Positions 1 to 64,000 of a stretch of DNA of 64,000 bases are shown here, piece after piece. The notes under the pieces were generated by a model, which was not told the origin of the DNA, ran no database searches, and saw nothing but the letters and a program-made list of their open reading frames with translations. This DNA is from Arenibacter sp. 6A1 (GTDB lineage Bacteria; Bacteroidota; Bacteroidia; Flavobacteriales; Flavobacteriaceae), in NCBI RefSeq assembly GCF_012272855.1, contig NZ_JAAXCQ010000015.1:1-64000 (forward strand), written 5' to 3'. Every line of letters starts with the position of its first letter. Within the stretch, counting starts at the first letter, position 1. A program made the translations under genes and the position numbers.

Positions 1-885
1 CTTTATAAAGCAGATGCCCTTGAATTTGCAGCAACTGCCTTATGCCATAAAGCTGAAGATTGGTTTGGCTATGCCTATAATGCGCATCAAAATTCAGATT
101 TTGAAACGCGGGATAAAGCTGGAGAATGGGCGTTGCGGCTACTAGCTGACGCTGACAGGTTGTTGGAAAACCATCCAACTTTAAATCTACAACGATGGAT
201 TGATTTTGCCAGAGCAACAAGTACCGATACAAATCAACAGGATAAGTATGAAGAGGACGCAAGAAGAATTTTGACCGTTTGGGGCCCACCAAAACTTAAA
301 TTAGGGGTTAATGATTATGCCGCTAGAATGTGGGGAGGTCTGATCCGTGATTATTATCTCGAAAGAATGGCAGCTAAGTTAGAAAGCTTACGTTTAAACG
401 AAACCTATGATCATAGAGCATTTGAGGACGCTTGGGTAAGAAACAAAGGGGTGAGTAAAATAGAGCCTTTTAAAGATCCATTGGAGTCGGCAAGGAAGTT
501 GGTAAAACAAGCTATTGAAAGACCTATTCCTGTAATCGTACATGAGGATGATATTGTGGTGGGCGAATGGTCTTCAAAGGATAATACCATGGAATGGCCT
601 ATTAATAGAGCGGATTTGCCAAAAATTAAAGAGGTTAAATTCATTTATACTAGCGGAAATACGCCTGTCAGTATAAAAGATGTAACATTAATTGCCGATG
701 GTAAGCCTATATATACAGGCTTACAGCAAAGTGTTCTAGATCGGGAGCATTCTACCGCGATATTTTCTCCGGAATTACCACAAGGAATTAGGGCAAACAA
801 CGGTGCATCTCTAAAAGTGTCAATGGACAGTAAGAAAGATGGAACACTAGCGAAAGGCAAGGTGGTTTTAATTCTTGAAGATTAA
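1..885 (+). CDS. Alpha-N-acetylglucosaminidase (GH89), C-terminal part
   Basis: The frame is open from the first base, so the gene begins upstream of the window; about 294 codons are visible. The helical C-terminal domain of GH89 (NAGLU-type) enzymes is recognisable from the stretch around bases 300-360, reading NDYAARMWGGLIRDYY, the usual GH89 signature for this domain. Family role: exo-hydrolysis of terminal alpha-linked GlcNAc. The catalytic glutamates lie in the missing part and cannot be checked. The last ~100 residues are not typical of the GH89 core and read like a beta-rich accessory domain. It is the first visible gene of a plus-strand run of glycosidases leading into a SusC/SusD locus, so a role in the same glycan degradation is inferred. 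Confidence 0.8.
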   Translation, partial: LYKADALEFAATALCHKAEDWFGYAYNAHQNSDFETRDKAGEWALRLLADADRLLENHPTLNLQRWIDFARATSTDTNQQDKYEEDARRILTVWGPPKLKLGVNDYAARMWGGLIRDYYLERMAAKLESLRLNETYDHRAFEDAWVRNKGVSKIEPFKDPLESARKLVKQAIERPIPVIVHEDDIVVGEWSSKDNTMEWPINRADLPKIKEVKFIYTSGNTPVSIKDVTLIADGKPIYTGLQQSVLDREHSTAIFSPELPQGIRANNGASLKVSMDSKKDGTLAKGKVVLILED

Positions 886-1082
886 AGAAACAAAGGATAC
901 GGTCTAAGGCTAAACGTTGATAATTCGTGTTTCTCAAGGTCAATTTGCCTAGAAACGGAATAGTCTTAGGGCTTATATGGAAAAAAAATATCAATAAATG
1001 GTAAATTATCGGTGGATTCAAGGAAGCTAAGCAACTAATTTTCCAATTGAGATAATACTATAAATATCCTTACTATAAAGCC

Positions 1083-3935
1083 ATGCAATTTACTTCTTAC
1101 TTGCCCCTACCTACAAGAGACTATAAGTATAACCTTTTACTGTTACTTATTTTTCTTGTTTGTTCTTTAAATTATACAGTCGCACAACAATCTCCCGCTG
1201 AGGTACTATCCCTCTCTGAACTTGAATTGGATAAGTCTGTTCAGCCTTGGTGGCCATTACAAAAAAACAAGGCCATTACCGGAGCTCCCCTTACAATAGC
1301 TGGAACGAACTTTAAAAAAGGAATAGGAACCTTATCGGAAAGTAGTGTTTATATTTTTTTGGATGGAAAAGGCGATACTTTTAAAACGGAAGTGGGACTA
1401 CAAGATCCCTCTCCATTTCCTAAATCGGTAAAATACAACGCCCTCAGTGATGGCTCAAAATTGTTTTATACCCAAGACGAAACCGGTAAAAAATTTGTTG
1501 GTATAGCTAACTCCGAAAAGACCATGGGGAACGGGAGTGTGTACTTTGTTATTAAAGGCGATGGCAAGCTTTTATGGAGAAGCAAAAAAATAAAGGGTGG
1601 TCAACGACCAACACCGGTATCATTAAGTTTAAAAGGGATTAAAGTTTTAGAGCTGACAGTAAACGATGGTGGAGACGGGATTTCAGGAGACCATGCCGTT
1701 TGGGGAAATCCAGAAATAACCTATTCTTCATTTAAACCAATATTAGTAGATGCCAATTATATACATACCTTAAAAAATGTTGACAATAATTTTAACAACA
1801 ACATAAAACCCTTAATCGAACTACTTCCCGTTGGGAGTGCTGCTTTAAAGACAGGGGTAAACAAGGACTGGTTGGTCGAAAAGGTATCACTTTTTTCTAA
1901 TATCTATAAGGAGGATAATGGGAAAGAAATAGTAATGTCCAATGGCTTGGTAAGCAGAACTTTTAGACTGAGCCCCAATTGCGCAACGGTAGATTTTAAA
2001 AACTTGACGACAGGCGAATCTTTACTCCGTGGTGTTAGCCCAGAAGCCGTGCTTACCATTGACGGGCAAGAATATGCGGTCGGTGGCTTGGATGGGCAAA
2101 AGGAGTATGGATATTTAAAAAAGGAATGGTTAGATGGCCTATGGAGTCCGCATGGTTCTTTTCAGTTGTCGACTTTTACCATAGGGGATATTCAAAAACG
2201 AATTGAATGGCCTAACAAAAGATGGTCATTGGAGTCTAAACAACCACAAAAAGGAAAAAGCATTTCGTTTACCTATGGTCATAGTCAGTTGAAGGATATT
2301 GAAGTCCAGGTACACTATAATATTTATGATGGAATCCCTCTAATCAGTAAATGGTTCACCATAACAAATAAGAGTTCACATACCATTGTCTTAAATAATT
2401 TTAAAAGTGAAATACTGGCTATGGTTGAAGCAGAGAGCGCCGTGGAGAAACAAAAAGGATGGGAGACTCCTAATATTCATGTAGAAAGCGATTATGCGTT
2501 TCATTCCATGTCCATGAAAAATGCCAATAAGGTAGTGCATTGGGAAAAAGATCCACGGTACACCTCACAAGCAAGCTATTTATTGGCAACCCCCTGTTTG
2601 TTGGAGTGTAAATTGCCTATAGGACCTAATGAAGCCATTGCTCCTACTGCTACATTTGAATCTTTTAGAATTTGGGAATTGCCTTTCGATAGTGATGATA
2701 AACAGCGTAAAGGGCTTTATACCAATGCTATGTATGCCAAAATTGCACCCTGGGTTACGGAAAATCCGCTATTCTTACATTTAACAACTACCGACGATGT
2801 CCAAGTTAAGGCGGCCATAGATCAATGTGCAGAAACAGGTTACGAAATGGTGATCCTAAGTTTTGGGAGTGGACTCGATATGGAAGACCTGTCCGAAGGT
2901 AATATTGCCAAATTTAAGGCTTTGGCAGATTATGCCCATGCCAAGGGCATAGAACTGGGAGGCTACTCTCTCTTGTCTAGTCGCTGGATTAGTGATGAGG
3001 TCGATGTTATTAATCCCGAAACAGGGAAAAGAGGAGGCGTAATACACGGGAGTTCTCCTTGTTTAAATAGCCAATGGGGTATTGATTATTTTGAAAAATT
3101 AAAAGTTTTCTTTGAAAAAACGGGCTTCGACCTTTTGGAACACGATGGTTCTTACCCGGGTCAATTGTGTGCATCAACAGCTCACGTAGGCCACCGTGGC
3201 TTGGAAGATTCCCAATGGAAATCTTGGAAACGCATTAGTGATTTCTATAAATGGTGCAACGAAAAAGGGATTTCCCTTAATATCCCAGATTGGTATTACC
3301 TAAGCGGTAGTACTAAAAACAGTATAGGATATCGCGAGGTAAATTGGTCTTTGCCTAGAGAGCGACAATTGGTCTTGGGCAGACAAAATATGTTCGATGG
3401 CACCTATGATAGACTTCCTAGTATGAGCTGGACCTTTGTTCCGCTTACCGAATATCATGGGGGAGGAGCCGCAGCAACCATAGAGCCCTTAGATACACAT
3501 TTGAAGGCTTACAAAGCTCATATGATACAGAATTATGGCATGGGGTTACAGGCTTGTTATAGAGGGCCTCGTTTATACGATACCGAGAGAACTAAATCGA
3601 TGGTTATCGAAGTGGTAGATTGGTATAAAAAATATCGCGATATTCTCAATTCCCCCATCGTTCACCTTAAAAGAGCCAATGGAAGGGAAATGGATGGCAT
3701 AATGCATGTAAACCCAGAATTAAAGGAAAAGGGGATGGCCTTGTTTTTTAACCCAACCAATGAGGAGATTACACAAACTATTCAGCTGCCCTTGTATTAT
3801 ACAGGGCTTACAGAGGTAGCCCGTATACAAGAAAAAGAAGGTCCGGTGAAGACTTATAAACTAGAGCGCGATTATAGTGTTCCTATTACCGTAAAAATAC
3901 CGGCTCATGGTTATAACTGGTTTAAAATTCACTAA
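1083..3935 (+). CDS. Secreted NPCBM-domain glycoside hydrolase, clan GH-D-like (alpha-galactosidase/alpha-GalNAcase type)
   Basis: A 950-residue exported protein with an N-terminal hydrophobic segment (about residues 17-35) ending before AQQ. Residues ~50-215 look like an NPCBM/NEW2 sugar-binding module (QPWWPLQKNKA start, then GIGTLSES). Residues ~260-560 form a beta-rich region like the supersandwich that precedes the barrel in GH36/GH31-type enzymes. Residues ~570-850 read as a TIM barrel; the segment FDLLEHDGSYPG (Asp688) sits where clan GH-D enzymes carry the nucleophile motif. The C-terminal ~80 residues resemble the small beta domain of those enzymes. Exact family and substrate are not certain; an alpha-galactosidase or alpha-N-acetylgalactosaminidase activity is inferred. 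It ends 18 bases before the next gene, consistent with co-transcription. Confidence 0.6.
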   Translation: MQFTSYLPLPTRDYKYNLLLLLIFLVCSLNYTVAQQSPAEVLSLSELELDKSVQPWWPLQKNKAITGAPLTIAGTNFKKGIGTLSESSVYIFLDGKGDTFKTEVGLQDPSPFPKSVKYNALSDGSKLFYTQDETGKKFVGIANSEKTMGNGSVYFVIKGDGKLLWRSKKIKGGQRPTPVSLSLKGIKVLELTVNDGGDGISGDHAVWGNPEITYSSFKPILVDANYIHTLKNVDNNFNNNIKPLIELLPVGSAALKTGVNKDWLVEKVSLFSNIYKEDNGKEIVMSNGLVSRTFRLSPNCATVDFKNLTTGESLLRGVSPEAVLTIDGQEYAVGGLDGQKEYGYLKKEWLDGLWSPHGSFQLSTFTIGDIQKRIEWPNKRWSLESKQPQKGKSISFTYGHSQLKDIEVQVHYNIYDGIPLISKWFTITNKSSHTIVLNNFKSEILAMVEAESAVEKQKGWETPNIHVESDYAFHSMSMKNANKVVHWEKDPRYTSQASYLLATPCLLECKLPIGPNEAIAPTATFESFRIWELPFDSDDKQRKGLYTNAMYAKIAPWVTENPLFLHLTTTDDVQVKAAIDQCAETGYEMVILSFGSGLDMEDLSEGNIAKFKALADYAHAKGIELGGYSLLSSRWISDEVDVINPETGKRGGVIHGSSPCLNSQWGIDYFEKLKVFFEKTGFDLLEHDGSYPGQLCASTAHVGHRGLEDSQWKSWKRISDFYKWCNEKGISLNIPDWYYLSGSTKNSIGYREVNWSLPRERQLVLGRQNMFDGTYDRLPSMSWTFVPLTEYHGGGAAATIEPLDTHLKAYKAHMIQNYGMGLQACYRGPRLYDTERTKSMVIEVVDWYKKYRDILNSPIVHLKRANGREMDGIMHVNPELKEKGMALFFNPTNEEITQTIQLPLYYTGLTEVARIQEKEGPVKTYKLERDYSVPITVKIPAHGYNWFKIH

Positions 3936-3953
3936 TCAACCTAAATATTAAAA

Positions 3954-6248
3954 ATGAAGAAAAATATTTTATGCCTATTAATAGCTTTTTCCATACTGGG
4001 CAGCTATAATGCCAAGGGACAGTTTAAAAATGGTTCCATGTTACCGGAATACGAGCTACGTTTTCCCAATCTAGCGAGCAGTTGGGACGAGGGTATTCCT
4101 CTAGGAAATGCTACCGTAGGTGCTTTGGTATGGCAAAAAGAAGGAAAACTTAGAATGTCCTTGGACAGAGCCGATCTTTGGGACCTTCGACCCATGGAAA
4201 ATTTGAATTTTGAAGAGTACGATTTTAATTGGGTATTTGAACAATGGAAGAACAATACGTATAAAAATGTTCAGGACAAATATGATGTACCCTACGACCA
4301 TTCCCCAGCCCCTTCCAAAATTCCAGGAGGAGCGTTGGAGTTCGATATCAGCAGTCTTGGAGAAATAGCCTCTGTAAAGCTTGAATTAAAAACGGCGACC
4401 TGTGAGGTAAGATGGAAAAATGGTGTTGTATTAAAAACTTTTGTCCATGCCACAGAACCTATAGGATGGTATCGCTTTGAGAATTTGAAAAACCCAATTC
4501 GTCCTATCATTGTTCCTCCAGCTTATTTTACATCCAAAGAATCAGGGGTAGATAATCCGGTAACCGGACAGGACCTACGAAGATTGGAATACGAAGCTGG
4601 AAAAGTAACCCAAAAAGGAAATACTATTACCTATAATCAAAAGGGATGGAACGAGTTTAATTTTCAAGTATATACCAAATGGGAAGAAGGAGCAGACTAT
4701 CTTGAAGGAAGTTGGAGTATTAGTTCGCAAAAAACAGCCGAGGAAATAGTTACACCCGCAGAAGAAGTCCTTGCCGCTTCTTCTTTAAAGGGAATGGAGA
4801 ATTCTAAAGGGAGTCATATTTCTTGGTGGAATAACTTTTGGAAACAATCTAGCGTAAGTATTCCCGATCCAGTTTTACAAAATCAATGGTATATGGAAAT
4901 GTACAAATTAGGATCTGCCGCTAGAAAGGATGCACCACCAATTTCTTTACAAAGCGTATGGACGGCCGACAATGGGAAATTACCACCATGGAAGGGCGAC
5001 TTTCATCATGACCTAAATACCCAGTTAAGTTATTGGCCCACCTATTCTGGAAACCATTTGGAACTGGAAGAAGGTTTTATAGACTGGTTGCTAAAATATA
5101 AGCCCACCTTTAAAAAATACACTAAAGATTATTACGGTACTAGTGGTTTAAATGTGCCCGGAGTAACAACTTTGACCGGAGAACCTATGGGAGGGTGGAT
5201 TCAGTACTCTTTTGGTCCAACAGTTGGAGCTTGGCTAGGACAACACCTTTACTTGCACTGGCGGTATAGTATGGATAGGGAGTTTCTTAAAAACCATGCT
5301 TATCCTTGGGTAAAGGAGGTCGCACAACATTTTAATGAGCTTTCGGTTATAGGAACCGATGGCAAGCGAAAATTACCGCTAAGTTCTAGTCCAGAGGTGC
5401 ATAACAACTCCCGAGATGCATGGTTTGGAAAAATGACCAATTTTGATCTAGCACTGGTAAGGTGGACCTATGCTCATGCAGCAGAATTGGCTTTAGAGCT
5501 TGGGAACAAAAAAGAGGCTAGGCAGTGGAAGAATATTTTAAAGGAATGGCCCGATTTTGCGGTTGACGATAGTGGTCTTATGTTAACACCAGATGCTCAG
5601 TTTGACCAATCGCACCGTCACTTTTCCCACCTAATGGCAATTCACCCCTTAGGTCTTATTGATGTTTCTAAGGGGGATGCCGATAAACATATCATAGATA
5701 AAACTATCAGTAATATAGAAAAAACGGGGTCTAGTGCCTGGACTGGATATTCTTTTAGTTGGCTTGGAAACATTAAAGCTAGGGCTTTTGATGGGGAAGG
5801 CGCTGCAAAAGCCCTTAGGGACTTTGCTACCTCCTTTGTTCTTCCCAACAGTTTCCACGTCAATGGGGATCAATCCGGGACAGGTAAATCTAACTTCACA
5901 TACAGACCATTTACCTTGGAAGGTAACTTTGCGTTTGCTGCGGGAATCCAAGAAATGTTGCTCCAAAGCCATACGGGAACAGTGCATATATTTCCGGCTA
6001 TTCCCGCTGATTGGGAAACCGTTGGTTTTAGGAAATTACGGACCGAGGGGGCGTTCTTAGTATCTGCCCAGAAAGAAGCAGGACAAGTGAGAACAGTAAA
6101 GATAACCGCCGAAAAAGGAGGGGAATTGCGGTTAAAGAACCCCTTTAAAACCAAAGACATAAATTTTCATGGCAATAACCTCAAATGGAAAAATGATATC
6201 CTAATATGGAATTCGGACCCGGGAGAGGTTTTAGAACTTAGCCTTTAA
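3954..6248 (+). CDS. GH95-like glycoside hydrolase with altered catalytic residues
   Basis: A 764-residue exported protein (signal peptide ~1-23). The GH95 fold is shown by IPLGNATVGALVW near the N-terminus, by HFSHLMAIHPLGLID and by GIQEMLLQSHTG near the C-terminus. GH95 enzymes are inverting alpha-L-fucosidases (some alpha-L-galactosidases) using a Glu acid and an Asp base activated by two Asn residues. By eye alignment the acid Glu is kept (SSPE, Glu481), but the NxN pair reads Asp353-x-Asn355 and the usual D of the DGNFG motif is Glu656 (LEGNF). This points to a divergent GH95 clade, so alpha-fucosidase specificity should not be assumed. It follows the NPCBM hydrolase by 18 bases and is followed by a strong terminator. 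Confidence 0.75.
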   Translation: MKKNILCLLIAFSILGSYNAKGQFKNGSMLPEYELRFPNLASSWDEGIPLGNATVGALVWQKEGKLRMSLDRADLWDLRPMENLNFEEYDFNWVFEQWKNNTYKNVQDKYDVPYDHSPAPSKIPGGALEFDISSLGEIASVKLELKTATCEVRWKNGVVLKTFVHATEPIGWYRFENLKNPIRPIIVPPAYFTSKESGVDNPVTGQDLRRLEYEAGKVTQKGNTITYNQKGWNEFNFQVYTKWEEGADYLEGSWSISSQKTAEEIVTPAEEVLAASSLKGMENSKGSHISWWNNFWKQSSVSIPDPVLQNQWYMEMYKLGSAARKDAPPISLQSVWTADNGKLPPWKGDFHHDLNTQLSYWPTYSGNHLELEEGFIDWLLKYKPTFKKYTKDYYGTSGLNVPGVTTLTGEPMGGWIQYSFGPTVGAWLGQHLYLHWRYSMDREFLKNHAYPWVKEVAQHFNELSVIGTDGKRKLPLSSSPEVHNNSRDAWFGKMTNFDLALVRWTYAHAAELALELGNKKEARQWKNILKEWPDFAVDDSGLMLTPDAQFDQSHRHFSHLMAIHPLGLIDVSKGDADKHIIDKTISNIEKTGSSAWTGYSFSWLGNIKARAFDGEGAAKALRDFATSFVLPNSFHVNGDQSGTGKSNFTYRPFTLEGNFAFAAGIQEMLLQSHTGTVHIFPAIPADWETVGFRKLRTEGAFLVSAQKEAGQVRTVKITAEKGGELRLKNPFKTKDINFHGNNLKWKNDILIWNSDPGEVLELSL

Positions 6249-6264
6249 AAATAGAGGCGCTTTT

Positions 6265-6303
6265 AAAAACGGTCTTATTTTATATAATAAGGCCGTTTTT
6301 TTT
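6265..6303 (+). terminator. Rho-independent terminator after the GH95-like gene
   Basis: A long stem (AAAACGGTCTTATT pairing with AATAAGGCCGTTTT, one G-T wobble) with a TTATAT loop is followed by a run of T. It lies 17 bases after the stop codon and separates the hydrolase genes from the sigma-factor gene. Confidence 0.85.
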
Positions 6304-6814
6304 CAAACACCATTGGGATTGGTGGTGGACATGGAGTGCTAGTAATAAGTACACGGAATAAAACAAAAATACAGGACCTTATGCTTTTGGGATACCTATG
6401 TTTACAACAGAATAGATGATAATTAGCATCAACTGCTTTTGTTCTAATTCCTGTTCTTCTGTTTGTTGAAAAGCTTAATAATATATACATTTTGTTTATA
6501 ATATTTTTATTAAAGGGTATTGAGATCCCATAAGACTCATAAGGCCTTTGACGAATTGTATGATCAGAATAGGTACTTAACAAAACAATAATATTTAATT
6601 ACCGCTAATTTCATGCTAAGGTTTCAAATAGCGTTTAGTTTTGAATTTTTATATATCTCTTTATCTTTTAGAATATAAAAAATGCCTTGTATTTTTTTTA
6701 AAAGCAATTATGTTATAAGTTTATTAACTTTTAATTAACGATCCAGTATTTTTGACTGTTAGATATTAGAGATGTATAAAAATAGTGTCAAAATATTTTT
6801 AATTGTAAGTAAGT
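6304..6814. other. AT-rich intergenic region upstream of the PUL sigma factor
   Basis: About 510 bases without a convincing gene. A minus-strand open frame crosses the terminator and part of this region but has no recognisable features. The region presumably carries the promoter of the sigma/anti-sigma pair; no unambiguous promoter could be assigned. Confidence 0.5.
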
Positions 6815-7405
6815 TTGGATAACAAAGATTGTTTTGAAAAATTATGGGTAGTGAACCTACGAAATGGTGATAATAAAGCATTTCGAAAACTTTTTGACAC
6901 GTATCGCAATGATATTTACACCTATAGTTACAGTTTGGTTAAAAATTCACAGATTGCCGAAGAAATTGTACAAGAGGTTTTTTTAAAGGTTTGGTTAGGC
7001 AGGGAAACTTTAAATCCGGAGTTATCATTTAGAGCATTTATTTTTACGATTACACGGAACCATACTTTTAATTTTCTGAAAAAAGCGGTAAACGATAAAA
7101 AACTAAAAGATGCTGTTTTTTATCAAAGTCAAAACTTGGATAGTTCCCTTGAAGATCAAATATATACGGCAGAATACGAAATTCTTCGAAAAAAAGCCAT
7201 TGATCAGCTTCCAACAAAACGTAAGCGCATTTTTCAAATGTCCAGGGAAGAGGATAAAAGCTATTTAGACATAAGCAAGGAGTTAGGGATTTCAGTGAGT
7301 ACAGTTAAAGGCCAAATGAATAAAGCACTTTCTAGTATTCGTACTTTTTTAACCTATAATAGTGACCTAACGCTGTTAGTTTCATTTTTAGTCTTCCAAT
7401 CATAA
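6815..7405 (+). CDS. ECF-type RNA polymerase sigma factor (FecI/SigW-like, Bacteroidetes group)
   Basis: A 196-residue sigma-70 family protein. Region 2 is seen at ~20-90 (AFRKLFDTYRNDIYTYSYSL, AEEIVQEVFLKVW), region 4 at ~130-180 (QLPTKRKRIFQMSREED, then a helix-turn-helix around YLDISKELGISVSTVKGQM). The start is a TTG codon; no in-frame ATG lies near the beginning of the conserved domain. It precedes a FecR-like anti-sigma gene and SusC/SusD in the same direction, the standard layout in which glycan uptake by SusC signals through FecR to free the sigma factor. The target promoters are inferred to be the local SusC operon. Confidence 0.9.
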   Translation: MDNKDCFEKLWVVNLRNGDNKAFRKLFDTYRNDIYTYSYSLVKNSQIAEEIVQEVFLKVWLGRETLNPELSFRAFIFTITRNHTFNFLKKAVNDKKLKDAVFYQSQNLDSSLEDQIYTAEYEILRKKAIDQLPTKRKRIFQMSREEDKSYLDISKELGISVSTVKGQMNKALSSIRTFLTYNSDLTLLVSFLVFQS

Positions 7406-7570
7406 ATTTCAATTTCTAAAATAAAACAATTGTTTTAAATGTATAACACTCATGTTATGAGTTTGTTGTATTTGTTTTTTTTAGCGAGGTGATAAAAAAG
7501 TTTACAAGCCGATAGTACTTTTTTATTATCTAATTGTATTATATATAGAACGCTAAATCAAATTAAAAAA

Positions 7571-8743
7571 TTGGAGCTAGAGCATAAAGAGACTCAAGTA
7601 TTGTTGCGAAAATTTGTTTTGAACCAATGTAATGAGGCCGAAGTTGAAAGGGTAATCTCATATATTAAGGAATCTCAGGCTTCAAATAAATTACCAACGG
7701 TTGAAGAAGTCAAAGTCCTGTTAGAGGCACAACCATTAATGACTGACATTGCGGCCGACAGTATTTTTAATAACATTATAAGTCCCGAAAATTCAAAGGA
7801 TGGTCCTATAGTACAAAGAAGGAGTACACGGCTTTGGAAGTACACCTCCGTAGCGGCGACCATTTTGCTATTCATTGGATTGGTTGTTAAACAAAACATT
7901 ATTTCTAATGAATCCGAGAATTTTTCACCACCTAAAAACCAATCGGTTACCTTGGAATTGGATAATGGGAAAATAAAAGTCCTTGAGCAGAATACGACCG
8001 TTCAGATTACCGACAAACCTGGAAATATCGTTGGTACTCAAAAAGGAAACGAGTTAAGTTATAGCAACACAAACGATGTCAAAGAATTGGAATTTAACAC
8101 CCTTAGGGTCCCATATGGAAAAAAGTTTAATGTAGAACTCTCAGATGGTACCAAGGTTTTCCTTAATTCGGGAACCGTTTTAACTTTTCCAATTAAATTT
8201 TTAAAAGGAAAAGAAAGACAGGTATTCTTGAGCGGGGAAGCCTTTTTTGATGTTTCCAAAGATTCTTTGCATCCCTTCATGATAAATTCTAACGATTTAA
8301 AAGTGTCCGTATTGGGGACTAAATTTAATATGGCTTCTTACCAAGAAGATCAAGCCAGTCAAGTAGTTCTTGTAGAAGGGTCTGTGAAATTGTCCGCCAA
8401 TAAAGAGTTACTGAAAAACGGCCAAACTACTATTTTGGAACCAGGCTTTAAAGGGAGTTTTGATAAAGAGAAAGGGGATTTTACCACTGAAAAAGTACTC
8501 ACGAATATATACACCTCCTGGATGGATGGGGAGCTTGTTTTTAGGGAAGTGACTTTTAATAATATCCTTAAAAAATTGGAAAGACAATTTGATGTGACAA
8601 TTCTTAATGAAAATAAAGTGATGGCTAAAGAAAAGTTTAATGCTAGTTTTAAGGATAATTCACTTCCTAAGATCCTGGAATATTTTAAAACTTTTTATGG
8701 AATACAATATACAATAAGTGATAACGAAATAACCATTAAATAA
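7571..8743 (+). CDS. FecR-family anti-sigma factor
   Basis: A 390-residue inner-membrane regulator. The N-terminal ~90 residues are cytoplasmic and would bind the sigma factor; one membrane segment follows at ~92-112 (SVAATILLFIGLVV). The periplasmic FecR domain spans ~180-275 (NTLRVPYGKKFNVELSDG, FLSGEAFFDVSKD, VSVLGTKFNM), and the C-terminal DUF4974 domain ~310-390 (FREVTFNNILKKLERQFDV). The start is TTG, as for the sigma gene before it. It lies between the sigma gene and SusC, and is the expected signal relay from the outer-membrane SusC protein. Confidence 0.9.
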   Translation: MELEHKETQVLLRKFVLNQCNEAEVERVISYIKESQASNKLPTVEEVKVLLEAQPLMTDIAADSIFNNIISPENSKDGPIVQRRSTRLWKYTSVAATILLFIGLVVKQNIISNESENFSPPKNQSVTLELDNGKIKVLEQNTTVQITDKPGNIVGTQKGNELSYSNTNDVKELEFNTLRVPYGKKFNVELSDGTKVFLNSGTVLTFPIKFLKGKERQVFLSGEAFFDVSKDSLHPFMINSNDLKVSVLGTKFNMASYQEDQASQVVLVEGSVKLSANKELLKNGQTTILEPGFKGSFDKEKGDFTTEKVLTNIYTSWMDGELVFREVTFNNILKKLERQFDVTILNENKVMAKEKFNASFKDNSLPKILEYFKTFYGIQYTISDNEITIK

Positions 8744-8832
8744 GAAAACCAATCCATGTGCCTATGAAGTAAAAAAAGAATAACAATACTTAAGTATCGA
8801 TCATATACTGTTCCTGAACGGGAATAAAAAGA

Positions 8833-8862
8833 AGTCGGAAAATGCTGGCACATTTTCCGACT
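8833..8862 (+). promoter_or_regulatory. Conserved leader hairpin upstream of susC (copy 1)
   Basis: A perfect 12-bp stem, AGTCGGAAAATG pairing with CATTTTCCGACT, closes a 6-base loop CTGGCA. It ends 53 bases before the SusC start codon in the FecR-SusC gap. The same structure, with a compensatory G-C to A-T change, precedes the second SusC gene at 32974-33003. There is no T-run behind it, so it does not look like a simple terminator. Confidence 0.7.
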
Positions 8863-8915
8863 GAATAGACGTGGTCATTAATTATTTAACAAACACAGTT
8901 TAATTTTACAAAAAT

Positions 8916-11900
8916 ATGAAAAAACTTCTAATAAGAAGCAGCAGCCCCTATGCATTAAGTAAACTCAGCCTAAAAATGAAGTTAAGTACCCTTTTTATGT
9001 TTGCATCTTTTTTTATGATGCAGGCCAATACTACTTATGCCCAGCGTACCAAGACAAGCTTAAACATTAAAGATGTTCCATTGGAAACATTACTGGAACA
9101 TATTGAAAGCAATACAGATTTTAGATTTGTTTATAAGTTAAAAGATGTTGATTTACAGCAAAAAGTGACAGTAAAGGCCAATAACAAGTTGGTGCCTTTT
9201 ATATTGGATGAGGTTTTAAAGGAGGGTTCTACAGCTTATGAAATTTTAGACCGGCAAATTCACCTCTATAGTAAAGGTAAAAAGAAAAAACTCCCCTTTA
9301 GAGAAAAACAAGAAGTGAAAATTGTTCAAAATGAACAATATGAAATTACCGGAACAATAGTGGATACCGATAATTTGCCATTAGGTGGAGCTTCTATCCT
9401 AATAAAAGGGACCACTAATGGCGTGGCTACTGATTTTGACGGGAATTTTAGTATCGAAGTTGTAAAAGGTGATGAGCTTGTGATATCATATCTAGGATTT
9501 AAAACCAAGGAGATTACTATAACAGACCAAATACATTTAGATATAATATTAGAATCTTCTAATGAACTAGAGGAAGTGGTAGTTGTGGGATATGGGGTAA
9601 AGAAAAAAATAAATTTATCTGGAGCCGTCGGGGTCGTTGATTCAAAAATTATTGAAAATAGACCTGTTAACAGTGTAGCAGCCGCACTACAAGGAAGTAT
9701 TGGAAACTTGAACATTGCCCCAGGTAGTGGAAGAGCTACCGATGCGCCCGCTATCAATGTAAGAGGATTTGGAACTTTAAGTGGAGGAGGAAATCCTTTG
9801 ATTTTAGTTGATAATGTAGCTGTAAGTGAGCAAGAAGTATCATGGTTGAACCCTAATGATATTGAAAGTGTGTCTGTTTTAAAAGATGCGGCTTCTGCAG
9901 CAATATACGGCGCACGGGCAGCTTTTGGCGTGGTGTTAATTACGACAAAATCGGCAAAAGAAGGCGATGTTAATAAACCAAAAATAACTGTAAACGGTTA
10001 TAATACCATTCGTTCAATTAGACGGTTGCCAAAGTTGATTACCGATCCCTATACGGTAATGTCTTATAAAAATGTGATGGCTAAACCGTGGTATAATTTA
10101 TACAATCAAGATCATTTAGATTATGCCCAAATGCGTTCCGATGATCCAAGTATTCCTGCGGTTGTTTTAAATGAACAAAACAAAGAATATTGGATGTATT
10201 ACGGAACTACAGACTGGATGTCAGAGGCCTACAAAAACAGCTCCTATAGCCAAAACGTAAATACAACCATCTCTGGTGCAAGTGATAATGTTCGCTACTA
10301 TTTGTCCGGACAGTTTTTTAATCAAGAAGGTGCTTTTAAATACGGTGAAGATGTGTTGACTCGGACGAATCTTCGTGCCAAATTAGATATAGACCTTACT
10401 CCATGGTTAGCAGTGAATTCTAATATCTCCTATATGCACAGTAGGTATGAAGAGCCTGTCGATGGTACTTGGAGTTATTTTCACGGAATAAATAGGATAC
10501 CAACATTGTCCGTACCTAAAAATCCGGACGGGTCATGGACACAAGATGGAGCGTGGGCGTTTGGAAGGCTTTCTGATGGAGGTAGAAGAAAGGAAGATCG
10601 CAGTTTTGTTCAACTCACTACTGGACTAAAGGCAACACCATTAAAAGATGAGGCCTTATCACTGAATGTAGATTTCTCTAGTAAAACAATGAACAGTTAT
10701 ACTAAAAGCTTTAGAGTACCAGTAGAATATAAACTAGGACCTACTGTGGTAAAAGAACTTAATAACGGAAATTCGTCTGTAGGTGAAATTAATTCAAGGG
10801 ATAGTTATTTTGTTTTTAATGGATATGTAGACTATACGAAATCGTTTGGGAACCATGAGGTTCAAGGTTTATTAGGAGTGTCCAGAGAGTTCAATCGCTT
10901 TGGGAACAATGCAATAAATAGAGGTGGTCTTTTAAATTATAGTATTCCAAGTGTAGATCTGGCAATAGACGATCCGACCGTAGAAACGGATACAAGGGAA
11001 TGGGCAATAAACAGTATGTTTTATCGCCTAAATTATACCTTTAAATCTAAGTATATTTTGGAGTTTAATGCTAGGGAAGATTATTCTTCTCGGTTTGCAG
11101 AAGGTAGTAGAAAGGCATTTACACCTTCGGGATCGGTAGCTTGGATCGTTTCCAATGAACCGTTTTTTAAAGATGCCGTTCCTTTGGCAAATCATTTAAA
11201 ACTGAGAGGGTCGTACGGAACTTTAGGAAATCAAAATGTAGGTGAATATTCCTATATACCTAACATGGGGAGTGGGCGAACTAGTGTGATTCTTGACGGT
11301 GCACAACCTGTATATATGAGTCCTCCGGGATTAGTGGATGCCAATATTACTTGGGAAGAAGTAACAACTACAAACTATGGGGTTGATATTAATTTCATGA
11401 ACAATAAACTTACTACTTCTTTTGATCTGTACAGGCGCGAAACTGTGGGAATGTTAACTAAAGGCCAATCTTTGCCGGGAGTTTTAGGAGCCCCAGTACC
11501 AGTACAGAATGCAGCCGATTTGAAAACAAAGGGGTTCGAGCTTGGATTGGCCTATCGAAATAGTTTTCAATTAGGAGCAAATCCTTTAAATTTTTCCGCA
11601 AGATTTGTTTTGTCGGACAACAGAACCTTTATTACCAAATTTGAAAATCCAACCGGAACCTTAGATGACTTTTATGTAGGGAAGGAATTAGGAGAAATAT
11701 GGGGGCTTACCAATGCGCCATCTTTTTTTCAAACTCAAGAAGAGATTGACAATCATGCCGATCAAACAGCCGTAACAAGTTACCCGGGGACGAGACCTAT
11801 TGAACCAGGAGATCTAAAATTTGAAGATCTCAATGGCGATGGCTATGTTAATTGGGGGGACTGGACTTTAGAAGATCACGGTGATTATAAGGTTATTGGT

Positions 11901-12398
11901 AACAACAATAACAGGTATTCCTATAGCTTAGATCTTTCAGGGGATTATAAAGGCTTCGATTTTAGGGCCTATATGCAGGGAGTCGCTAAAAGAGATTATT
12001 ATCCTGGACCAGGTCAACACTATTTTTGGGGAATATATGCCCAACCTTGGTCTAATATTTATGCCGCTCACTTAGACAACTGGTCAGTTGAAAATCGCGA
12101 TGCCTATTTTCCGAGGTTGAAATCATATATAGCTGAAACAGGACGTGATTTAGGTATCTCACAAACCAAATACCTACAAAATGCAGCATATTTTAGAATG
12201 AAAAACATAACCATAGGATATTCAATTCCTAAAAAAGCAGCTAATAAGGCCGGCATGGATAAGCTTCGGTTTTATGTAAGTGGAGAAGACATTTTTGAAC
12301 TTACTAAACTGGTTAAAAGATTGGATCCTGAGGGCTTGGATGGAAGATCTTATCCTTTTCAAAGAGCGTATTCATTAGGCGTAAATATTATGTTTTAA
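8916..12398 (+). CDS. SusC/RagA-family TonB-linked outer-membrane protein
   Basis: A 1160-residue TonB-dependent transporter. The signal peptide lies at ~25-43 (ends TTYAQ). An STN (secretin/TonB short N-terminal) domain at ~48-120 shows it belongs to the signalling class that talks to FecR. A carboxypeptidase-regulatory-like domain follows (~143-213, ITGTIVDTDNLPLGGASI, FDGNFSI), then the plug domain (~225-350, RGFGTLSGGGNPLILVDN, SVLKDAASAAIYGARAAFGV) and the barrel to a C-terminal aromatic residue (VNIMF). It would import oligosaccharides across the outer membrane with the SusD protein encoded 17 bases downstream. Confidence 0.95.
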   Translation: MKKLLIRSSSPYALSKLSLKMKLSTLFMFASFFMMQANTTYAQRTKTSLNIKDVPLETLLEHIESNTDFRFVYKLKDVDLQQKVTVKANNKLVPFILDEVLKEGSTAYEILDRQIHLYSKGKKKKLPFREKQEVKIVQNEQYEITGTIVDTDNLPLGGASILIKGTTNGVATDFDGNFSIEVVKGDELVISYLGFKTKEITITDQIHLDIILESSNELEEVVVVGYGVKKKINLSGAVGVVDSKIIENRPVNSVAAALQGSIGNLNIAPGSGRATDAPAINVRGFGTLSGGGNPLILVDNVAVSEQEVSWLNPNDIESVSVLKDAASAAIYGARAAFGVVLITTKSAKEGDVNKPKITVNGYNTIRSIRRLPKLITDPYTVMSYKNVMAKPWYNLYNQDHLDYAQMRSDDPSIPAVVLNEQNKEYWMYYGTTDWMSEAYKNSSYSQNVNTTISGASDNVRYYLSGQFFNQEGAFKYGEDVLTRTNLRAKLDIDLTPWLAVNSNISYMHSRYEEPVDGTWSYFHGINRIPTLSVPKNPDGSWTQDGAWAFGRLSDGGRRKEDRSFVQLTTGLKATPLKDEALSLNVDFSSKTMNSYTKSFRVPVEYKLGPTVVKELNNGNSSVGEINSRDSYFVFNGYVDYTKSFGNHEVQGLLGVSREFNRFGNNAINRGGLLNYSIPSVDLAIDDPTVETDTREWAINSMFYRLNYTFKSKYILEFNAREDYSSRFAEGSRKAFTPSGSVAWIVSNEPFFKDAVPLANHLKLRGSYGTLGNQNVGEYSYIPNMGSGRTSVILDGAQPVYMSPPGLVDANITWEEVTTTNYGVDINFMNNKLTTSFDLYRRETVGMLTKGQSLPGVLGAPVPVQNAADLKTKGFELGLAYRNSFQLGANPLNFSARFVLSDNRTFITKFENPTGTLDDFYVGKELGEIWGLTNAPSFFQTQEEIDNHADQTAVTSYPGTRPIEPGDLKFEDLNGDGYVNWGDWTLEDHGDYKVIGNNNNRYSYSLDLSGDYKGFDFRAYMQGVAKRDYYPGPGQHYFWGIYAQPWSNIYAAHLDNWSVENRDAYFPRLKSYIAETGRDLGISQTKYLQNAAYFRMKNITIGYSIPKKAANKAGMDKLRFYVSGEDIFELTKLVKRLDPEGLDGRSYPFQRAYSLGVNIMF

Positions 12399-12415
12399 TC
12401 ATTAATTTTAAGAAA

Positions 12416-14185
12416 ATGAAATCATTTATAAAGAATATAAGTTTCACAATTCTAGCTATACTAATCATAGTGGGGTGCGAGGATGAGTTTCTAGACAGAA
12501 CACCAATAGACGCTGTTACTGAAGGCCAATTTTTTAAATCTGTCATGGATTTAGAAGCATATACCAATGGACTATATGGATACATAGGAGCCGGATATAA
12601 TGATTTAGGGTCCGATAATATCTCACACCATAATTCAGGTAGCGATATCGAGAAATTGCTAAGAGGTGATATTAACCAAGATAATATCGGTGGTTGGGAT
12701 TGGAGCGGAATAAGAAAAGTAAATTTTTTTATGCATCGCTATCAAAATGTTGCCGGACCTTCAGAGGACATAAACCACTATGTAGGAGTTGCACGATTCT
12801 TTAGGGCCTTGCTATATTATAACAAAGTTAAAACGTACGGAGATGTGCCATGGTACTCCAAAGATCTGCAAACCGATGATATAGAGTTACTTTACAAAGC
12901 CAAAGACCCTAGGGCTATGGTGGTCGATTCTATAATGGGGGATTTGGAATTTGCAGCGACAAACATTAAGGACGCACCTACTAAAACAAGAATAACAAAA
13001 TGGTCCGCATTGGCCCTGTTGGCAAGAATAGCCCTGCATGAAGGGACCTACAGAAAATATCATACGGAATTGGGATTGCAAGATGCTTCTCGTTTTTTAA
13101 ATAGAGCTGCTACTGCATCTAAAGAAATTATGGATAGTGGACGTTTTGCCATTTATACTACGGGAGATTACCAAAATGACTACCGCGATCTCTTTTCTAG
13201 TTTGGATTTATCTGCCAATAATGAAATGATTTTGTTTGCAGACTATGACAAGGTTTTAAAACGTTTTCATAATTCACAAACCGTAATGGATTATGAGTAC
13301 GCCTTGAGCAGGTCATTGGTAGATACATATTTGAAAAGAGATGGGACACCTTTTACTTCAGAGCAGGGAAACGAAACAAAAACTTTTAAAGAGATTTTTG
13401 AGAACAGAGATCCAAGGTTGGCGCAGACCATTATGTCGCCTGGGTTTGTGAAGGCCGATTCTAAAGAGCCTTATAGGATGAAATTGAGTTTAGGAGGGTA
13501 TGTGCAAACCAAATTTTTTCCTTCCAATGAGGATGGTATCACTTGGAACGGATCCTACAATGATCTGCCAATTTTTAGGTATGCAGAAATATTGCTTATC
13601 AATGCCGAAGCCTTGGCGGAATTAGGAACACTCGCCCAAACAGACTTGGATAAAAGCATTAATATATTGCGAAACCGGGTCCAAATGCCTCCTTTAAATA
13701 TGGGGACAGCCAATGCCGGAATCGATCCTGTTTTAGCAGATAGATATTCTAATGCAGGGGAAAATGGAGTGCTTTTAGAAATACGTAGGGAAAGGAGGGT
13801 TGAACTAGCGACGGAAGGCTTCCGATTTGACGATTTGATGCGTTGGAATTTAGGGAAACTATTAGAAGATTCTCAACAAGGTATTTTTATTCCAGCCTTT
13901 GGAGCATATGATGTTACCGGGGATGGGGTAGAGGATGTGGCTATTCTAAATTCTCCTGACGAAACAGGCCCAATAGATGGTTTATCCAATAAAGAGGATT
14001 TATCAAAATTTTATGTTTCGGACAATGCATTTTATTTAGAAAATGGTAATAATGGACGTATCATGTTTAATACGGATAGGGACAATCCTAAAATATTTGA
14101 GGAACCCAAATATTATTACAGGCCAATTCCTAGAAAAGAAATTTTATTGAATAACAACCTGACACAATCTCCGGGGTGGGAATAA
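12416..14185 (+). CDS. RagB/SusD-family outer-membrane glycan-binding lipoprotein
   Basis: A 589-residue SusD-like protein. The lipoprotein signal ends in IIVGC with the lipidation cysteine at about residue 21, followed by EDEFLDRTPIDAVTE, the typical SusD beginning. Later landmarks are FFRALLYYNKVKTYGDVPW, WSALALLARIALHEG, the RRERRVELATEGFRFDDLMRW motif and the C-terminal YYRPIPRKEILLN. The protein caps SusC and delivers glycan. It forms the operon with SusC and is followed by a terminator. Confidence 0.95.
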   Translation: MKSFIKNISFTILAILIIVGCEDEFLDRTPIDAVTEGQFFKSVMDLEAYTNGLYGYIGAGYNDLGSDNISHHNSGSDIEKLLRGDINQDNIGGWDWSGIRKVNFFMHRYQNVAGPSEDINHYVGVARFFRALLYYNKVKTYGDVPWYSKDLQTDDIELLYKAKDPRAMVVDSIMGDLEFAATNIKDAPTKTRITKWSALALLARIALHEGTYRKYHTELGLQDASRFLNRAATASKEIMDSGRFAIYTTGDYQNDYRDLFSSLDLSANNEMILFADYDKVLKRFHNSQTVMDYEYALSRSLVDTYLKRDGTPFTSEQGNETKTFKEIFENRDPRLAQTIMSPGFVKADSKEPYRMKLSLGGYVQTKFFPSNEDGITWNGSYNDLPIFRYAEILLINAEALAELGTLAQTDLDKSINILRNRVQMPPLNMGTANAGIDPVLADRYSNAGENGVLLEIRRERRVELATEGFRFDDLMRWNLGKLLEDSQQGIFIPAFGAYDVTGDGVEDVAILNSPDETGPIDGLSNKEDLSKFYVSDNAFYLENGNNGRIMFNTDRDNPKIFEEPKYYYRPIPRKEILLNNNLTQSPGWE

Positions 14186-14214
14186 AAGCAAAAAATAGGA
14201 AGAGTAATTAATTT

Positions 14215-14254
14215 AAAAGGCCTATTACTACTTCGGATAGTAATTGGGCCTTTT
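14215..14254 (+). terminator. Rho-independent terminator after susD
   Basis: The stem AGGCCTATTACTA pairs with TAGTAATTGGGCCT across a short CTTCGGA-type loop, with TTTT behind it. It begins 30 bases after the SusD stop codon. Confidence 0.8.
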
Positions 14255-14282
14255 ATTAATTAAAATATAACAATTTTAATAT

Positions 14283-15275
14283 ATGAGGAGAACCAAAAAA
14301 GGACGACGGCAGTTTATAAATAATTTAGGCATGGGTGTGGTTGCTATGGGGCTGACTAATACAACTTCTTTTGCCTTTAGCCCGAAATCTAAAGGTATAA
14401 AAAAACGAAGTGTTGAGGTTGGTTTTATTACCGATCTACACCATGGCTATTGTGCAGATGCGCAGGATCGTTTGGAGGTTTTTATAAGAGAAGCTTCTTC
14501 CCGAAAACCAGACTTTATAATACAAGGCGGCGATTTTTGTCACCCTACAACCGAGGCCCAGGAATGCATGGATCTTTGGAATTCCTATCCGGGAGAAAAG
14601 TACCATGTGTTGGGAAACCACGATATGGATAAGGGAAGTAAAAAAGATGCGATGGATTTCTTTGGAATGGAAAGTAATTATTATTCTTTTGATAAGGGCG
14701 ATTTTCATTTTGTAGTCCTTGATGGTAATTATATTACAAAGGATGGTGAATACGTGGATTATGGGCATGCAAACTTTTATATTGAACAAGCCAATCGTAG
14801 TTTGGTGAACCCGGAACAAATAGAATGGTTACGTCAAGATTTGGAAAAAACGAACAAGCAAACAATTATCTTTTCGCACCAGGCCTTTGACGAAATTTGG
14901 GACGGCTGGTCTTCGCCAAGTCGGTTTGCAGTGCGGAAAGTGATCGATGATGCCAATAACAGTACCGGTTATCAAAAGGTAATTGCGTGTTTCTGTGGGC
15001 ACCATCATGTAGACGACCACAGTTATATCAATAAGGTCCATTATTTTCAGATGAACAGTGCCTCTTATTATTATGTAGGAGAGGGCTATGGTTCCGAAGG
15101 CAGTAAGGCCATGTATAAGGATTCTATTTTTGCCTTTATCACCCTAGATCCCTCTGGAGAAATTACCATCGAAGGAAAGAACAGCTCTTTTATAGAACCA
15201 ACGCCGACACAAAAGAACCATCCGGATGCGCCACGTCTTTCTGCCTCGATAAGTGATAGAAAGGTAAGCTTTTAA
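14283..15275 (+). CDS. Tat-exported calcineurin-like metallophosphoesterase
   Basis: A 330-residue protein. The N-terminus RRQFINNLGMGVVAMGL has a twin arginine followed by a hydrophobic stretch, as in Tat signals. The metallophosphoesterase motifs are present in order: FITDLHHGY (motif I, D-x-H), IIQGGDFCHP (GGD), HVLGNHDMDKG (GNHD), IFSHQAF and CGHHHVDDH. Such enzymes hydrolyse phosphomonoesters or phosphodiesters with two metal ions. It opens the block downstream of SusD that contains three phosphoesterase-type proteins, so a role in removing phosphate groups from the imported glycan is inferred. The real substrate cannot be read from sequence. Confidence 0.85.
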   Translation: MRRTKKGRRQFINNLGMGVVAMGLTNTTSFAFSPKSKGIKKRSVEVGFITDLHHGYCADAQDRLEVFIREASSRKPDFIIQGGDFCHPTTEAQECMDLWNSYPGEKYHVLGNHDMDKGSKKDAMDFFGMESNYYSFDKGDFHFVVLDGNYITKDGEYVDYGHANFYIEQANRSLVNPEQIEWLRQDLEKTNKQTIIFSHQAFDEIWDGWSSPSRFAVRKVIDDANNSTGYQKVIACFCGHHHVDDHSYINKVHYFQMNSASYYYVGEGYGSEGSKAMYKDSIFAFITLDPSGEITIEGKNSSFIEPTPTQKNHPDAPRLSASISDRKVSF

Positions 15276-15332
15276 GATATATATGGTTCGATTGAAGTTG
15301 TGGTTAAATAGGAATAAGAGATAACAGAACAA

Positions 15333-15421
15333 AAGATTTGCATAATTACGCTCTAGTTATAAATGGTAGCACCTCCGATGAACGAGAGGAACAACAATAG
15401 GTGTAGTAATAGGCAAATCTT
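15333..15421 (+). ncRNA. Candidate structured leader RNA upstream of the metallophosphoesterase-PQQ gene
   Basis: Nested complementary segments occupy nearly the whole gap: AAGATTTGC (15333-15341) with GCAAATCTT (15413-15421), ATTAC (15345-15349) with GTAAT (15406-15410), and CACCT (15370-15374) with AGGTG (15399-15403). A further CTCT (15351-15354) / AGAG (15385-15388) pairing could form a pseudoknot. The structure ends 45 bases before the chosen start codon. I do not recognise a known riboswitch class; it may be a novel leader element or simply a stable fold. Confidence 0.35.
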
Positions 15422-15466
15422 CTAATATCATAGAACGGAAGATAATAAATGTTTAAAATAAATTAC

Positions 15467-17938
15467 ATGAAGATTAAATTAGTAGTCATAGGCATGCTCC
15501 TTTTCGGTAGTACCTTTTTTGGTTACGGTCAGCTTAAAGGGAAGGTTTTTCTAGACCATAATAAGAACGGGATTAAAGAATCTAAAGAAAAAGGGGTGCG
15601 AAACGCAGTGGTTTCCGATGGTTATCATGTGGTGCGCACTGATGATAAAGGGAATTTTGAATTGCCCGGATGGGAAAAGCAAAGATTCGTAACCATTTAC
15701 CCTAATGGAAGTTTTAACTCGGAAAAACGGTTTATTCCAATTACTTCCAAGCTTAAGTCCTATGATTTCCCCGTACAAACTAAAAAGCAAAAGGAAGAGG
15801 TTAACTTTTTGCAGATTTCGGATACCGAAACCTTTGAATACGGTGATTGGGTCGATAATCTAAAAAAATACATAAAAGTACATAAGCCAGATTTTGTAGT
15901 ACATACCGGGGATATCTGTTATAAGGCAGGCATGGAGTGGCATGCAGATAACTTAACGGAAAAAGAATTGGGCGTGCCTATTTACTATTGTCTTGGTAAC
16001 CACGACTTGGTTAAAGGCGATTATGGGGAGCAGTTTTTTGAAGAGAAATTTGGTCCTGCTTGGTATGCTGTCGAAGAAGGGAATACCCTTTTTGTAATTA
16101 CTCCAATGATGGGAGGCGATTTTCCTCCTGGGTTTAATCATGAGGATATTGGGGGGTGGTTGCAAAACTTACTGAAGGCCTATGACAAGGATCAACCCAA
16201 AATATTTTTTAACCATGACCTGTTGACCGATGGGGAAAGTTTTGTTTTTAAGAAGAACGACAACGAATCTATAGTTCTGGAGGATTACAATTTAAAATCT
16301 TGGTTGTATGGTCATTGGCATATTAATATGGTAAAAACCCATGGGGCTTCAGGAGTAGTGTCTTATAGCACGGCTACCTTGGCAAAGGGCGGAATCGACC
16401 ATTCTCCCTCTAGTTTTAGGGCTATAAAAGTTGATAAGGAAGGGAACACAAAGTCTCAATTAATATGGAGTCACTTAGAACGCGAAATCCAAATTGTCAG
16501 TCCACAAAAAAATGAGCTTACATTAAATAATCAGGGAGAAGTAGAGGTTTCTGTGAATGTATATGATAGTGGTTCTGTAGTGGATAGCGTTCGTTATAGT
16601 ATTTGGGGTAAAGAAGGGTTTAATTGGGAATCCTCCCGTAACACGTCCAAATGGAAAGCGATGGTCAAAACATCAGATTGGAATTGGCGTGCAACGTTCC
16701 CCCCTAGTGCCGAAAAGGATCTTTTGTTGGTGGTAGATGCTTATTTACGAAGCGGAGAAGTACTTCATAGGAAGGAAAAATTTAGGTTGGAAGATAGAAA
16801 AGAAAAGCGGGCGTCTAAAGGTGAATGGTCAAATTTAGCAGGAAACAAGGAGCATCATCCAGTGGTAGATATGAAACAGCAAGCTCCTTATACAATGGAA
16901 TGGACTGCAAATGTGGGTAGTAATATATATATGAGTTCACCGGTAATTAAGGATAATTATGTATTAACGGCTGGATTTGATGATAGCAATGCAGAAAACT
17001 GCTTTATTGTTTGTTGGGATGCTAGCGCTGGTAGGGAGCTATGGCGGTATAAGACAAAAAACGGTGTTAAGAATCAAATGGTCATTGCCCAAGATAAGGT
17101 AATAGCCACGGATATGATCGGGCATACCTATGCCATAGATATCGCTTCAGGAAAACTGGTTTGGGATAAGGATTTAAAATACAATAGAGCTCCAGGGTTT
17201 ATTACCGGTTTGGTAACCGATGGAAAAATTGTATATACCGGATATTCCGATTCACTCTCGGCAATAGAAGTGAATACAGGAAGGGTTTTATGGCAAAATA
17301 AGGCCTGGAAAGGAGGCGAAGGGACTACCCCCACCATGACTATTGCCGATAATGTTCTTTTGGCTTCCCGTCATTGGGGGGCTATCTACGCCCACGATAG
17401 GTTTACCGGAGAATTGCTGTGGTCTAGAAATGATGACGGACTGCGTTTTAGGGATGGAGTTTTGAGCTATAAGGATAAGTACCTCTGGGTTGCCGAACAG
17501 GACAAATTACATCAACTGGATCTAAAAACAGGAAAGACAGTGCATAGTTTTATTACGGGAATGCAGCATACCGGAACTTCGGCTCCGATTGTTCTCCAAG
17601 ATAGGGTCATTATTTCCGGATCTCATCCCGGTGTGGCATCTTTTGATCTGAAAACAGGAAAGAAACAGTGGGAGTTCCAGGTAGATCCCGCCTTATTTTA
17701 TACACCTTCGTATTTTTCTGATCAACAACAGAGTTTGGAAACTACCCCCATCTTAGTCGGTGAGAATCTGATTTTTGGTGCTATGGATGGGAAGGTATAT
17801 GTTGTGAATGCGGTCACTGGAAGCTTGGTGTGGAAAACGGCCTTGGGGGCTCCTTTAATTACCTCTGCAGCAATAAGTGCCGACGGTTTTTTTATATGTG
17901 ATTTTGCAGGAAATATTTACTTTTTTAAAACTAGTTAA
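15467..17938 (+). CDS. Metallophosphoesterase fused to a PQQ-type beta-propeller, secreted
   Basis: About 823 residues from the chosen ATG, which directly begins a signal peptide (MKIKLVVIGMLLFG, cleavage near GYGQ); an in-frame ATG 18 bases upstream adds only six residues. Residues ~20-90 form a beta domain with an SdrD/MetallophosN-like start (VFLDHNKNGIKE). The calcineurin-like domain follows (~100-335) with VHTGDICY, YCLGNHDLVKG, FFNHDLL and YGHWHINMV. Motif I reads SDTE, so the usual second-position His of D-x-H is missing. From ~460 to the end there are repeated PQQ/WD-like blades (KLVWDKDLKY, GRVLWQNKAW, GKKQWEFQV, GSLVWKTAL), giving a beta-propeller. It ends 2 bases before the next gene, so both are translated from one message. 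Confidence 0.85.
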   Translation: MKIKLVVIGMLLFGSTFFGYGQLKGKVFLDHNKNGIKESKEKGVRNAVVSDGYHVVRTDDKGNFELPGWEKQRFVTIYPNGSFNSEKRFIPITSKLKSYDFPVQTKKQKEEVNFLQISDTETFEYGDWVDNLKKYIKVHKPDFVVHTGDICYKAGMEWHADNLTEKELGVPIYYCLGNHDLVKGDYGEQFFEEKFGPAWYAVEEGNTLFVITPMMGGDFPPGFNHEDIGGWLQNLLKAYDKDQPKIFFNHDLLTDGESFVFKKNDNESIVLEDYNLKSWLYGHWHINMVKTHGASGVVSYSTATLAKGGIDHSPSSFRAIKVDKEGNTKSQLIWSHLEREIQIVSPQKNELTLNNQGEVEVSVNVYDSGSVVDSVRYSIWGKEGFNWESSRNTSKWKAMVKTSDWNWRATFPPSAEKDLLLVVDAYLRSGEVLHRKEKFRLEDRKEKRASKGEWSNLAGNKEHHPVVDMKQQAPYTMEWTANVGSNIYMSSPVIKDNYVLTAGFDDSNAENCFIVCWDASAGRELWRYKTKNGVKNQMVIAQDKVIATDMIGHTYAIDIASGKLVWDKDLKYNRAPGFITGLVTDGKIVYTGYSDSLSAIEVNTGRVLWQNKAWKGGEGTTPTMTIADNVLLASRHWGAIYAHDRFTGELLWSRNDDGLRFRDGVLSYKDKYLWVAEQDKLHQLDLKTGKTVHSFITGMQHTGTSAPIVLQDRVIISGSHPGVASFDLKTGKKQWEFQVDPALFYTPSYFSDQQQSLETTPILVGENLIFGAMDGKVYVVNAVTGSLVWKTALGAPLITSAAISADGFFICDFAGNIYFFKTS

Positions 17939-17940
17939 GG

Positions 17941-19470
17941 ATGAAAAAAATGTTTCATAAAATATGCTGTTTTGTTTTTATAATGAAAGGCATGTGGACT
18001 TTTGCGCAATCACATCATACCATAGATTTTGAAAACATAGATGGAATTGTAGTAACGGATGGTATCATGGGAAAAGCTTTCGATTTGGGAGATGTGGCCA
18101 GACGTTATGCTATTGATGTTCCTAATCCAATGTACGAGCAAACCAATTTTACCATTACCGTTTGGGTAAAAGCTATGGAGGAAGGTAGATCGGCCTACAC
18201 TATAGTATCCTCTTTAAAGGAAACGGATATGGGGTATGATGGTTGGAAGTTTGGAATTCAGGCTAATGGAGCCTGGAATTTTGTGATTAAAAGTAACGAA
18301 AAACAATTTACCTATAATCCAACCCCAGAACGACAAAGTATTCGAGATGGGAAATGGCATTTATTGGCAGTAAGCTATGACATAACCAGTCAGGATCTGT
18401 CCTTTTATTATGATGGACTTCCATTAGCTATTTATAATGCCCCTGGTTTAGAAAATGTGAACTTAGGAAAAAAGGTGGTGATTGGGAATGCGATCGATAA
18501 TAAAAAACCATACAAGAGTGAACAGTGGGAATCCTTTTACGGGGCTATTGATGATATTGGCTTTTCAAACAATGCGATGGACCCAATGGAAATTAGTGAA
18601 ATGTATAGCAGCGTAACAGGAAAGAAGCAGACAGAAATTGATGCTTCCTTAGAGGATCTTACCCTAACAAGTTTTAATATTTGGCACGGCGGTAACGAGT
18701 CTGGTAAAGAAGCAGGGTTTAATAGAATAATGCAACTGCTCAAGGAAAGCAATTCAGATGTGTTCGCATTAGTAGAGACCTATGGATCCGGCGAAAAAAT
18801 AGCAGACGGTTTAGGGTACTATTTGTATCTTATAAGTTCCAATCTCTCCATTATAAGTCGTTACCCTATAGTCGATACACATTTGGTTTATAATTCTTTT
18901 AACAGTGGAGGGGCTACCATAGCCCTTCCCAATGGAAAACGTATTAATATATTTAATGTTTGGCTACACTATTTACCAGACTATTGGTCGGGTTTTATGA
19001 AAGACGAAAAATGGGATACGAACGATTTTTTAGTAGAAGAAAATAAGACCAGAGGGAAAGAAATTCGGACAATACTTTCTGAGATCAGTCCTTTTATTAC
19101 TAATAGCGATAAGGTTCCAGTTCTTTTATCCGGGGATTTTAACAGTGGCTCCCATTTAGATTGGACCCAAAAGAACAAGGAAGCCCATAATGGTTATGTA
19201 GTTCCATGGCCAGCCAGCTTGGCCATGGAAGCTAATGGCTTTAAAGATGCGTGGCGGGTGGTGTACCCTAAAGTTAAGACCCATCCCGGTATTACGTGGT
19301 CTCCTTTAAATTCTGCGGACACCTATATTAAGGATAGAATAGATTACGTGTATTACAAAGGGGGGCAATTAAAACCCGTAAAAGCAAGACTTATCGAGGA
19401 TCATGCTTTACAGTTTCCCTCTGATCATGCGGGTGTTACCGTAAAATTTAAACTGCTAGATGATTTTTAA
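17941..19470 (+). CDS. Secreted LamG-domain endonuclease/exonuclease/phosphatase (EEP) family protein
   Basis: A 509-residue protein with a signal peptide (~1-22, ending FAQ). Residues ~23-220 form a concanavalin/LamG-like carbohydrate-binding fold (NFTITVWVKAMEEG, DGKWHLLAVSYD, FYYDGLPL, GAIDDIGFSNNAM). Residues ~235-505 are an EEP-superfamily domain with FNIWHGG, FALVETYG (metal-binding Glu), LSGDFNSGSH (GDFN) and PSDHAGV (SDH) motifs. EEP proteins include phosphodiesterases, sphingomyelinases and nucleases; here the LamG module and PUL context favour a glycan phosphodiesterase, which is an inference. It begins 2 bases after the stop of the propeller phosphoesterase. Confidence 0.85.
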   Translation: MKKMFHKICCFVFIMKGMWTFAQSHHTIDFENIDGIVVTDGIMGKAFDLGDVARRYAIDVPNPMYEQTNFTITVWVKAMEEGRSAYTIVSSLKETDMGYDGWKFGIQANGAWNFVIKSNEKQFTYNPTPERQSIRDGKWHLLAVSYDITSQDLSFYYDGLPLAIYNAPGLENVNLGKKVVIGNAIDNKKPYKSEQWESFYGAIDDIGFSNNAMDPMEISEMYSSVTGKKQTEIDASLEDLTLTSFNIWHGGNESGKEAGFNRIMQLLKESNSDVFALVETYGSGEKIADGLGYYLYLISSNLSIISRYPIVDTHLVYNSFNSGGATIALPNGKRINIFNVWLHYLPDYWSGFMKDEKWDTNDFLVEENKTRGKEIRTILSEISPFITNSDKVPVLLSGDFNSGSHLDWTQKNKEAHNGYVVPWPASLAMEANGFKDAWRVVYPKVKTHPGITWSPLNSADTYIKDRIDYVYYKGGQLKPVKARLIEDHALQFPSDHAGVTVKFKLLDDF

Positions 19471-19551
19471 CAATAGTTGAAAAATGAGTCAGGCGAGCAT
19501 AATATTTGCTTAGTTTGTTATAGGTTTAATAAAAATTAAATAAAAGTTTCC

Positions 19552-21204
19552 ATGAAAAATGTATGTTTAACGAGCTTGATGTTACTTTTTTTTACAGTTT
19601 CCGTTCATTCTCAAATATGGATTGTTGATCCGTTGGAAGCGCTGTACCCGGACCGCAACAATGTGAAATCTTGGAGTCCGATTTGGTCGGCAGATTTTAT
19701 CATGCAAACCGAAGTAGCCGCGCACCTACTCGTAAAAACACCAAAAAACACCCCATTTACTATAAGCGCAGAGATCGAGGGGCGTTCTTTGACAGACGGA
19801 TCTTTTTTTGAATTGATAGACGTTCCGGTAGAACAAAATACGGGTCTCGATAGCCGTACCGAACTATATACGGGAGCGCCTAATCCCTTTGTTATAAGAA
19901 AAGCACCCTTTAAGATTTATGAGGCAATAAAGCCTGTAGACAAATCAATTTTTATAAGTGACGGAAACTATCAGGCCTTTAGGTTTGTCCTGCCTGAATC
20001 ATGGAAATCTCCCGGTGAAACAACTATTAAATTTACAGTAACCAGTCAAGAGACTACCTATGTAGGGGAGTTTATACCACGAATTCATGCTATCGATATA
20101 CCTTCGGCTTCGAAAAGTGAATTTTTCTATACAAATTGGTTCAATCTATCCAAAATGGAATATCATCACGGTGTCGTAAGATGGACGGAAGCCTGGTTTG
20201 AGATGCTTGACAAATACGCTAGTTTGATGTCCAAAGGACGGCAAAATGCCATCCTTATCCCCGCTGAATTGATATATGTAGAAAACGGGGAAATTAAATT
20301 GGCAGCAGATAAAATGTGGCGGTTTCTGCAAGTTTTCCAAAGACATGGGTTTCGTTTCTTTGAAGCACCGCATCTGATGAATAGAGGCCCAAATGATGAT
20401 TGGGGAGATGCAGAACTGAAAGTGGCCCTAACCGGTAAACGGTATTATACAGAAGCAGGCAAAAAGGATGTACAAAAGATTATAAGTCTTTTACGGGATT
20501 TTGCTGTAAAACACAATATAGTAGATAATTGGCTACAGCATATCTCCGACGAACCTACCGCAGTAAATGCAGCCTGCTACCGAGATATTGCCGATCAGGT
20601 GAAAGAGCTGTTTCCTCAAGCCTTGATTATGGAAGCAACCAACGACCGAGATAACTTAACAGGAGCAATAGACATTTGGTGTCCTATTATCAATGATTTT
20701 CAGGAAAACGAAGCTTTTTTCAGGAACAGAGAGCAGAAAGGTGAGCAGATTTTTGTCTATACTTGTTTGATACCCGGTGGGCAATGGCTTAACCGAACCT
20801 TGGATATGGAGAAATTGCGTCAGGTTTATTTCGGTTGGGGAGCTGCTCGTTATAATACAGATGGATATCTTCATTGGGGATTAAATCAATATCAGGCAGA
20901 TCCTTACCAAACCAGTGCGGTAAAACACCCCTCTCCTGGAGCTGGCCCCAACAATTACCTGCCTGCAGGAGATACCCATATTATTTATCCCGGTAAAAAC
21001 GGTCCTTTGTCTTCCTTGCGCTTTGAAGCCCATAGGGTCGGTATTGAAGATTATGAATTATTGCAACTACTTAAAATAAAAGATGAAAAGCGTTATAATG
21101 AATTGATCGCTCGTTTGTTCCGTAGTTACACCGATTATAATATAAGTATTCAGGACTATAGATCGGTAAAAAGAGAGCTGTTCGAGATTCTAACAAGTGA
21201 TTAA
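19552..21204 (+). CDS. GH123-like glycoside hydrolase with DUF4091 domain
   Basis: A 550-residue exported protein (signal peptide ~1-20). The N-terminal ~180 residues are beta-rich; the barrel follows (YHHGVVRWTEAWFEMLDKYA). HISDEPTAVNAACY carries an Asp-Glu pair (Asp333, Glu334) where GH123 beta-N-acetylgalactosaminidases have their substrate-assisting Asp and acid Glu. The C-terminal HRVGIEDYELLQLL block is the hallmark of DUF4091, which accompanies GH123-type barrels. A beta-N-acetylhexosaminidase activity is inferred. It is the last intact gene of the PUL block. Confidence 0.75.
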   Translation: MKNVCLTSLMLLFFTVSVHSQIWIVDPLEALYPDRNNVKSWSPIWSADFIMQTEVAAHLLVKTPKNTPFTISAEIEGRSLTDGSFFELIDVPVEQNTGLDSRTELYTGAPNPFVIRKAPFKIYEAIKPVDKSIFISDGNYQAFRFVLPESWKSPGETTIKFTVTSQETTYVGEFIPRIHAIDIPSASKSEFFYTNWFNLSKMEYHHGVVRWTEAWFEMLDKYASLMSKGRQNAILIPAELIYVENGEIKLAADKMWRFLQVFQRHGFRFFEAPHLMNRGPNDDWGDAELKVALTGKRYYTEAGKKDVQKIISLLRDFAVKHNIVDNWLQHISDEPTAVNAACYRDIADQVKELFPQALIMEATNDRDNLTGAIDIWCPIINDFQENEAFFRNREQKGEQIFVYTCLIPGGQWLNRTLDMEKLRQVYFGWGAARYNTDGYLHWGLNQYQADPYQTSAVKHPSPGAGPNNYLPAGDTHIIYPGKNGPLSSLRFEAHRVGIEDYELLQLLKIKDEKRYNELIARLFRSYTDYNISIQDYRSVKRELFEILTSD

Positions 21205-21618
21205 GTATGGGGTGTAATACAGATCACCCCAACTCAACAATGGGATTCAGCTGAACATTTGATTTTGAGGAAAGAAATAACTGTATAAATAATCGAAATT
21301 TAAAAGATTAGGTGTGTTTATAAGGGGCAAAACATCAATCAGTTGACGAACGGACGGCTTGCAATTGTTATTGAAGCCTCCGATAGGGAAGGGGTTCCAA
21401 ATAAAAACACCAGGGAACCGCTCTCCTTGGCGGATGCGATTAGACCTTGTAATTCTACCCAATAAGATGTTGAAAGAAAACCCTAGCGATTCTTTCGGGT
21501 ATTCCCGGGACCACTTTTAGAATGTCGGTTACTGTCATAACGGGCCTTCATATTTTCTCATGCCTAACATACCAAAGAGGTGGCTATCTGTCTAAGGAAA
21601 TATAAAAGATTGGAACCA
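21205..21618. other. Intergenic region with a possible gene remnant
   Basis: Convergent gap between the GH123-like gene and the potassium channel. A plus-strand open stretch at 21334-21465 reads LTNGRLAIVIEAS and KNTREPLSLADAI, weakly like the end of a BNR/sialidase-type protein, but no start or upstream continuation in frame exists. It may be a decayed exo-glycosidase fragment at the PUL edge, or chance. Nothing else is evident. Confidence 0.25.
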
Positions 21619-22431
21619 TTAATTTGCTTTCTCTTCTTCTTTGTTTTTGTTTTTCTTTTTGTTTTCTTCAAATTCAATATCTCTAGCAGATGAAAGAGCG
21701 CTTGCAATTAAGCCGGTAGGGATTGTAATCACACCTAAACCCATAAGGAGTATAACAAAAGTAAACATTCTACCTCCTAAGGTTATGGGGTAGATGTCTC
21801 CATATCCTACGGTTGTAAGAGTAATGATGGCCCACCATAGACTGTGAAAGATAGAAGCAAACTCTTTTGGTTGGGCTTCGTTTTCAAAATAATAAATGCC
21901 CGCTGCAGATAGGAAAATGAAAATCCCTGTTAAAATGAAAAATAAGGTCAGTTCCGGACGTATGATTCTCAAGGCAACGGCAAATCGTCTAAGCGCATCA
22001 TTATACTTCGATATTTTCAGCGCACTTATGATTCTGAAGATCCGCAATGCTCGTATCGCTCTTAAATCAAATTGTTTTGCGAATAAGAATGGAAGAATAG
22101 CAAGTAAATCTATAATACCATAGAAACTAAATATGTACTTTATTTTATGGTTGGTAATATAAATTCTGCCAAAATATTCGATCGTAAAAACTATATAACA
22201 AACATTATTGACAATATCTAAAGTCCTTGTCCAGAAAGGCGATAAATTGGGGAGTGTTCCCAAACAATACACCAGAATAGATATAAAAATCAGTATTTGT
22301 ATGGTAATGTCAAAGAGTCGGCCAGGTTTAGAATCATTGTCTTCAATAATACTCCTTATTCTTTCTTTGGTCGTAGTATTTAAATTAAGAACGGCTTTAG
22401 AGGTCTTGTTAACGAGGTGATTTTTTTTCAT
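21619..22431 (-). CDS. Voltage-gated-type potassium channel (ion transporter)
   Basis: A 270-residue inner-membrane protein with six hydrophobic segments. An S4-like segment with regularly spaced arginines (DLRAIRALRIFRIISALKIS) precedes S5, the pore loop and S6. The selectivity filter TVGYGDIYP identifies potassium selectivity. The C-terminus after S6 is short and very rich in Lys, Glu and Asn. It is transcribed alone, convergent with the PUL. Bacterial channels of this kind set membrane potential or potassium flux; no ligand-binding domain is present. Confidence 0.9.
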   Translation of the reverse strand: MKKNHLVNKTSKAVLNLNTTTKERIRSIIEDNDSKPGRLFDITIQILIFISILVYCLGTLPNLSPFWTRTLDIVNNVCYIVFTIEYFGRIYITNHKIKYIFSFYGIIDLLAILPFLFAKQFDLRAIRALRIFRIISALKISKYNDALRRFAVALRIIRPELTLFFILTGIFIFLSAAGIYYFENEAQPKEFASIFHSLWWAIITLTTVGYGDIYPITLGGRMFTFVILLMGLGVITIPTGLIASALSSARDIEFEENKKKNKNKEEEKAN

Positions 22432-23013
22432 TTTATTGAAGTGGCTGCATAAAAGAATGGGTGCAAAACTAAATATATACTACTATAAAAACCGGAATTA
22501 AGGACACTTTTTTATTCAGGCGAGCGTAAGGAAGTACTCATGGGTACAAATTAGGACCCATATTTATCATTGGTTATGCCGCCTTAAAGCAGCATTTTTA
22601 ACGGGAGAGAAAAGACAACTAGAATTATTGTTTGGGCGTTCCCTCCTACGTCGGGCGGGCTCTTGGCTGTATCCCTTGCTCCGCTGCGGGGATGCCGCCG
22701 CCATCCCTAACGCAAAAAAAAAACAAAACAGAATTAAGTGCTGTTCATTGAGAAATCCAGCATCAATTAAAGCCTTCCTAAAACAGGAAGTATAAAATGT
22801 ATAGATCGTAAATAATTAAAATTACCTTCTTTGGATAACACCTATGCATTGAAACTATAGTCCGTTATGAGATTGATTGCCTCTTAGTTTGGTATATCGT
22901 AAGAAACAACCTCTTTCGGTGAAAAGAGGCTGTTAAGTATTAATTAAGGCTAATTTTTCAGCTTCTGATTGCTTTTTTCAGATGGGTGAAAATGATTGTA
23001 CTATCGATGGCTA
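22432..23013. other. Intergenic region with an 80-bp repeat and a hairpin
   Basis: It holds repeat copy A (22634-22713) and, at 22905-22934, a hairpin (CCTCTTT with AAAGAGG, extended by AACA/TGTT) about 80 bases past the end of the nuclease gene. The hairpin could end that minus-strand transcript, although no T-run follows. No gene was seen. Confidence 0.5.
22634..22713 (+). repeat. 80-bp GC-rich interspersed repeat, copy A
   Basis: Begins GGGCGTTCCC and ends GTCCC/ATCCC-TAACGC, much richer in G+C than its surroundings, with an internal ATCCC/GGGGAT hairpin and GCGTT/AACGC at the ends. The same 80-base element occurs at 40808-40887 (inverted), 51067-51146 (same direction) and 52442-52521 (inverted). 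All copies lie between genes. Confidence 0.85.
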
Positions 23014-24081
23014 TTACATCACTTTCAATGAAGCATCGTAATTGTCTACAGTTTGCAACAACTGCTTTTCAAATTTGTAAATGTCATCAATTGAGTCTAT
23101 TTGTTCTTTTATTTCTTTTTTGCTATCATCAAAAATACTGATGTACTTATTACCACCATTAAGGTGAAGTCTGCAAATAGGTTTTCTATTATTGTCGTCT
23201 AATAGGATTCCGAAATAGGACTGCGTATCACGGTGTACGATCCTTTCTTTTTGTAATTTCCTTCGTAAAATAGCAACAACAATCTGATAGGCCTCCATTT
23301 CTTCCTCTGTTGTCTCAATTTTAGTTTTTGGTTCTATATCAATTTCTTCCTCGGTCTTTTGTTTCTCTACTTCTTTGTTTAATGCCGCATTTAGTCGGTC
23401 GCTTACTTTTTCGCTAATGGTTTGGATGAATGCTTTATTAACAATTTCCTTAAAATCCTCCAATACGGTTGACGTTAATCTTCCGTTATATGCTTTGTTT
23501 GCAAATAGACGAACAAAGTCTAGTGAAGGGGATTGAAGTTCTTGGTCTATCAAAGTTTTAATTTCTCTAGTATATTTTAAATTACTAGCATTGTCCACTA
23601 TTTTTGAAACATCAAAATTGGATTTATGAAACTTCTCAATTTCTTTAACGGTACTTTCTTTTAAAGTGGTAATATCAAATTCCAAAAATGGTTTTTCATC
23701 CATTTTGTTCGGTTCATCCAAATCCGTGTAAAACCTGTAAACAATCCCGTTGGTTAAAAGCGCAAACCTTGTTTTAGTTACGTGGAAATACCTAAACAAT
23801 TGGGAATTGTGAACATTCAAATCCTGTTTCCAATGTTTACATTCAACAATTAAAATTGGCGTTTCATTTTGAAAAATAGCATAATCGACTTTTTCTCCTT
23901 TTTTCAGACCTAAATCGGCGGTAAATTCTGGAACCACTTCTAAAGGATTAAAAGCGTCGTAGCCTAAAATATTTATGAACGGCAAGGTAAAAGCATGTTT
24001 AGTAGATTCCTCGGTACCGATTTGGTCCTTCAGTTGGTCGACCTTATCAGCTAAGGCCTTCAGTTGGTTAAATAGTTCCAT
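23014..24081 (-). CDS. Stand-alone HsdR N-terminal-type (PD-(D/E)XK) nuclease-domain protein
   Basis: A 355-residue cytosolic protein. Residues ~25-160 match the N-terminal nuclease domain of type I restriction R subunits: PFINILGYDAFNP, then VDYAIF (Asp) and LIVECKHW (E-x-K of the PD-(D/E)XK site). The rest is helical and charged, then a small beta-rich domain (IVHRDTQSYFGILLDDN, CRLHLNGGNKYISIFD). There is no helicase motor and no HsdM or HsdS nearby, so this is not a full restriction system. Related stand-alone proteins are widespread in Bacteroidota; a defence or repair role is possible but unproven. Confidence 0.8.
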   Translation of the reverse strand: MELFNQLKALADKVDQLKDQIGTEESTKHAFTLPFINILGYDAFNPLEVVPEFTADLGLKKGEKVDYAIFQNETPILIVECKHWKQDLNVHNSQLFRYFHVTKTRFALLTNGIVYRFYTDLDEPNKMDEKPFLEFDITTLKESTVKEIEKFHKSNFDVSKIVDNASNLKYTREIKTLIDQELQSPSLDFVRLFANKAYNGRLTSTVLEDFKEIVNKAFIQTISEKVSDRLNAALNKEVEKQKTEEEIDIEPKTKIETTEEEMEAYQIVVAILRRKLQKERIVHRDTQSYFGILLDDNNRKPICRLHLNGGNKYISIFDDSKKEIKEQIDSIDDIYKFEKQLLQTVDNYDASLKVM

Positions 24082-24767
24082 AGACTGGTTTTATGTTATA
24101 TTAATTATCAATTATTATTTTTAGTTTGGGAGGTAAACCTGTCCCTTTTTAAGTCAATTAAGAACAGCACAATGTAAAATTTAAAAATGTATTTTCCTAC
24201 TATTAAAATAAGTAAAAACAACATTACGGGTGTTAATGTTAAGAAGTTGCTTATTAACCCTAAAAAGTCAAGAGACATTTTTTATGCTATATCAAAGTGC
24301 AGTAGGCCTACACGAATTAGTATTGTTGGCATTTGGAGTAGCAGTTATTATTATTGTTAGTAATCATAGGCCCTGAAAAAGATAACGCCTCGAGTATGTA
24401 TCGATCATAAGGAATATGTCTCGATAAAAGAATGTTTTTTCGATTGCAATCTTTGTAGAATAACCAAATATCTATATGGATCACACAATAGGAGCAACCA
24501 TGAGCAGGTATTTCGAATAGTGAAAAATACTTCTAGCGAAACCCCTTTTATTCCATAGAATTCTATTTTCCATACCCTAAGAGATCCGATTTGTTCTAAT
24601 AGCAATAGCGACAATCCTCAATGGACAATTATACAAGGGTCCACTTTATTTTTGTAAACCTATGTTGTTCACGGTATAATTTAAGTCGTTTTTGGGGAAT
24701 TATAAGTAGAAATTACTGTAAATTAACAACTTATATATGTTTTGAAAGCGGTCCTAACATTAAGATC
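24082..24767. other. Intergenic region between divergent nuclease and TonB-receptor genes
   Basis: About 690 bases. It contains a small candidate open frame (24284-24376) listed separately and a sequence at 24191-24204 similar to the motif shared by 43280-43302 and 46091-46113. The TonB-receptor promoter must lie here; TATTTTTG just after 24645 resembles the Bacteroidota -7 element, but no good -33 element was identified. Confidence 0.4.
24284..24376 (+). CDS. Candidate 30-residue single-span membrane peptide
   Basis: ATG to TGA frame of 30 residues: a short polar start (MLYQSAVGLHE), one hydrophobic segment (LVLLAFGVAVIIIV) and a polar end (SNHRP). The layout is that of a small membrane protein, and a TTTTCCTAC motif lies about 80 bases upstream. 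No homologue is recognised; it could be chance. Confidence 0.25.
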   Translation: MLYQSAVGLHELVLLAFGVAVIIIVSNHRP

Positions 24768-27152
24768 ATGAAATATAAAATTATCCAATTAGTATCATTT
24801 CTTTTTTTAATACTAAACTCCACTCTTTCCAGCGCACAGGGCAATAAAATTACAATAACCGGAAAGGTCGTAGAAGAGAGGGGCAAGCAGCCTATTGCCT
24901 TTGCCACCGTAATGATAGCCGATGTAAAGACTAAAAAACCGATCTCAGGAACGACCACTTCTGACGACGGTAGTTTTGAACTAAAGACAGATGCCATGGA
25001 TTTTTATATAGAAATTAGTTTTTTGGGCTTCCAAAACAAGATCTTTGGCAAGCCTCCTGGGCAAACCCAGGCCATAACACTAGGCACTATAGTCCTATCC
25101 GAAAATGCGGAACAGTTGCAGGAAGTAGTAGTAGCAGGTGAAATTTCCCGTACTGAATTTAAATTGGACAAGCGGGTCTTCAACGTAGGAAAAGACCTGA
25201 GCACTACAGGGGCAAGCGCCCTAGAAGTCCTGAACAATGTTCCCTCGGTAAACGTAAATATAGAAGGGCAAGTGAGTTTACGTGGCAGTCAGGGAGTTCA
25301 AATTCTGATCAACGGAAAACCGTCCATCATTGCTAGTGAACAAGGTAATGCCTTGGGAACCATAACGGCTGACATGATAGATAGGATAGAAGTGATCACA
25401 AACCCTTCTGCGAAATACGATGCGGAAGGGACTTCGGGAATTATCAATATTGTTATTAAAAAGGAAGAACGAAAAGGGCTAAACGGCTCTATCTCCGTAA
25501 ATACCGGTGCACCCGACAGCCATAGTATAGGGGTGAGCCTGAACAGACGCACAGAGAAATTCAACCTCTTTAGTCAATTAGGGGTAGGGCTTCGCAATTT
25601 GCCCAATGACATAGTAACCAGAAACGTAGACCTTGTAAATAACCGTACTATACTTAGCAGTGGTACCGAATATCGGAATGAGACCTATTACAATATTGTT
25701 TTGGGTACGGATTATCATATCAATGAAACCAATGTACTTACCCTTTCGGGTAATTTTGCCATGGAAATAGAAGACCAGCCATCCTCTACGGCATTTGCAG
25801 CTATAGGAGCAAATGGGGAAACAAATGCGGAATGGGATAGGAATGAGGTAACGGAGGCCAAAAACCCCAAGCTGCAGTATGAATTACAGTATAAAAAAGA
25901 TTTTAAAGACAATGAGGAACATACCTTGCTATTTAGTGCCTTGGGCAATTTTTTTGGCAAGGACCAATCGTCCGAATTTATCAATACTACCATTTCCGGG
26001 GAAAATAACGATGCTACCCAACAGACCCGTACCGATTTTAAAGAGGCGGTTTTTACCTATAAGTTAGACTATACCAATCCCTTTACGGAGCAATGGACCA
26101 TGGAAACCGGGGCACAATATGTATTGAACGATGTTAGCAACGATTATGAAGTAAATAATCTAATAGAGGGTGAGTTTGTAAACGATCCGGGCTTAACCAA
26201 TATTTTTGAATACAATCAAAAGGTTTTGGGACTCTATGGTACAGGGGCTTATGAGGGAAAAAAATGGGGTGTAAAGGCAGGGCTGCGGTTAGAGCTTACC
26301 GATCTGAACACCTTGTTGGCCACTTCGGGGGAAGCCAACGATCAAAAGTATACCAACTTTTTCCCAAGTGTGCATACTTCTTATAAGTTTAACGATAGGG
26401 TTTCCTTGCAAGCGGGTTATTCCAAACGTATCTACAGGCCTAGGTTATGGGATCTGAATCCCTTTTTTAATATCCGCAATAATTTTAGCATCCGTCAAGG
26501 GAATCCCGATCTGTTGCCAGAATTCACGGATTCCTACGAAATCATCAGTATTTATATTCTGGGAAAGACCTCTTTGAACCTAGGAATCTATAGGCGGTAT
26601 ACCACCGATGTGATAGAGCGGGTTTCTACCTTCGAAAACAATGTAAGTACCTATAGACCAGAAAATATCGGTACCAATAAATCTACAGGAATCGAGTTTA
26701 ATACCAAATACAGTCCCGCAAAATGGTTAACTTTAAATGGGGATTTTAATTATGGTCAATATAAGCGAAAGGGAGTTTTTGATACTTCGGTATTCGATTT
26801 CAACGGGGATCAGTGGTCAGCAAAATTGATGTCTAAGGTTAAACTGCCCCTAGATATCGACCTTGAAATGACCGGAAATTATCTATCTAGTTACCAAACG
26901 GTGCAGAGTGCCATAGACGACAACCTATATCTAGACCTAGGCCTCAGGAAAAGCCTCTTTAAGGGCAAGGCGGTCCTCAGTCTTAGCGTTAGGGACGTAT
27001 TCGCTTCTAGGATCGATGAGAGTCGGATTATGCAACCGGAATTTGAAATTTACAACACCCGACAAAGGGGGCGGTTCGTGGCCTTTGGATTCAGTTATGG
27101 ATTTGGAAAGGGAGAGGCGATGGAATATTCCGGGCAAAGACGAAGGTTTTAA
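24768..27152 (+). CDS. TonB-dependent receptor, outer-membrane beta-barrel family
   Basis: About 794 residues from the ATG at 24768; the frame is open upstream to 24621, but the chosen start directly begins a signal peptide (MKYKIIQLVSFLFLIL, cleavage after SAQ). A carboxypeptidase-regulatory-like domain covers ~27-110 (ITGKVVEERGKQPIAFATV). The plug domain follows (ALEVLNNVPSVNVNIEG, VSLRGSQGVQILINGKPS, IEVITNPSAKYDAEGTSGI), then a 14-3-like barrel of the OMP_b-brl_3 type. No STN domain is present, so it is not of the FecR-signalling class. It lies 66 bases upstream of a dienelactone-hydrolase-family gene. Substrate unknown. Confidence 0.9.
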   Translation: MKYKIIQLVSFLFLILNSTLSSAQGNKITITGKVVEERGKQPIAFATVMIADVKTKKPISGTTTSDDGSFELKTDAMDFYIEISFLGFQNKIFGKPPGQTQAITLGTIVLSENAEQLQEVVVAGEISRTEFKLDKRVFNVGKDLSTTGASALEVLNNVPSVNVNIEGQVSLRGSQGVQILINGKPSIIASEQGNALGTITADMIDRIEVITNPSAKYDAEGTSGIINIVIKKEERKGLNGSISVNTGAPDSHSIGVSLNRRTEKFNLFSQLGVGLRNLPNDIVTRNVDLVNNRTILSSGTEYRNETYYNIVLGTDYHINETNVLTLSGNFAMEIEDQPSSTAFAAIGANGETNAEWDRNEVTEAKNPKLQYELQYKKDFKDNEEHTLLFSALGNFFGKDQSSEFINTTISGENNDATQQTRTDFKEAVFTYKLDYTNPFTEQWTMETGAQYVLNDVSNDYEVNNLIEGEFVNDPGLTNIFEYNQKVLGLYGTGAYEGKKWGVKAGLRLELTDLNTLLATSGEANDQKYTNFFPSVHTSYKFNDRVSLQAGYSKRIYRPRLWDLNPFFNIRNNFSIRQGNPDLLPEFTDSYEIISIYILGKTSLNLGIYRRYTTDVIERVSTFENNVSTYRPENIGTNKSTGIEFNTKYSPAKWLTLNGDFNYGQYKRKGVFDTSVFDFNGDQWSAKLMSKVKLPLDIDLEMTGNYLSSYQTVQSAIDDNLYLDLGLRKSLFKGKAVLSLSVRDVFASRIDESRIMQPEFEIYNTRQRGRFVAFGFSYGFGKGEAMEYSGQRRRF

Positions 27153-27218
27153 AAGGTTCAACAGCGGAAGCTACGGAATTTCAACTATTTTTTAAGAATA
27201 TATGATACCCCTAGAGCA

Positions 27219-28103
27219 ATGAAAAAGATAACCAAAGAAGACATTAAACAGGAGGTATTTGACCTCTATGACGATTATGCCCATAATAGGGTTAATAGAA
27301 GGTTGTTTCTAGATAAATTGGGGACTTATGCCGTAGGGGGACTCACTGTGGGGTCCTTACTGAGTTTCCTTTCGCCCGATTATGTAAAGAAAATCCAGAT
27401 TGGGCAAAACGATGCCCGCTTAAAATCGGATTATATAACCTATGACTCCCCCAAAGGAGGCGGACAAATCAAAGCCCTGCTTTCCCGACCTGCGGGGACC
27501 GCCGAAAAGTTGCCCGGAATTGTGGTAGTGCATGAGAACCGTGGTCTTAATCCGCATATCGAAGATGTAGCTCGTAGGGCCGCCCTGGCTGGGTTTATAT
27601 CTTTGGCACCGGATGCCCTGACGCCACTAGGGGGGTATCCCGGTAATGACGATGCCGGAAGGGAACTTCAGCAACAACGAAACCGGGATGAAATGTTACA
27701 AGATTTTATAGCGGGATTTGAATTCCTGAAGAACCACTCGGAATGTACCGGGAAAGTAGGAGTGGTAGGGTTCTGCTTTGGGGGATGGATTTCTAATATG
27801 ATGGCAGTGAAAATTCCGGACCTAGCTGCTGCCGTGCCCTTTTATGGGGGACAACCCACAGAGGGTATTGATCAGATAAAAGCCCCGCTCTTATTGCAAT
27901 TTGCAGAGCTGGACCAACGTGTAAACGAAGGATGGCCAGCCTATGAGACTTCTTTAAAACAACACCAAATAGAATATACTGCCTATATGTATCCCAAGGT
28001 GCACCACGGTTTTCATAACGATACTACGCCTCGGTACGACCGAGAGGCCGCGGAATTGGCGTGGGAAAGGACCTTGGCATTTTTTAGGGAGAAATTAAAG
28101 TAA
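27219..28103 (+). CDS. Dienelactone hydrolase family protein with Tat-like N-terminus
   Basis: A 294-residue alpha/beta hydrolase. The N-terminus carries NRRLFLDKLGTYAVGGLTVG, a twin-arginine-like signal after a 25-residue helical lead, so export or membrane anchoring is likely. The DLH nucleophile is the cysteine of GFCFGG (Cys186), with Asp232 (FAELDQRV) and a His in KVHHGFH completing the triad. Family members open lactones or act on esters. It follows the TonB-dependent receptor closely, which suggests co-expression, but substrate is not evident. Confidence 0.9.
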   Translation: MKKITKEDIKQEVFDLYDDYAHNRVNRRLFLDKLGTYAVGGLTVGSLLSFLSPDYVKKIQIGQNDARLKSDYITYDSPKGGGQIKALLSRPAGTAEKLPGIVVVHENRGLNPHIEDVARRAALAGFISLAPDALTPLGGYPGNDDAGRELQQQRNRDEMLQDFIAGFEFLKNHSECTGKVGVVGFCFGGWISNMMAVKIPDLAAAVPFYGGQPTEGIDQIKAPLLLQFAELDQRVNEGWPAYETSLKQHQIEYTAYMYPKVHHGFHNDTTPRYDREAAELAWERTLAFFREKLK

Positions 28104-28264
28104 AGATTAGGAACGGAAATGCTTCTAACATTTTGGGATAAAATATTTAGAATACGGTATTTATCGTCCCATTGGGTCAATTGTTTTTGGCAAGCTAGTG
28201 GTGGTTCTTGTTGGAATGTTGGAGGAAAAGGGATTTAAATTAGAACTATGTTAAATACAATATT

Positions 28265-29395
28265 ATGATGAAAAGAAATATTTTTTTATTGTTGTTCCTA
28301 TGTACGGCCCTAGCATTTGGTCAATCTGTTTTTTCCGTTAACGGCCTGTGTATATCGGCACCTTCAAAGACCGAAGTCGAGGAATTTGTTGGTTTTATAG
28401 AAAGAGAGCTGGCTCCTGGAGGTATAAATACCCTTGTTCTTAGGGTCGACTTTAATTATGCTTATGAATCTAGGCCAGAATTGACAGGGGACAACCCGCT
28501 GAGTAAGGAGGATGTTAAAAAACTGGTAGCCGTTTGTAAGAAGTATAATATCAACCTAATACCACAAGTAAACCTATTGGGACATCAATCTTGGCACAGT
28601 AGCCTTGGGAAATTATTGGAGGTCTACCCACAGTTTGATGAAACGCCCACTATTAAGCTCCCTGAAAAGTACGAGTGGCCCAATGATGATGGGCTATACT
28701 GCAAAAGTTATTGCCCCTTACATCCAGAAGTACACGAGGTTGTTTTTGATATCATGGAGGAAATAGTGGAAGTTTTCGAAGCGAAAGCCTTTCATGCGGG
28801 CATGGATGAGGTCTTTTACCTTGCCCATCCCGATTGTCCACGCTGCCATGGTAAGAGTCCGGCAAAGTTGTTTGCGAACGAAGTCAATAAACTGAATAGC
28901 CACCTAAAGAAAACTGGGACAGAATTATGGATTTGGGGAGATCGTCTTATCGATGGCACGGATTCGGGAATTGGAATGTGGGAAGGTAGTATGAACAATA
29001 CGGCAGATGCAATTGATCTAATTTCAAAGTCAGTGGTAATATGTGACTGGCATTATGAAAAGGCTATCCCCACACCAGCGTATTTTGCGCTGAAAGGATT
29101 TCGAGTAATAGCATGTCCATGGAAAAAACCTGAAGTAGCCAAAGAACAGGTTGCCATGATGCATTCGTTCATACAAAACTCCACACCAAAAATGGCTGAA
29201 AAATATTTGGGGGTCATGCATACTGTTTGGTCACCTGTGGATAGTTTTCTAAAAGAATATTACAACCCGCATCCTGAATCAGATGCAAAAGGAAGTCAGG
29301 CCGAATGTTTAAGAAGTATGATAGCTGCGGTAAAAAACATTAATAATTTCACTGTAAAGAATTTGAAACATAAAACACCCATGCACAAGGAATAG
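28265..29395 (+). CDS. Secreted GH20-type glycosidase (beta-N-acetylhexosaminidase-like)
   Basis: A 376-residue exported protein (signal peptide ~1-20, ending FGQ). It is mainly one TIM barrel: NTLVLRVDFNYAY, KKYNINLIPQVNLLGHQSW, then FHAGMDEVFYL with the Asp181-Glu182 pair of GH20 (substrate-assisting Asp and acid Glu). It lacks the usual N-terminal beta domain of GH20 enzymes and is short for the family. A WXWGDR-like segment (IWGDRLIDG) fits the substrate pocket. It is monocistronic and could act with the neighbouring PULs on GlcNAc or GalNAc glycans. Confidence 0.75.
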   Translation: MMKRNIFLLLFLCTALAFGQSVFSVNGLCISAPSKTEVEEFVGFIERELAPGGINTLVLRVDFNYAYESRPELTGDNPLSKEDVKKLVAVCKKYNINLIPQVNLLGHQSWHSSLGKLLEVYPQFDETPTIKLPEKYEWPNDDGLYCKSYCPLHPEVHEVVFDIMEEIVEVFEAKAFHAGMDEVFYLAHPDCPRCHGKSPAKLFANEVNKLNSHLKKTGTELWIWGDRLIDGTDSGIGMWEGSMNNTADAIDLISKSVVICDWHYEKAIPTPAYFALKGFRVIACPWKKPEVAKEQVAMMHSFIQNSTPKMAEKYLGVMHTVWSPVDSFLKEYYNPHPESDAKGSQAECLRSMIAAVKNINNFTVKNLKHKTPMHKE

Positions 29396-29575
29396 GATGT
29401 CTTAAATGCACGAGAACAGGTGTAGTAGCTTAGGACCTTATGCACAACTATCCAAGAACATCTCACAAATTTCCCGAGACCAAAGGTTTGATGATACGGG
29501 TTGTTTTTTTAAGCTTGTAAGGAATAGTAATGTTAAAGTTTAGAGGTGGTAGCTGCGGTTGGTGCGATCGATAAG

Positions 29576-30484
29576 TTAGTTTTTTCGATTCCTAACATCC
29601 ACCTTAAATTCTGGTGGGTCAACCAATTGAAATGTTGCCGAAGCAAACTTAATTTGTCCATTGGTAGCTTCGACTTTTTTCAGAATTTGAATAAACAAGG
29701 CTGTTTTAGTCCTCCTTCGTTTTTTGTAATTAACGATATAACGCAAGGTGTATTCTACCCAATTGTCGTTTGCGATTAAGGAAACCATCGCTTCTGTTTG
29801 TGCATCTTCCAATCGGTATTTCTTTTGCAATACCGTCCATTCTTCTTTTGATTCTTCTGTGAGGTTTCCGGCCACCTCATTGCCTACTTGTTCAAATATT
29901 TCTTGGGCCAGTTCATAGTTGCTACCGTATTGTATGGGTATTTTTATTTCATCCCAAAGGAAGGGAAAATCACCCGAATAATTAAAAACGGGTTCTTTAA
30001 ATACAAAGCTGTTGGCTATTAGTACAATTCGTCCGTTATACAGATCCCCGTCAACCCATTGGCCTGTTTCCATCACAGTGGTTCTTAAAACCCCAATATC
30101 CATAACATCTCCTTTAATACCGCCAAGCTGTACTCTGTCGCCAGGTTTGTAGAATCCACCAAACAATATAGCGAGCCATCCGGCAAAGGAGGCAATAACT
30201 TCTTGTAGAGCAAAAGCAATTCCAGCACCTGCAACGCCAAAAGCTACCGTTAAACCGCCAAGCTTGTCACTAAAAACAACCGTTATTAATACAATAGTAA
30301 AAAAGTAACCAATGAAGTTACTGAACTTTTTAGCCCTGTATCTGTTGTCATTTTCTTTTATTTTAGTGAATAAATTTCGTTGGATCGCTTTTATAATAAG
30401 CCAAATGATCGCTGTACCTATAAAAATAGCAGCAATTTTTCCCACGGTGGGATTGAATAAAAATTTTTGAATCTGCTCTTCCAT
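29576..30484 (-). CDS. MscS-family mechanosensitive ion channel
   Basis: A 302-residue inner-membrane protein with three hydrophobic segments at ~12-32, ~50-72 and ~75-110. The pore-lining helix and beta domain are recognisable (FGVAGAGIAFALQEVIASFAG, then GDRVQLGGIKGDVMDIGVLRTTV and GRIVLIANSFVFKEPVFN). These features place it in the MscS family, which opens on hypo-osmotic stress. It is transcribed alone, opposite to GH20. Confidence 0.93.
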   Translation of the reverse strand: MEEQIQKFLFNPTVGKIAAIFIGTAIIWLIIKAIQRNLFTKIKENDNRYRAKKFSNFIGYFFTIVLITVVFSDKLGGLTVAFGVAGAGIAFALQEVIASFAGWLAILFGGFYKPGDRVQLGGIKGDVMDIGVLRTTVMETGQWVDGDLYNGRIVLIANSFVFKEPVFNYSGDFPFLWDEIKIPIQYGSNYELAQEIFEQVGNEVAGNLTEESKEEWTVLQKKYRLEDAQTEAMVSLIANDNWVEYTLRYIVNYKKRRRTKTALFIQILKKVEATNGQIKFASATFQLVDPPEFKVDVRNRKN

Positions 30485-31032
30485 AGATTCTAAGGTACTT
30501 TATTTGTCGGCAATTTTGTTTAAAAGAATCAACAATTCTGTCGGAGGTGTTATTTTATCGTTGTAGAGAAAAATCCATTAAACAGGCCTGTAAAAATCGT
30601 CCAAGAATGACAAGGATTCCTAACATTTAAAATTTGTATTATAAAGATTCCAGCATATAGTATGTTTGTAGAAAGAGGTCTCTGGATAGGAACGGGGTTT
30701 CATTATAATACTCGGCCCGGAATCCTTTGGTTAGAATATTACGCGGTGCATTGTTTTCTTTATTTTGGTTCCTACGTAATATTAAGTTTAAGGTATTGTA
30801 TTTTAATTGATTGAGAATTAACTATTCATGAATATGACTTTAGTACCATACCCTTCCTCCAAATGGTTGTATATAATATATCCAGCCCAAAAAGAGAATG
30901 ACTGGTAGCGATTCCAAATTAATAATAAGATCCTCGAAGAGAAAGTCTGCGAGCATATGCACAGCCTTGTGAATTATGATAACGAAAAGAGTAGAGGCAA
31001 GAAAGATGTTACCAATATATAATACATAGGCC
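30485..31032. other. Intergenic region between MscS and sigma-factor genes
   Basis: About 550 bases. Just past the sigma gene on the minus strand there is an open stretch (about 30840-31032) encoding two hydrophobic segments (IGNIFLASTLFVIIIHKAV and LPVILFLGWIYYI), but without a normal start codon for the full length. It may be a gene remnant. No other feature was seen. Confidence 0.3.
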
Positions 31033-31623
31033 TTAAATTACTTTTGAGGGATCCTTTCCAAATACTATCATCATTATAATTTTGTATTTTTTTCCCAAAC
31101 GATCCCTAAGAATTCCATACGCCTTGGTAATTTGAGCTTCTACATTTTTAAGGGAAACGTTGAGGTATGCGGATATTTCACTATTGGTGAGGCCTTCTTT
31201 TTTGCTAAGAATAAAAATCTGTTGGCATTTAGGGGGTAGTTGTGAAATTTCTTTTGAAATCTGATCAAGGATCCGTTCAAAAGAGTGGTCGTCTTGAAGG
31301 AGAACCGCTTTCTCCAAACTGTTGAAATATTTTTGCTCCAAGACCATGGTAGATCTCTTTTTCTTGTATTGATTGATAAATTCGTTATAAACCGACTTAA
31401 ACAAAAAGTTCTGTAAGGAGGAGTGGATATCTAGTTTTTTTCGTTTTACCCAAGTTTTTAAAAACACATTCTGAACAATGTCCTGGGATTGTGCGTGGTC
31501 ATGGGTCAGGCTTAAGGCATACCCGAACAATCGCTTGCTATAAAGATCTACCAAGGACACATAAGCCTTTTCTTCTCCCTTTTTTAGGCGATAGATCACT
31601 AGGCTGTCTTCATTGTTTTTCAT
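31033..31623 (-). CDS. ECF-type RNA polymerase sigma factor (second set)
   Basis: A 196-residue sigma-70 family protein. Region 2 at ~15-85 (AYVSLVDLYSKRLFGYALSL, SQDIVQNVFLKTWVKRKK) and region 4 at ~125-180 (QLPPKCQQIFILSKKEGLTN, SEISAYLNVSLKNVEAQITKA) are clear. Unlike the first locus, it is transcribed away from its FecR partner, with a shared promoter region at 31624-31752. The predicted role is control of the divergent FecR-SusC-SusD operon. Confidence 0.92.
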   Translation of the reverse strand: MKNNEDSLVIYRLKKGEEKAYVSLVDLYSKRLFGYALSLTHDHAQSQDIVQNVFLKTWVKRKKLDIHSSLQNFLFKSVYNEFINQYKKKRSTMVLEQKYFNSLEKAVLLQDDHSFERILDQISKEISQLPPKCQQIFILSKKEGLTNSEISAYLNVSLKNVEAQITKAYGILRDRLGKKYKIIMMIVFGKDPSKVI

Positions 31624-31640
31624 GTTAATTATGGGGTTTA

Positions 31641-31660
31641 GTCACAATATTACACAATAT
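31641..31660. promoter_or_regulatory. Tandem 10-mer in the divergent sigma/fecR promoter region
   Basis: CACAATATTA occurs twice in direct succession, each with a palindromic AATATT core, in the short gap between the divergent sigma and FecR genes. It could be an operator, but no regulator is known. Confidence 0.35.
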
Positions 31661-31752
31661 TAAAAGTGTTGGCTTCTACAAATATCGAAAAAAATTAACA
31701 AAAGATTAGGGTATTGCTATTTTGCTTTGTCATTACTATAAAAAGAAAGGCT

Positions 31753-32898
31753 ATGTCGAATCCAGAAATGGAACACCTGATTGTTAAATATTTATCGAAT
31801 TCCGCTACTGCTAAGGAATTGGATCTATTGTCAGACTGGATACTTATTAAGGGCAACCAAGAAGTGTTGGATACCTATGTAAAATCGCATCTGGAAATAA
31901 TGACTACTATAAACAAACCCGATACAGATAGGATAAAGGACAATCTTTTACGAAAGATTAGGAGAGATAAAAAGATAAGGAGGCTTAGGTCGGCAATGAA
32001 ATATGCTGCCGTTGTGGTAATGCTCTTATCGCTTGGGTATTATTTACAGTTACAGGTTTTTACAAAATCAGAGGCCAATTTAGAACCCAAGGACGAATTT
32101 ATTACCATAACGTTGGAGAATGGAGCAATAGAAACGCTGAGTCCGGTTGAAAATAAAAAAGTAAAGGATGCCAATGGGAATATTATCGGTACCCAGGACA
32201 AATCTAAACTGGTCTATTCCAACTCCTCAAAAACAGAAAAATTGGTTTATAACACCTTAAAGGTACCTTATGGGAAGCAGTTTGATCTCATATTATCTGA
32301 TGGTACCCATGTGTTTTTAAATTCCGGAACCTCCCTAAGATACCCTGTGGCGTTTGTAAAGGGTAGGGAACGAAGCGTTTTTTTAACGGGAGAAGCTTTT
32401 TTTGAGGTTGCCGAGGACAAGGAACATCCATTTATAGTGAATGCCAATGATATGGAAGTAAAGGTGTTGGGGACAAAATTTAACGTTAGCCATTACCCCG
32501 AGGATCCTAATATCCAAACGGTATTAGTAGAAGGGTCCGTATCCCTACAGCTAAAAAATGGTGAAAATTCCCAATTCGGTCCCACCATATTGGCACCGGG
32601 ACACAAAGGGGAGTGGCGCAAAAACGAAAACGGAATATCGGTAGAAAATGTAGATACCAATCTGTATACCGCATGGGTACAAGGAAAATTGGTATTTAGG
32701 AACACGAGTTTTAAAGCTATCAGAAAAGCGCTGGAGCGCCGCTATAACCTAACCATCATAAATAAAAACCCCGTTTTAGACGATCAGGTGTTCGACGCCA
32801 CGTTTGATATTGAGACCATAGAAGAGGTGTTAGAATCGTTCGGTAAAAGCTATGATATAGCCTACACTATCAAAAATAATGAAGTGATCATAAAATAA
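31753..32898 (+). CDS. FecR-family anti-sigma factor (second set)
   Basis: About 381 residues from the ATG at 31753 (MSNPEMEHLIVKYLS); the frame is open 39 bases further upstream, but that extension is hydrophobic and atypical. The cytoplasmic N-terminal domain (~1-75) precedes a membrane segment (YAAVVVMLLSLGYYLQL). The FecR domain contains YNTLKVPYGKQFDLILSDG, FLTGEAFFEVAED and VKVLGTKFNVSHY. The C-terminal DUF4974 domain starts near VFRNTSFKAIRKALER. It is divergent from the sigma gene and upstream of SusC. Confidence 0.92.
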   Translation: MSNPEMEHLIVKYLSNSATAKELDLLSDWILIKGNQEVLDTYVKSHLEIMTTINKPDTDRIKDNLLRKIRRDKKIRRLRSAMKYAAVVVMLLSLGYYLQLQVFTKSEANLEPKDEFITITLENGAIETLSPVENKKVKDANGNIIGTQDKSKLVYSNSSKTEKLVYNTLKVPYGKQFDLILSDGTHVFLNSGTSLRYPVAFVKGRERSVFLTGEAFFEVAEDKEHPFIVNANDMEVKVLGTKFNVSHYPEDPNIQTVLVEGSVSLQLKNGENSQFGPTILAPGHKGEWRKNENGISVENVDTNLYTAWVQGKLVFRNTSFKAIRKALERRYNLTIINKNPVLDDQVFDATFDIETIEEVLESFGKSYDIAYTIKNNEVIIK

Positions 32899-32973
32899 TT
32901 AACAACAACCTTAAAACCATGCTCAATGAATAGAACCTTTTAGAGAACAACAATCAGATCATTTGGAAAATAA

Positions 32974-33003
32974 AATCGGAAAATGCGGACACATTTCCCG
33001 ATT
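32974..33003 (+). promoter_or_regulatory. Conserved leader hairpin upstream of susC (copy 2)
   Basis: AATCGGAAAATG pairs with CATTTCCCGATT (11 of 12 pairs) around a 6-base loop CGGACA. It ends 48 bases before the SusC start. Arm length, loop length and position match the copy at 8833-8862; the second pair is A-T here and G-C there, a compensatory change. Confidence 0.7.
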
Positions 33004-33051
33004 AAGAACAAAATGATTTAAACCAGTTAAACCAAATAACATTCCAAAATT

Positions 33052-36000
33052 ATGAAAAAACTCTTTAATCTATGGGGTGCCTTGTGTTGCCCTTTTAAAC
33101 TAAGCTTAAAAATGAAACTCACGGTACTGTTGACCATCGTATCCTTGTTTCAGACTCAGGCAAATTCCTATTCTCAGAACAAGGAAATCTCTTTAGATAT
33201 TTCCAATGTCAGTTTGGAAACGGTGATCAACCAAATTGAGGCTGTATCCGAATTTAAATTTCTGTTGAACAGGAAGGACGTAGACCTGAATAGAAAGGTT
33301 TCTATTCGTGTAAAGAAGGAAAAGATCACTACAATCCTAACAGAGTTGTTTGCGAATACCAATGTGGCCTTTGAAGTATTGAACAAACAAATAATTCTAA
33401 AAAAGAGGGAGGTAATGATGCAGTCTTCCCAAAAATCAGGGAAGGAAAATACCTTAAACCCATCAATACAGTATCAGGTATCTGGAACTATTGCAGATCA
33501 ACAAGGCCAACCCCTACCGGGAGCGAATATTGTTGAAAAGGGAACCACTAACGGAGTTACTGCAGACTTTGATGGGAATTTTTCCCTGGCGGTGGCCAAT
33601 GAAAATGCGGTCCTGATTATTTCTTATATTGGATATGCAACCAAGGAAGTAGCGGTAAACGGACAAGCTAAGCTTTCTGTGCTATTAAATGAAGATGCAT
33701 CTGCCTTGGATGAGGTGGTTATTACTGGCTATAGCGCAGAACGAAAAAGCGACCTAACAGGGGCAGTAGCCATAGTGGAGATGGATGAAGTTGTAAGTCA
33801 ACCTGTTGCCAGTGTTGATAATATGTTGCAAGGAAGGGTTTCGGGTGTAGAATTAGTAAGTTCCGGTGCTCCTGGAGGTGCAAGTACACTAAGGATCAGA
33901 GGATATAGTACTATCAGAAATAACGATCCGCTATACGTAATTGACGGGGTTCCTACAACTACGGGAATCAACTTGATCAACCCTAATGATATTGCTTCCT
34001 TACAAGTTTTAAAGGATGCTTCTTCTTCTAGTATTTACGGTTCAAGGGCTGCCAACGGAGTGGTTATCATCACCACAAAAAAGGGTAAATCCGAAGTTGT
34101 TAAGGTGTCTTTTGACATGCATACTGGAATACAAAATGCGAACAATTTGCCTAATAATTTAAATGCGCAAGAGTATGGAGACGTATACTGGCAAGCCTTT
34201 AATAATGATGGTATTACCCCTTCCCATGGTGTTTACGGAAATGGAGCCTCCCCAATAATTCCTGCATTTTTGGATGCAGCGAACACCATTCCTTCGGCCA
34301 ATACCGATTGGGTAGCAGAAATTTTTGACCCGGCAATTATTCAATCATATAATTTGAACTTTTCTAAAGGAGGTGAAAAATCGCGTTCTATGTTCTCCTT
34401 AGGTTACTTTGATCAGGAGGGAACTTTGAAGAATACTGATTTTAAAAGAATTACAGCGCGCCTTAATTCTGATTATAAATTGTTTAACGATAAAGTTACC
34501 GTTGGTGAGAATTTAACTGTCGCATACTCCAACTCGGTTGGTACTAATACCAATTCGCTCCTAGGAAATGCTGTTTACGATGCATACCGTATTCCAAGCA
34601 TTGCCCCTATATATGATATTAACGGGGATTTTACCGGATATCCGCTTTCCGATGTTCAAAATCCCTTGGGAAACTTAGAGCGTAACAAATACAATGATGT
34701 AGACAATCTTCGTGTCTTCGGAAATGTTTTTTCTGAAATTCAGCTTTTTAAAGATTTAACATTCAAGACTAATTTCGGGATCAATTATAGTACCCTTAAA
34801 GGCACCGTTTTTAATCCTTCCTATAAAGAACCTAATGCCCAAAGAGCAATAAACAGCTTATCGATCAGGGACGAAGTGAAATGGGATTGGGTATGGTCTA
34901 ACACGCTCAACTATTCGAAAACAGTAAATGAAAAACATAATTTCCAAGTACTGTTAGGTATAGAAAGTATAGAGAACTTATATGAAGTTACTACAGCTTC
35001 TATAGATGATCTGCCTACGAATGAGCTTAATATACGTGTGTTAAACGCAGGTGATCAGGGCACACAGACCAATACAGGGGACAAAATAGAGTACTCCTTG
35101 TTTTCTTATTTCGGCAAACTAAATTATAGTTTTGACAATAAGTACTTGTTTTCAGCTACTTTGCGTCGGGATGGGACTTCCAAATTGTTAAACAATCGCT
35201 GGGGGACTTTTCCGGCATTGTCGGTAGGGTGGAAGATCTCCGAAGAAGATTTCTTTAATAACGATGGGGCTGTCTCCAATTTAAAATTAAGAGCTGGATG
35301 GGGATTAACGGGAAACCAGGATATTCCCGCATACCAAACTGTTTCAGGATTTAGCAGTAATCCCTTTTATTCCAATTATGCTATAAATGGTTCTCAAAAC
35401 AGCACACAAACAGGATTTACACTATCTAGAATTGCAAACCCTGATTTAAAGTGGGAAACTACCACACAAACTAATATAGGTTTGGATTTTGGAATTTTGG
35501 ATAATTCGATAACCGTTTCAGCCGATTATTTTATAAAAAACACAGATGACCTATTGTTATTTAAAACCCTTCCCGCAGACCAGTCCGGTATAACCAATCG
35601 AGGACAATGGCAGAATGTTGGAGAAATGCAAAACAAAGGATTTGAATTGGCTGCGAGTTATCAGAGTGATTCAAAAAAAGACTTTAATTATGAGGTAGGG
35701 GCTAATTTTTCAGTAATCGATAATAAATTATTGTCCTTAGGAGAAGGGATAGATTTTATTGAGACTGATCCGGGAGTTTTGCATAATGTTAATTTTGACC
35801 AATCAACTTCCAGAACGGGAATAGGGCAACCAATAGCTTCTTTTTATGGTCATGTGGTGGATGGGATTTTTCAAACTGATACAGAGGCTGCATCCAGCAG
35901 TCAGTCTAGTGCAAAGGCAGGGGATTATAAATTTAGGGATTTGAATGGAGATGGATCGATTAATGATGCTGATAGGACGTACATAGGATCGCCCCATGCC

Positions 36001-36513
36001 GATTTCACTTATGGTATAAATTTTTCTGCTTCTTACAAAGCTTTTGATTTTACACTCTTCTTTCAAGGCTCGCAGGGAAATGATATATATGATTTGTCGC
36101 GTTATTATAGTGATTTTTTCAATTTGGCAAATTATAACAAAAGTGGGCGTATTTTAAATGCATGGACTCCGCAAAATACTGATACCGATTTGGCTCGGGT
36201 TTCTCTTAATGACCCCAATAATAATATACGCCCCTCTTCTTTTTATGTACAGGATGGTTCCTATCTACGATTAAAGACATTGCAAGTAGGATATTCATTT
36301 CCAGAAAGTATTGCTCAGAGAATTAAAGCATCCCAGGTAAGGATATATTTGGAGGCCTACAATTTACTAACTATTACGGGCTATGAAGGATTAGACCCTG
36401 AGATTGGTCTTCAGAATTATGATTCTGACGAGCGAAATTTAGATATAGGCGTGGACAGGGGGATTTATCCTAGTTCCCAAACATTTACATTTGGTATTAA
36501 TCTTAATTTTTAA
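33052..36513 (+). CDS. SusC/RagA-family TonB-linked outer-membrane protein (second set)
   Basis: A 1153-residue TonB-dependent transporter with a signal peptide (LTVLLTIVSLFQTQANSYSQ), an STN domain (~45-115, ISNVSLETVINQIEAVSEF), a carboxypeptidase-regulatory-like domain (~140-215, VSGTIADQQGQPLPGANIV) and the plug (LRIRGYSTIRNNDPLYVIDG, LQVLKDASSSSIYGSRAANG). The barrel ends in INLNF. The sequence belongs to a different SusC subgroup from the one at 8.9 kb. It pairs with the SusD gene 11 bases downstream. No hydrolase is linked, so its glycan cannot be inferred. Confidence 0.95.
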   Translation: MKKLFNLWGALCCPFKLSLKMKLTVLLTIVSLFQTQANSYSQNKEISLDISNVSLETVINQIEAVSEFKFLLNRKDVDLNRKVSIRVKKEKITTILTELFANTNVAFEVLNKQIILKKREVMMQSSQKSGKENTLNPSIQYQVSGTIADQQGQPLPGANIVEKGTTNGVTADFDGNFSLAVANENAVLIISYIGYATKEVAVNGQAKLSVLLNEDASALDEVVITGYSAERKSDLTGAVAIVEMDEVVSQPVASVDNMLQGRVSGVELVSSGAPGGASTLRIRGYSTIRNNDPLYVIDGVPTTTGINLINPNDIASLQVLKDASSSSIYGSRAANGVVIITTKKGKSEVVKVSFDMHTGIQNANNLPNNLNAQEYGDVYWQAFNNDGITPSHGVYGNGASPIIPAFLDAANTIPSANTDWVAEIFDPAIIQSYNLNFSKGGEKSRSMFSLGYFDQEGTLKNTDFKRITARLNSDYKLFNDKVTVGENLTVAYSNSVGTNTNSLLGNAVYDAYRIPSIAPIYDINGDFTGYPLSDVQNPLGNLERNKYNDVDNLRVFGNVFSEIQLFKDLTFKTNFGINYSTLKGTVFNPSYKEPNAQRAINSLSIRDEVKWDWVWSNTLNYSKTVNEKHNFQVLLGIESIENLYEVTTASIDDLPTNELNIRVLNAGDQGTQTNTGDKIEYSLFSYFGKLNYSFDNKYLFSATLRRDGTSKLLNNRWGTFPALSVGWKISEEDFFNNDGAVSNLKLRAGWGLTGNQDIPAYQTVSGFSSNPFYSNYAINGSQNSTQTGFTLSRIANPDLKWETTTQTNIGLDFGILDNSITVSADYFIKNTDDLLLFKTLPADQSGITNRGQWQNVGEMQNKGFELAASYQSDSKKDFNYEVGANFSVIDNKLLSLGEGIDFIETDPGVLHNVNFDQSTSRTGIGQPIASFYGHVVDGIFQTDTEAASSSQSSAKAGDYKFRDLNGDGSINDADRTYIGSPHADFTYGINFSASYKAFDFTLFFQGSQGNDIYDLSRYYSDFFNLANYNKSGRILNAWTPQNTDTDLARVSLNDPNNNIRPSSFYVQDGSYLRLKTLQVGYSFPESIAQRIKASQVRIYLEAYNLLTITGYEGLDPEIGLQNYDSDERNLDIGVDRGIYPSSQTFTFGINLNF

Positions 36514-36524
36514 AAAAAAACGAG

Positions 36525-38180
36525 ATGAAAAAAATAATTTTTGCACTAAGTATGTTGGGAATTTTTATCACATCATGTAGTGACGAGTTCTTGGAAAAAG
36601 AACCTTTCGGGGAACTTACTGACCAACAGGTGGTAATGCCCGAAAATATAGAGCCATTGGCCATTTCTGCTTATAGTATTTTAAACGGTCAGGGAAATGA
36701 AGCATCCAATGCTTTTAATTCTCCAGCATCCAACTGGAGTTTTGGTGATGTCTTATCGGATGATGCCTATAAAGGGGGAGGTGGAACCGGAGATCAGAAT
36801 CAGATCCATCGAATGGAAATCTACACCACGGATTCACAAATTAAAGATGTGGAACAAAAATGGAGTGTGCTATACGAAGGCGTAAATAGAGCCAATACTG
36901 TTCTTAAAGCTTTAAAGAACACTACAGAGTTTGACGAAAGCATAAAAAATCAAAGGATAGCCGAAATGCGTTTTTTGAGGGGGCATTTTTATTTTGAACT
37001 TAAAAAGATATACAATCGTATTTCCTTTATTGACGAGGACGGGAATTACTTTTCGAACACTATGATTACGCCCGAAGAAGTATGGGAAAAAATAGAGGAG
37101 GACTTTACAGCTGCGTTTAATGTATTGCCCAATACACAGACAGATGCAGGGCGTCCTACAAAATGGGCTGCTAAGGCTTATTTGTGTAAAACCTACATTT
37201 TCCAACAAAAATGGACGGAGGCCAATACCGCGGCTGATGAGGTGATCACGAATGGAGGCTATAGTTTAATGACCAACTTTAATGAAGTGTTTTTACCAGA
37301 AAATGATAACGGACCCGAAGTTGTTTTTGCTATTCAGTATTCAATTAACGACGGCTCTCCAAGTAATTACAATGGGTCTATTGGCGATCGTTTAATGCCT
37401 CCTGGGGGTCCAAGGTATCCCCAGTACGGATTTTTAAGGCCTTCACAAAATTTAGTGAACGCTTATAAAACAAATGCTTTAGGTGCTCCATTGTTAGACA
37501 ATATAGATGTTACTGCGACCGACAATGTAGATCCTAGATTGGATATAATAGTTGGTAGACCCGGAATTCCGTATAAGGATTTGGGAATTAATTATGAGGA
37601 AAATTGGGCAAGGGATTTGGCCACTTATGGTCCTTATGGACCTAAGAAAAGGGTGATTTCGGCCAATGACCCTAATTATTTGCCCTCTTGGCCATATGTA
37701 ACTGCAGCCAATTATTACATTATACGTTACGCTGATGTATTACTTTGGAAAGCGGAAGCAGCTATAGCCTTGGGAAATTTGGAAGAGGGGAGGATCTATA
37801 TCAATATGGTACGCGAACGAGCACAGAACGGAGCCTATATTCAGAATTTGGATGGGACCGGAGATGCAGCGAATTACCTGATAGCTACCTACGATACTCC
37901 CTTTGGTTCACTAGAAGCTGCGGTTACCGCGCTGCGAACCGAAAGACGGCTTGAGATGGCTCATGAAGGCCATCGATTCTTTGACCTAGTACGTTGGGGC
38001 ATTGCTGCAGAGGTAATAAATACTTATTTAGAAAAGGAAAAGATTGCAAGAGGATATTTGACAGGGGCCACGTTTGTAAAAGGGAAACATGAATATATGC
38101 CTATTCCTCAAGGTCAAATAGATTCTGGGGGCACTGACGATAATGGCAAACCCCTTACTACACAAAACCCAGGGTATTAG
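36525..38180 (+). CDS. RagB/SusD-family lipoprotein (second set)
   Basis: A 551-residue SusD-like protein with a lipoprotein signal ending ITSC (Cys ~18) and then SDEFLEKEPFGELTDQQ. Helical TPR-like features are recognisable: IAEMRFLRGHFYFELKKIY, GRPTKWAAKAYLCKTYI, ADVLLWKAEAAIALG, and the LRTERRLEMAHEGHRFFDL motif near the C-terminus. It acts as the surface glycan-binding partner of SusC. Two terminators follow. Confidence 0.95.
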   Translation: MKKIIFALSMLGIFITSCSDEFLEKEPFGELTDQQVVMPENIEPLAISAYSILNGQGNEASNAFNSPASNWSFGDVLSDDAYKGGGGTGDQNQIHRMEIYTTDSQIKDVEQKWSVLYEGVNRANTVLKALKNTTEFDESIKNQRIAEMRFLRGHFYFELKKIYNRISFIDEDGNYFSNTMITPEEVWEKIEEDFTAAFNVLPNTQTDAGRPTKWAAKAYLCKTYIFQQKWTEANTAADEVITNGGYSLMTNFNEVFLPENDNGPEVVFAIQYSINDGSPSNYNGSIGDRLMPPGGPRYPQYGFLRPSQNLVNAYKTNALGAPLLDNIDVTATDNVDPRLDIIVGRPGIPYKDLGINYEENWARDLATYGPYGPKKRVISANDPNYLPSWPYVTAANYYIIRYADVLLWKAEAAIALGNLEEGRIYINMVRERAQNGAYIQNLDGTGDAANYLIATYDTPFGSLEAAVTALRTERRLEMAHEGHRFFDLVRWGIAAEVINTYLEKEKIARGYLTGATFVKGKHEYMPIPQGQIDSGGTDDNGKPLTTQNPGY

Positions 38181-38225
38181 ATATCTGATCTTTAAGGATT
38201 TTATGAGTATAAGGAATTATTGTTA

Positions 38226-38261
38226 AATAGGGAGAGAAATAGCGTTTCTCTCCCTATTTTG
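38226..38261 (+). terminator. Rho-independent terminator after the second susD
   Basis: AATAGGGAGAGAAA pairs with TTTCTCTCCCTATT around a short TAGCG loop and is followed by TT. It lies 45 bases past the SusD stop. Confidence 0.85.
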
Positions 38262-38273
38262 TCTGTAAAAATA

Positions 38274-38308
38274 AAAAAGGAACAATGGGCAACTGTTGTT
38301 CCTTTTTA
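38274..38308. terminator. Bidirectional terminator between susD and the lipoprotein gene
   Basis: AAAAAGGAACAA pairs with TTGTTCCTTTTT. The A-run on one side and T-run on the other allow it to stop both the plus-strand SusD operon and the minus-strand lipoprotein gene. Confidence 0.75.
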
Positions 38309-38331
38309 TTACATAAGCGTATTATGAGTTA

Positions 38332-38847
38332 TTAATCTTGCCCTGAGGAGCTTTCTTCTTTTTTTTGCTCGATCAAAGGGTGATACCTGTCCAAAAATTG
38401 TTTTCTCCTCGCTTCCATCCGTTCGTACATTTTGTCCAAATCCATAAAATCCTTCCCGAATTCATTCTGAAAAAAATCTTCGTTAAAGAACCGTTTAATA
38501 AATAGGGAATCCTCTCCGAACATTCTTCCGAACCCTTCTTTGTCAAAATCAAATTGGGAAAAGTTTTTGTAAAACCTAGATTGCATAGACTGTAATATAC
38601 TGTCGCGATCCAGGGAGCCCAATTCATTTAAAGAATTTTCAGTGGACCAGCTATAAATGGAATCGTACCGTACTAATTCTCCATCGTCATTGAACTCCCT
38701 ATGAACCTTCCAACTTCCTTTTGGGGTTTCGGAACTAACTTTTTCATCAGAACCGGAGTCTTTACTAATGTTACTTTCTTGGCTATTGCAACCTGTACTT
38801 AAAAACACCATCAGTAGCAATATCCCAAATTTTCTAATTGCCTTCAT
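38332..38847 (-). CDS. Predicted lipoprotein of unknown function
   Basis: A 171-residue protein with a lipoprotein signal (LLLMVFLSTGC, Cys ~20), a Ser-rich linker, then a charged region rich in Asp, Glu, Phe and Arg (SRFYKNFSQFDFDKEGFG, FFNEDFFQNEFGKDFMDL). The C-terminal part is predicted helical (YERMEARRKQFLDRYHP). No family is recognised. It is upstream of nothing on its strand except the terminator, and lies downstream of hsp20 in the same direction with a 120-base gap, so joint expression is possible. Confidence 0.75.
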   Translation of the reverse strand: MKAIRKFGILLLMVFLSTGCNSQESNISKDSGSDEKVSSETPKGSWKVHREFNDDGELVRYDSIYSWSTENSLNELGSLDRDSILQSMQSRFYKNFSQFDFDKEGFGRMFGEDSLFIKRFFNEDFFQNEFGKDFMDLDKMYERMEARRKQFLDRYHPLIEQKKEESSSGQD

Positions 38848-38969
38848 TTTATTTTATTTTTTAAGTTTATGATCTTTTCTTAGATAATTCGCATATTTTC
38901 AATCGTATTTGCGACCAGTTTTAGCTCATACTCCGTTCATTCATGGAATAATAAAGCGCCATACAAGAT

Positions 38970-39407
38970 TCATTCTACTTTGATAATCTTGTTTTTTTTT
39001 GCCGCATTTGTTGCTTTACCCACCCTTATATCTAGTCTGCCATTTTTCATCTTCGCTTGGATTTTCTCCGGATCTGCGTTCGGGGGTAGCTCAAAGGCCC
39101 TGTAAAACGAATTACTGACAAACTCGGTACGGACCCAATTTTTATGTTTTTCTTCGTGACTTTGTTCTTTATGGGCGCTGATGATAATATAATTTCCCTG
39201 TATTTCTATGGTTACATCGTCCTTGTCCAAGCCAGGCAACGCCAATGAAAGCTCAAAAGCCTTTTCCTCATCGCTAATATTAGCAGAAGGAATGGTTACC
39301 AATTCTTCAGTATCCGTATTTTTATTGGGTAAAAGGTTCCCTAAAAAGTTGTCTATAAAAGGGGGAATCTTAATGTTTGTTCCAATTTCTTTACCAAAAA
39401 CTTTCAT
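38970..39407 (-). CDS. Small heat-shock protein, Hsp20/alpha-crystallin family
   Basis: A 145-residue protein. The alpha-crystallin domain covers ~45-140 (FELSLALPGLDKDDVTIEIQ, YIISAHKEQSHEEK, SFYRAFELPPNADPEKI, AKMKNGRLDIRV). The C-terminal I-x-I/V-type tail is seen as KIIKVE. These proteins are ATP-independent holdases for unfolded proteins. It is monocistronic or paired with the lipoprotein downstream; no CIRCE-type operator was found. Confidence 0.93.
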   Translation of the reverse strand: MKVFGKEIGTNIKIPPFIDNFLGNLLPNKNTDTEELVTIPSANISDEEKAFELSLALPGLDKDDVTIEIQGNYIIISAHKEQSHEEKHKNWVRTEFVSNSFYRAFELPPNADPEKIQAKMKNGRLDIRVGKATNAAKKNKIIKVE

Positions 39408-40402
39408 AATAGATGTGATTTTAAGGTTCGTGAATTATTAAAAATCAATGGAATAATTTTTTAGGATGGCCAATAAAACAGGCCTCCGTTAATTGCCATT
39501 ATAAATTTTGGACGCTTCTTACTGGTTTTTGGATAGTATCTTCTTTCTTAGGGGGTGAATGCCGAGTAGCCTATCAATGTATACCGCTTTAAGGAAGTCT
39601 TCTTTAGCCGTTTGAGGTAGGGAGAAGGGTCGTCCGAACTCTTTATAGGAATTGTTTTCCTCTTTTAGTTCTGGGCCATTCGCCATTTCCTAGGGTATGG
39701 ATTTGGGCAAAGGAAGACCTGTATTAAAGTTTGATATCAAAACGATTGGCAGGTCCTGATTGATTACTTTGTATATCCAAGATTACCAGGTTGGAAACAT
39801 ACGCTATGGGTTTGCCCTATTTCCGTTTTTTCTAGTGGTTACCAAATTATTCATAACTACTAAATTTAAAGATTAAACATTCATTCAAATGCACTACTTG
39901 CATAAAGACAAAATAAATGCCAAAACGGTCATGTGTATTCTATATAAATCTCTTTTTAATGTTTATTAAGAATATAAAAAGAATATTATTAAAGAAACTT
40001 TAATAAAAATCACAAAATAATGCCATATTGACATTTGGTTGTTTAGCTATAATGACATATTTTCACCCTTGCTTAAGTAGCTGTTTCAGTTACAAGAAGA
40101 AAGATTTTTATTGCAAAGTAGGCTGATAATGTGTTTTTTATGAATATACTCTTCAATACGAGCTATCGGTGACAAACTACTTTGGTATGGCATTTGAAAA
40201 ATTATTGTAGCCAAATAACGACTCGTTATCCCATACATTCTGAGTAAGACCTCATTGGTTAACCACTGTTTTGGGGCTTATGGGATTGTATTCATAAAAC
40301 GGCTTTCCTATCCATACGAGCGCTGTGTAATTAGGGAACAAAAACGTATCGGAACAAGTATTGAAAATCGGATTCAGACAGTAGTTATGTTTTTTTTAAA
40401 AT
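39408..40402. other. Long intergenic region upstream of hsp20
   Basis: About 1 kb, strongly AT-rich between 39900 and 40120. It contains a 55-residue candidate gene at 39519-39686, listed separately. The rest shows no coding potential on either strand; open frames near 40255 overlap the small gene starting at 40403 in another frame. Confidence 0.5.
39519..39686 (-). CDS. Candidate small protein (55 residues)
   Basis: An ATG-to-TAA frame of 55 codons on the minus strand, starting MANGPELKEENNSYKEFG and ending IHPLRKKILSKNQ. The composition is soluble and charged, with no signal peptide or cysteine. It is oriented like hsp20, about 110 bases upstream of that gene. No family is recognised; the balanced composition favours a real gene over chance. 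Confidence 0.4.
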   Translation of the reverse strand: MANGPELKEENNSYKEFGRPFSLPQTAKEDFLKAVYIDRLLGIHPLRKKILSKNQ

Positions 40403-40612
40403 ATGAGAGCAATGAACAAGAAACAAATTATGGTAAAACTTTTAGGAAAGGAAAAAGGATATTACAAAATTGCGTTTCCAAATTTAAAGATACCTGTGGA
40501 AGTGGACGAAAACCTTTATCGAAAAATGCGTCATAGTCGTGAATTTCAATTCTTTAAGGGTAAGGACTTAGAGTTTGCCCCAAAAAAACTAGAAAAAGAA
40601 CTTAATGTTTGA
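40403..40612 (+). CDS. Small hypothetical protein (69 residues)
   Basis: A 69-residue soluble protein, MRAMNKKQIMVKLLG at its start (an alternative ATG lies 9 bases further) and then GYYKIAFPNLKIPVEVDENL. The alternating pattern suggests a small beta-rich fold followed by a Lys-rich tail. No family recognised. It overlaps a longer open frame in another phase that looks non-coding. Confidence 0.5.
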   Translation: MRAMNKKQIMVKLLGKEKGYYKIAFPNLKIPVEVDENLYRKMRHSREFQFFKGKDLEFAPKKLEKELNV

Positions 40613-40807
40613 TGTTGTACCTAAAAGGCTTTCTCTTAGGAGTAAAAGTTCTTTGTGGTGGTATCGATTTTGATTTTTTATGAAGGAATAAAGATCCTTT
40701 GCCTGTATTTTATTTATATCTTAATTAGTACCAGGTCCTTATGGAAAGAGTGAAATAGCCTAGGCTTCAATCTAGGGCCAACATCGCGAATATCTCCAGC
40801 GTATTTC

Positions 40808-40887
40808 GCGTTAGGGACCGCGGCGGCATCCCCGCCGCGAAGCAAGGGATATAGCCAAGGGCCCGCCCGCCATAAGCGGGAACGCCC
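40808..40887 (-). repeat. 80-bp GC-rich interspersed repeat, copy B (inverted)
   Basis: The reverse complement begins GGGCGTTCCC and ends GGTCCCTAACGC, aligning without gaps over 80 bases to copies A, C and D. It sits between a plus-strand and a minus-strand gene that converge. Confidence 0.85.
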
Positions 40888-40970
40888 AAAATATTCGGGT
40901 AAAAACGATAGGGAATCAATATTGCCACCTCCTGATTACAACAGACAGCAGGCTTGTGGCAATTCTTTTC

Positions 40971-41975
40971 TTATTCTTGTTTTTCCTGAAAAAATAAATT
41001 GAAAATACGATGTTTTTCATTGTCAAAACGGTCAAGGAAAACATCCTTTTTCCTGGCAAGCCCGTGTTCCATAAGATAACTAAAAGGTGCCAGGGTATCG
41101 AAATTTCTGAAAATCTCTTTTGATACCGCTAAAATGGGCAAGGCAAGGATCATACCCGATATACCCCACATGACCCCGCCTATAAAAAGTCCCAAAATAA
41201 TGAACAAAGGATTTATCCGTATGCTTTGCCCAATAATGTTTGGTGAGATAAAATTCCCCTCAATTTGTTGTACAAAAATATAAAGGGCAATGACCGCCAT
41301 AGGCTGCCAAAAGGTATCTGAGACCATGAGCATGTAAAAAAATGGCAGAAAACCGCCTACAGAGGTTCCGAGGTAGGGGATTATTTCGAGAAAACCGGCC
41401 AGGAAGCCCCAAAGGAAAGGGTAGGGAACACCGATGATCCAGAGTCCTAAACCGATGAGCAAACCAAGGATGATAATTACCAGTCCTTGGCCCAACATAT
41501 ACCGTTTGGTGAGTTGCTGAATTTTATCTAAAAGCTGCACTGTAGATTTTCTTCTTTGTGAAGTGACTTGGAGTAGAATAAAGTTTTTAAAAGCCGTCCG
41601 ATACAACAAAAAGAAATACGTAATGATCACTATTAGGACCATATTTGCCAATACGGTTGTGGTAGATTGCAGGCTTTCTTTTATGAAGCCGAAGGTGATA
41701 TCGGTTGCTGCCGATATATTGTCAGTGATCCAACTAGAAGTGGCATCGGTTTTTAATTGAAACATGCGGTCGGTCCAATCCGAAAATATTTTCATGATTT
41801 TATGGAAACGTTCCCTTACCGGTGGTAGCTCATTGAACAAAATTCGGGTTTGATTGAAAAAAAAGAAAAATATCCCAAATAAAGGGACAACCGATAGAAA
41901 GAAGGCTGTAAATATCGCCAAGATCCTATGCTTTAACTTCCGTTCAAAAAAAGCGACAAGGGGTTTTAACATCAA
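40971..41975 (-). CDS. AI-2E family transporter (PerM-like), main part of a frameshifted gene
   Basis: A 334-residue frame with several membrane segments, covering most of an AI-2E/PerM-type transporter: a long loop, then LANMVLIVIITYFFLLYRTAF, KRYMLGQGLVIIILGLLIG, PYPFLWGFLAGFLEIIPYLGT and SPNIIGQSIRINPLFIILGL, IGGVMWGISGMILALPILAV. The normal N-terminus is missing here: the first TM segment is encoded in another frame immediately upstream (41972-42100), and the two parts are separated by a run of nine T on the coding strand. Adding one T would restore a protein of about 375 residues, the usual family length. The function of the family is export of small molecules; the substrate is unproven. 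Confidence 0.85.
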   Translation of the reverse strand: MMLKPLVAFFERKLKHRILAIFTAFFLSVVPLFGIFFFFFNQTRILFNELPPVRERFHKIMKIFSDWTDRMFQLKTDATSSWITDNISAATDITFGFIKESLQSTTTVLANMVLIVIITYFFLLYRTAFKNFILLQVTSQRRKSTVQLLDKIQQLTKRYMLGQGLVIIILGLLIGLGLWIIGVPYPFLWGFLAGFLEIIPYLGTSVGGFLPFFYMLMVSDTFWQPMAVIALYIFVQQIEGNFISPNIIGQSIRINPLFIILGLFIGGVMWGISGMILALPILAVSKEIFRNFDTLAPFSYLMEHGLARKKDVFLDRFDNEKHRIFNLFFQEKQE

Positions 41976-42100
41976 GGCAAAAAAAAACTAAATATCAAGG
42001 GCGCTATAAAAAACTTTCCTGCCTTAAGAATCCAAATGATTGCCGTGACAATGAAGATAAAGTAAAATGTATTGGCCAGATTTAGCGTATATTTTCTCAT
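41972..42100 (-). pseudogene. N-terminal fragment of the AI-2E transporter gene, out of frame
   Basis: From the ATG at 42100 a 42-codon frame reads MRKYTLNLANTFYFIF, then IVTAIIWILKAGKFFIAPLI, a typical first segment of AI-2E transporters, before running into a stop two codons after the T9 tract (41979-41987). The downstream frame continues with FALMLKPLVAFFERKL, which is exactly what should follow. This is a real gene start disrupted by one base, or joined by slippage. Confidence 0.8.
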
Positions 42101-42756
42101 CAGGAATTCATTTTTTACGGTTATAAGGTGTTTTACTCTGTACAAGTACCTTAGGAAGCATTTAAGACAGTTCTGAATCGATTTTTTTTTCTTGATTATG
42201 GTTTATTTGGCGGTTCATAATATCGGCAGGAGCTACGGCACCTATATTGTACTTTATCCGCACCAGCAATTACTTCTTATCGGGTTTGCCTCCTTTTTGA
42301 ATTCAAGGCCCTAAACCCAGCATTGGGCCAACATAAAAGCTCCTTTCAAGGACCGTCATTTAAAATTTGGTTTTCTGCATTTAGCCGGTATTCCTTATGC
42401 TATACTTTTTAAGGCCTACCAATTATAAATATAAGGGAGGGGGACTACAATAAAAATGATTATAATCATGGTTAAGGGGTGGTCAGCAAGCAGTTGTGCC
42501 ATGGATAAAAAAAGAAGTAAATTTAGAAAGGGTCGTATTCCTTGTATAGGTGTGGATAGTACTTGTTGGGCGACTTATAAAAGATCGGCTAAACTCTAGA
42601 CAATTTTAAGCAGACTTTTAATTGCCTTTTCTTTACATGAAAACAGGCCTACTTGATCGTAAAAAGAACAAAAACGACTTTATAAAGCCGTTTCTGTGTC
42701 GTTATTTTAAAATAAAGGACAGAGCAATAGTTTCTGTGGTCTATTTTTTGGGACTG
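42101..42756. other. Intergenic region between AI-2E and PH-domain genes
   Basis: About 650 bases without a convincing gene. It contains the promoter of the transporter gene and, at 42662-42693, the terminator of the PH-domain gene. A plus-strand frame near 42460-42600 with a basic, Cys-containing peptide was judged too weak. Confidence 0.5.
42662..42693 (-). terminator. Terminator after the PH-domain gene
   Basis: Read on the minus strand, AAACGGCTTT pairs with AAAGTCGTTT (one G-T wobble) and a T-rich tail follows. It lies about 65 bases after the PH-domain stop. Confidence 0.6.
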
Positions 42757-43134
42757 TTACAAGACTTTTTCGGCTAAATATTTTTGTACTTCATAAACGT
42801 CAATAGTTTTATCGAATTTTTTACTCACGGAAGGGGTGCTTTCACTGGAAATCCATAATTTCAATTCCGCATCCAAATCTAAAGACCCAGCTGATTCTAA
42901 GGAAAATCTAGAGATACTTTTATAAGATATAGATTTATACTCAACCTTACTGCCTGTTATTCCTTGAACATCAATTAAAATCAGGCGTTTGTTGGTAAAC
43001 ATAAAGGTGTCTCGTAAAAGCTTAAACCCTAATTCTATCTTTTCATTTTCTATAAGCAATCGCCCGTATTGTTCATTTAACGATTCAATAGATACTTCAC
43101 TGGCGTTCCCTATTAACTTATTAAGTAGTCCCAT
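42757..43134 (-). CDS. Bacterial PH domain-containing protein
   Basis: A 125-residue cytosolic protein. The sequence IELGFKLLRDTFMFTNKRLILIDVQG is typical of the bacterial PH domain (bPH_1), with the following strands (VEYKSISYKSISRFSLESAG, DAELKLWIS) and a closing helix (VYEVQKYLAEKVL). Its role is unknown in most genomes. A 23-bp sequence 145 bases upstream is identical to one upstream of the DUF2157 operon, suggesting shared regulation. Confidence 0.85.
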   Translation of the reverse strand: MGLLNKLIGNASEVSIESLNEQYGRLLIENEKIELGFKLLRDTFMFTNKRLILIDVQGITGSKVEYKSISYKSISRFSLESAGSLDLDAELKLWISSESTPSVSKKFDKTIDVYEVQKYLAEKVL

Positions 43135-43465
43135 AATTAGTAGTTGTTTATTTAATTTTAGATTAAAGTTTTAGAAATGATTTAGCCAACTGCTGGTCGG
43201 ATTTTACAAAACGAACACAATGGTTCGTTCTTCAAAGATCATAGACAACTAACGGACTAACTTATGTTTTTATTACTTGAAAAGTAGGAAAAATATTCTT
43301 TTCGTGCATTAGGGAGCTAAGTAGGTATTTTGTTGTAATTAAGGTGTTTAGTGTGTAATTCGGGACGTATTCCTTTATGGTTTCTATAAGGAGCAACCAG
43401 ATTCGGGTATAATGATTTTAACTCCGGCCAATAGGCGGGATAAGAAGTATATGAATAAGGAGGGA
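43135..43465. other. Intergenic region upstream of the PH-domain gene
   Basis: No gene seen. It contains the 23-bp shared motif (43280-43302) and must carry the PH-gene promoter and the end of the DUF2157 operon transcript. No clear terminator was found. Confidence 0.5.
43280..43302 (-). promoter_or_regulatory. 23-bp motif shared with 46091-46113 (upstream of PH gene)
   Basis: A 23-base sequence with core GTAGGAAAAATATTC on the plus strand is repeated exactly at 46091-46113. Each copy lies 135-145 bases upstream of a minus-strand start codon, in the same orientation. This is unlikely by chance even in AT-rich DNA, and suggests a common regulator or promoter element. Confidence 0.55.
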
Positions 43466-43954
43466 TTATTCTATTTTTTTTAAATTTTCATCAAACAAGC
43501 CAATTAAGAGGCTACGGCCATGGTGATCAATTTTTATTCCCCCATATTTTGCATTTTCATACTTGTCGGCTTCTCCTTCTTGAAAAAAGTAGGATTCGGC
43601 ACCTATATGTATTCCTCTCCCTTGTTTTGAGGTATATCCTATAAGGTATTCCTTATCATAGCGTGGCGTTTTGTGTTCTTGAATTCGTGCCATTTTTGCA
43701 ACCCCATTATCTTCCAACGTAACAATACAGAATCCTGTTTTGGAAATACTGTCGGAATTAATGCTGTTGGTAATAGCATATCTTAAACTCATATAATCTC
43801 CTTGCATTAAGGAACGAGGGTCAACGGGTGCTAATTCTAATAAAATAAGTTGCCCATTAGATAACAATTCTTCTTTTTGAAAAACTGAATAGTTAAATAC
43901 CCCAAGGATAATAATAAGATTGACTAGAATTAATATCCACCTATATTTTTTCAT
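43466..43954 (-). CDS. GDYXXLXY domain-containing protein
   Basis: A 162-residue protein with one N-terminal membrane segment (WILILVNLIIILGVFNYSVF) and a periplasmic domain. The name-giving motif is seen as GDYMSLRYAI after PVDPRSLMQ. It overlaps the DUF4401 gene by 14 bases and completes a three-gene operon. Families of this kind co-occur with DUF2157 and DUF4401 membrane proteins in many bacteria; the function of the complex is unknown. Confidence 0.9.
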   Translation of the reverse strand: MKKYRWILILVNLIIILGVFNYSVFQKEELLSNGQLILLELAPVDPRSLMQGDYMSLRYAITNSINSDSISKTGFCIVTLEDNGVAKMARIQEHKTPRYDKEYLIGYTSKQGRGIHIGAESYFFQEGEADKYENAKYGGIKIDHHGRSLLIGLFDENLKKIE

Positions 43955-45017
43955 TGGTTGTCAGCTTTTTTGTAGTGAATAAATAGAACAATAGAAACAC
44001 TATTCCTGAGGTAAATAAGAGTATAGATTTGGTTAATAATGTAAAATTCATGTTGTAATAGTACTGGGAAACAAAATAAATAATGGAGAGTATTCCGATA
44101 ACTAAGCCTGTTTTATAGTTCACCAAAAAGCTTAGTAAAATAATTATTATTGCCACTAAAATAGTAGGCGCCACGATGGTTGATACTAGTATCAAAGTGC
44201 ATAGAGTGTAAATGGATATTTTGCTTTTAATAGATTTTATGTTGTTGATTTTAATGATAGTAACCACTAAATACATAAAAACAGGAATAAGGATGATGTT
44301 GGTTAACCAGAAATGGCTTTGGGGTAAGGGTACCAATTCTTCTATACCGATAGAAATAAGTGCGATTAATAAAGAAACTAACACTCCAATCCGGACTGGG
44401 TTGTACAATTTTGATATTTTCGTACCCAATGAAATTATTTTTGCTTCCTTTAAAAATAAGTATGTTAATAGAAGGGTATGTACAGCAATATATAAGGGGA
44501 TTAAATCATATAAATCATTTAAGATTATAAGGAGAAGTAAACCAACGGTAGTAATAAGTACAGAAATAAAGGACAAAAGGTAGTTTTGAGTAAGAATTAA
44601 GGCACTGAGTCCTATTAGGCTCAACACTGTTATAATATCATTTTTATCTGACCCTCCGATTACCATACCTGTAGCGATCATTGAAAAACCTAAAATATAT
44701 AATGAGGCACTAAAGGTTTCAATAATTAGTTTGTCAAACCCTATATTTAACCAAATTGCTAAAATTATAAATCCTATTCCAGAGATTAATAGTCCAAAGT
44801 CAGAATCATATATTTCTCCCAAGAGTAAAAAACCAAGGAATGCCAAGGCAGCTATAAATCCACCTAAAGTTGAAAGAATCTTAATAGCTATACTAGATTG
44901 GTTCTCTTCTTGTCTTTTGAAATTTTCTAAAATAGAATCTTCGTCACACTCAAATTTAGAACCTTCAGATGAGCGAATACGGTCTATTAGATTCTTTTTA
45001 CTAGCTAATCTATCCAT
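43941..45017 (-). CDS. DUF4401 membrane protein
   Basis: A 358-residue polytopic inner-membrane protein with about ten hydrophobic segments following a cytosolic ~45-residue start (RIRSSEGSKFECDEDSILE). It matches the DUF4401 pattern by length, composition and neighbours. It overlaps both flanking genes (13 bases upstream, 14 bases downstream), so translation is probably coupled. Confidence 0.8.
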   Translation of the reverse strand: MDRLASKKNLIDRIRSSEGSKFECDEDSILENFKRQEENQSSIAIKILSTLGGFIAALAFLGFLLLGEIYDSDFGLLISGIGFIILAIWLNIGFDKLIIETFSASLYILGFSMIATGMVIGGSDKNDIITVLSLIGLSALILTQNYLLSFISVLITTVGLLLLIILNDLYDLIPLYIAVHTLLLTYLFLKEAKIISLGTKISKLYNPVRIGVLVSLLIALISIGIEELVPLPQSHFWLTNIILIPVFMYLVVTIIKINNIKSIKSKISIYTLCTLILVSTIVAPTILVAIIIILLSFLVNYKTGLVIGILSIIYFVSQYYYNMNFTLLTKSILLFTSGIVFLLFYLFTTKKLTTNEKI

Positions 45018-45955
45018 TTCTTATGAAGGTCGATTAAGTTTTTAATGACAAAGGTTACACCTACTATTATGAATATACTGATGAATAATAGCATAAGGGC
45101 TCCATCTGAAAATTCCAATAAGAAGGCGGTAATAATAACAATGATGCTAAAAAAAATAAGGGAAAGATAAAAACTACTTTTTTGCTGTAGTCCATATTGA
45201 ATGCCCATCACATATAAGATGGATGTTAACGTAAGTAAAGTATAGAAAGATGTATGTTTTGTGACAAAAATACCATGTGTAATTCCGATAGTGCTATACA
45301 TAACGGTTGCCAAGGCTACTACCTTCGTAAACCAAATAGGGGATTTCATTCCTTTAATAAGTTCCTTTCCGAACAATGAAACCGCTAAGAACAATACATT
45401 GATTATGAAAAGTAATGTTATAACAAAACTCCCAGGCCAATCATAGGCAACCTGTTGCGAATAAAAAATGAGTGTTATATTAATCAATGCCAAGAAGAGT
45501 AGCCATAGAGGAGCAAAATTAGAAACTACCACCCATAGTGCTATGGATTGGGTCCATCCTAAAAATAAATCATATGCATTGGCTCCCGTTTGATAAACTT
45601 GCCCAAAAACAGCCAATAATACACCCACTAATATAGAGGCCGCCGTGAGTAGGATGTTTTTTGTTTCTCTCTTAAAATTTGATGTCAGAATGAACAGGGT
45701 GGTGGTAAGGATTAAAATTTCTATTACTCCAATCTTAATGAACTTGTGTAGATCTGTCCAATTATATGCGAAGAAGAAAATGATGCCAGCAGTGGTAAAC
45801 CCAATTCCTAAGCTGATAAAAAGGACTCTGAGGAATTTTTGCCAGGATTTTTTATCGCTGTAAATCTCTTCCCTTAGAAGCCTGTCAATACTTTCTTCAG
45901 ATAAATTGCTGTGTCGACTTATGATCTGAATATCTTCTCTTTCAATCTTTGTCAT
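45005..45955 (-). CDS. DUF2157 membrane protein
   Basis: A 316-residue polytopic protein. The cytosolic start (IIRSHSNLS-like, RLLREEIYSDKKSWQKFLR) precedes VLFISLGIGFTTAGIIFFFAYNW, a characteristic DUF2157 segment, and about eight further spans. It is the first gene of the operon with DUF4401 and GDYXXLXY; a 23-bp motif shared with the PH-domain gene lies 135 bases upstream. Confidence 0.85.
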   Translation of the reverse strand: MTKIEREDIQIISRHSNLSEESIDRLLREEIYSDKKSWQKFLRVLFISLGIGFTTAGIIFFFAYNWTDLHKFIKIGVIEILILTTTLFILTSNFKRETKNILLTAASILVGVLLAVFGQVYQTGANAYDLFLGWTQSIALWVVVSNFAPLWLLFLALINITLIFYSQQVAYDWPGSFVITLLFIINVLFLAVSLFGKELIKGMKSPIWFTKVVALATVMYSTIGITHGIFVTKHTSFYTLLTLTSILYVMGIQYGLQQKSSFYLSLIFFSIIVIITAFLLEFSDGALMLLFISIFIIVGVTFVIKNLIDLHKKWID

Positions 45956-46659
45956 TCAGTTTTTAATTGTATCTAATTTCTCTTTATATGATTTCGGTTC
46001 AATTGGTAGGCAGATTCCAAAGTGCGGCAGTAGCTATGATTATTCAGTAATCCGAGATTGTTGCCGACAATTATCTGTTTACATACATCTAAAAGTAGGA
46101 AAAATATTCTTTTTATGAGTTGATATAGAGATTGATTATCGTTAAAGTGAGCGTAAAACTGGTTGAAAAACTTATTAGAAAAGTACAGTTGGTAACATGA
46201 GAAAAAACAGGAACCAAAACGGAAGCACCAATTCCGACAAGCTATGGACTAAGATCAAAATCAGATCCAAAACTTGGAGCCGAAGCAGAAAAGGAAGGTA
46301 GCATGCGGTCAACGGCTTGTGTTGCCCTCTACAGGCCTTAGGCTGAAACTATAATAAGTTCTTTTTAATTTCATCTTGTCCGAAAAAAATAAAAAATACT
46401 ATTTAATATGTTTTACCTTTATTTTTCCCAACTATTATGTATGGGTGTGCTGTCATGATACCTTCGAATCTATTAATGCATCTTATCCTCAATTTTCTAG
46501 GTGGACATTATGCGGATCGGAGCGAGAATAGTTCCTTTATTAGACTATGTTTTTTACAAAATAATCTTAATCTCGTAGTTGATATTGGAGCTTTGGCCTT
46601 TGGAAGAATTATGATAGTAATTAATCAACAAGGAAAACTAATAAACAAAGTGAATTGAT
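45956..46659. other. Intergenic region between divergent DUF2157 and DUF808 genes
   Basis: About 700 bases, containing the 23-bp motif at 46091-46113. A 34-residue basic open frame (46197-46301) and a longer plus-strand frame ending at 46658 were judged too weak to call. Promoters for both flanking genes are expected here. Confidence 0.45.
46091..46113 (-). promoter_or_regulatory. 23-bp motif shared with 43280-43302 (upstream of DUF2157 operon)
   Basis: Exact copy of the 23-base motif described at 43280-43302. It lies 135 bases upstream of the DUF2157 start codon, in the same orientation as the other copy relative to its gene. Confidence 0.55.
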
Positions 46660-47538
46660 ATGGCATCAGGATTTTTTGCCTTACTAGACGACATAGCCAG
46701 TTTGATGGACGATGTTGGGGCCATGAGTAAAATAGCCGGTAAGAAAACAGCGGGCATATTAGGGGATGACTTGGCGGTAAATGCCGAAAAAGCATCTGGC
46801 TTTATCTCCGATAGGGAAATACCAGTGTTATGGGCCATTACAAAAGGCTCTTTTATTAATAAACTGATCATTCTTCCTGTTGCTTTTCTGCTCAGTGCTA
46901 TTTTCCCCATCGCAATCACGGTGATTTTAGTGTTGGGCGGACTTTATCTTGCCTACGAGGGAGCTGAAAAAATTCATGAATACATTTTTCCCCATAAACA
47001 CCCAAAAGCCGAGCGTGTGAATACTCATTTAAGTAAGAAGGAAATCTTATCGGTGGAGGAAAAAAAAATTAAGTCGGCTATAATAACCGATTTTATTCTC
47101 TCTGTTGAAATAGTGATAATAGCCCTTGGAACCGTGATAAAACAGCCCCTTGGTACACAGGTAATGGTTGTCAGCATAATTGCTCTATTGGCAACTGTGG
47201 GAGTGTATGGCATTGTAGCGTTGATAGTACGTATGGACGACTTAGGTCTAAAGCTTATTTCCCTCAATGGAAAGAAACGGAGTATAACCAATGCCATTGG
47301 CAGGTTTCTGGTGGCAGCCCTACCAGTGGTTATCAAAAGTTTATCGGTCATAGGAACCATAGCCTTGATTTTGGTGTCTGGAGGAATATTTGTGCACAAC
47401 CTAGAATGGCTACATCACTGGGTCGATGGAATCCCTTCCATTTTGGGCGAGTTTATTACCGGAACAGTGATTGGATTTTTGTGTTTATTGGCAGTGATGC
47501 TCTTTAAAAAAGCAAGGAAAGCTTTTAGGCAGGGATAA
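46660..47538 (+). CDS. DUF808 family membrane protein (YedI-like)
   Basis: A 292-residue inner-membrane protein. The start MASGFFALLDDIASLMDDV, followed by MSKIAGKKTAGILGDDLAV, is the hallmark of the DUF808/YedI family. Several membrane spans follow (LPVAFLLSAIFPIAITVILVLGG-type region, AIITDFILSVEIVIIALGTV). Physiological role is not established. It is monocistronic. Confidence 0.93.
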   Translation: MASGFFALLDDIASLMDDVGAMSKIAGKKTAGILGDDLAVNAEKASGFISDREIPVLWAITKGSFINKLIILPVAFLLSAIFPIAITVILVLGGLYLAYEGAEKIHEYIFPHKHPKAERVNTHLSKKEILSVEEKKIKSAIITDFILSVEIVIIALGTVIKQPLGTQVMVVSIIALLATVGVYGIVALIVRMDDLGLKLISLNGKKRSITNAIGRFLVAALPVVIKSLSVIGTIALILVSGGIFVHNLEWLHHWVDGIPSILGEFITGTVIGFLCLLAVMLFKKARKAFRQG

Positions 47539-47814
47539 AATTTGCCGATACCACCGAAGAATTTATAGGTGTTATTTGGCATCCATATTCCTTTTTGTGG
47601 TTTGGGCTACCTTCATTACACCCAAAACTAACCTAAAGGATAGATCCTCAATGAGATGGATGAGAAGGTAGTGCTTTAGAGTCTTATGCTACGTGCTTCG
47701 AACACCGTAGAGCGGCTAGAAAAACAAGTTTGTGTAAGTTAATTATAGGATCATTACAACTACTGGCTATAGTGATCGCAAAACAATTATTAAAACAACA
47801 AACAACATTAGAAA

Positions 47815-49572
47815 ATGAAAATATTTAATTCACATCTCGTTCTAATATTCTCTTTAAGTATTGTTTTTCAGGCATGTAAAAAGTCGCCTAAGGAGAATCT
47901 TTTTGAGATAGCCAATCCAATAGTCCAGACAGGTATTCACAGGATAGATTCCATGCCAAACCTACCAAAACCATTTAAAATAATGGACTTTAACACCTTG
48001 GCTAAGGACTATGATAAAAAAGTCTACGATAAAAGTCAAACTGGAAAATATTGGCCTTTAATATGGACAGATAATTCGAGAAAAAACTTTGATCAGGAAA
48101 CTTACGGAATCTATACGGCCATGGGCGATGTTAGACAGGGCAAGGAACATTATGAGGGCATTTTTCACGAATCGTTGGCCAGTATTGGATCTGTACTTGG
48201 TGCAAGTTTAGTAGGCATCGACAAGTCCAACCAAAATGGTGACAACTATCTAAGAATGTTAAAAAACTATTACAACAGTGAAACCAAATGGAATATAATA
48301 ATGAACAATACTGGTCCGGAGGTGGCTCAGCTTGGTGGAGGATATGCCAGGGATTGGTGGTATGATGTTTATCCTAATGTGATGTTTTATGCCGTAGCCG
48401 ATCTTTATCCAGAGATTGATGAATACGATACTATTCTGAGATCCGTAGCGGAAAAGTTTTATGAGGCTGACTCCGTGTTAAATGGCAACTACGATTATTC
48501 CTTTTTTGATTATGCTACCATGACACCTAGCAAGACATGGATCTGTACTCAGCAAGATGCAGCCGCAGGGCACGCTTACGTGCTCTATTCTGCATATCAA
48601 AAGTTTAATGACCCAAAGTATTTGGAAGGCGCCAAATCATCTTTGGAGGCGCTTTTAAATCAGAAAGACAATTATTTCTATGAAATTTTAATGCCTTTTG
48701 GAGCCTATATTGCTGCCAGAATGAATGCTGAACAGGGCACTGACTATGATTTTTTAAATGGGCTAAATTGGACCTTCGACGGGAATTCTGTATGCCGAGA
48801 GGGATGGGGAGTACTTGTTGATAATTGGAACGGGTATGATGTTTCCGGGCTAGTGGGGAGTACCACGCATAATGGCGGTTTCGCTTTTTTAATGAACACC
48901 TACGATACTATGTGGCCCCTTGTTCCTATGGTGCGTTATGATCAACGCTATGCCAATACTATAGGGAAATGGATGCTAAATGCGGCGAATGCTTCTAGGT
49001 TGTTTTATCCTTATGAAATCCCTGATGAGCACCAAACGATTCCTGAAGAAAAAGAACATACAAAGGGGGTTATTGCTTATGAAGGGCTAATAAAAAGTTC
49101 CCATTATGAAGAAGAGGGGCTGTACCTAGATTTAGAGGCTCCCGTAGCCATAGGGGATGGTATGAAATGGAATAAGGATAACCCTAAAGTTTCACAGTTT
49201 AGTGTATATGGCAGTGGACATGTTGGCATTGCTGGGGCCATTATTTCCAAAACTAATATTGAGAATATTCTTCAATTGGATTTGTTGGCAACAGATTTCT
49301 ATCGTGGCAAAGCATATCCAAGTTACTTGTACTACAACCCAAATAAGGAAACAAAAGAAGTGGTAATCTCTATAGGCGACAAAGATTTAAAAATATATGA
49401 TGCCATTGAACGTAAATTTATTTCTCAAAAGACGAAATACGACTTTACTTTTCAGGTAGCAGCAGAGTCTTCGGCTTTATTGGTTTTAATTCCGGCCTCA
49501 GCAAAAATCAAGGAAGTGGACGGTAAATTATATGCCGATGATGTTGTAATAGATTATAGGTATTCTAAGTAG
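47815..49572 (+). CDS. Large lipoprotein of unknown function, possible helical-toroid carbohydrate-active protein
   Basis: A 585-residue protein with a lipoprotein signal (LVLIFSLSIVFQAC, Cys ~20). The first ~400 residues are rich in aromatic residues and alternate predicted helices and short loops (FHESLASIGSVLGASLVG, GGYARDWWYDVYPNVMFYA, QQDAAAGHAYVLYSAYQKF, MPFGAYIAARMNAEQ), as in (alpha/alpha) toroid glycosidases and lyases. The last ~100 residues form a beta-rich domain (SYLYYNPNKETKEVVISIGD), like the C-terminal domain of such enzymes. No family signature could be recognised; acting on a carbohydrate is inference. It stands alone with its own terminator. Confidence 0.75.
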   Translation: MKIFNSHLVLIFSLSIVFQACKKSPKENLFEIANPIVQTGIHRIDSMPNLPKPFKIMDFNTLAKDYDKKVYDKSQTGKYWPLIWTDNSRKNFDQETYGIYTAMGDVRQGKEHYEGIFHESLASIGSVLGASLVGIDKSNQNGDNYLRMLKNYYNSETKWNIIMNNTGPEVAQLGGGYARDWWYDVYPNVMFYAVADLYPEIDEYDTILRSVAEKFYEADSVLNGNYDYSFFDYATMTPSKTWICTQQDAAAGHAYVLYSAYQKFNDPKYLEGAKSSLEALLNQKDNYFYEILMPFGAYIAARMNAEQGTDYDFLNGLNWTFDGNSVCREGWGVLVDNWNGYDVSGLVGSTTHNGGFAFLMNTYDTMWPLVPMVRYDQRYANTIGKWMLNAANASRLFYPYEIPDEHQTIPEEKEHTKGVIAYEGLIKSSHYEEEGLYLDLEAPVAIGDGMKWNKDNPKVSQFSVYGSGHVGIAGAIISKTNIENILQLDLLATDFYRGKAYPSYLYYNPNKETKEVVISIGDKDLKIYDAIERKFISQKTKYDFTFQVAAESSALLVLIPASAKIKEVDGKLYADDVVIDYRYSK

Positions 49573-50092
49573 GCTTTATACCTTTTGATAATTATTGGAG
49601 TTTACAGTATGCATTCTCCTAATGTAAAAGGCAAGTTTTAAGCCCAATGGTAAGTTGCTCCGAACATTAGGATGGTTAGTTTAAAAATAGCCCTACAGGG
49701 AGTGGAAAAAGCGAGGGCACATTATGCTCTCGCTTTTTTCATCTATAGCTACCCCAAGCCACTGCAAGGATATAAATTGTATTGGGCGAACAAATTCCAC
49801 ACTAGAAAAATGGATTGGACCAAGGAGTGTATCCGATTGCACCTAGAGGATGGATTTCTTAATGATATAGATCTTATTTCCTCGTTTGTTTCTTCAAAAA
49901 GAATCTGGTCACGGCAATGACTTTTTGCTGGCTAACTTCCTAAAACTTTCTTTTTCCAGCTGACATTGGTCATTATGGTTGCTCTGCGTAGTTCGTAAAT
50001 TTATACATGAAAACATATGATATTTTCTGAGTGTCCATGCCTGAATAGCATCAGAGGGCTGATGGAGATAGGTAACTTAATTTATTAATAGC
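49573..50092. other. Intergenic region upstream of the ArsC-like gene
   Basis: Holds the terminator of the lipoprotein gene. An 82-residue plus-strand frame runs through the terminator hairpin and is therefore probably not a gene. Nothing else seen. Confidence 0.5.
49706..49739 (+). terminator. Rho-independent terminator after the large lipoprotein gene
   Basis: GCGAGGGC pairs with GCTCTCGC (one G-T wobble) around ACATTAT, flanked by A5 and T6. It lies about 130 bases past the stop codon. Confidence 0.8.
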
Positions 50093-50458
50093 ATGGGTGA
50101 GATCGCAACATCGGACAGACAAATAACCTTGTATTACAGCTCTAAATCAACCAGGGCCAAACAAACATTGGCATACGCCAAGGCAGAAGGATTGCCCATA
50201 CAAGAAATAGATATCCTAAAAACGCCACTCACAGGAACGCAAATAGTAGAACTGGCAACTCGTTTGAATATACCGGTATGCGATTTGGTAAATCAGGAAC
50301 ATTCTTCCTACAGTTCACAATTTGAGCATCATAATTTTTCCACGGATGATTGGATAAAGATGATTAGACACCATCCCGAAATCATGAAACAACCCATTGC
50401 CCTGCGAGGCGATCTGACCATTTTAGTCGAAACCCCTACCGATATTATAAAAATATGA
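50093..50458 (+). CDS. ArsC/Spx-fold protein lacking the catalytic cysteine
   Basis: A 121-residue thioredoxin-fold protein of the arsenate reductase (ArsC/YffB/Spx) family, seen from the N-terminal strand and loop (ITLYYSSKSTRAKQTLAYAK), DILKTPLTGTQIVELATRL and IALRGDLTILVE. In reductases the loop carries a Cys followed four residues later by an Arg. Here the position reads Ser17 with Arg21 kept, and the only Cys is elsewhere (VCDLV). Arsenate reduction is therefore unlikely; a binding or regulatory role is more plausible. It is transcribed alone. Confidence 0.8.
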   Translation: MGEIATSDRQITLYYSSKSTRAKQTLAYAKAEGLPIQEIDILKTPLTGTQIVELATRLNIPVCDLVNQEHSSYSSQFEHHNFSTDDWIKMIRHHPEIMKQPIALRGDLTILVETPTDIIKI

Positions 50459-50538
50459 GTTTCTCTCCAAGAAATTTATTGCGTTGGGTTCTACCCATAG
50501 GGTAGGTTGTGATGGGTAAAGATCAATATTATAAAATT

Positions 50539-50826
50539 CTAATGTCCAGAGATGGGAGTTCCAAAAATGCCGACAGCAAGTTCTGCCCATATAATTAGAA
50601 ATACCAGTACCAAGGAGAAACAAAGAACTAGTCGCATCCTTTTTCGTTGAATGGTTCGCATTACAAGCTCACACAGCAGGCTGGTTCCAAAAAGAAGCCC
50701 TGCGGCTACCATAAAATCCGATAGTTCCCAGTTAACTTCATCAGTAAATTTCATTGCAATTAGTGGTATAAGCAATAGCATGCCATTGGAAAGCAACAGC
50801 AGCAAAAGTCGTTTATGTTTTCTCAT
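50539..50826 (-). CDS. Small inner-membrane protein, about 95 residues
   Basis: From the ATG at 50826 the protein starts MRKHKRLLLLLLSNGMLLL and has three hydrophobic segments, ending WAELAVGIFGTPISGH. The open frame extends 87 bases further upstream, but the added part is not membrane-like, so the internal ATG is preferred. The family is not named; similar short proteins are common in flavobacteria. Confidence 0.65.
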   Translation of the reverse strand: MRKHKRLLLLLLSNGMLLLIPLIAMKFTDEVNWELSDFMVAAGLLFGTSLLCELVMRTIQRKRMRLVLCFSLVLVFLIIWAELAVGIFGTPISGH

Positions 50827-51066
50827 GGTCAATAGTCCTCGTATGTTAGCAAAAAGGGTTGAGTGTGGACCAACATTTTTTCCAAGTTTGCCCTGCCAAA
50901 AGAAACTCCACATATTTCCTGCAAAAGGGGATGCCCTAGTTAAAGATAACGATAAATAAATTCAACTTCAAGGGTCAGGAAGGGTTTTAAGATCAAAGGA
51001 AAAAGCAAGGCGTTATAATCCTTTAGAGGAGACCTCTTTAATTTATTTTGGATGGTATACTAATGT

Positions 51067-51146
51067 GGGCGTTCCCTCCTACGTCGGTCGGGCACTCCGC
51101 TGTATCCCTTGCTCCGCTGCGGGGATGCCGCTGCGGTCCCTAACGC
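51067..51146 (+). repeat. 80-bp GC-rich interspersed repeat, copy C
   Basis: Same direction as copy A. Together with the inverted copy D (52442-52521) it brackets the yceI gene as an inverted pair about 1.3 kb apart. Copies C and D are the most similar pair in the window. Confidence 0.85.
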
Positions 51147-51241
51147 ATAACAATGAGTAAATAGGGCAATGGTATACTATATCAATTTGGATATATAGCC
51201 ATATGCGCTAAATCATTTTCAAAAGTCCTGTCTGATTCATT

Positions 51242-51282
51242 TAAAAAGGCCTCTTGAAGCATTGCTAGGAGTGAGAGGCCTG
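51242..51282 (-). terminator. Terminator after yceI
   Basis: AGGCCTCT (51247-51254) and AGAGGCCT (51274-51281) form a perfect 8-bp stem; on the minus strand a T5 run follows. It lies about 120 bases past the YceI stop codon. Confidence 0.65.
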
Positions 51283-51400
51283 TTGAGGTGTTGACTTTCA
51301 AAAGAATAAGGTGTATCCTTTAAAGAATAATTTATATAGCTAAAATCGGTAATTTCTAGACTAATGAGTTGAACCCAGGGCTTAAAACTTTAGGGAAGTA

Positions 51401-52003
51401 TTACATCTTCCTGTTAAGCTCCATATTGATTTCAATATTTACCTTGTCTCCGACTACCATTGTCATACCCCAATCTCCGGTTCCAACACCATAATCGGTC
51501 CGGTTTAAAGAGGTGTTAAAGGAAAGTCCTTTAATCAAAGTCCCCTCCATCATGGGGTGTTCCATTTCCCCAGTAACCTGAAAAGGTATAGTAACGGTTT
51601 TTGTTACGTCCTTGATGGTTAAATCACCGGTCACCTGATAGTTATTGCCTTCCGTTTTTTCGATCTTATTAGAACTAAAGGTGATGTATTCATACATGGC
51701 TGCATTAAAAAAATCCTCGGATCTAAGGTGTTTGTCGCGTTTCTCATTATTGGTGTCAATGCTGGCAACGGCGACTTTAAAGGTGAATTTACTGTTTGCT
51801 AAATCGCTCTCATCAAAATTAAATGTCCCTTCCTTCTCTTGGAAAATACCGTTTACCGTATTAAAGAAATGCTTTACACCAAAATTTACGGAGGTATGAT
51901 GTGGGTCCAGTTCCCATTGCTTTGCAAGTTGTTCCTGTGCCGTTATAACAGCGGGACCTAAAAGAAGAAGAAAACATAGGATGACTTTAAAAAATGTTTT
52001 CAT
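51401..52003 (-). CDS. YceI-family periplasmic protein
   Basis: A 200-residue secreted protein (signal peptide ~1-22, ending TAQ). The YceI lipocalin-like barrel is seen in WELDPHHTSVNFGVKHFF, NSKFTFKVAVASIDTNNEKRDKHLRSEDFFN and YQVTGDLTIKDVTKTVTIPF. YceI proteins bind isoprenoid or other amphiphilic molecules. It is monocistronic and enclosed by an inverted pair of 80-bp repeats. Confidence 0.95.
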   Translation of the reverse strand: MKTFFKVILCFLLLLGPAVITAQEQLAKQWELDPHHTSVNFGVKHFFNTVNGIFQEKEGTFNFDESDLANSKFTFKVAVASIDTNNEKRDKHLRSEDFFNAAMYEYITFSSNKIEKTEGNNYQVTGDLTIKDVTKTVTIPFQVTGEMEHPMMEGTLIKGLSFNTSLNRTDYGVGTGDWGMTMVVGDKVNIEINMELNRKM

Positions 52004-52681
52004 GATACTGTATTTTAAGGGTTAATAATAAGCAACAAGGAATAAGGTAGTCCCAAGGTTTAAGGAGGATACCAGTATTCTTAGCATGCTACTTCCAAAT
52101 TAATAACCGTTTAAGGTAGTAGTTAGATCCTAATTGACCAATGATCCTAATCATGTGATGTAAACCTACAAAACCCGATTCGTGGCTCGGAAAGCCTTTT
52201 CTTAATAAAGTGTTCTTTGGTAGTACGTCCTAACGAAGCATATTCGTTTAGTGGATTATGTCGGCGTATGGAATAGCTGCCCCTATATGATTTTTGGTTG
52301 ATGATCCTTTGGAGTGACGGGGTCTTCTGAGTATTTATGCCGCTTGTGAATACTCCGTTCATTTTCCTTTATGGTTTTTTACTTCTTGATGGTCAACCTA
52401 TATCAGGGACGTAGAGCATCGTTAATTGTGCGTTGTAACCCGCGTTAGGGACCGCAGCGGCATCCCCGAAGCGGAGCAAGGGATATAGCGGAGTGCCCGA
52501 CCGACCTAGGAGGGAACGCCCAAATAAGTATGCTAAGCGGGGTATTTAAAATGAATACATTCATAAATATCTTCCCATAAATCTAGTAGCCAACTGCCTA
52601 AAAGTTTTTTATCTTAGAGACCTCCTAGGATATTGTAAGGAGCAATATTTTGTTGATGAACAGATTGAAAAAACAGCTATA
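52004..52681. other. Intergenic region with repeat copy D
   Basis: Divergent gap with the 80-bp repeat at 52442-52521. A 71-residue minus-strand frame (52147-52362) with a basic composition was not considered convincing. Promoters for yceI and the aldo/keto reductase are expected here. Confidence 0.45.
52442..52521 (-). repeat. 80-bp GC-rich interspersed repeat, copy D (inverted)
   Basis: Reverse complement starts GGGCGTTCCCTCC and ends GGTCCCTAACGC; near-identical to copy C over the full 80 bases. Confidence 0.85.
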
Positions 52682-53698
52682 ATGAAAGTAAACGATTCTT
52701 TTGGACCTGGGCCTTATAAGGCTAATGACGGGCGATACGATACAATGCAATTCCGCCGTTGTGGCAATAGTGGTATTCTTATGCCGCTTATTTCCTTGGG
52801 GTTATGGCATAATTTTGGGCATACCAATGACTTGGAAACTGGTCGTGGATTATTGCGTTGTGCTTTTGATAATGGGATTACCCACTTTGACCTGGCCAAT
52901 AACTACGGTCCTCCATATGGGGCTGCAGAAGAAAATTTCGGGCGTATTTTTAAGGACGATTTTCAGCCATATAGGGACGAGCTCCTGATATCTAGTAAAG
53001 CGGGATGGGATATGTGGCCTGGACCTTACGGTAATTTTGGATCTCGAAAATATTTGGTGGCTTCCTTAAACCAGAGTCTTAAACGCATGGGGCTAGACTA
53101 TGTAGATATTTTTTACCATCACAGACCTGATCCGGACACTCCGTTGGAGGAAACCATGGGCGCCCTGCACCATTTGGTACAACAAGGAAAGGCTCTGTAT
53201 GCGGGTATTTCTCAATATCCGGCAGATTTGACGGCCAAAGCGGCTAAAATAATGAGAGATCTAGGGACGCCCTTGCTAATACATCAGCCGAGGTATAATA
53301 TGCTAGACAGATGGGTTGAAGATGGTTTGTTGGGAGAATTGGAAAAGCAAGGAATGGGTTCTATTGCATTTTCTCCACTAGAACAAGGAATCCTAACCAA
53401 TAAATACCTGGGAGGTATTCCAAAAGATAGTCGCGCATTGAAAGATGGGCGTTATTTAAAGGAAGCGCAAATAACACCTGAGGTTCTGAAAAAGGTTGAA
53501 CAACTCAATGCCATTGCGAAAAATAGAGGCCAAAGTTTAGCCCAAATGGCGATTGCTTGGTTGTTAAAAGACGAACGGATTTCTACCGTCCTAGTAGGGG
53601 TGAGTAAGCAAGAGCAATTGTTGGATAATTTAGAGGCATTGAAAAATATAAAATTTTCCGAGGCCGAACTAAGAAATATAAATACGGTGTTGGGCTAG
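52682..53698 (+). CDS. Aldo/keto reductase (YghZ / L-glyceraldehyde-3-phosphate reductase type)
   Basis: A 338-residue NADPH-dependent TIM-barrel oxidoreductase. Landmarks: MQFRRCGNSGILMPLISLGL, GITHFDLANNYGPPYGAAEE (Asp and Tyr of the tetrad), LLISSKAGWDM (Lys), DIFYHHRPDPDTPLEETMGA (His) and SPLEQGILTNKYLGG, a signature of the YghZ group. Such enzymes reduce aldehydes, including L-glyceraldehyde 3-phosphate and methylglyoxal. GAPDH is encoded 750 bases downstream but is not in the same operon. Confidence 0.93.
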   Translation: MKVNDSFGPGPYKANDGRYDTMQFRRCGNSGILMPLISLGLWHNFGHTNDLETGRGLLRCAFDNGITHFDLANNYGPPYGAAEENFGRIFKDDFQPYRDELLISSKAGWDMWPGPYGNFGSRKYLVASLNQSLKRMGLDYVDIFYHHRPDPDTPLEETMGALHHLVQQGKALYAGISQYPADLTAKAAKIMRDLGTPLLIHQPRYNMLDRWVEDGLLGELEKQGMGSIAFSPLEQGILTNKYLGGIPKDSRALKDGRYLKEAQITPEVLKKVEQLNAIAKNRGQSLAQMAIAWLLKDERISTVLVGVSKQEQLLDNLEALKNIKFSEAELRNINTVLG

Positions 53699-54454
53699 TT
53701 GGTATATGCCTTTACAGTACTATAGTTTCCATACTCCGTTCGTTTTAGTCCTGACTATTTTATAGTTCGCAACGATTTGCATTTAAAAAAAAGGACCAGC
53801 TGAGGCGCTTGATTCCGCTTCGGCTGGCTCCCTTTATTTCGGCTATTTCGGAGTCAGAAATGGACAAAACCTATAGTTTTGAGATAAAATAATTCTACTT
53901 AATAAAGAGGAGGTCACTATGTAGATAAGGCTTTTTCTCGTCTCGAAAAGGGACTCTTTTTAAATGACCATCCTGGAACTATGAATTGTTTAGGATAGTC
54001 TTATCTTTAATAAATAAAAATCCGTAATTTTATATACTGTTCCCCTAGATGAACATACCCTTTCCCATATAGATCTCTAACTGGAGATCCGTGGGAGTAC
54101 AATCGGCAGATTGAATCCTTTGGCAGAACTCCCTACATAAGATGGAATTCAGCTTCTTGTAAATTCGTATCATACCCGTTTTATCGGAGTTATGGTTAAC
54201 ACTGGCTAGTTAGCCGATTAAAAAAATAGAAGCTTACTTCCAACCATTGGATATTTAAAAAATCACCCCCACCCACATATAAGATCTCCGCTACGATCTA
54301 TTCCTTTGATCCCCGTATAGCGGCACAGCTTAGAAAAGTTGACAACAAAAAATCCAACTCGGGGAAAGCCCCCAATAGTCATAGGTAACGTTTTAGAAAA
54401 AGTAGCAAACCTTTATCCGAGGACTATTTTGTATAAAAATAAAAATTATGTAAT
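53699..54454. other. Intergenic region between aldo/keto reductase and gap genes
   Basis: About 750 bases without a gene. A hairpin at 53793-53831 may terminate the reductase transcript. The gap promoter must lie near the end; ACTATTTTG about 25 bases before the start resembles a -7 element but lacks a clear partner. Confidence 0.45.
53793..53831 (+). terminator. Possible terminator after the aldo/keto reductase gene
   Basis: GGACCAGC pairs with GCTGGCTCC (one-base bulge), preceded by an A8 run and followed by a short T-rich stretch. The stem is imperfect. Confidence 0.4.
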
Positions 54455-55450
54455 ATGAATATAGCTATCAACGGAATGGGACGTATCGGAAGAGCCGCCC
54501 TTAAACTAATCATGGATACCAAAGGATTAAAGCTTATTGCCGTGAACGATATTATCTCTATCGAAAACCTAGTGTATCTTATAAAATATGACACTGTTTA
54601 TGGTATTTATGAGAAAGAAGTCTCTCATGAGGGACAGACCCTTATAGTAGGTGATACCAAGATACAGTATACTACGATTAAAAACCCGGCCGAATTACCG
54701 TGGAGAGACCATAGTATTGATGTGGTTATCGAAAGCACCGGCCTGTTCACTTTAAGGGAAGACGCAGAAAAACATATTAAAGCGGGGGCAAAGACCGTTG
54801 TTATTTCTGCCCCAACAAAAAGCCAGGATACTCCCACTGTGGTCCACGGTGTTAATTCAGCCAAGGGGAAAGTTTCTATTTTTTCCTGCGCCAGTTGCAC
54901 TACCAATAATATAGGTCCGGTAGTAGAGATACTAGAGCGTAGGATAGGCATCAAAAAAGCCATTATGACTACGGTGCATGCCTATACGGCATCACAAGGA
55001 ATAGTGGACGGCCCCTCTAAAAAGAACTTTCGTATGGGCAGGGCCGGCGCCGCTAACCTTGTGCCCACGTCTACTGGGGCCGCAATAGCCACCACAAAAG
55101 CCCTTCCTGCCTTATCGGGCAAATTCGACGGAGTGGCCATTAGGACGCCAGTTCCTGTAGGATCCATATCGGACCTTACCTTTCTGACCAAGAAACCGGT
55201 GACCCCAGAAATGGTAAACAATATTCTTAGCGAGGAAGCGAAAACAAAGCGGTATGCCAAGGTATTAGCTGTTACCACAGACCCTATAGTCTCGTCCGAT
55301 ATAGTAAAAAGTCCCTTCGCTTCCACGGTAGATCTAAGTATGACACGGGTAGTGGATGGCGATTTGTTAAAAGTGATGACATGGTACGACAATGAATGGG
55401 GGTTTACCAATCAAATGATCCGGCAAATCCTTGAATTAAAAGAATCATAA
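54455..55450 (+). CDS. gap: Type I glyceraldehyde-3-phosphate dehydrogenase
   Basis: A 331-residue enzyme of glycolysis/gluconeogenesis, with the NAD-binding start INGMGRIGRAALKLI, the active-site SCASCTTNNIGP (Cys148), a catalytic His in TTVHAYTASQ and the C-terminal WYDNEWGFTNQM. All motifs for activity are intact. The sequence diverges from the major housekeeping type in several places, so it may be one of two paralogues. It lies 39 bases upstream of a flavodoxin-reductase-like gene in the same direction, suggesting an operon. Confidence 0.95.
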   Translation: MNIAINGMGRIGRAALKLIMDTKGLKLIAVNDIISIENLVYLIKYDTVYGIYEKEVSHEGQTLIVGDTKIQYTTIKNPAELPWRDHSIDVVIESTGLFTLREDAEKHIKAGAKTVVISAPTKSQDTPTVVHGVNSAKGKVSIFSCASCTTNNIGPVVEILERRIGIKKAIMTTVHAYTASQGIVDGPSKKNFRMGRAGAANLVPTSTGAAIATTKALPALSGKFDGVAIRTPVPVGSISDLTFLTKKPVTPEMVNNILSEEAKTKRYAKVLAVTTDPIVSSDIVKSPFASTVDLSMTRVVDGDLLKVMTWYDNEWGFTNQMIRQILELKES

Positions 55451-55489
55451 GGGCTAGTAAAAAAATGTAACTAAAAAAGCTATTTCAGT

Positions 55490-56158
55490 ATGGAAAAGAA
55501 GCCAGTAAGCATTAAATCGATAGATTTCGCTACACATGATGTGTTGAGAATCGTTACCGGAAAACCAGATGGAGTGGATTTTGTTCCTGGACAGGCTACA
55601 GAAATATTTATAGATAAGAGCGGGTGGGAAAACGAGGGAAAGCCATTTACTTTTACTTGTCTTCCCAACATGGATTATCTTGAATTTATGATAAAAACCT
55701 ATCCTAGTCACAATGGGGTTACCAAGGAGCTATTGAAATTACAAGCGGGCGACAAACTGATTATCAATGACATTTTTGGGGCAATAAATTATAAAGGCGA
55801 AGGCACCTTTATTGCAGGTGGAGCCGGGATCACTCCTTTTGTGGCTATCCTTAGGAACTTGAAGGCCCATGGGAAAATAGGGAACAACAAACTGCTCTTT
55901 GCCAATAAAACCTCCTCGGATATTATATTGGAGGAAGAATTTAATAAAATGTTGGGTAAGAATTTCATGAATATCCTATCTGAAGAGGAATCGGACAAAT
56001 ACGCTCACGGGTATATTACAGCCAATTTTATTAAGGAAAACACTGATCTAAAGGGATATTTCTACGTCTGCGGCCCTCCAAAGATGATGGAAGCCGTGGA
56101 AAAGGAATTGAGGGATTTGCAGGTTCATGAAAGCTATATTGTAACCGAAAAATTTTAA
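55490..56158 (+). CDS. FAD-binding oxidoreductase (flavodoxin/ferredoxin reductase-like)
   Basis: A 222-residue protein of the ferredoxin-NADP reductase superfamily: FAD-binding barrel with PGQATEIFIDKSGW and GKPFTFTCLP, then NAD(P)-binding half with FIAGGAGITPFVAILRNL and YVCGPPKMMEAVEKEL. It has no 2Fe-2S domain, so it needs a separate electron carrier. It follows gap closely. Electron acceptor unknown. Confidence 0.9.
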   Translation: MEKKPVSIKSIDFATHDVLRIVTGKPDGVDFVPGQATEIFIDKSGWENEGKPFTFTCLPNMDYLEFMIKTYPSHNGVTKELLKLQAGDKLIINDIFGAINYKGEGTFIAGGAGITPFVAILRNLKAHGKIGNNKLLFANKTSSDIILEEEFNKMLGKNFMNILSEEESDKYAHGYITANFIKENTDLKGYFYVCGPPKMMEAVEKELRDLQVHESYIVTEKF

Positions 56159-56646
56159 TAGCAAATGAACCATGATGCCGAGAATTAATAGATGTAAAAC
56201 AGGCATACACCTTGGCTATCAAATTATAAGTTGGCAATACTAACCTAAAAATTGTTTTTTGGCCAAAGCCAATACCTCTGTTACCATTGACTGCCTTCTT
56301 CTTTTTACTTTTTTTGTCTTTTTTGACAACAAATTGGCTTCAACTTAATTTTAGTGCCTTCTCAGTCGATTGACCTAAATCCGTTTTGGGAATGAAAATC
56401 GGAAAACACTGTATGGTGTTGTTGTTCAGTACTTAGTGGTGTGAATTGTTTGAAAAAATCCTTTGAAGACGGGATTTTAAATTTATAAAATAAATCGTAA
56501 GGACAGTAATTCTCATTATAACAGTCTAATATTTAATAATTTCTCATTGAACACTGTTTTGATATTCTTTCTAATTGTCGCATTTTTGTTTTTTGATTAC
56601 AATTAAAAACAGAGAGGTGCTATTCACCTAATTAAATGTTAACACA
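56159..56646. other. Intergenic region upstream of asnA
   Basis: About 490 bases with the asnA promoter near the end (56558-56588). No gene was seen. Confidence 0.5.
56558..56588 (+). promoter_or_regulatory. Predicted Bacteroidota-type promoter of asnA
   Basis: TTTG (56558-56561) and CATTTTTG (56581-56588) are separated by 19 bases, matching the TTTG - TAnnTTTG consensus except for the first base of the -7 element. It lies 58 bases before the start codon. Confidence 0.55.
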
Positions 56647-57690
56647 ATGAGTTATAAATTACAAATTCCGGAAGGGTATTGTCCGCAATTGAATATACAA
56701 GAGACAGAACAAGCGATTAAATTGATCAAAGACTTTTTTGAGCTTAGCCTATCTTCAGAATTAAGGTTAAGAAGAATCACTGCTCCTTTATTCGTAAAAA
56801 AAGGATCTGGAATTAATGATGATCTTAGTGGTATAGAACGACCTGTTACCTTCCCGATAAAGTCCATGAATGATGCGGAAGCTGAAATTGTTCATTCGCT
56901 TGCAAAATGGAAAAGGCTTGCTTTGGCACAATTAAAAATTGAGTCGGGATATGGTGTATATACAGATATGAATGCATTGCGTCCAGACGAAGTTTTTTCA
57001 AATATACACTCTATCTATGTAGATCAGTGGGATTGGGAAAGAGTAGTCAGTAATGAAGAAAGAACAGTTGATTTCCTAAAATATATTGTACGCAAGATTT
57101 ATAGCATTTTTAGAAGAGTAGAATATGTTGTTTACGAGCGTTACCCTCATTTAAAGCCTGTACTTCCTGCAGAAATTACTTTTATTCACACAGAGGAATT
57201 GGCAGAGCAGTATCCTGATCTTTCTTCCAAGGAAAGAGAAACAGCAGCGGCTAAAAAATATGGTGCCGTATTTATAATAGGAATTGGAGGGGTACTCCCA
57301 GAGGGGAAAAAGCATGATGGAAGAGCTCCTGATTATGATGATTGGAGTACGGAAACCGAAAATGGTCTAAAGGGACTAAACGGAGATATCCTTCTTTGGA
57401 ACCCTATGCTTGAAGAAGCCTTAGAGCTTTCATCTATGGGAATTCGCGTTGATAAAGATGCTTTAAATAAACAATTAGCGATTGAAGGTGCAGAGGATAG
57501 AAAAGAATTAATGTGGCATAAAATGCTTCTTAATGATGAGCTTCCATTGTCCATTGGAGGTGGAATAGGTCAATCCCGACTATGTATGTTCTTCCTGAAA
57601 AAAGCACATATTGGAGAGATTCAGACAAGTATCTGGCCCGAAGAAATGATTGAAGAATGTAAGCAAGGGAATATTCCAATTTTATTCTAG
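56647..57690 (+). CDS. asnA: Aspartate-ammonia ligase (asparagine synthetase A)
   Basis: A 347-residue enzyme making asparagine from aspartate, ammonia and ATP. It has the class II aminoacyl-tRNA-synthetase-like fold typical of AsnA: APLFVKKGSGINDDLSGIERP, VHSLAKWKRLALAQL, GVYTDMNALRPDE, VDQWDWE and SIGGGIGQSRLCMFFL. Length and motifs are complete. It has its own promoter and terminator. Confidence 0.97.
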   Translation: MSYKLQIPEGYCPQLNIQETEQAIKLIKDFFELSLSSELRLRRITAPLFVKKGSGINDDLSGIERPVTFPIKSMNDAEAEIVHSLAKWKRLALAQLKIESGYGVYTDMNALRPDEVFSNIHSIYVDQWDWERVVSNEERTVDFLKYIVRKIYSIFRRVEYVVYERYPHLKPVLPAEITFIHTEELAEQYPDLSSKERETAAAKKYGAVFIIGIGGVLPEGKKHDGRAPDYDDWSTETENGLKGLNGDILLWNPMLEEALELSSMGIRVDKDALNKQLAIEGAEDRKELMWHKMLLNDELPLSIGGGIGQSRLCMFFLKKAHIGEIQTSIWPEEMIEECKQGNIPILF

Positions 57691-57717
57691 GGATCCCACG
57701 CTTTAAAACACCTATAA

Positions 57718-57753
57718 AATGGCTTCCGAAATAATTTTGGGAGCCATTTTTTT
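57718..57753 (+). terminator. Rho-independent terminator after asnA
   Basis: AATGGCTTCC pairs with GGGAGCCATT (one G-T wobble), followed by T7. It lies 27 bases past the stop codon. Confidence 0.85.
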
Positions 57754-57932
57754 ATTTAAATTTAGGATGTTTAATGCCTAGTCGTTAAGATGAATAGGAA
57801 ATATAGAATTCTTCCTATTTAGATTCTCGAATATTTTTGCTTAAACCGAAAATCCTGGAAGTATTTGACATGATCCTTTTTGTTTTCAAAAAGAATGGGA
57901 TTCACTTAATTCGGTTCGCTTATCTCAAATGT

Positions 57933-58238
57933 GCAATCCTTGGGAAGTATGGAAACCACAATTTGCTTGGCTTGTTATTTGGATCTTGATTTCTAGGATT
58001 ACGATTTCTCGTACCTCTAAATCGTGAACCAAAAAAGCATTCCTTAGCAAGCATGGTAGCAATAACCCGCTTGGTATGTTGGTAGGTTCTTGATTTCTAG
58101 GATTACGATTTCTCGTACCTCTAAATCGTGATCCAAAAAAGCATTCCTTAGCAAGCATGGTAGCAATAACCCGCTTGGTATGTTGGTAGGGTCTTGATTT
58201 CTAGGATTACGATTTCTCGTACCTCTAAATCGTGATCC
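57933..58238. repeat. 104-bp tandem repeat with a degenerate 5' copy
   Basis: Units start at 57986, 58090 and 58194, exactly 104 bases apart; the first two full units differ only in a few bases and the third stops after about 45 bases. Upstream (57933-57985) a diverged 53-base half-unit aligns without gaps to the second half of the unit (about two thirds identical). Each unit has an ACGATTT/AAATCGT inverted repeat around CTCGTACCTCT. The length is not a multiple of three, so it is unlikely to be coding. Confidence 0.9.
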
Positions 58239-58343
58239 CTCCATCACCTCACCTGACAATAAAGCCCAAAATTGCTAAGGCAATTTTAGTTTTTTTTATT
58301 TCAAATCATTTACGTGAACGTTGTTCACGACATATCTTGAAAT

Positions 58344-58380
58344 AAAAAAAGCCCAATTTCTTTTCAGAAATCGGGCTTTG
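58344..58380 (-). terminator. Terminator of tRNA-Ser
   Basis: On the minus strand AAAGCCCGATTTCT pairs with AGAAATTGGGCTTT and is followed by T7. It starts a few bases past the tRNA. Confidence 0.85.
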
Positions 58381-58387
58381 CTCTAAG

Positions 58388-58472
58388 CGGAGAAAGAGGG
58401 ATTCGAACCCCCGGAGGTGTGACCCTCAACAGTTTTCAAGACTGCCGCATTCGACCACTCTGCCATTTCTCC
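58388..58472 (-). tRNA. tRNA-Ser (anticodon UGA)
   Basis: 85 bases on the minus strand. The acceptor stem GGAGAAA pairs with TTTCTCC, with discriminator G. The anticodon arm CAGTC-TTGAAAA-CTG gives anticodon TGA. A long variable arm (TGAGGGTCACACCTCC) is typical of tRNA-Ser, and the T arm GGGGGTTCGAATCCC is intact. CCA is not encoded. Confidence 0.97.
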
Positions 58473-58910
58473 TTGAGTGTCTCATCAACTATGCGCTGAT
58501 TGCGGGTGCAAATATAGGGACCTTTTCTGAATCACAAAGCATTTTTATAGCTTTTTTTGAAAAAAATATATAGTGTACTGATATACAGACTATAAAAATT
58601 TGTCTCATTGATTAATTTGGCTAACTCCCAATAAAATGCAGGAGCAAGGGAGGTTTGGTTTAATGTTTTCACACTTTGAAAAGTGTATAAAACAATAATA
58701 TGCCCCTAGTTTTTGTGGTCGTTTTTAGCTTTATTGAATCTCACCTATGTAATTACAAAATACTGGCCGACTTGAGTCACTATATTCCCGAAAATATAGC
58801 TGTAATGTTAGCCTTTGAGTCAACTATATCTTAGATGTCCGTAGGGGTAGTTGCAATTATGGCGGGTATTCTTGTGTTCATTAGTGGTTATTGCATAATA
58901 TAAAATAGGG
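58473..58910. other. Intergenic region between tRNA-Ser and rtcB
   Basis: Holds the tRNA promoter (58509-58538) and, at 58671-58686, a small ACACTTT/AAAGTGT hairpin. No gene was seen. Confidence 0.5.
58509..58538 (-). promoter_or_regulatory. Bacteroidota-type promoter of tRNA-Ser
   Basis: On the minus strand TTTG, an 18-base spacer and TATATTTG match the TTTG - TAnnTTTG consensus. The -7 element lies about 36 bases upstream of the tRNA. Confidence 0.75.
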
Positions 58911-60359
58911 CTATCCTTTGATGACTGCGATCGGATGCAATTTAGCCACTTTCTTTGCGATACCTGAATCGCTAACTGTCTGGACTACCATATTGACATC
59001 TTTGTAGGCTATTGGTGCTTCTTCGGCAATTCCTTTATAGGAACCTGCAGTTACAAAAATGCCTTTTTCTTTAAGTTGTTCCTGTAGTACAGGTGCATTC
59101 ACTTGCTTCTTGGCGGCAGTACGGGATAATCGTCTTCCAGCACCATGGCAACAAGAGCCAAAGGTCAATTCTTCGCTTTTTGGGGTGCCAGCCAATACAT
59201 AAGAACAAGTGCCCATACTGCCAGGGATTATAACGGGTTGCCCTACGGTTTTATAGTCTTGAGGCAATTCTTTAAATCCTGGGCCAAAGGCTCTAGTTGC
59301 CCCTTTGCGATGAACAATAAGTTGTGCTTGCGCTCCATGGACCACATGTGTTTCAATTTTGGCGATATTGTGGGCTAGGTCGTACATTAATTTTAAAGGC
59401 TCAGTATTGGAACTAAAGATGTTTGTCCATGCTTTTCTTGCCTCCCATGAAATGATTTCTCTATTACACCAGGCATAGTTGGCTGCCGCACACATGGCCT
59501 TAAAATAATTCTGACCTTCTATGGAGTTGAAGGGGACACATGCAAGTTCTCTATCGGGCACTTGCATATCATATTTCGGCATGGCCGAGATTATTTGCTT
59601 AATAGCGTCTGTGGCTATTTGGTGTCCCAATCCACGGGACCCGGTGTGTATCATGACCACCAATTGGTCTTTGAAAAGTCCGTATGCCTGGGCGATCGTT
59701 TCATCATATACCTCCTCTACATAATCGACCTCAACAAAATGGTTTCCAGAACCAATAGTCCCCAGTTGATCGGCACCTCTTTTTTTTGCCATTGCTGAGA
59801 CTAAGGAAGGATCGGCATTTACAAGTCTCCCATTACTTTCCATATATTCCAGCTCTTCTTTTTTCCCATATCCCTTCTCTACAGCCCATTCAGCGCCCTT
59901 AAGTAATACTTGGTCCATTTCTTGATCAGAAATTCTTATTTGGCCGCCTTTTCCCATTCCTGAAGGAATCTGTGCGTACAATTCTTTAGACAGGGCTTCC
60001 GTTTTACCTTTAATGTCATCCCTTTTTAGGTTCGATGTCAACAAACGCACCCCGCAATTAATGTCATAACCGATACCGCCGGGAGATATAGCTCCCTCAG
60101 GGAATATAGTGGCCGCGACGCCACCGATGGGAAAACCATAACCTTCGTGAACATCGGGCATCACTAGAGAGGTGCCTTTTATTCCCGGCAAGGAGGCAAC
60201 ATTGACTAACTGTGCCAATGACCTATCTCCCATGATGTCATCGAGCAAGGGTTCGGAAGCCAGCACCCTTGCAGGGACTCGCATTGCTGGCCTGAAAGAT
60301 TTTGGGATCTCCCATATATAATCGGTGATCTTATTGATGTCTGTTTTGTAAATTTTCAT
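58911..60359 (-). CDS. rtcB: RNA-splicing ligase RtcB
   Basis: A 482-residue RNA ligase joining 2',3'-cyclic phosphate and 5'-OH ends with GTP and Mn2+. Hallmarks: GIGYDINCGVRLL, GSGNHFVEVDYVEEV, MIHTGSRGLGHQIATDA, GAQAQLIVHRKGATRAFGPG and FGSCCHGAGRRLSRTAAKK (with the guanylylated-His region). It is complete. It is the last gene of an operon with archease and a methyltransferase; spacing to archease is 3 bases. Confidence 0.97.
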   Translation of the reverse strand: MKIYKTDINKITDYIWEIPKSFRPAMRVPARVLASEPLLDDIMGDRSLAQLVNVASLPGIKGTSLVMPDVHEGYGFPIGGVAATIFPEGAISPGGIGYDINCGVRLLTSNLKRDDIKGKTEALSKELYAQIPSGMGKGGQIRISDQEMDQVLLKGAEWAVEKGYGKKEELEYMESNGRLVNADPSLVSAMAKKRGADQLGTIGSGNHFVEVDYVEEVYDETIAQAYGLFKDQLVVMIHTGSRGLGHQIATDAIKQIISAMPKYDMQVPDRELACVPFNSIEGQNYFKAMCAAANYAWCNREIISWEARKAWTNIFSSNTEPLKLMYDLAHNIAKIETHVVHGAQAQLIVHRKGATRAFGPGFKELPQDYKTVGQPVIIPGSMGTCSYVLAGTPKSEELTFGSCCHGAGRRLSRTAAKKQVNAPVLQEQLKEKGIFVTAGSYKGIAEEAPIAYKDVNMVVQTVSDSGIAKKVAKLHPIAVIKG

Positions 60360-60362
60360 TTT

Positions 60363-60776
60363 TTAAATATCAAAAACGACCATAGTTTCCCAATGCCCAT
60401 CCTTATTTTTAAATATATCGGCCTCGTGGTAGGTTACTGCTTTTATTTCCTCATCAAAACCATAGACATGCTTCCCGTATATTTCGGCAATTGTTTTTGT
60501 AGGGGTAAATTCTATAAAAGTCACTTTGCAAAATATCCCTTTTTCGGTATAGGAAACAGAAAGCACTTCGGACAAGAAATCAATAAGCAAGCAAGTAGGA
60601 TCCGAAGCTGTAATTTCAATTTTTAACTTTCGATCGTAAGGGATGTCCTGAAGGCAAAACTTTTCCTTTAAAATATTCCCCATTCCTATAATTCCCACAT
60701 GAAAAAGTTCCTGTAAATGAACAGCTGTAATCCTCATCCGTATGTCGGCAGTATGGGGAAGGTATTCTACTTTCAT
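60363..60776 (-). CDS. Archease
   Basis: A 137-residue protein, the cofactor that keeps RtcB turning over by speeding its guanylylation. The start MKVEYLPHTADIRMRI shows the conserved HTAD motif with the metal-binding Asp; later conserved parts are LLIDFLSEVLSVSYTEKGIFC and KAVTYHEADIF. It overlaps the methyltransferase stop by 4 bases (ATGA) and precedes rtcB by 3 bases, so the three genes form a tight operon. Confidence 0.93.
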   Translation of the reverse strand: MKVEYLPHTADIRMRITAVHLQELFHVGIIGMGNILKEKFCLQDIPYDRKLKIEITASDPTCLLIDFLSEVLSVSYTEKGIFCKVTFIEFTPTKTIAEIYGKHVYGFDEEIKAVTYHEADIFKNKDGHWETMVVFDI

Positions 60777-61411
60777 TTTTTGGTCGCTTTCACCACAACA
60801 AAAGATCCTTCTCCATGGCCGGGTTTCGGCATTTGTACATTTTCTATTTCCTCTAAATCGCCAAAAAGTGTCTGGTTGAACTCTAGATCTTTGAACCCCG
60901 CTTCCTTCAACAAGGTCTGGATGCGATCTACAGTATAAAAATTAGCCTTTGCATAGAAGGTGCTTTGTTTCCGTTTTTCGATATACTGTGTGGCTACGCT
61001 TCTTTCTTTATCCAAAAATCCGATCAAAACAGCGCCTTTGTGCTTTAATACCCTATAGGCTTCCGATAGGGCGTCTTTTATGTCATTTAAATGGCAAATA
61101 GTGACAAAAAGTACAAAGTCGAATTGAAGATCACCATACTTAAGTCGCTCCGCGGTTCCTTCGATAACTTCGACCCCTCTTTTTATAGCCTTTTGTGCCA
61201 TGGCCCTTGAAGGCTCCACACCTTCTTTAATTCCTAAAGGGACGGAAAATTTTCCGGTTCCTAGGCCTACCTCAATGCCTTTTATATTTTCAGGTAGTTT
61301 GGATAATTGCTCCCTAATAGCAATAAGCTCTGATTCATATACCTCGGAATGGTCATCGTACCATTTTTCGTATTCTTCAACATGTCTATTAAATATTTCT
61401 GCTTGTGTCAT
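60773..61411 (-). CDS. Class I SAM-dependent methyltransferase
   Basis: A 212-residue protein with the SAM-binding Rossmann start GIEVGLGTGKFSVPLGI (motif I), then EGVEPSRAMAQKA, QFDFVLFVTICHLNDI (motif IV region) and HKGAVLIGFLDKERS. It is of the Methyltransf_11/ubiE-like kind. As first gene of the archease-rtcB operon, it may modify RNA ends or another partner in RNA repair, but small-molecule methylation cannot be ruled out. Confidence 0.88.
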   Translation of the reverse strand: MTQAEIFNRHVEEYEKWYDDHSEVYESELIAIREQLSKLPENIKGIEVGLGTGKFSVPLGIKEGVEPSRAMAQKAIKRGVEVIEGTAERLKYGDLQFDFVLFVTICHLNDIKDALSEAYRVLKHKGAVLIGFLDKERSVATQYIEKRKQSTFYAKANFYTVDRIQTLLKEAGFKDLEFNQTLFGDLEEIENVQMPKPGHGEGSFVVVKATKK

Positions 61412-61950
61412 TGTCTTTTAATTTTATTGTTTGCTTAAGGTCTTTATAGTTAGTGTTTTATGAAATGACAAATATCAATAAGCGCTAACTTTAACATTTA
61501 AATAGGAGCTCTTCTGCACATCGTTTACGAGTACCTAGACCTAGTGCGGTTGTTTTGAAAATTTAAAAGGTAAAGGAGCAGTTATTTATAATAATGAAAG
61601 CAGGGCATGTATAAGGGATGTGCATCTGATTACTTATAAGAACTATAAAGATAGTTTACTGTTGTTGGTCCTTTTTTTTCTTATAGATTATGGGAAAATG
61701 AATCTGTGGTTGTTGAAAAATCTGCTAAGAACAGTTTCTAGTGCGAGATGTCTTAGTACTTTTAAGGGGGGAATAGGGCATGAAACAAGGAAATAAACTT
61801 AACTTTGGCTATCAGACTTATTGCAGTTGCTGATTCAGCTTGCTAACAGCAATAAGGTCAAGGTAGTGATGCCTGATAACCACTATAAACAATAATGTTA
61901 TTTTTTAGAGGTTATATAAATTATGTGTTAATTAAAAAAAGGGATTTACA
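61412..61950. other. Intergenic region between divergent RNA-repair operon and nitroreductase genes
   Basis: About 540 bases without a gene. At 61817-61856 CTTATTGC and GCAATAAG form an 8-bp inverted repeat with an inner GCTGA/TCAGC hairpin, about 95 bases before the nitroreductase start; it may be a regulatory site. Promoters for both directions must lie here. Confidence 0.45.
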
Positions 61951-62586
61951 TTGGATGTCATAAAAAAACTGGAATGGCGGTACGCGGTAAAAAAATTTGA
62001 TGAAGACAAATTATTGTCCGAAGAAAAATTGAATAAGCTTATACAGGCTTTTAATTTAACGGCAACTTCCTATGGTTTACAACCTATTAAGCTATTGGTA
62101 GTTCAGAATAAAGAGCTGCAAAAAAAATTAATGACCCATTCTTTTGGGCAACAACAGGTGGCACAGGCTTCTCACGTCTTTGTGATCTGTATAGAAAAAC
62201 ATATCAACGCGGAGTATATCCATAACTATTTTAACAGGGTTAAGCAGCTTCGAAATACCGAGGATGAAATTCTAAATCCTTTTAAAGGAGCTTTGATTGA
62301 GAGTTTTTCTAAAAAGGAAATCAACGAGGTTCGAAACTGGGCCACTAACCAAGCTTATTTGGCTCTCGGTACCTTGATGACTGTTTGTGCTATTGAGGAT
62401 ATTGACGCATGCCCAATGGAGGGCTTTGATCCTGCGTCCTACGATATAGCCTTAGGTCTTAAAGAAAAGGAGTTAACCTCGGTATTGGCACTGCCGGTAG
62501 GATATAGGGCTCAAGATGATATGTTTGCTACCTTAAAGAAGGTTCGGAAGGAATTAGACGAAAGTGTTATTCGTATTTCTGAATAA
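61951..62586 (+). CDS. Nitroreductase-family NAD(P)H-dependent oxidoreductase
   Basis: A 211-residue FMN enzyme (NfsB-like). It starts at TTG, giving MDVIKKLEWRYAVKKFDEDK, the usual beginning of this family with the FMN-binding RYAVKKF. Further motifs: SYGLQPIKLLVVQN, WATNQAYLALGTLMTVCAIE, DACPMEGFDPASYD and VLALPVGYR. Such enzymes reduce nitro-compounds or quinones. It lies 50 bases upstream of the DegT aminotransferase gene. Confidence 0.92.
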   Translation: MDVIKKLEWRYAVKKFDEDKLLSEEKLNKLIQAFNLTATSYGLQPIKLLVVQNKELQKKLMTHSFGQQQVAQASHVFVICIEKHINAEYIHNYFNRVKQLRNTEDEILNPFKGALIESFSKKEINEVRNWATNQAYLALGTLMTVCAIEDIDACPMEGFDPASYDIALGLKEKELTSVLALPVGYRAQDDMFATLKKVRKELDESVIRISE

Positions 62587-62636
62587 TCCCCTAATTTTAA
62601 TAACCCACCATTCATTAATAAAAAAATATAATATAT

Positions 62637-63866
62637 ATGCCAGGTTTTGAACTTTTTGGAGATAAGGAACGCGCTCAAGTAAACGATGTTCTAGATTCAG
62701 GGGTGCTGATGCGATACGGATTTGATGGTATGCGCCAAGGCCATTGGAAAGCCAAGGAGTTAGAGCAGGCCTTGGAGAAGCGGATGCAGGTAAACCATGC
62801 CCAATTGGTCAGTAGTGGTACTGCCGCTTTAACGGTTGCCTTAAGTGTTGCCAAGGTAGGGGCGGGGGACGAGGTGATACTTCCTACTTTTACCTTTGTA
62901 GCTAGTTTTGAAGCGGTGTTGTCCGTTGGGGCCATTCCTATTTTGGTAGATGTAGACGATACCCTGACCTTGGATCCGGAGGCGGTAGAAAAGGCAATTA
63001 CCAAAAAAACCAAGGTGATTATGCCTGTCCATATGTGCGGCTCTATGGCCGATATGGCGCCTTTAAAAGCCCTTTGTGATACACACGGCCTGATATTGCT
63101 AGAAGATGCTTGTCAGGCAATAGGAGGTTCTTATCAGGGGAAATCCCTAGGGAGCTATGGAGATTTAGGATGCTTTTCGTTTGATTATGTAAAGACCATT
63201 ACTTGTGGCGAAGGGGGAGCTGTAATTACCAATAATGAAACCTATGCGATACGTGCAGACCAATTTTCCGATCATGGGCACGACCATATAGGAAAGGATA
63301 GGGGAGCGGAGAGTCACCCAATTTTGGGATATAACTACCGAATTTCCGAGCTTCATGCTGCCGTTGGTCTGGCACAGATCAGTCGGCTTGACGATATTCT
63401 AGCAATACAAAAAAGAAATTATACCATTCTAAAAACGGCTTTGGAACAAATCACCGGGCTTGGCTTTAGAAGAATCCCCGAAGGTGGAGTGGAAAATTAT
63501 TCCTTTTTGAATTTTTACCTTCCTTCTGAGAACATGGCCAGAAAAGCCGCGACAGATTTGTCGGGAGCAGGCGTAGATGGTTGCTTTTATTGGTTCGATA
63601 ATAATTGGCATTACTATAAGAAATGGGAACATTTAAAGGATTTAAAAAGTCTAGGACCAGTATCGGACCAGGTAATAAAAGGCCTACCCGATTACCATAA
63701 TGCCGATTTTTCAAAATCTGATCATTGGGTAGGACGAAATATTTCTTGTCTGATCAAACTAAACTGGAGTCTTGAGGAAGTGGAAGAAAGAGCTCAGAAA
63801 ATGGCTGCTGTTATAAAGACCTTAATAGAAGATCATAGCGTAGCGGAATCTAAAATGAAGGGATAA
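62637..63866 (+). CDS. DegT/DnrJ/EryC1/StrS-family aminotransferase
   Basis: A 409-residue PLP-dependent enzyme. Motifs: VSSGTAALTVALSVA (PLP phosphate binding), EVILPTFTFVASFEAVLSVG, LILLEDACQAIGGSY (Asp contacting PLP), FSFDYVKTITCGEGGAVITN (with the Lys that carries PLP) and ILGYNYRISELHAAVGL. These enzymes place an amino group on keto-sugars, often for surface glycans, but no other sugar-biosynthesis genes are in view. It is probably co-transcribed with the nitroreductase gene and is followed by a terminator. Confidence 0.92.
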   Translation: MPGFELFGDKERAQVNDVLDSGVLMRYGFDGMRQGHWKAKELEQALEKRMQVNHAQLVSSGTAALTVALSVAKVGAGDEVILPTFTFVASFEAVLSVGAIPILVDVDDTLTLDPEAVEKAITKKTKVIMPVHMCGSMADMAPLKALCDTHGLILLEDACQAIGGSYQGKSLGSYGDLGCFSFDYVKTITCGEGGAVITNNETYAIRADQFSDHGHDHIGKDRGAESHPILGYNYRISELHAAVGLAQISRLDDILAIQKRNYTILKTALEQITGLGFRRIPEGGVENYSFLNFYLPSENMARKAATDLSGAGVDGCFYWFDNNWHYYKKWEHLKDLKSLGPVSDQVIKGLPDYHNADFSKSDHWVGRNISCLIKLNWSLEEVEERAQKMAAVIKTLIEDHSVAESKMKG

Positions 63867-63892
63867 GATATTTTACGTATAAAATACATCAC

Positions 63893-63927
63893 AAAAAAAG
63901 GATAGCGTTAGGCTATCCTTTTTTTGT
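63893..63927. terminator. Bidirectional terminator after the DegT gene
   Basis: AAAAAAAGGATAGC pairs with GCTATCCTTTTTTT around GTTAG. The A-run and T-run on either side let it serve both the DegT gene and the converging gene at the window end. Confidence 0.9.
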
Positions 63928-63952
63928 GTGTAAAGTGTGTATGTCTTATTTC

Positions 63953-64000
63953 TTAATAAGATACGTATTCTGTAATCTCTAAGCCGTATCCTACTAACCC
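63953..64000 (-). CDS. C-terminal end of a gene, probably RibBA/GTP cyclohydrolase II
   Basis: Only the last 15 codons are in the window: GLVGYGLEITEYVSY then TAA. The YGLEI-containing ending resembles the C-terminus of RibA/RibBA enzymes of riboflavin synthesis in Bacteroidota. The evidence is short, so this is tentative. Confidence 0.4.
   Translation of the reverse strand, partial: GLVGYGLEITEYVSY

Follow-up and report, generated by a model that had tools for sequence, protein, structure and literature searches.

A hairpin in the fecR-susC junctions of Arenibacter sp. 6A1 is very probably the terminator of a DonS-like antisense RNA

Introduction

FecR-linked SusC systems are a main route of glycan sensing and uptake in Bacteroidota. 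Two such systems are found in a stretch of 64,000 nucleotides from Arenibacter sp. 6A1 (assembly GCF_012272855.1, contig NZ_JAAXCQ010000015.1, positions 1 to 64,000), hereafter called the window, and in both of them a hairpin stands between fecR and susC. What does this hairpin do, and to the RNA of which strand does it belong? A first-pass annotation had taken it for an RNA structure under selection in the sense transcript, perhaps an element of mRNA processing or stability that lets SusC and SusD be expressed much more strongly than their regulators.

According to the passages cited, antisense RNAs of 78-128 nt that are divergent to susC form a family in Bacteroides, with DonS as the type (PMC7366714). 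Fifteen such antisense loci are reported for B. fragilis (PMC9723704) and 32 antisense RNAs associated with polysaccharide-utilisation loci (PULs) are annotated in B. thetaiotaomicron, where these RNAs are reported to correlate both negatively and positively with their loci (PMC10994844). DonS represses its PUL in B. fragilis by a mechanism that the source calls unknown (PMC11697453). The primary sigma factor of the phylum is stated to read TAnnTTTG, which in F. psychrophilum occupies -12 to -5 (PMC7366714, PMC9723704). A literature search covering titles, the beginnings of abstracts, and selected passages returned no description of such RNAs outside Bacteroides.

Materials and methods

A covariance model was built from the 11 hairpins of the Arenibacter genome and used to collect relatives. 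The junction set consists of 53 loci, 11 from this genome and 42 from 12 other genomes, with 51 distinct hairpins. Two matches with no long open frame beside the hairpin (L077, at a contig end, and L112) and two matches lying elsewhere (L080 and L111) were left out of the set. L071 was left out for its length from the fold comparison, which covers 52 loci, and both L071 and L105 were left out for length from the comparison of RNA sequences. The start codon in the 53 loci was picked among the in-frame ATGs, ATGAA or ATGGA being preferred.

FecR genes were also surveyed independently of the hairpin by the profile PF16344. The survey comprises 156 genes: 75, then 57 of 65 further ones (8 of one genome's 30 being left out), and 24 from B. 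fragilis S82 (E ≤ 1e-8). A following long open frame is present for 153 of the 156; the first such frame was taken as the next gene and not confirmed as SusC case by case, and close strains were counted separately.

Results

Two hairpins in the window and their counterparts in the genome

The features of both systems are listed in Table 1. Copy 1 of the hairpin has a perfect stem of 12 pairs in 12 and a 6-nt loop, as had been described for both SusC genes; copy 2 has 11 of 12 pairs on the plus strand, and its leftover cell, an A opposite a C, is a G·U pair on the minus strand. The compensatory change that had been pointed out between the copies is real, as the second pair of the stem is G-C in copy 1 and A-T in copy 2. 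The position had likewise been given correctly: the hairpin follows a FecR gene and its end lies about 50 nt before the ATG, the distance from its start being 83 nt in copy 1 and 78 nt in copy 2. The pattern TCGGAAAATG-N4..10-CATTT has three matches in the window (both copies, with copy 1 matching on both strands) versus none in 100 shuffles.

Table 1. Features of the two FecR-SusC systems in the window (positions in the window; RNAs, terminators, and promoter boxes are predictions).
Feature	Position	Strand	Basis or remark
Sigma factor, ECF type, system 1	6815..7405	+	Regions 2 and 4 (Sigma70_r2, Sigma70_r4_2)
FecR anti-sigma gene, system 1	7571..8743	+	FecR and FecR_C domains
U-tract and predicted 3' end, copy 1	8826..8832	-	Terminator scan
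Predicted DonS-like antisense RNA, copy 1, 79 nt, two stem-loops	8826..8904	-	From promoter box and terminator
Predicted intrinsic terminator stem-loop of the antisense RNA, copy 1	8833..8862	-	12-bp stem; sole terminator-like site in 8700-9100, tail TCTTTTTATT
Predicted -7 promoter box TATTTTTG (TAnnTTTG), copy 1	8909..8916	-	First T lies opposite the A of the susC ATG
SusC-type TonB-dependent transporter, system 1; leader covered by the predicted antisense RNA	8916..12398	+	Profile match
Sigma factor, ECF type, system 2, divergent	31033..31623	-	Domain matches
FecR anti-sigma gene, system 2	31714..32898	+	Domain matches
Predicted DonS-like antisense RNA, copy 2, 74 nt	32967..33040	-	MFE -18.9 on minus vs -10.1 on plus
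Predicted intrinsic terminator stem-loop, copy 2	32974..33003	-	Terminator scan
Predicted -7 promoter box TAATTTTG, copy 2	33045..33052	-	Overlaps the susC start codon
SusC-type transporter with STN domain, system 2	33052..36513	+	Domain matches

In the Arenibacter genome PF16344 has 17 matches at E ≤ 1e-3; the 13 at 1e-10 are FecR genes, and the four weak ones fall within transporter frames or those of other genes downstream. Twelve of the 13 FecR genes have a SusC gene behind them, across a gap of 92-172 nt. Such a hairpin is present in 11 of these 12 gaps, and the twelfth (L019/L053) holds a minus-strand terminator that is divergent and has a longer loop. Therefore, the paired occurrence of the hairpin is not a matter of chance. 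When run on this genome at E ≤ 10, the covariance model finds 13 distinct places, 11 of them FecR-SusC junctions and two elsewhere.

The genome has 45 SusC genes above the TIGR04056 cut-off, 33 of which have no FecR gene before them. Among the 18 of these 33 that were examined, none has a terminator on either strand within 150 nt before the start, while in the same test a minus-strand terminator lies 60-130 nt upstream of 10 of 11 FecR-linked SusC genes, the eleventh having the longer-loop one. The stem had been expected to recur before other SusC genes of the genome, and it does so at 11 of the 12 FecR-SusC junctions and before none of the 18 SusC genes examined that lack a FecR gene.

Several other sequences were noticed. 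Perfect inverted repeats with 5-nt spacing occur in the window at 63890-63928 (17 bp) and 38225-38259 (15 bp), and are perhaps ordinary terminators. A dispersed repeat with CGGAAAATGCAACGATTTGCATTT or a close variant, followed in several copies by agtgaggggccagctggtgcgttgg, occurs elsewhere in the genome (L005-L010, L012, L013, L016, and L017, all outside the window); it was rejected as a copy of the SusC element, being a different, longer repeat that has the same start and does not stand before SusC starts among the copies examined. In many loci a TGCCTATGAAATRA-like motif recurs between the fecR stop and the hairpin, a short way behind the stop, for example at window positions 8758-8771 and in B. 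fragilis (L320, L327, L333, and L335). It could belong to a sense promoter, and some matches of the motif search fall inside the coding end of FecR.

The strand on which the pairs are kept

Of 60 genomes from the family of Arenibacter, 15 have matches to the covariance model at E ≤ 0.1, the Arenibacter genome included. The 53 junction loci provide 636 stem cells, of which 550 are Watson-Crick pairs, 71 are A·C on the plus strand, 6 are G·U on the plus strand, and 9 are other combinations. The excess of A·C over G·U is seen both in the 11 hairpins of Arenibacter (17 vs 2), which were the training set of the model rather than found by it, and in the 42 relatives that the model found (54 vs 4). 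Therefore, the pairs are kept in the RNA of the minus strand; a sense-strand structure is disfavoured since pairing in the sense RNA would give the reverse ratio. The A·C cells that recur beside the G-C stem, which could have been read as a conserved bulge in the sense RNA, are explained as G·U pairs on the minus strand.

An RNAalifold consensus of 51 minus-strand sequences contains 11 pairs, 10 of which have changes on both sides; in the column pair 61-80, for example, all 51 sequences are paired, as G-U in 24, G-C in 16, and A-U in 11. The covariation that had been anticipated is thus present in an alignment, for the minus strand, and pairing in the sense RNA is left unsupported by it.

The sequence next to the stem has the same polarity. 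At least five A in the 8 nt before the stem on the plus strand, equivalent to a U-tract after the stem on the minus strand, are found in 48 of 53 loci, and at least five T in the 8 nt after the stem on the plus strand in only 2 of 53. On the minus strand the hairpin has the form of an intrinsic terminator, with a G+C-containing stem directly followed by a U-tract, and the terminator scan returns one site for each of the two regions in the window, both on the minus strand, where shuffled sequences lead one to expect 0.2 and 0.3. Minimum free energy is lower on the minus than on the plus strand in 52 of 52 loci. The part of the RNA outside the terminator also folds better on the minus strand, in 49 of 52 loci, with a mean z of -2.75 vs -0.74. 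Copy 1 by itself folds nearly equally on both strands (-22.3 on plus vs -23.6 on minus) because its stem is perfect, and its strand is therefore judged from the U-tract and from the remaining copies.

The hairpin lies 74-87 nt before the ATG in 51 of 53 loci. Five loci (L087, L095, L102, L105, and L110) form another class of junction, where the 5' helix of the predicted antisense RNA stands apart as a strong hairpin of its own; the terminator almost touches the FecR stop codon in some of these.

A predicted antisense promoter over the susC start codon

Across the 53 loci, a minus-strand box of the TAnnTTTG type covers the SusC start codon; its n positions are free and the others nearly fixed. 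The TA of the TATG at the susC start is the beginning of TAnnTTTG read on the opposite strand. TAnnTTT stands exactly at the start codon in 46 of 53 loci and the full TAnnTTTG in 30; with the first in-frame ATG taken as start throughout, the counts are 41 and 26. None of the 18 SusC genes without FecR has TAnnTTT at its start, and the count is still zero if any in-frame ATG is allowed. In the window the box occurs at 2 of 36 open reading frames of at least 150 amino acids, and both window susC genes carry it. The transcription start predicted from the box is at -12 relative to the susC ATG, where the minus strand has a purine in 44 of 53 loci. Upstream of the -7 box, the 53 loci show no conspicuous -33 box.

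The sequence that separates box and hairpin forms a 5' stem-loop when folded as minus-strand RNA. The first-pass annotation had called the leaders around the two hairpins unrelated, which is true in part, as they do share the start-codon box and this second helix on the minus strand. In one locus, L071, the usual susC start and antisense box are present about 80 nt after the hairpin and the frame stops within a few codons; the long frame begins further down, possibly by a frameshift or an alternative start.

A predicted RNA can thus be drawn from box to terminator, running from the susC start codon towards fecR. Its length is 79 and 74 nt in the window; with an 8-nt tail it is 71-84 nt in 51 of 52 loci and 103 nt in one.

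FecR genes surveyed independently of the hairpin

In the survey, 110 FecR genes are followed by a gap of at least 75 nt, and a minus-strand terminator 60-130 nt before the next start is present in 67 of these 110 gaps, compared with any plus-strand terminator in 8; by the criteria used, the other 43 have none on the minus strand. In FecR gaps of less than 75 nt such a minus-strand terminator was found in 0 of 43, partly because there is no room for it. Outside the family of Arenibacter, the box at the start codon accompanies the terminator, being present in 29 of 49 gaps with it vs 3 of 38 without it. The long gaps of Parabacteroides acidifaciens have the terminator in 11 of 20 and the box in 11 of 20, and those of B. 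fragilis S82 have a minus-strand terminator in 14 of 19, a plus-strand one in 2 of 19, and the box exactly at the start codon in 13 of 19. The model of the Arenibacter hairpins matches 8 distinct places in four of five named genomes, and at least four of the eight are just after FecR genes of the survey (three in Parabacteroides and one in B. fragilis).

Discussion

Very probably, the hairpin is where a short cis-antisense RNA ends, acting as its Rho-independent terminator. This RNA would start from a predicted promoter box that overlaps the susC start codon, and would dampen susC. The anatomy of this RNA, consisting of box, 5' stem-loop, terminator stem, and U-tract, is well supported by the sequence comparison. 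The RNA itself is a predicted gene, deduced to be transcribed from its promoter box and terminator, and by analogy it would repress susC. The claim of a selected RNA structure at the FecR-SusC junction thus holds insofar as the structure covaries and is found at 11 of 12 junctions, with a variant at the other; the strand is the minus strand.

By their layout, the predicted window RNAs are best read as DonS-type antisense RNAs outside Bacteroides. Like DonS and the other PUL-associated cis-antisense RNAs of Bacteroides (Cao et al. 2016, J Bacteriol, as cited in PMC7366714, PMC9723704, PMC10994844, and PMC11697453), they are short, lie antisense to the beginning of a susC homolog, and point away from it, and the minus-strand terminator and the start-codon box recur in the long FecR gaps of B. 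fragilis. Their lengths, with both ends predicted, are at the low end of the range given for the DonS family (PMC7366714). Unlike the DonS family, the Arenibacter RNAs belong to another family of the phylum, are known here from sequence alone, and are likened to DonS by layout. The FopS RNAs of B. thetaiotaomicron are similar in that they repress susC translation by pairing near its start, and differ in being 14 paralogs, of which 9 are intergenic and 4 antisense, that act in trans on several loci and are counteracted by RbpB, as stated in the passages of that paper (PMC11697453). A structured RNA motif named Flavo-1 is reported as widespread in Flavobacteriaceae (PMC9723704). In Rfam, the only match of the window at the gathering threshold is a tRNA, and at E ≤ 1 the surroundings of copy 1 have only a sub-threshold match to a plant snoRNA.

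A role in the fecR-susC mRNA, where the hairpin would guide processing or make the susC portion more stable, would agree with the near-fixed distance to the ATG and with a structure under selection. The passages of PMC11697453 imply a leader of about 77 nt for the susC gene BT_3983 of B. thetaiotaomicron, so that the hairpin could lie near a sense 5' end. This sense-strand role is nevertheless very unlikely in view of the ratio of A·C to G·U cells, the weaker folding of the plus strand in every locus compared, and the antisense promoter box that accompanies the hairpin. The terminator reading is better than the mRNA-processing reading because the U-tract, the sole terminator-like site, and the kept pairs are all on the minus strand, and the proposed element boosting SusC is not supported. 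Still less probable, and the least credible of the readings weighed here, is a palindrome acting as DNA, such as an operator or a part of the ECF promoter of susC. One arm contains GGAAAT, which we take to resemble the -35 element of FecI promoters; on the other hand, the outer stem changes its sequence yet keeps its pairs, and the departures from pairing are the strand-asymmetric G·U. A FecI-type promoter within the hairpin was rejected, as no conserved second element stands at a fixed spacing on either side.

Two further possibilities accept the terminator and differ in what is made of the RNA. The terminator might serve only as an insulator that halts antisense transcription leaving susC before it reaches fecR, the short RNA being functionless. 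A terminator alone would account for the stem and the U-tract, and antisense transcription can be pervasive according to the passages of PMC9723704; against this, the start-codon box goes with the terminator outside the family of Arenibacter, minus-strand folding extends to the 5' part of the RNA, and the terminator is absent before the 18 tested SusC genes without FecR, which makes mere insulation quite improbable. It is unlikely, too, that the RNAs form a trans-acting family whose paralogs target one another's loci or share an RNA-binding protein, in the manner of FopS and RbpB. The sequence of the terminator stem and loop is alike between paralogs, and some of those in Parabacteroides and B. 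fragilis resemble them, whereas the middle of the RNA differs between paralogs and each copy lies opposite its own susC leader and therefore has full complementarity to that leader.

For the cis-antisense RNA favoured here, the following scheme can be proposed. Polymerase with the primary sigma factor would start about 12 nt upstream of the susC ATG, head away from susC, and stop at the hairpin, yielding an RNA of about 75-80 nt with complementarity to the susC leader over its whole length. In the absence of the inducing glycan, this RNA may lower the expression of susC and of the genes behind it, by analogy with DonS, through pairing with read-through or leaky fecR-susC transcripts, through collision with the sense polymerase, or both. 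Once the ECF sigma factor is released, sense polymerases would cross the start codon and occlude the antisense promoter, which may result in a sharper switch.

On balance, we lean towards the wider view that DonS-type antisense RNAs are an old and widespread third part of the FecI-FecR-SusC module throughout the phylum rather than a peculiarity of Bacteroides. Their promoter would be built into the susC start codon, such that ribosomes starting on susC, polymerases elongating the sense RNA, and polymerases initiating the antisense RNA would all contend for one set of eight bases, and each duplicated SusC gene would carry the switch with it.

The case also provides a lesson on method: covariation alone can mislead on the strand, because a G·U pair on one strand is an A·C mismatch on the other. 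If the antisense reading is right, control of the kind reported from gut Bacteroides reaches as far as distant relatives and would be predictable from DNA alone, by a minus-strand terminator 60-130 nt upstream and TAnnTTTG over the start codon, and the conserved layout would make the mechanism of DonS testable.
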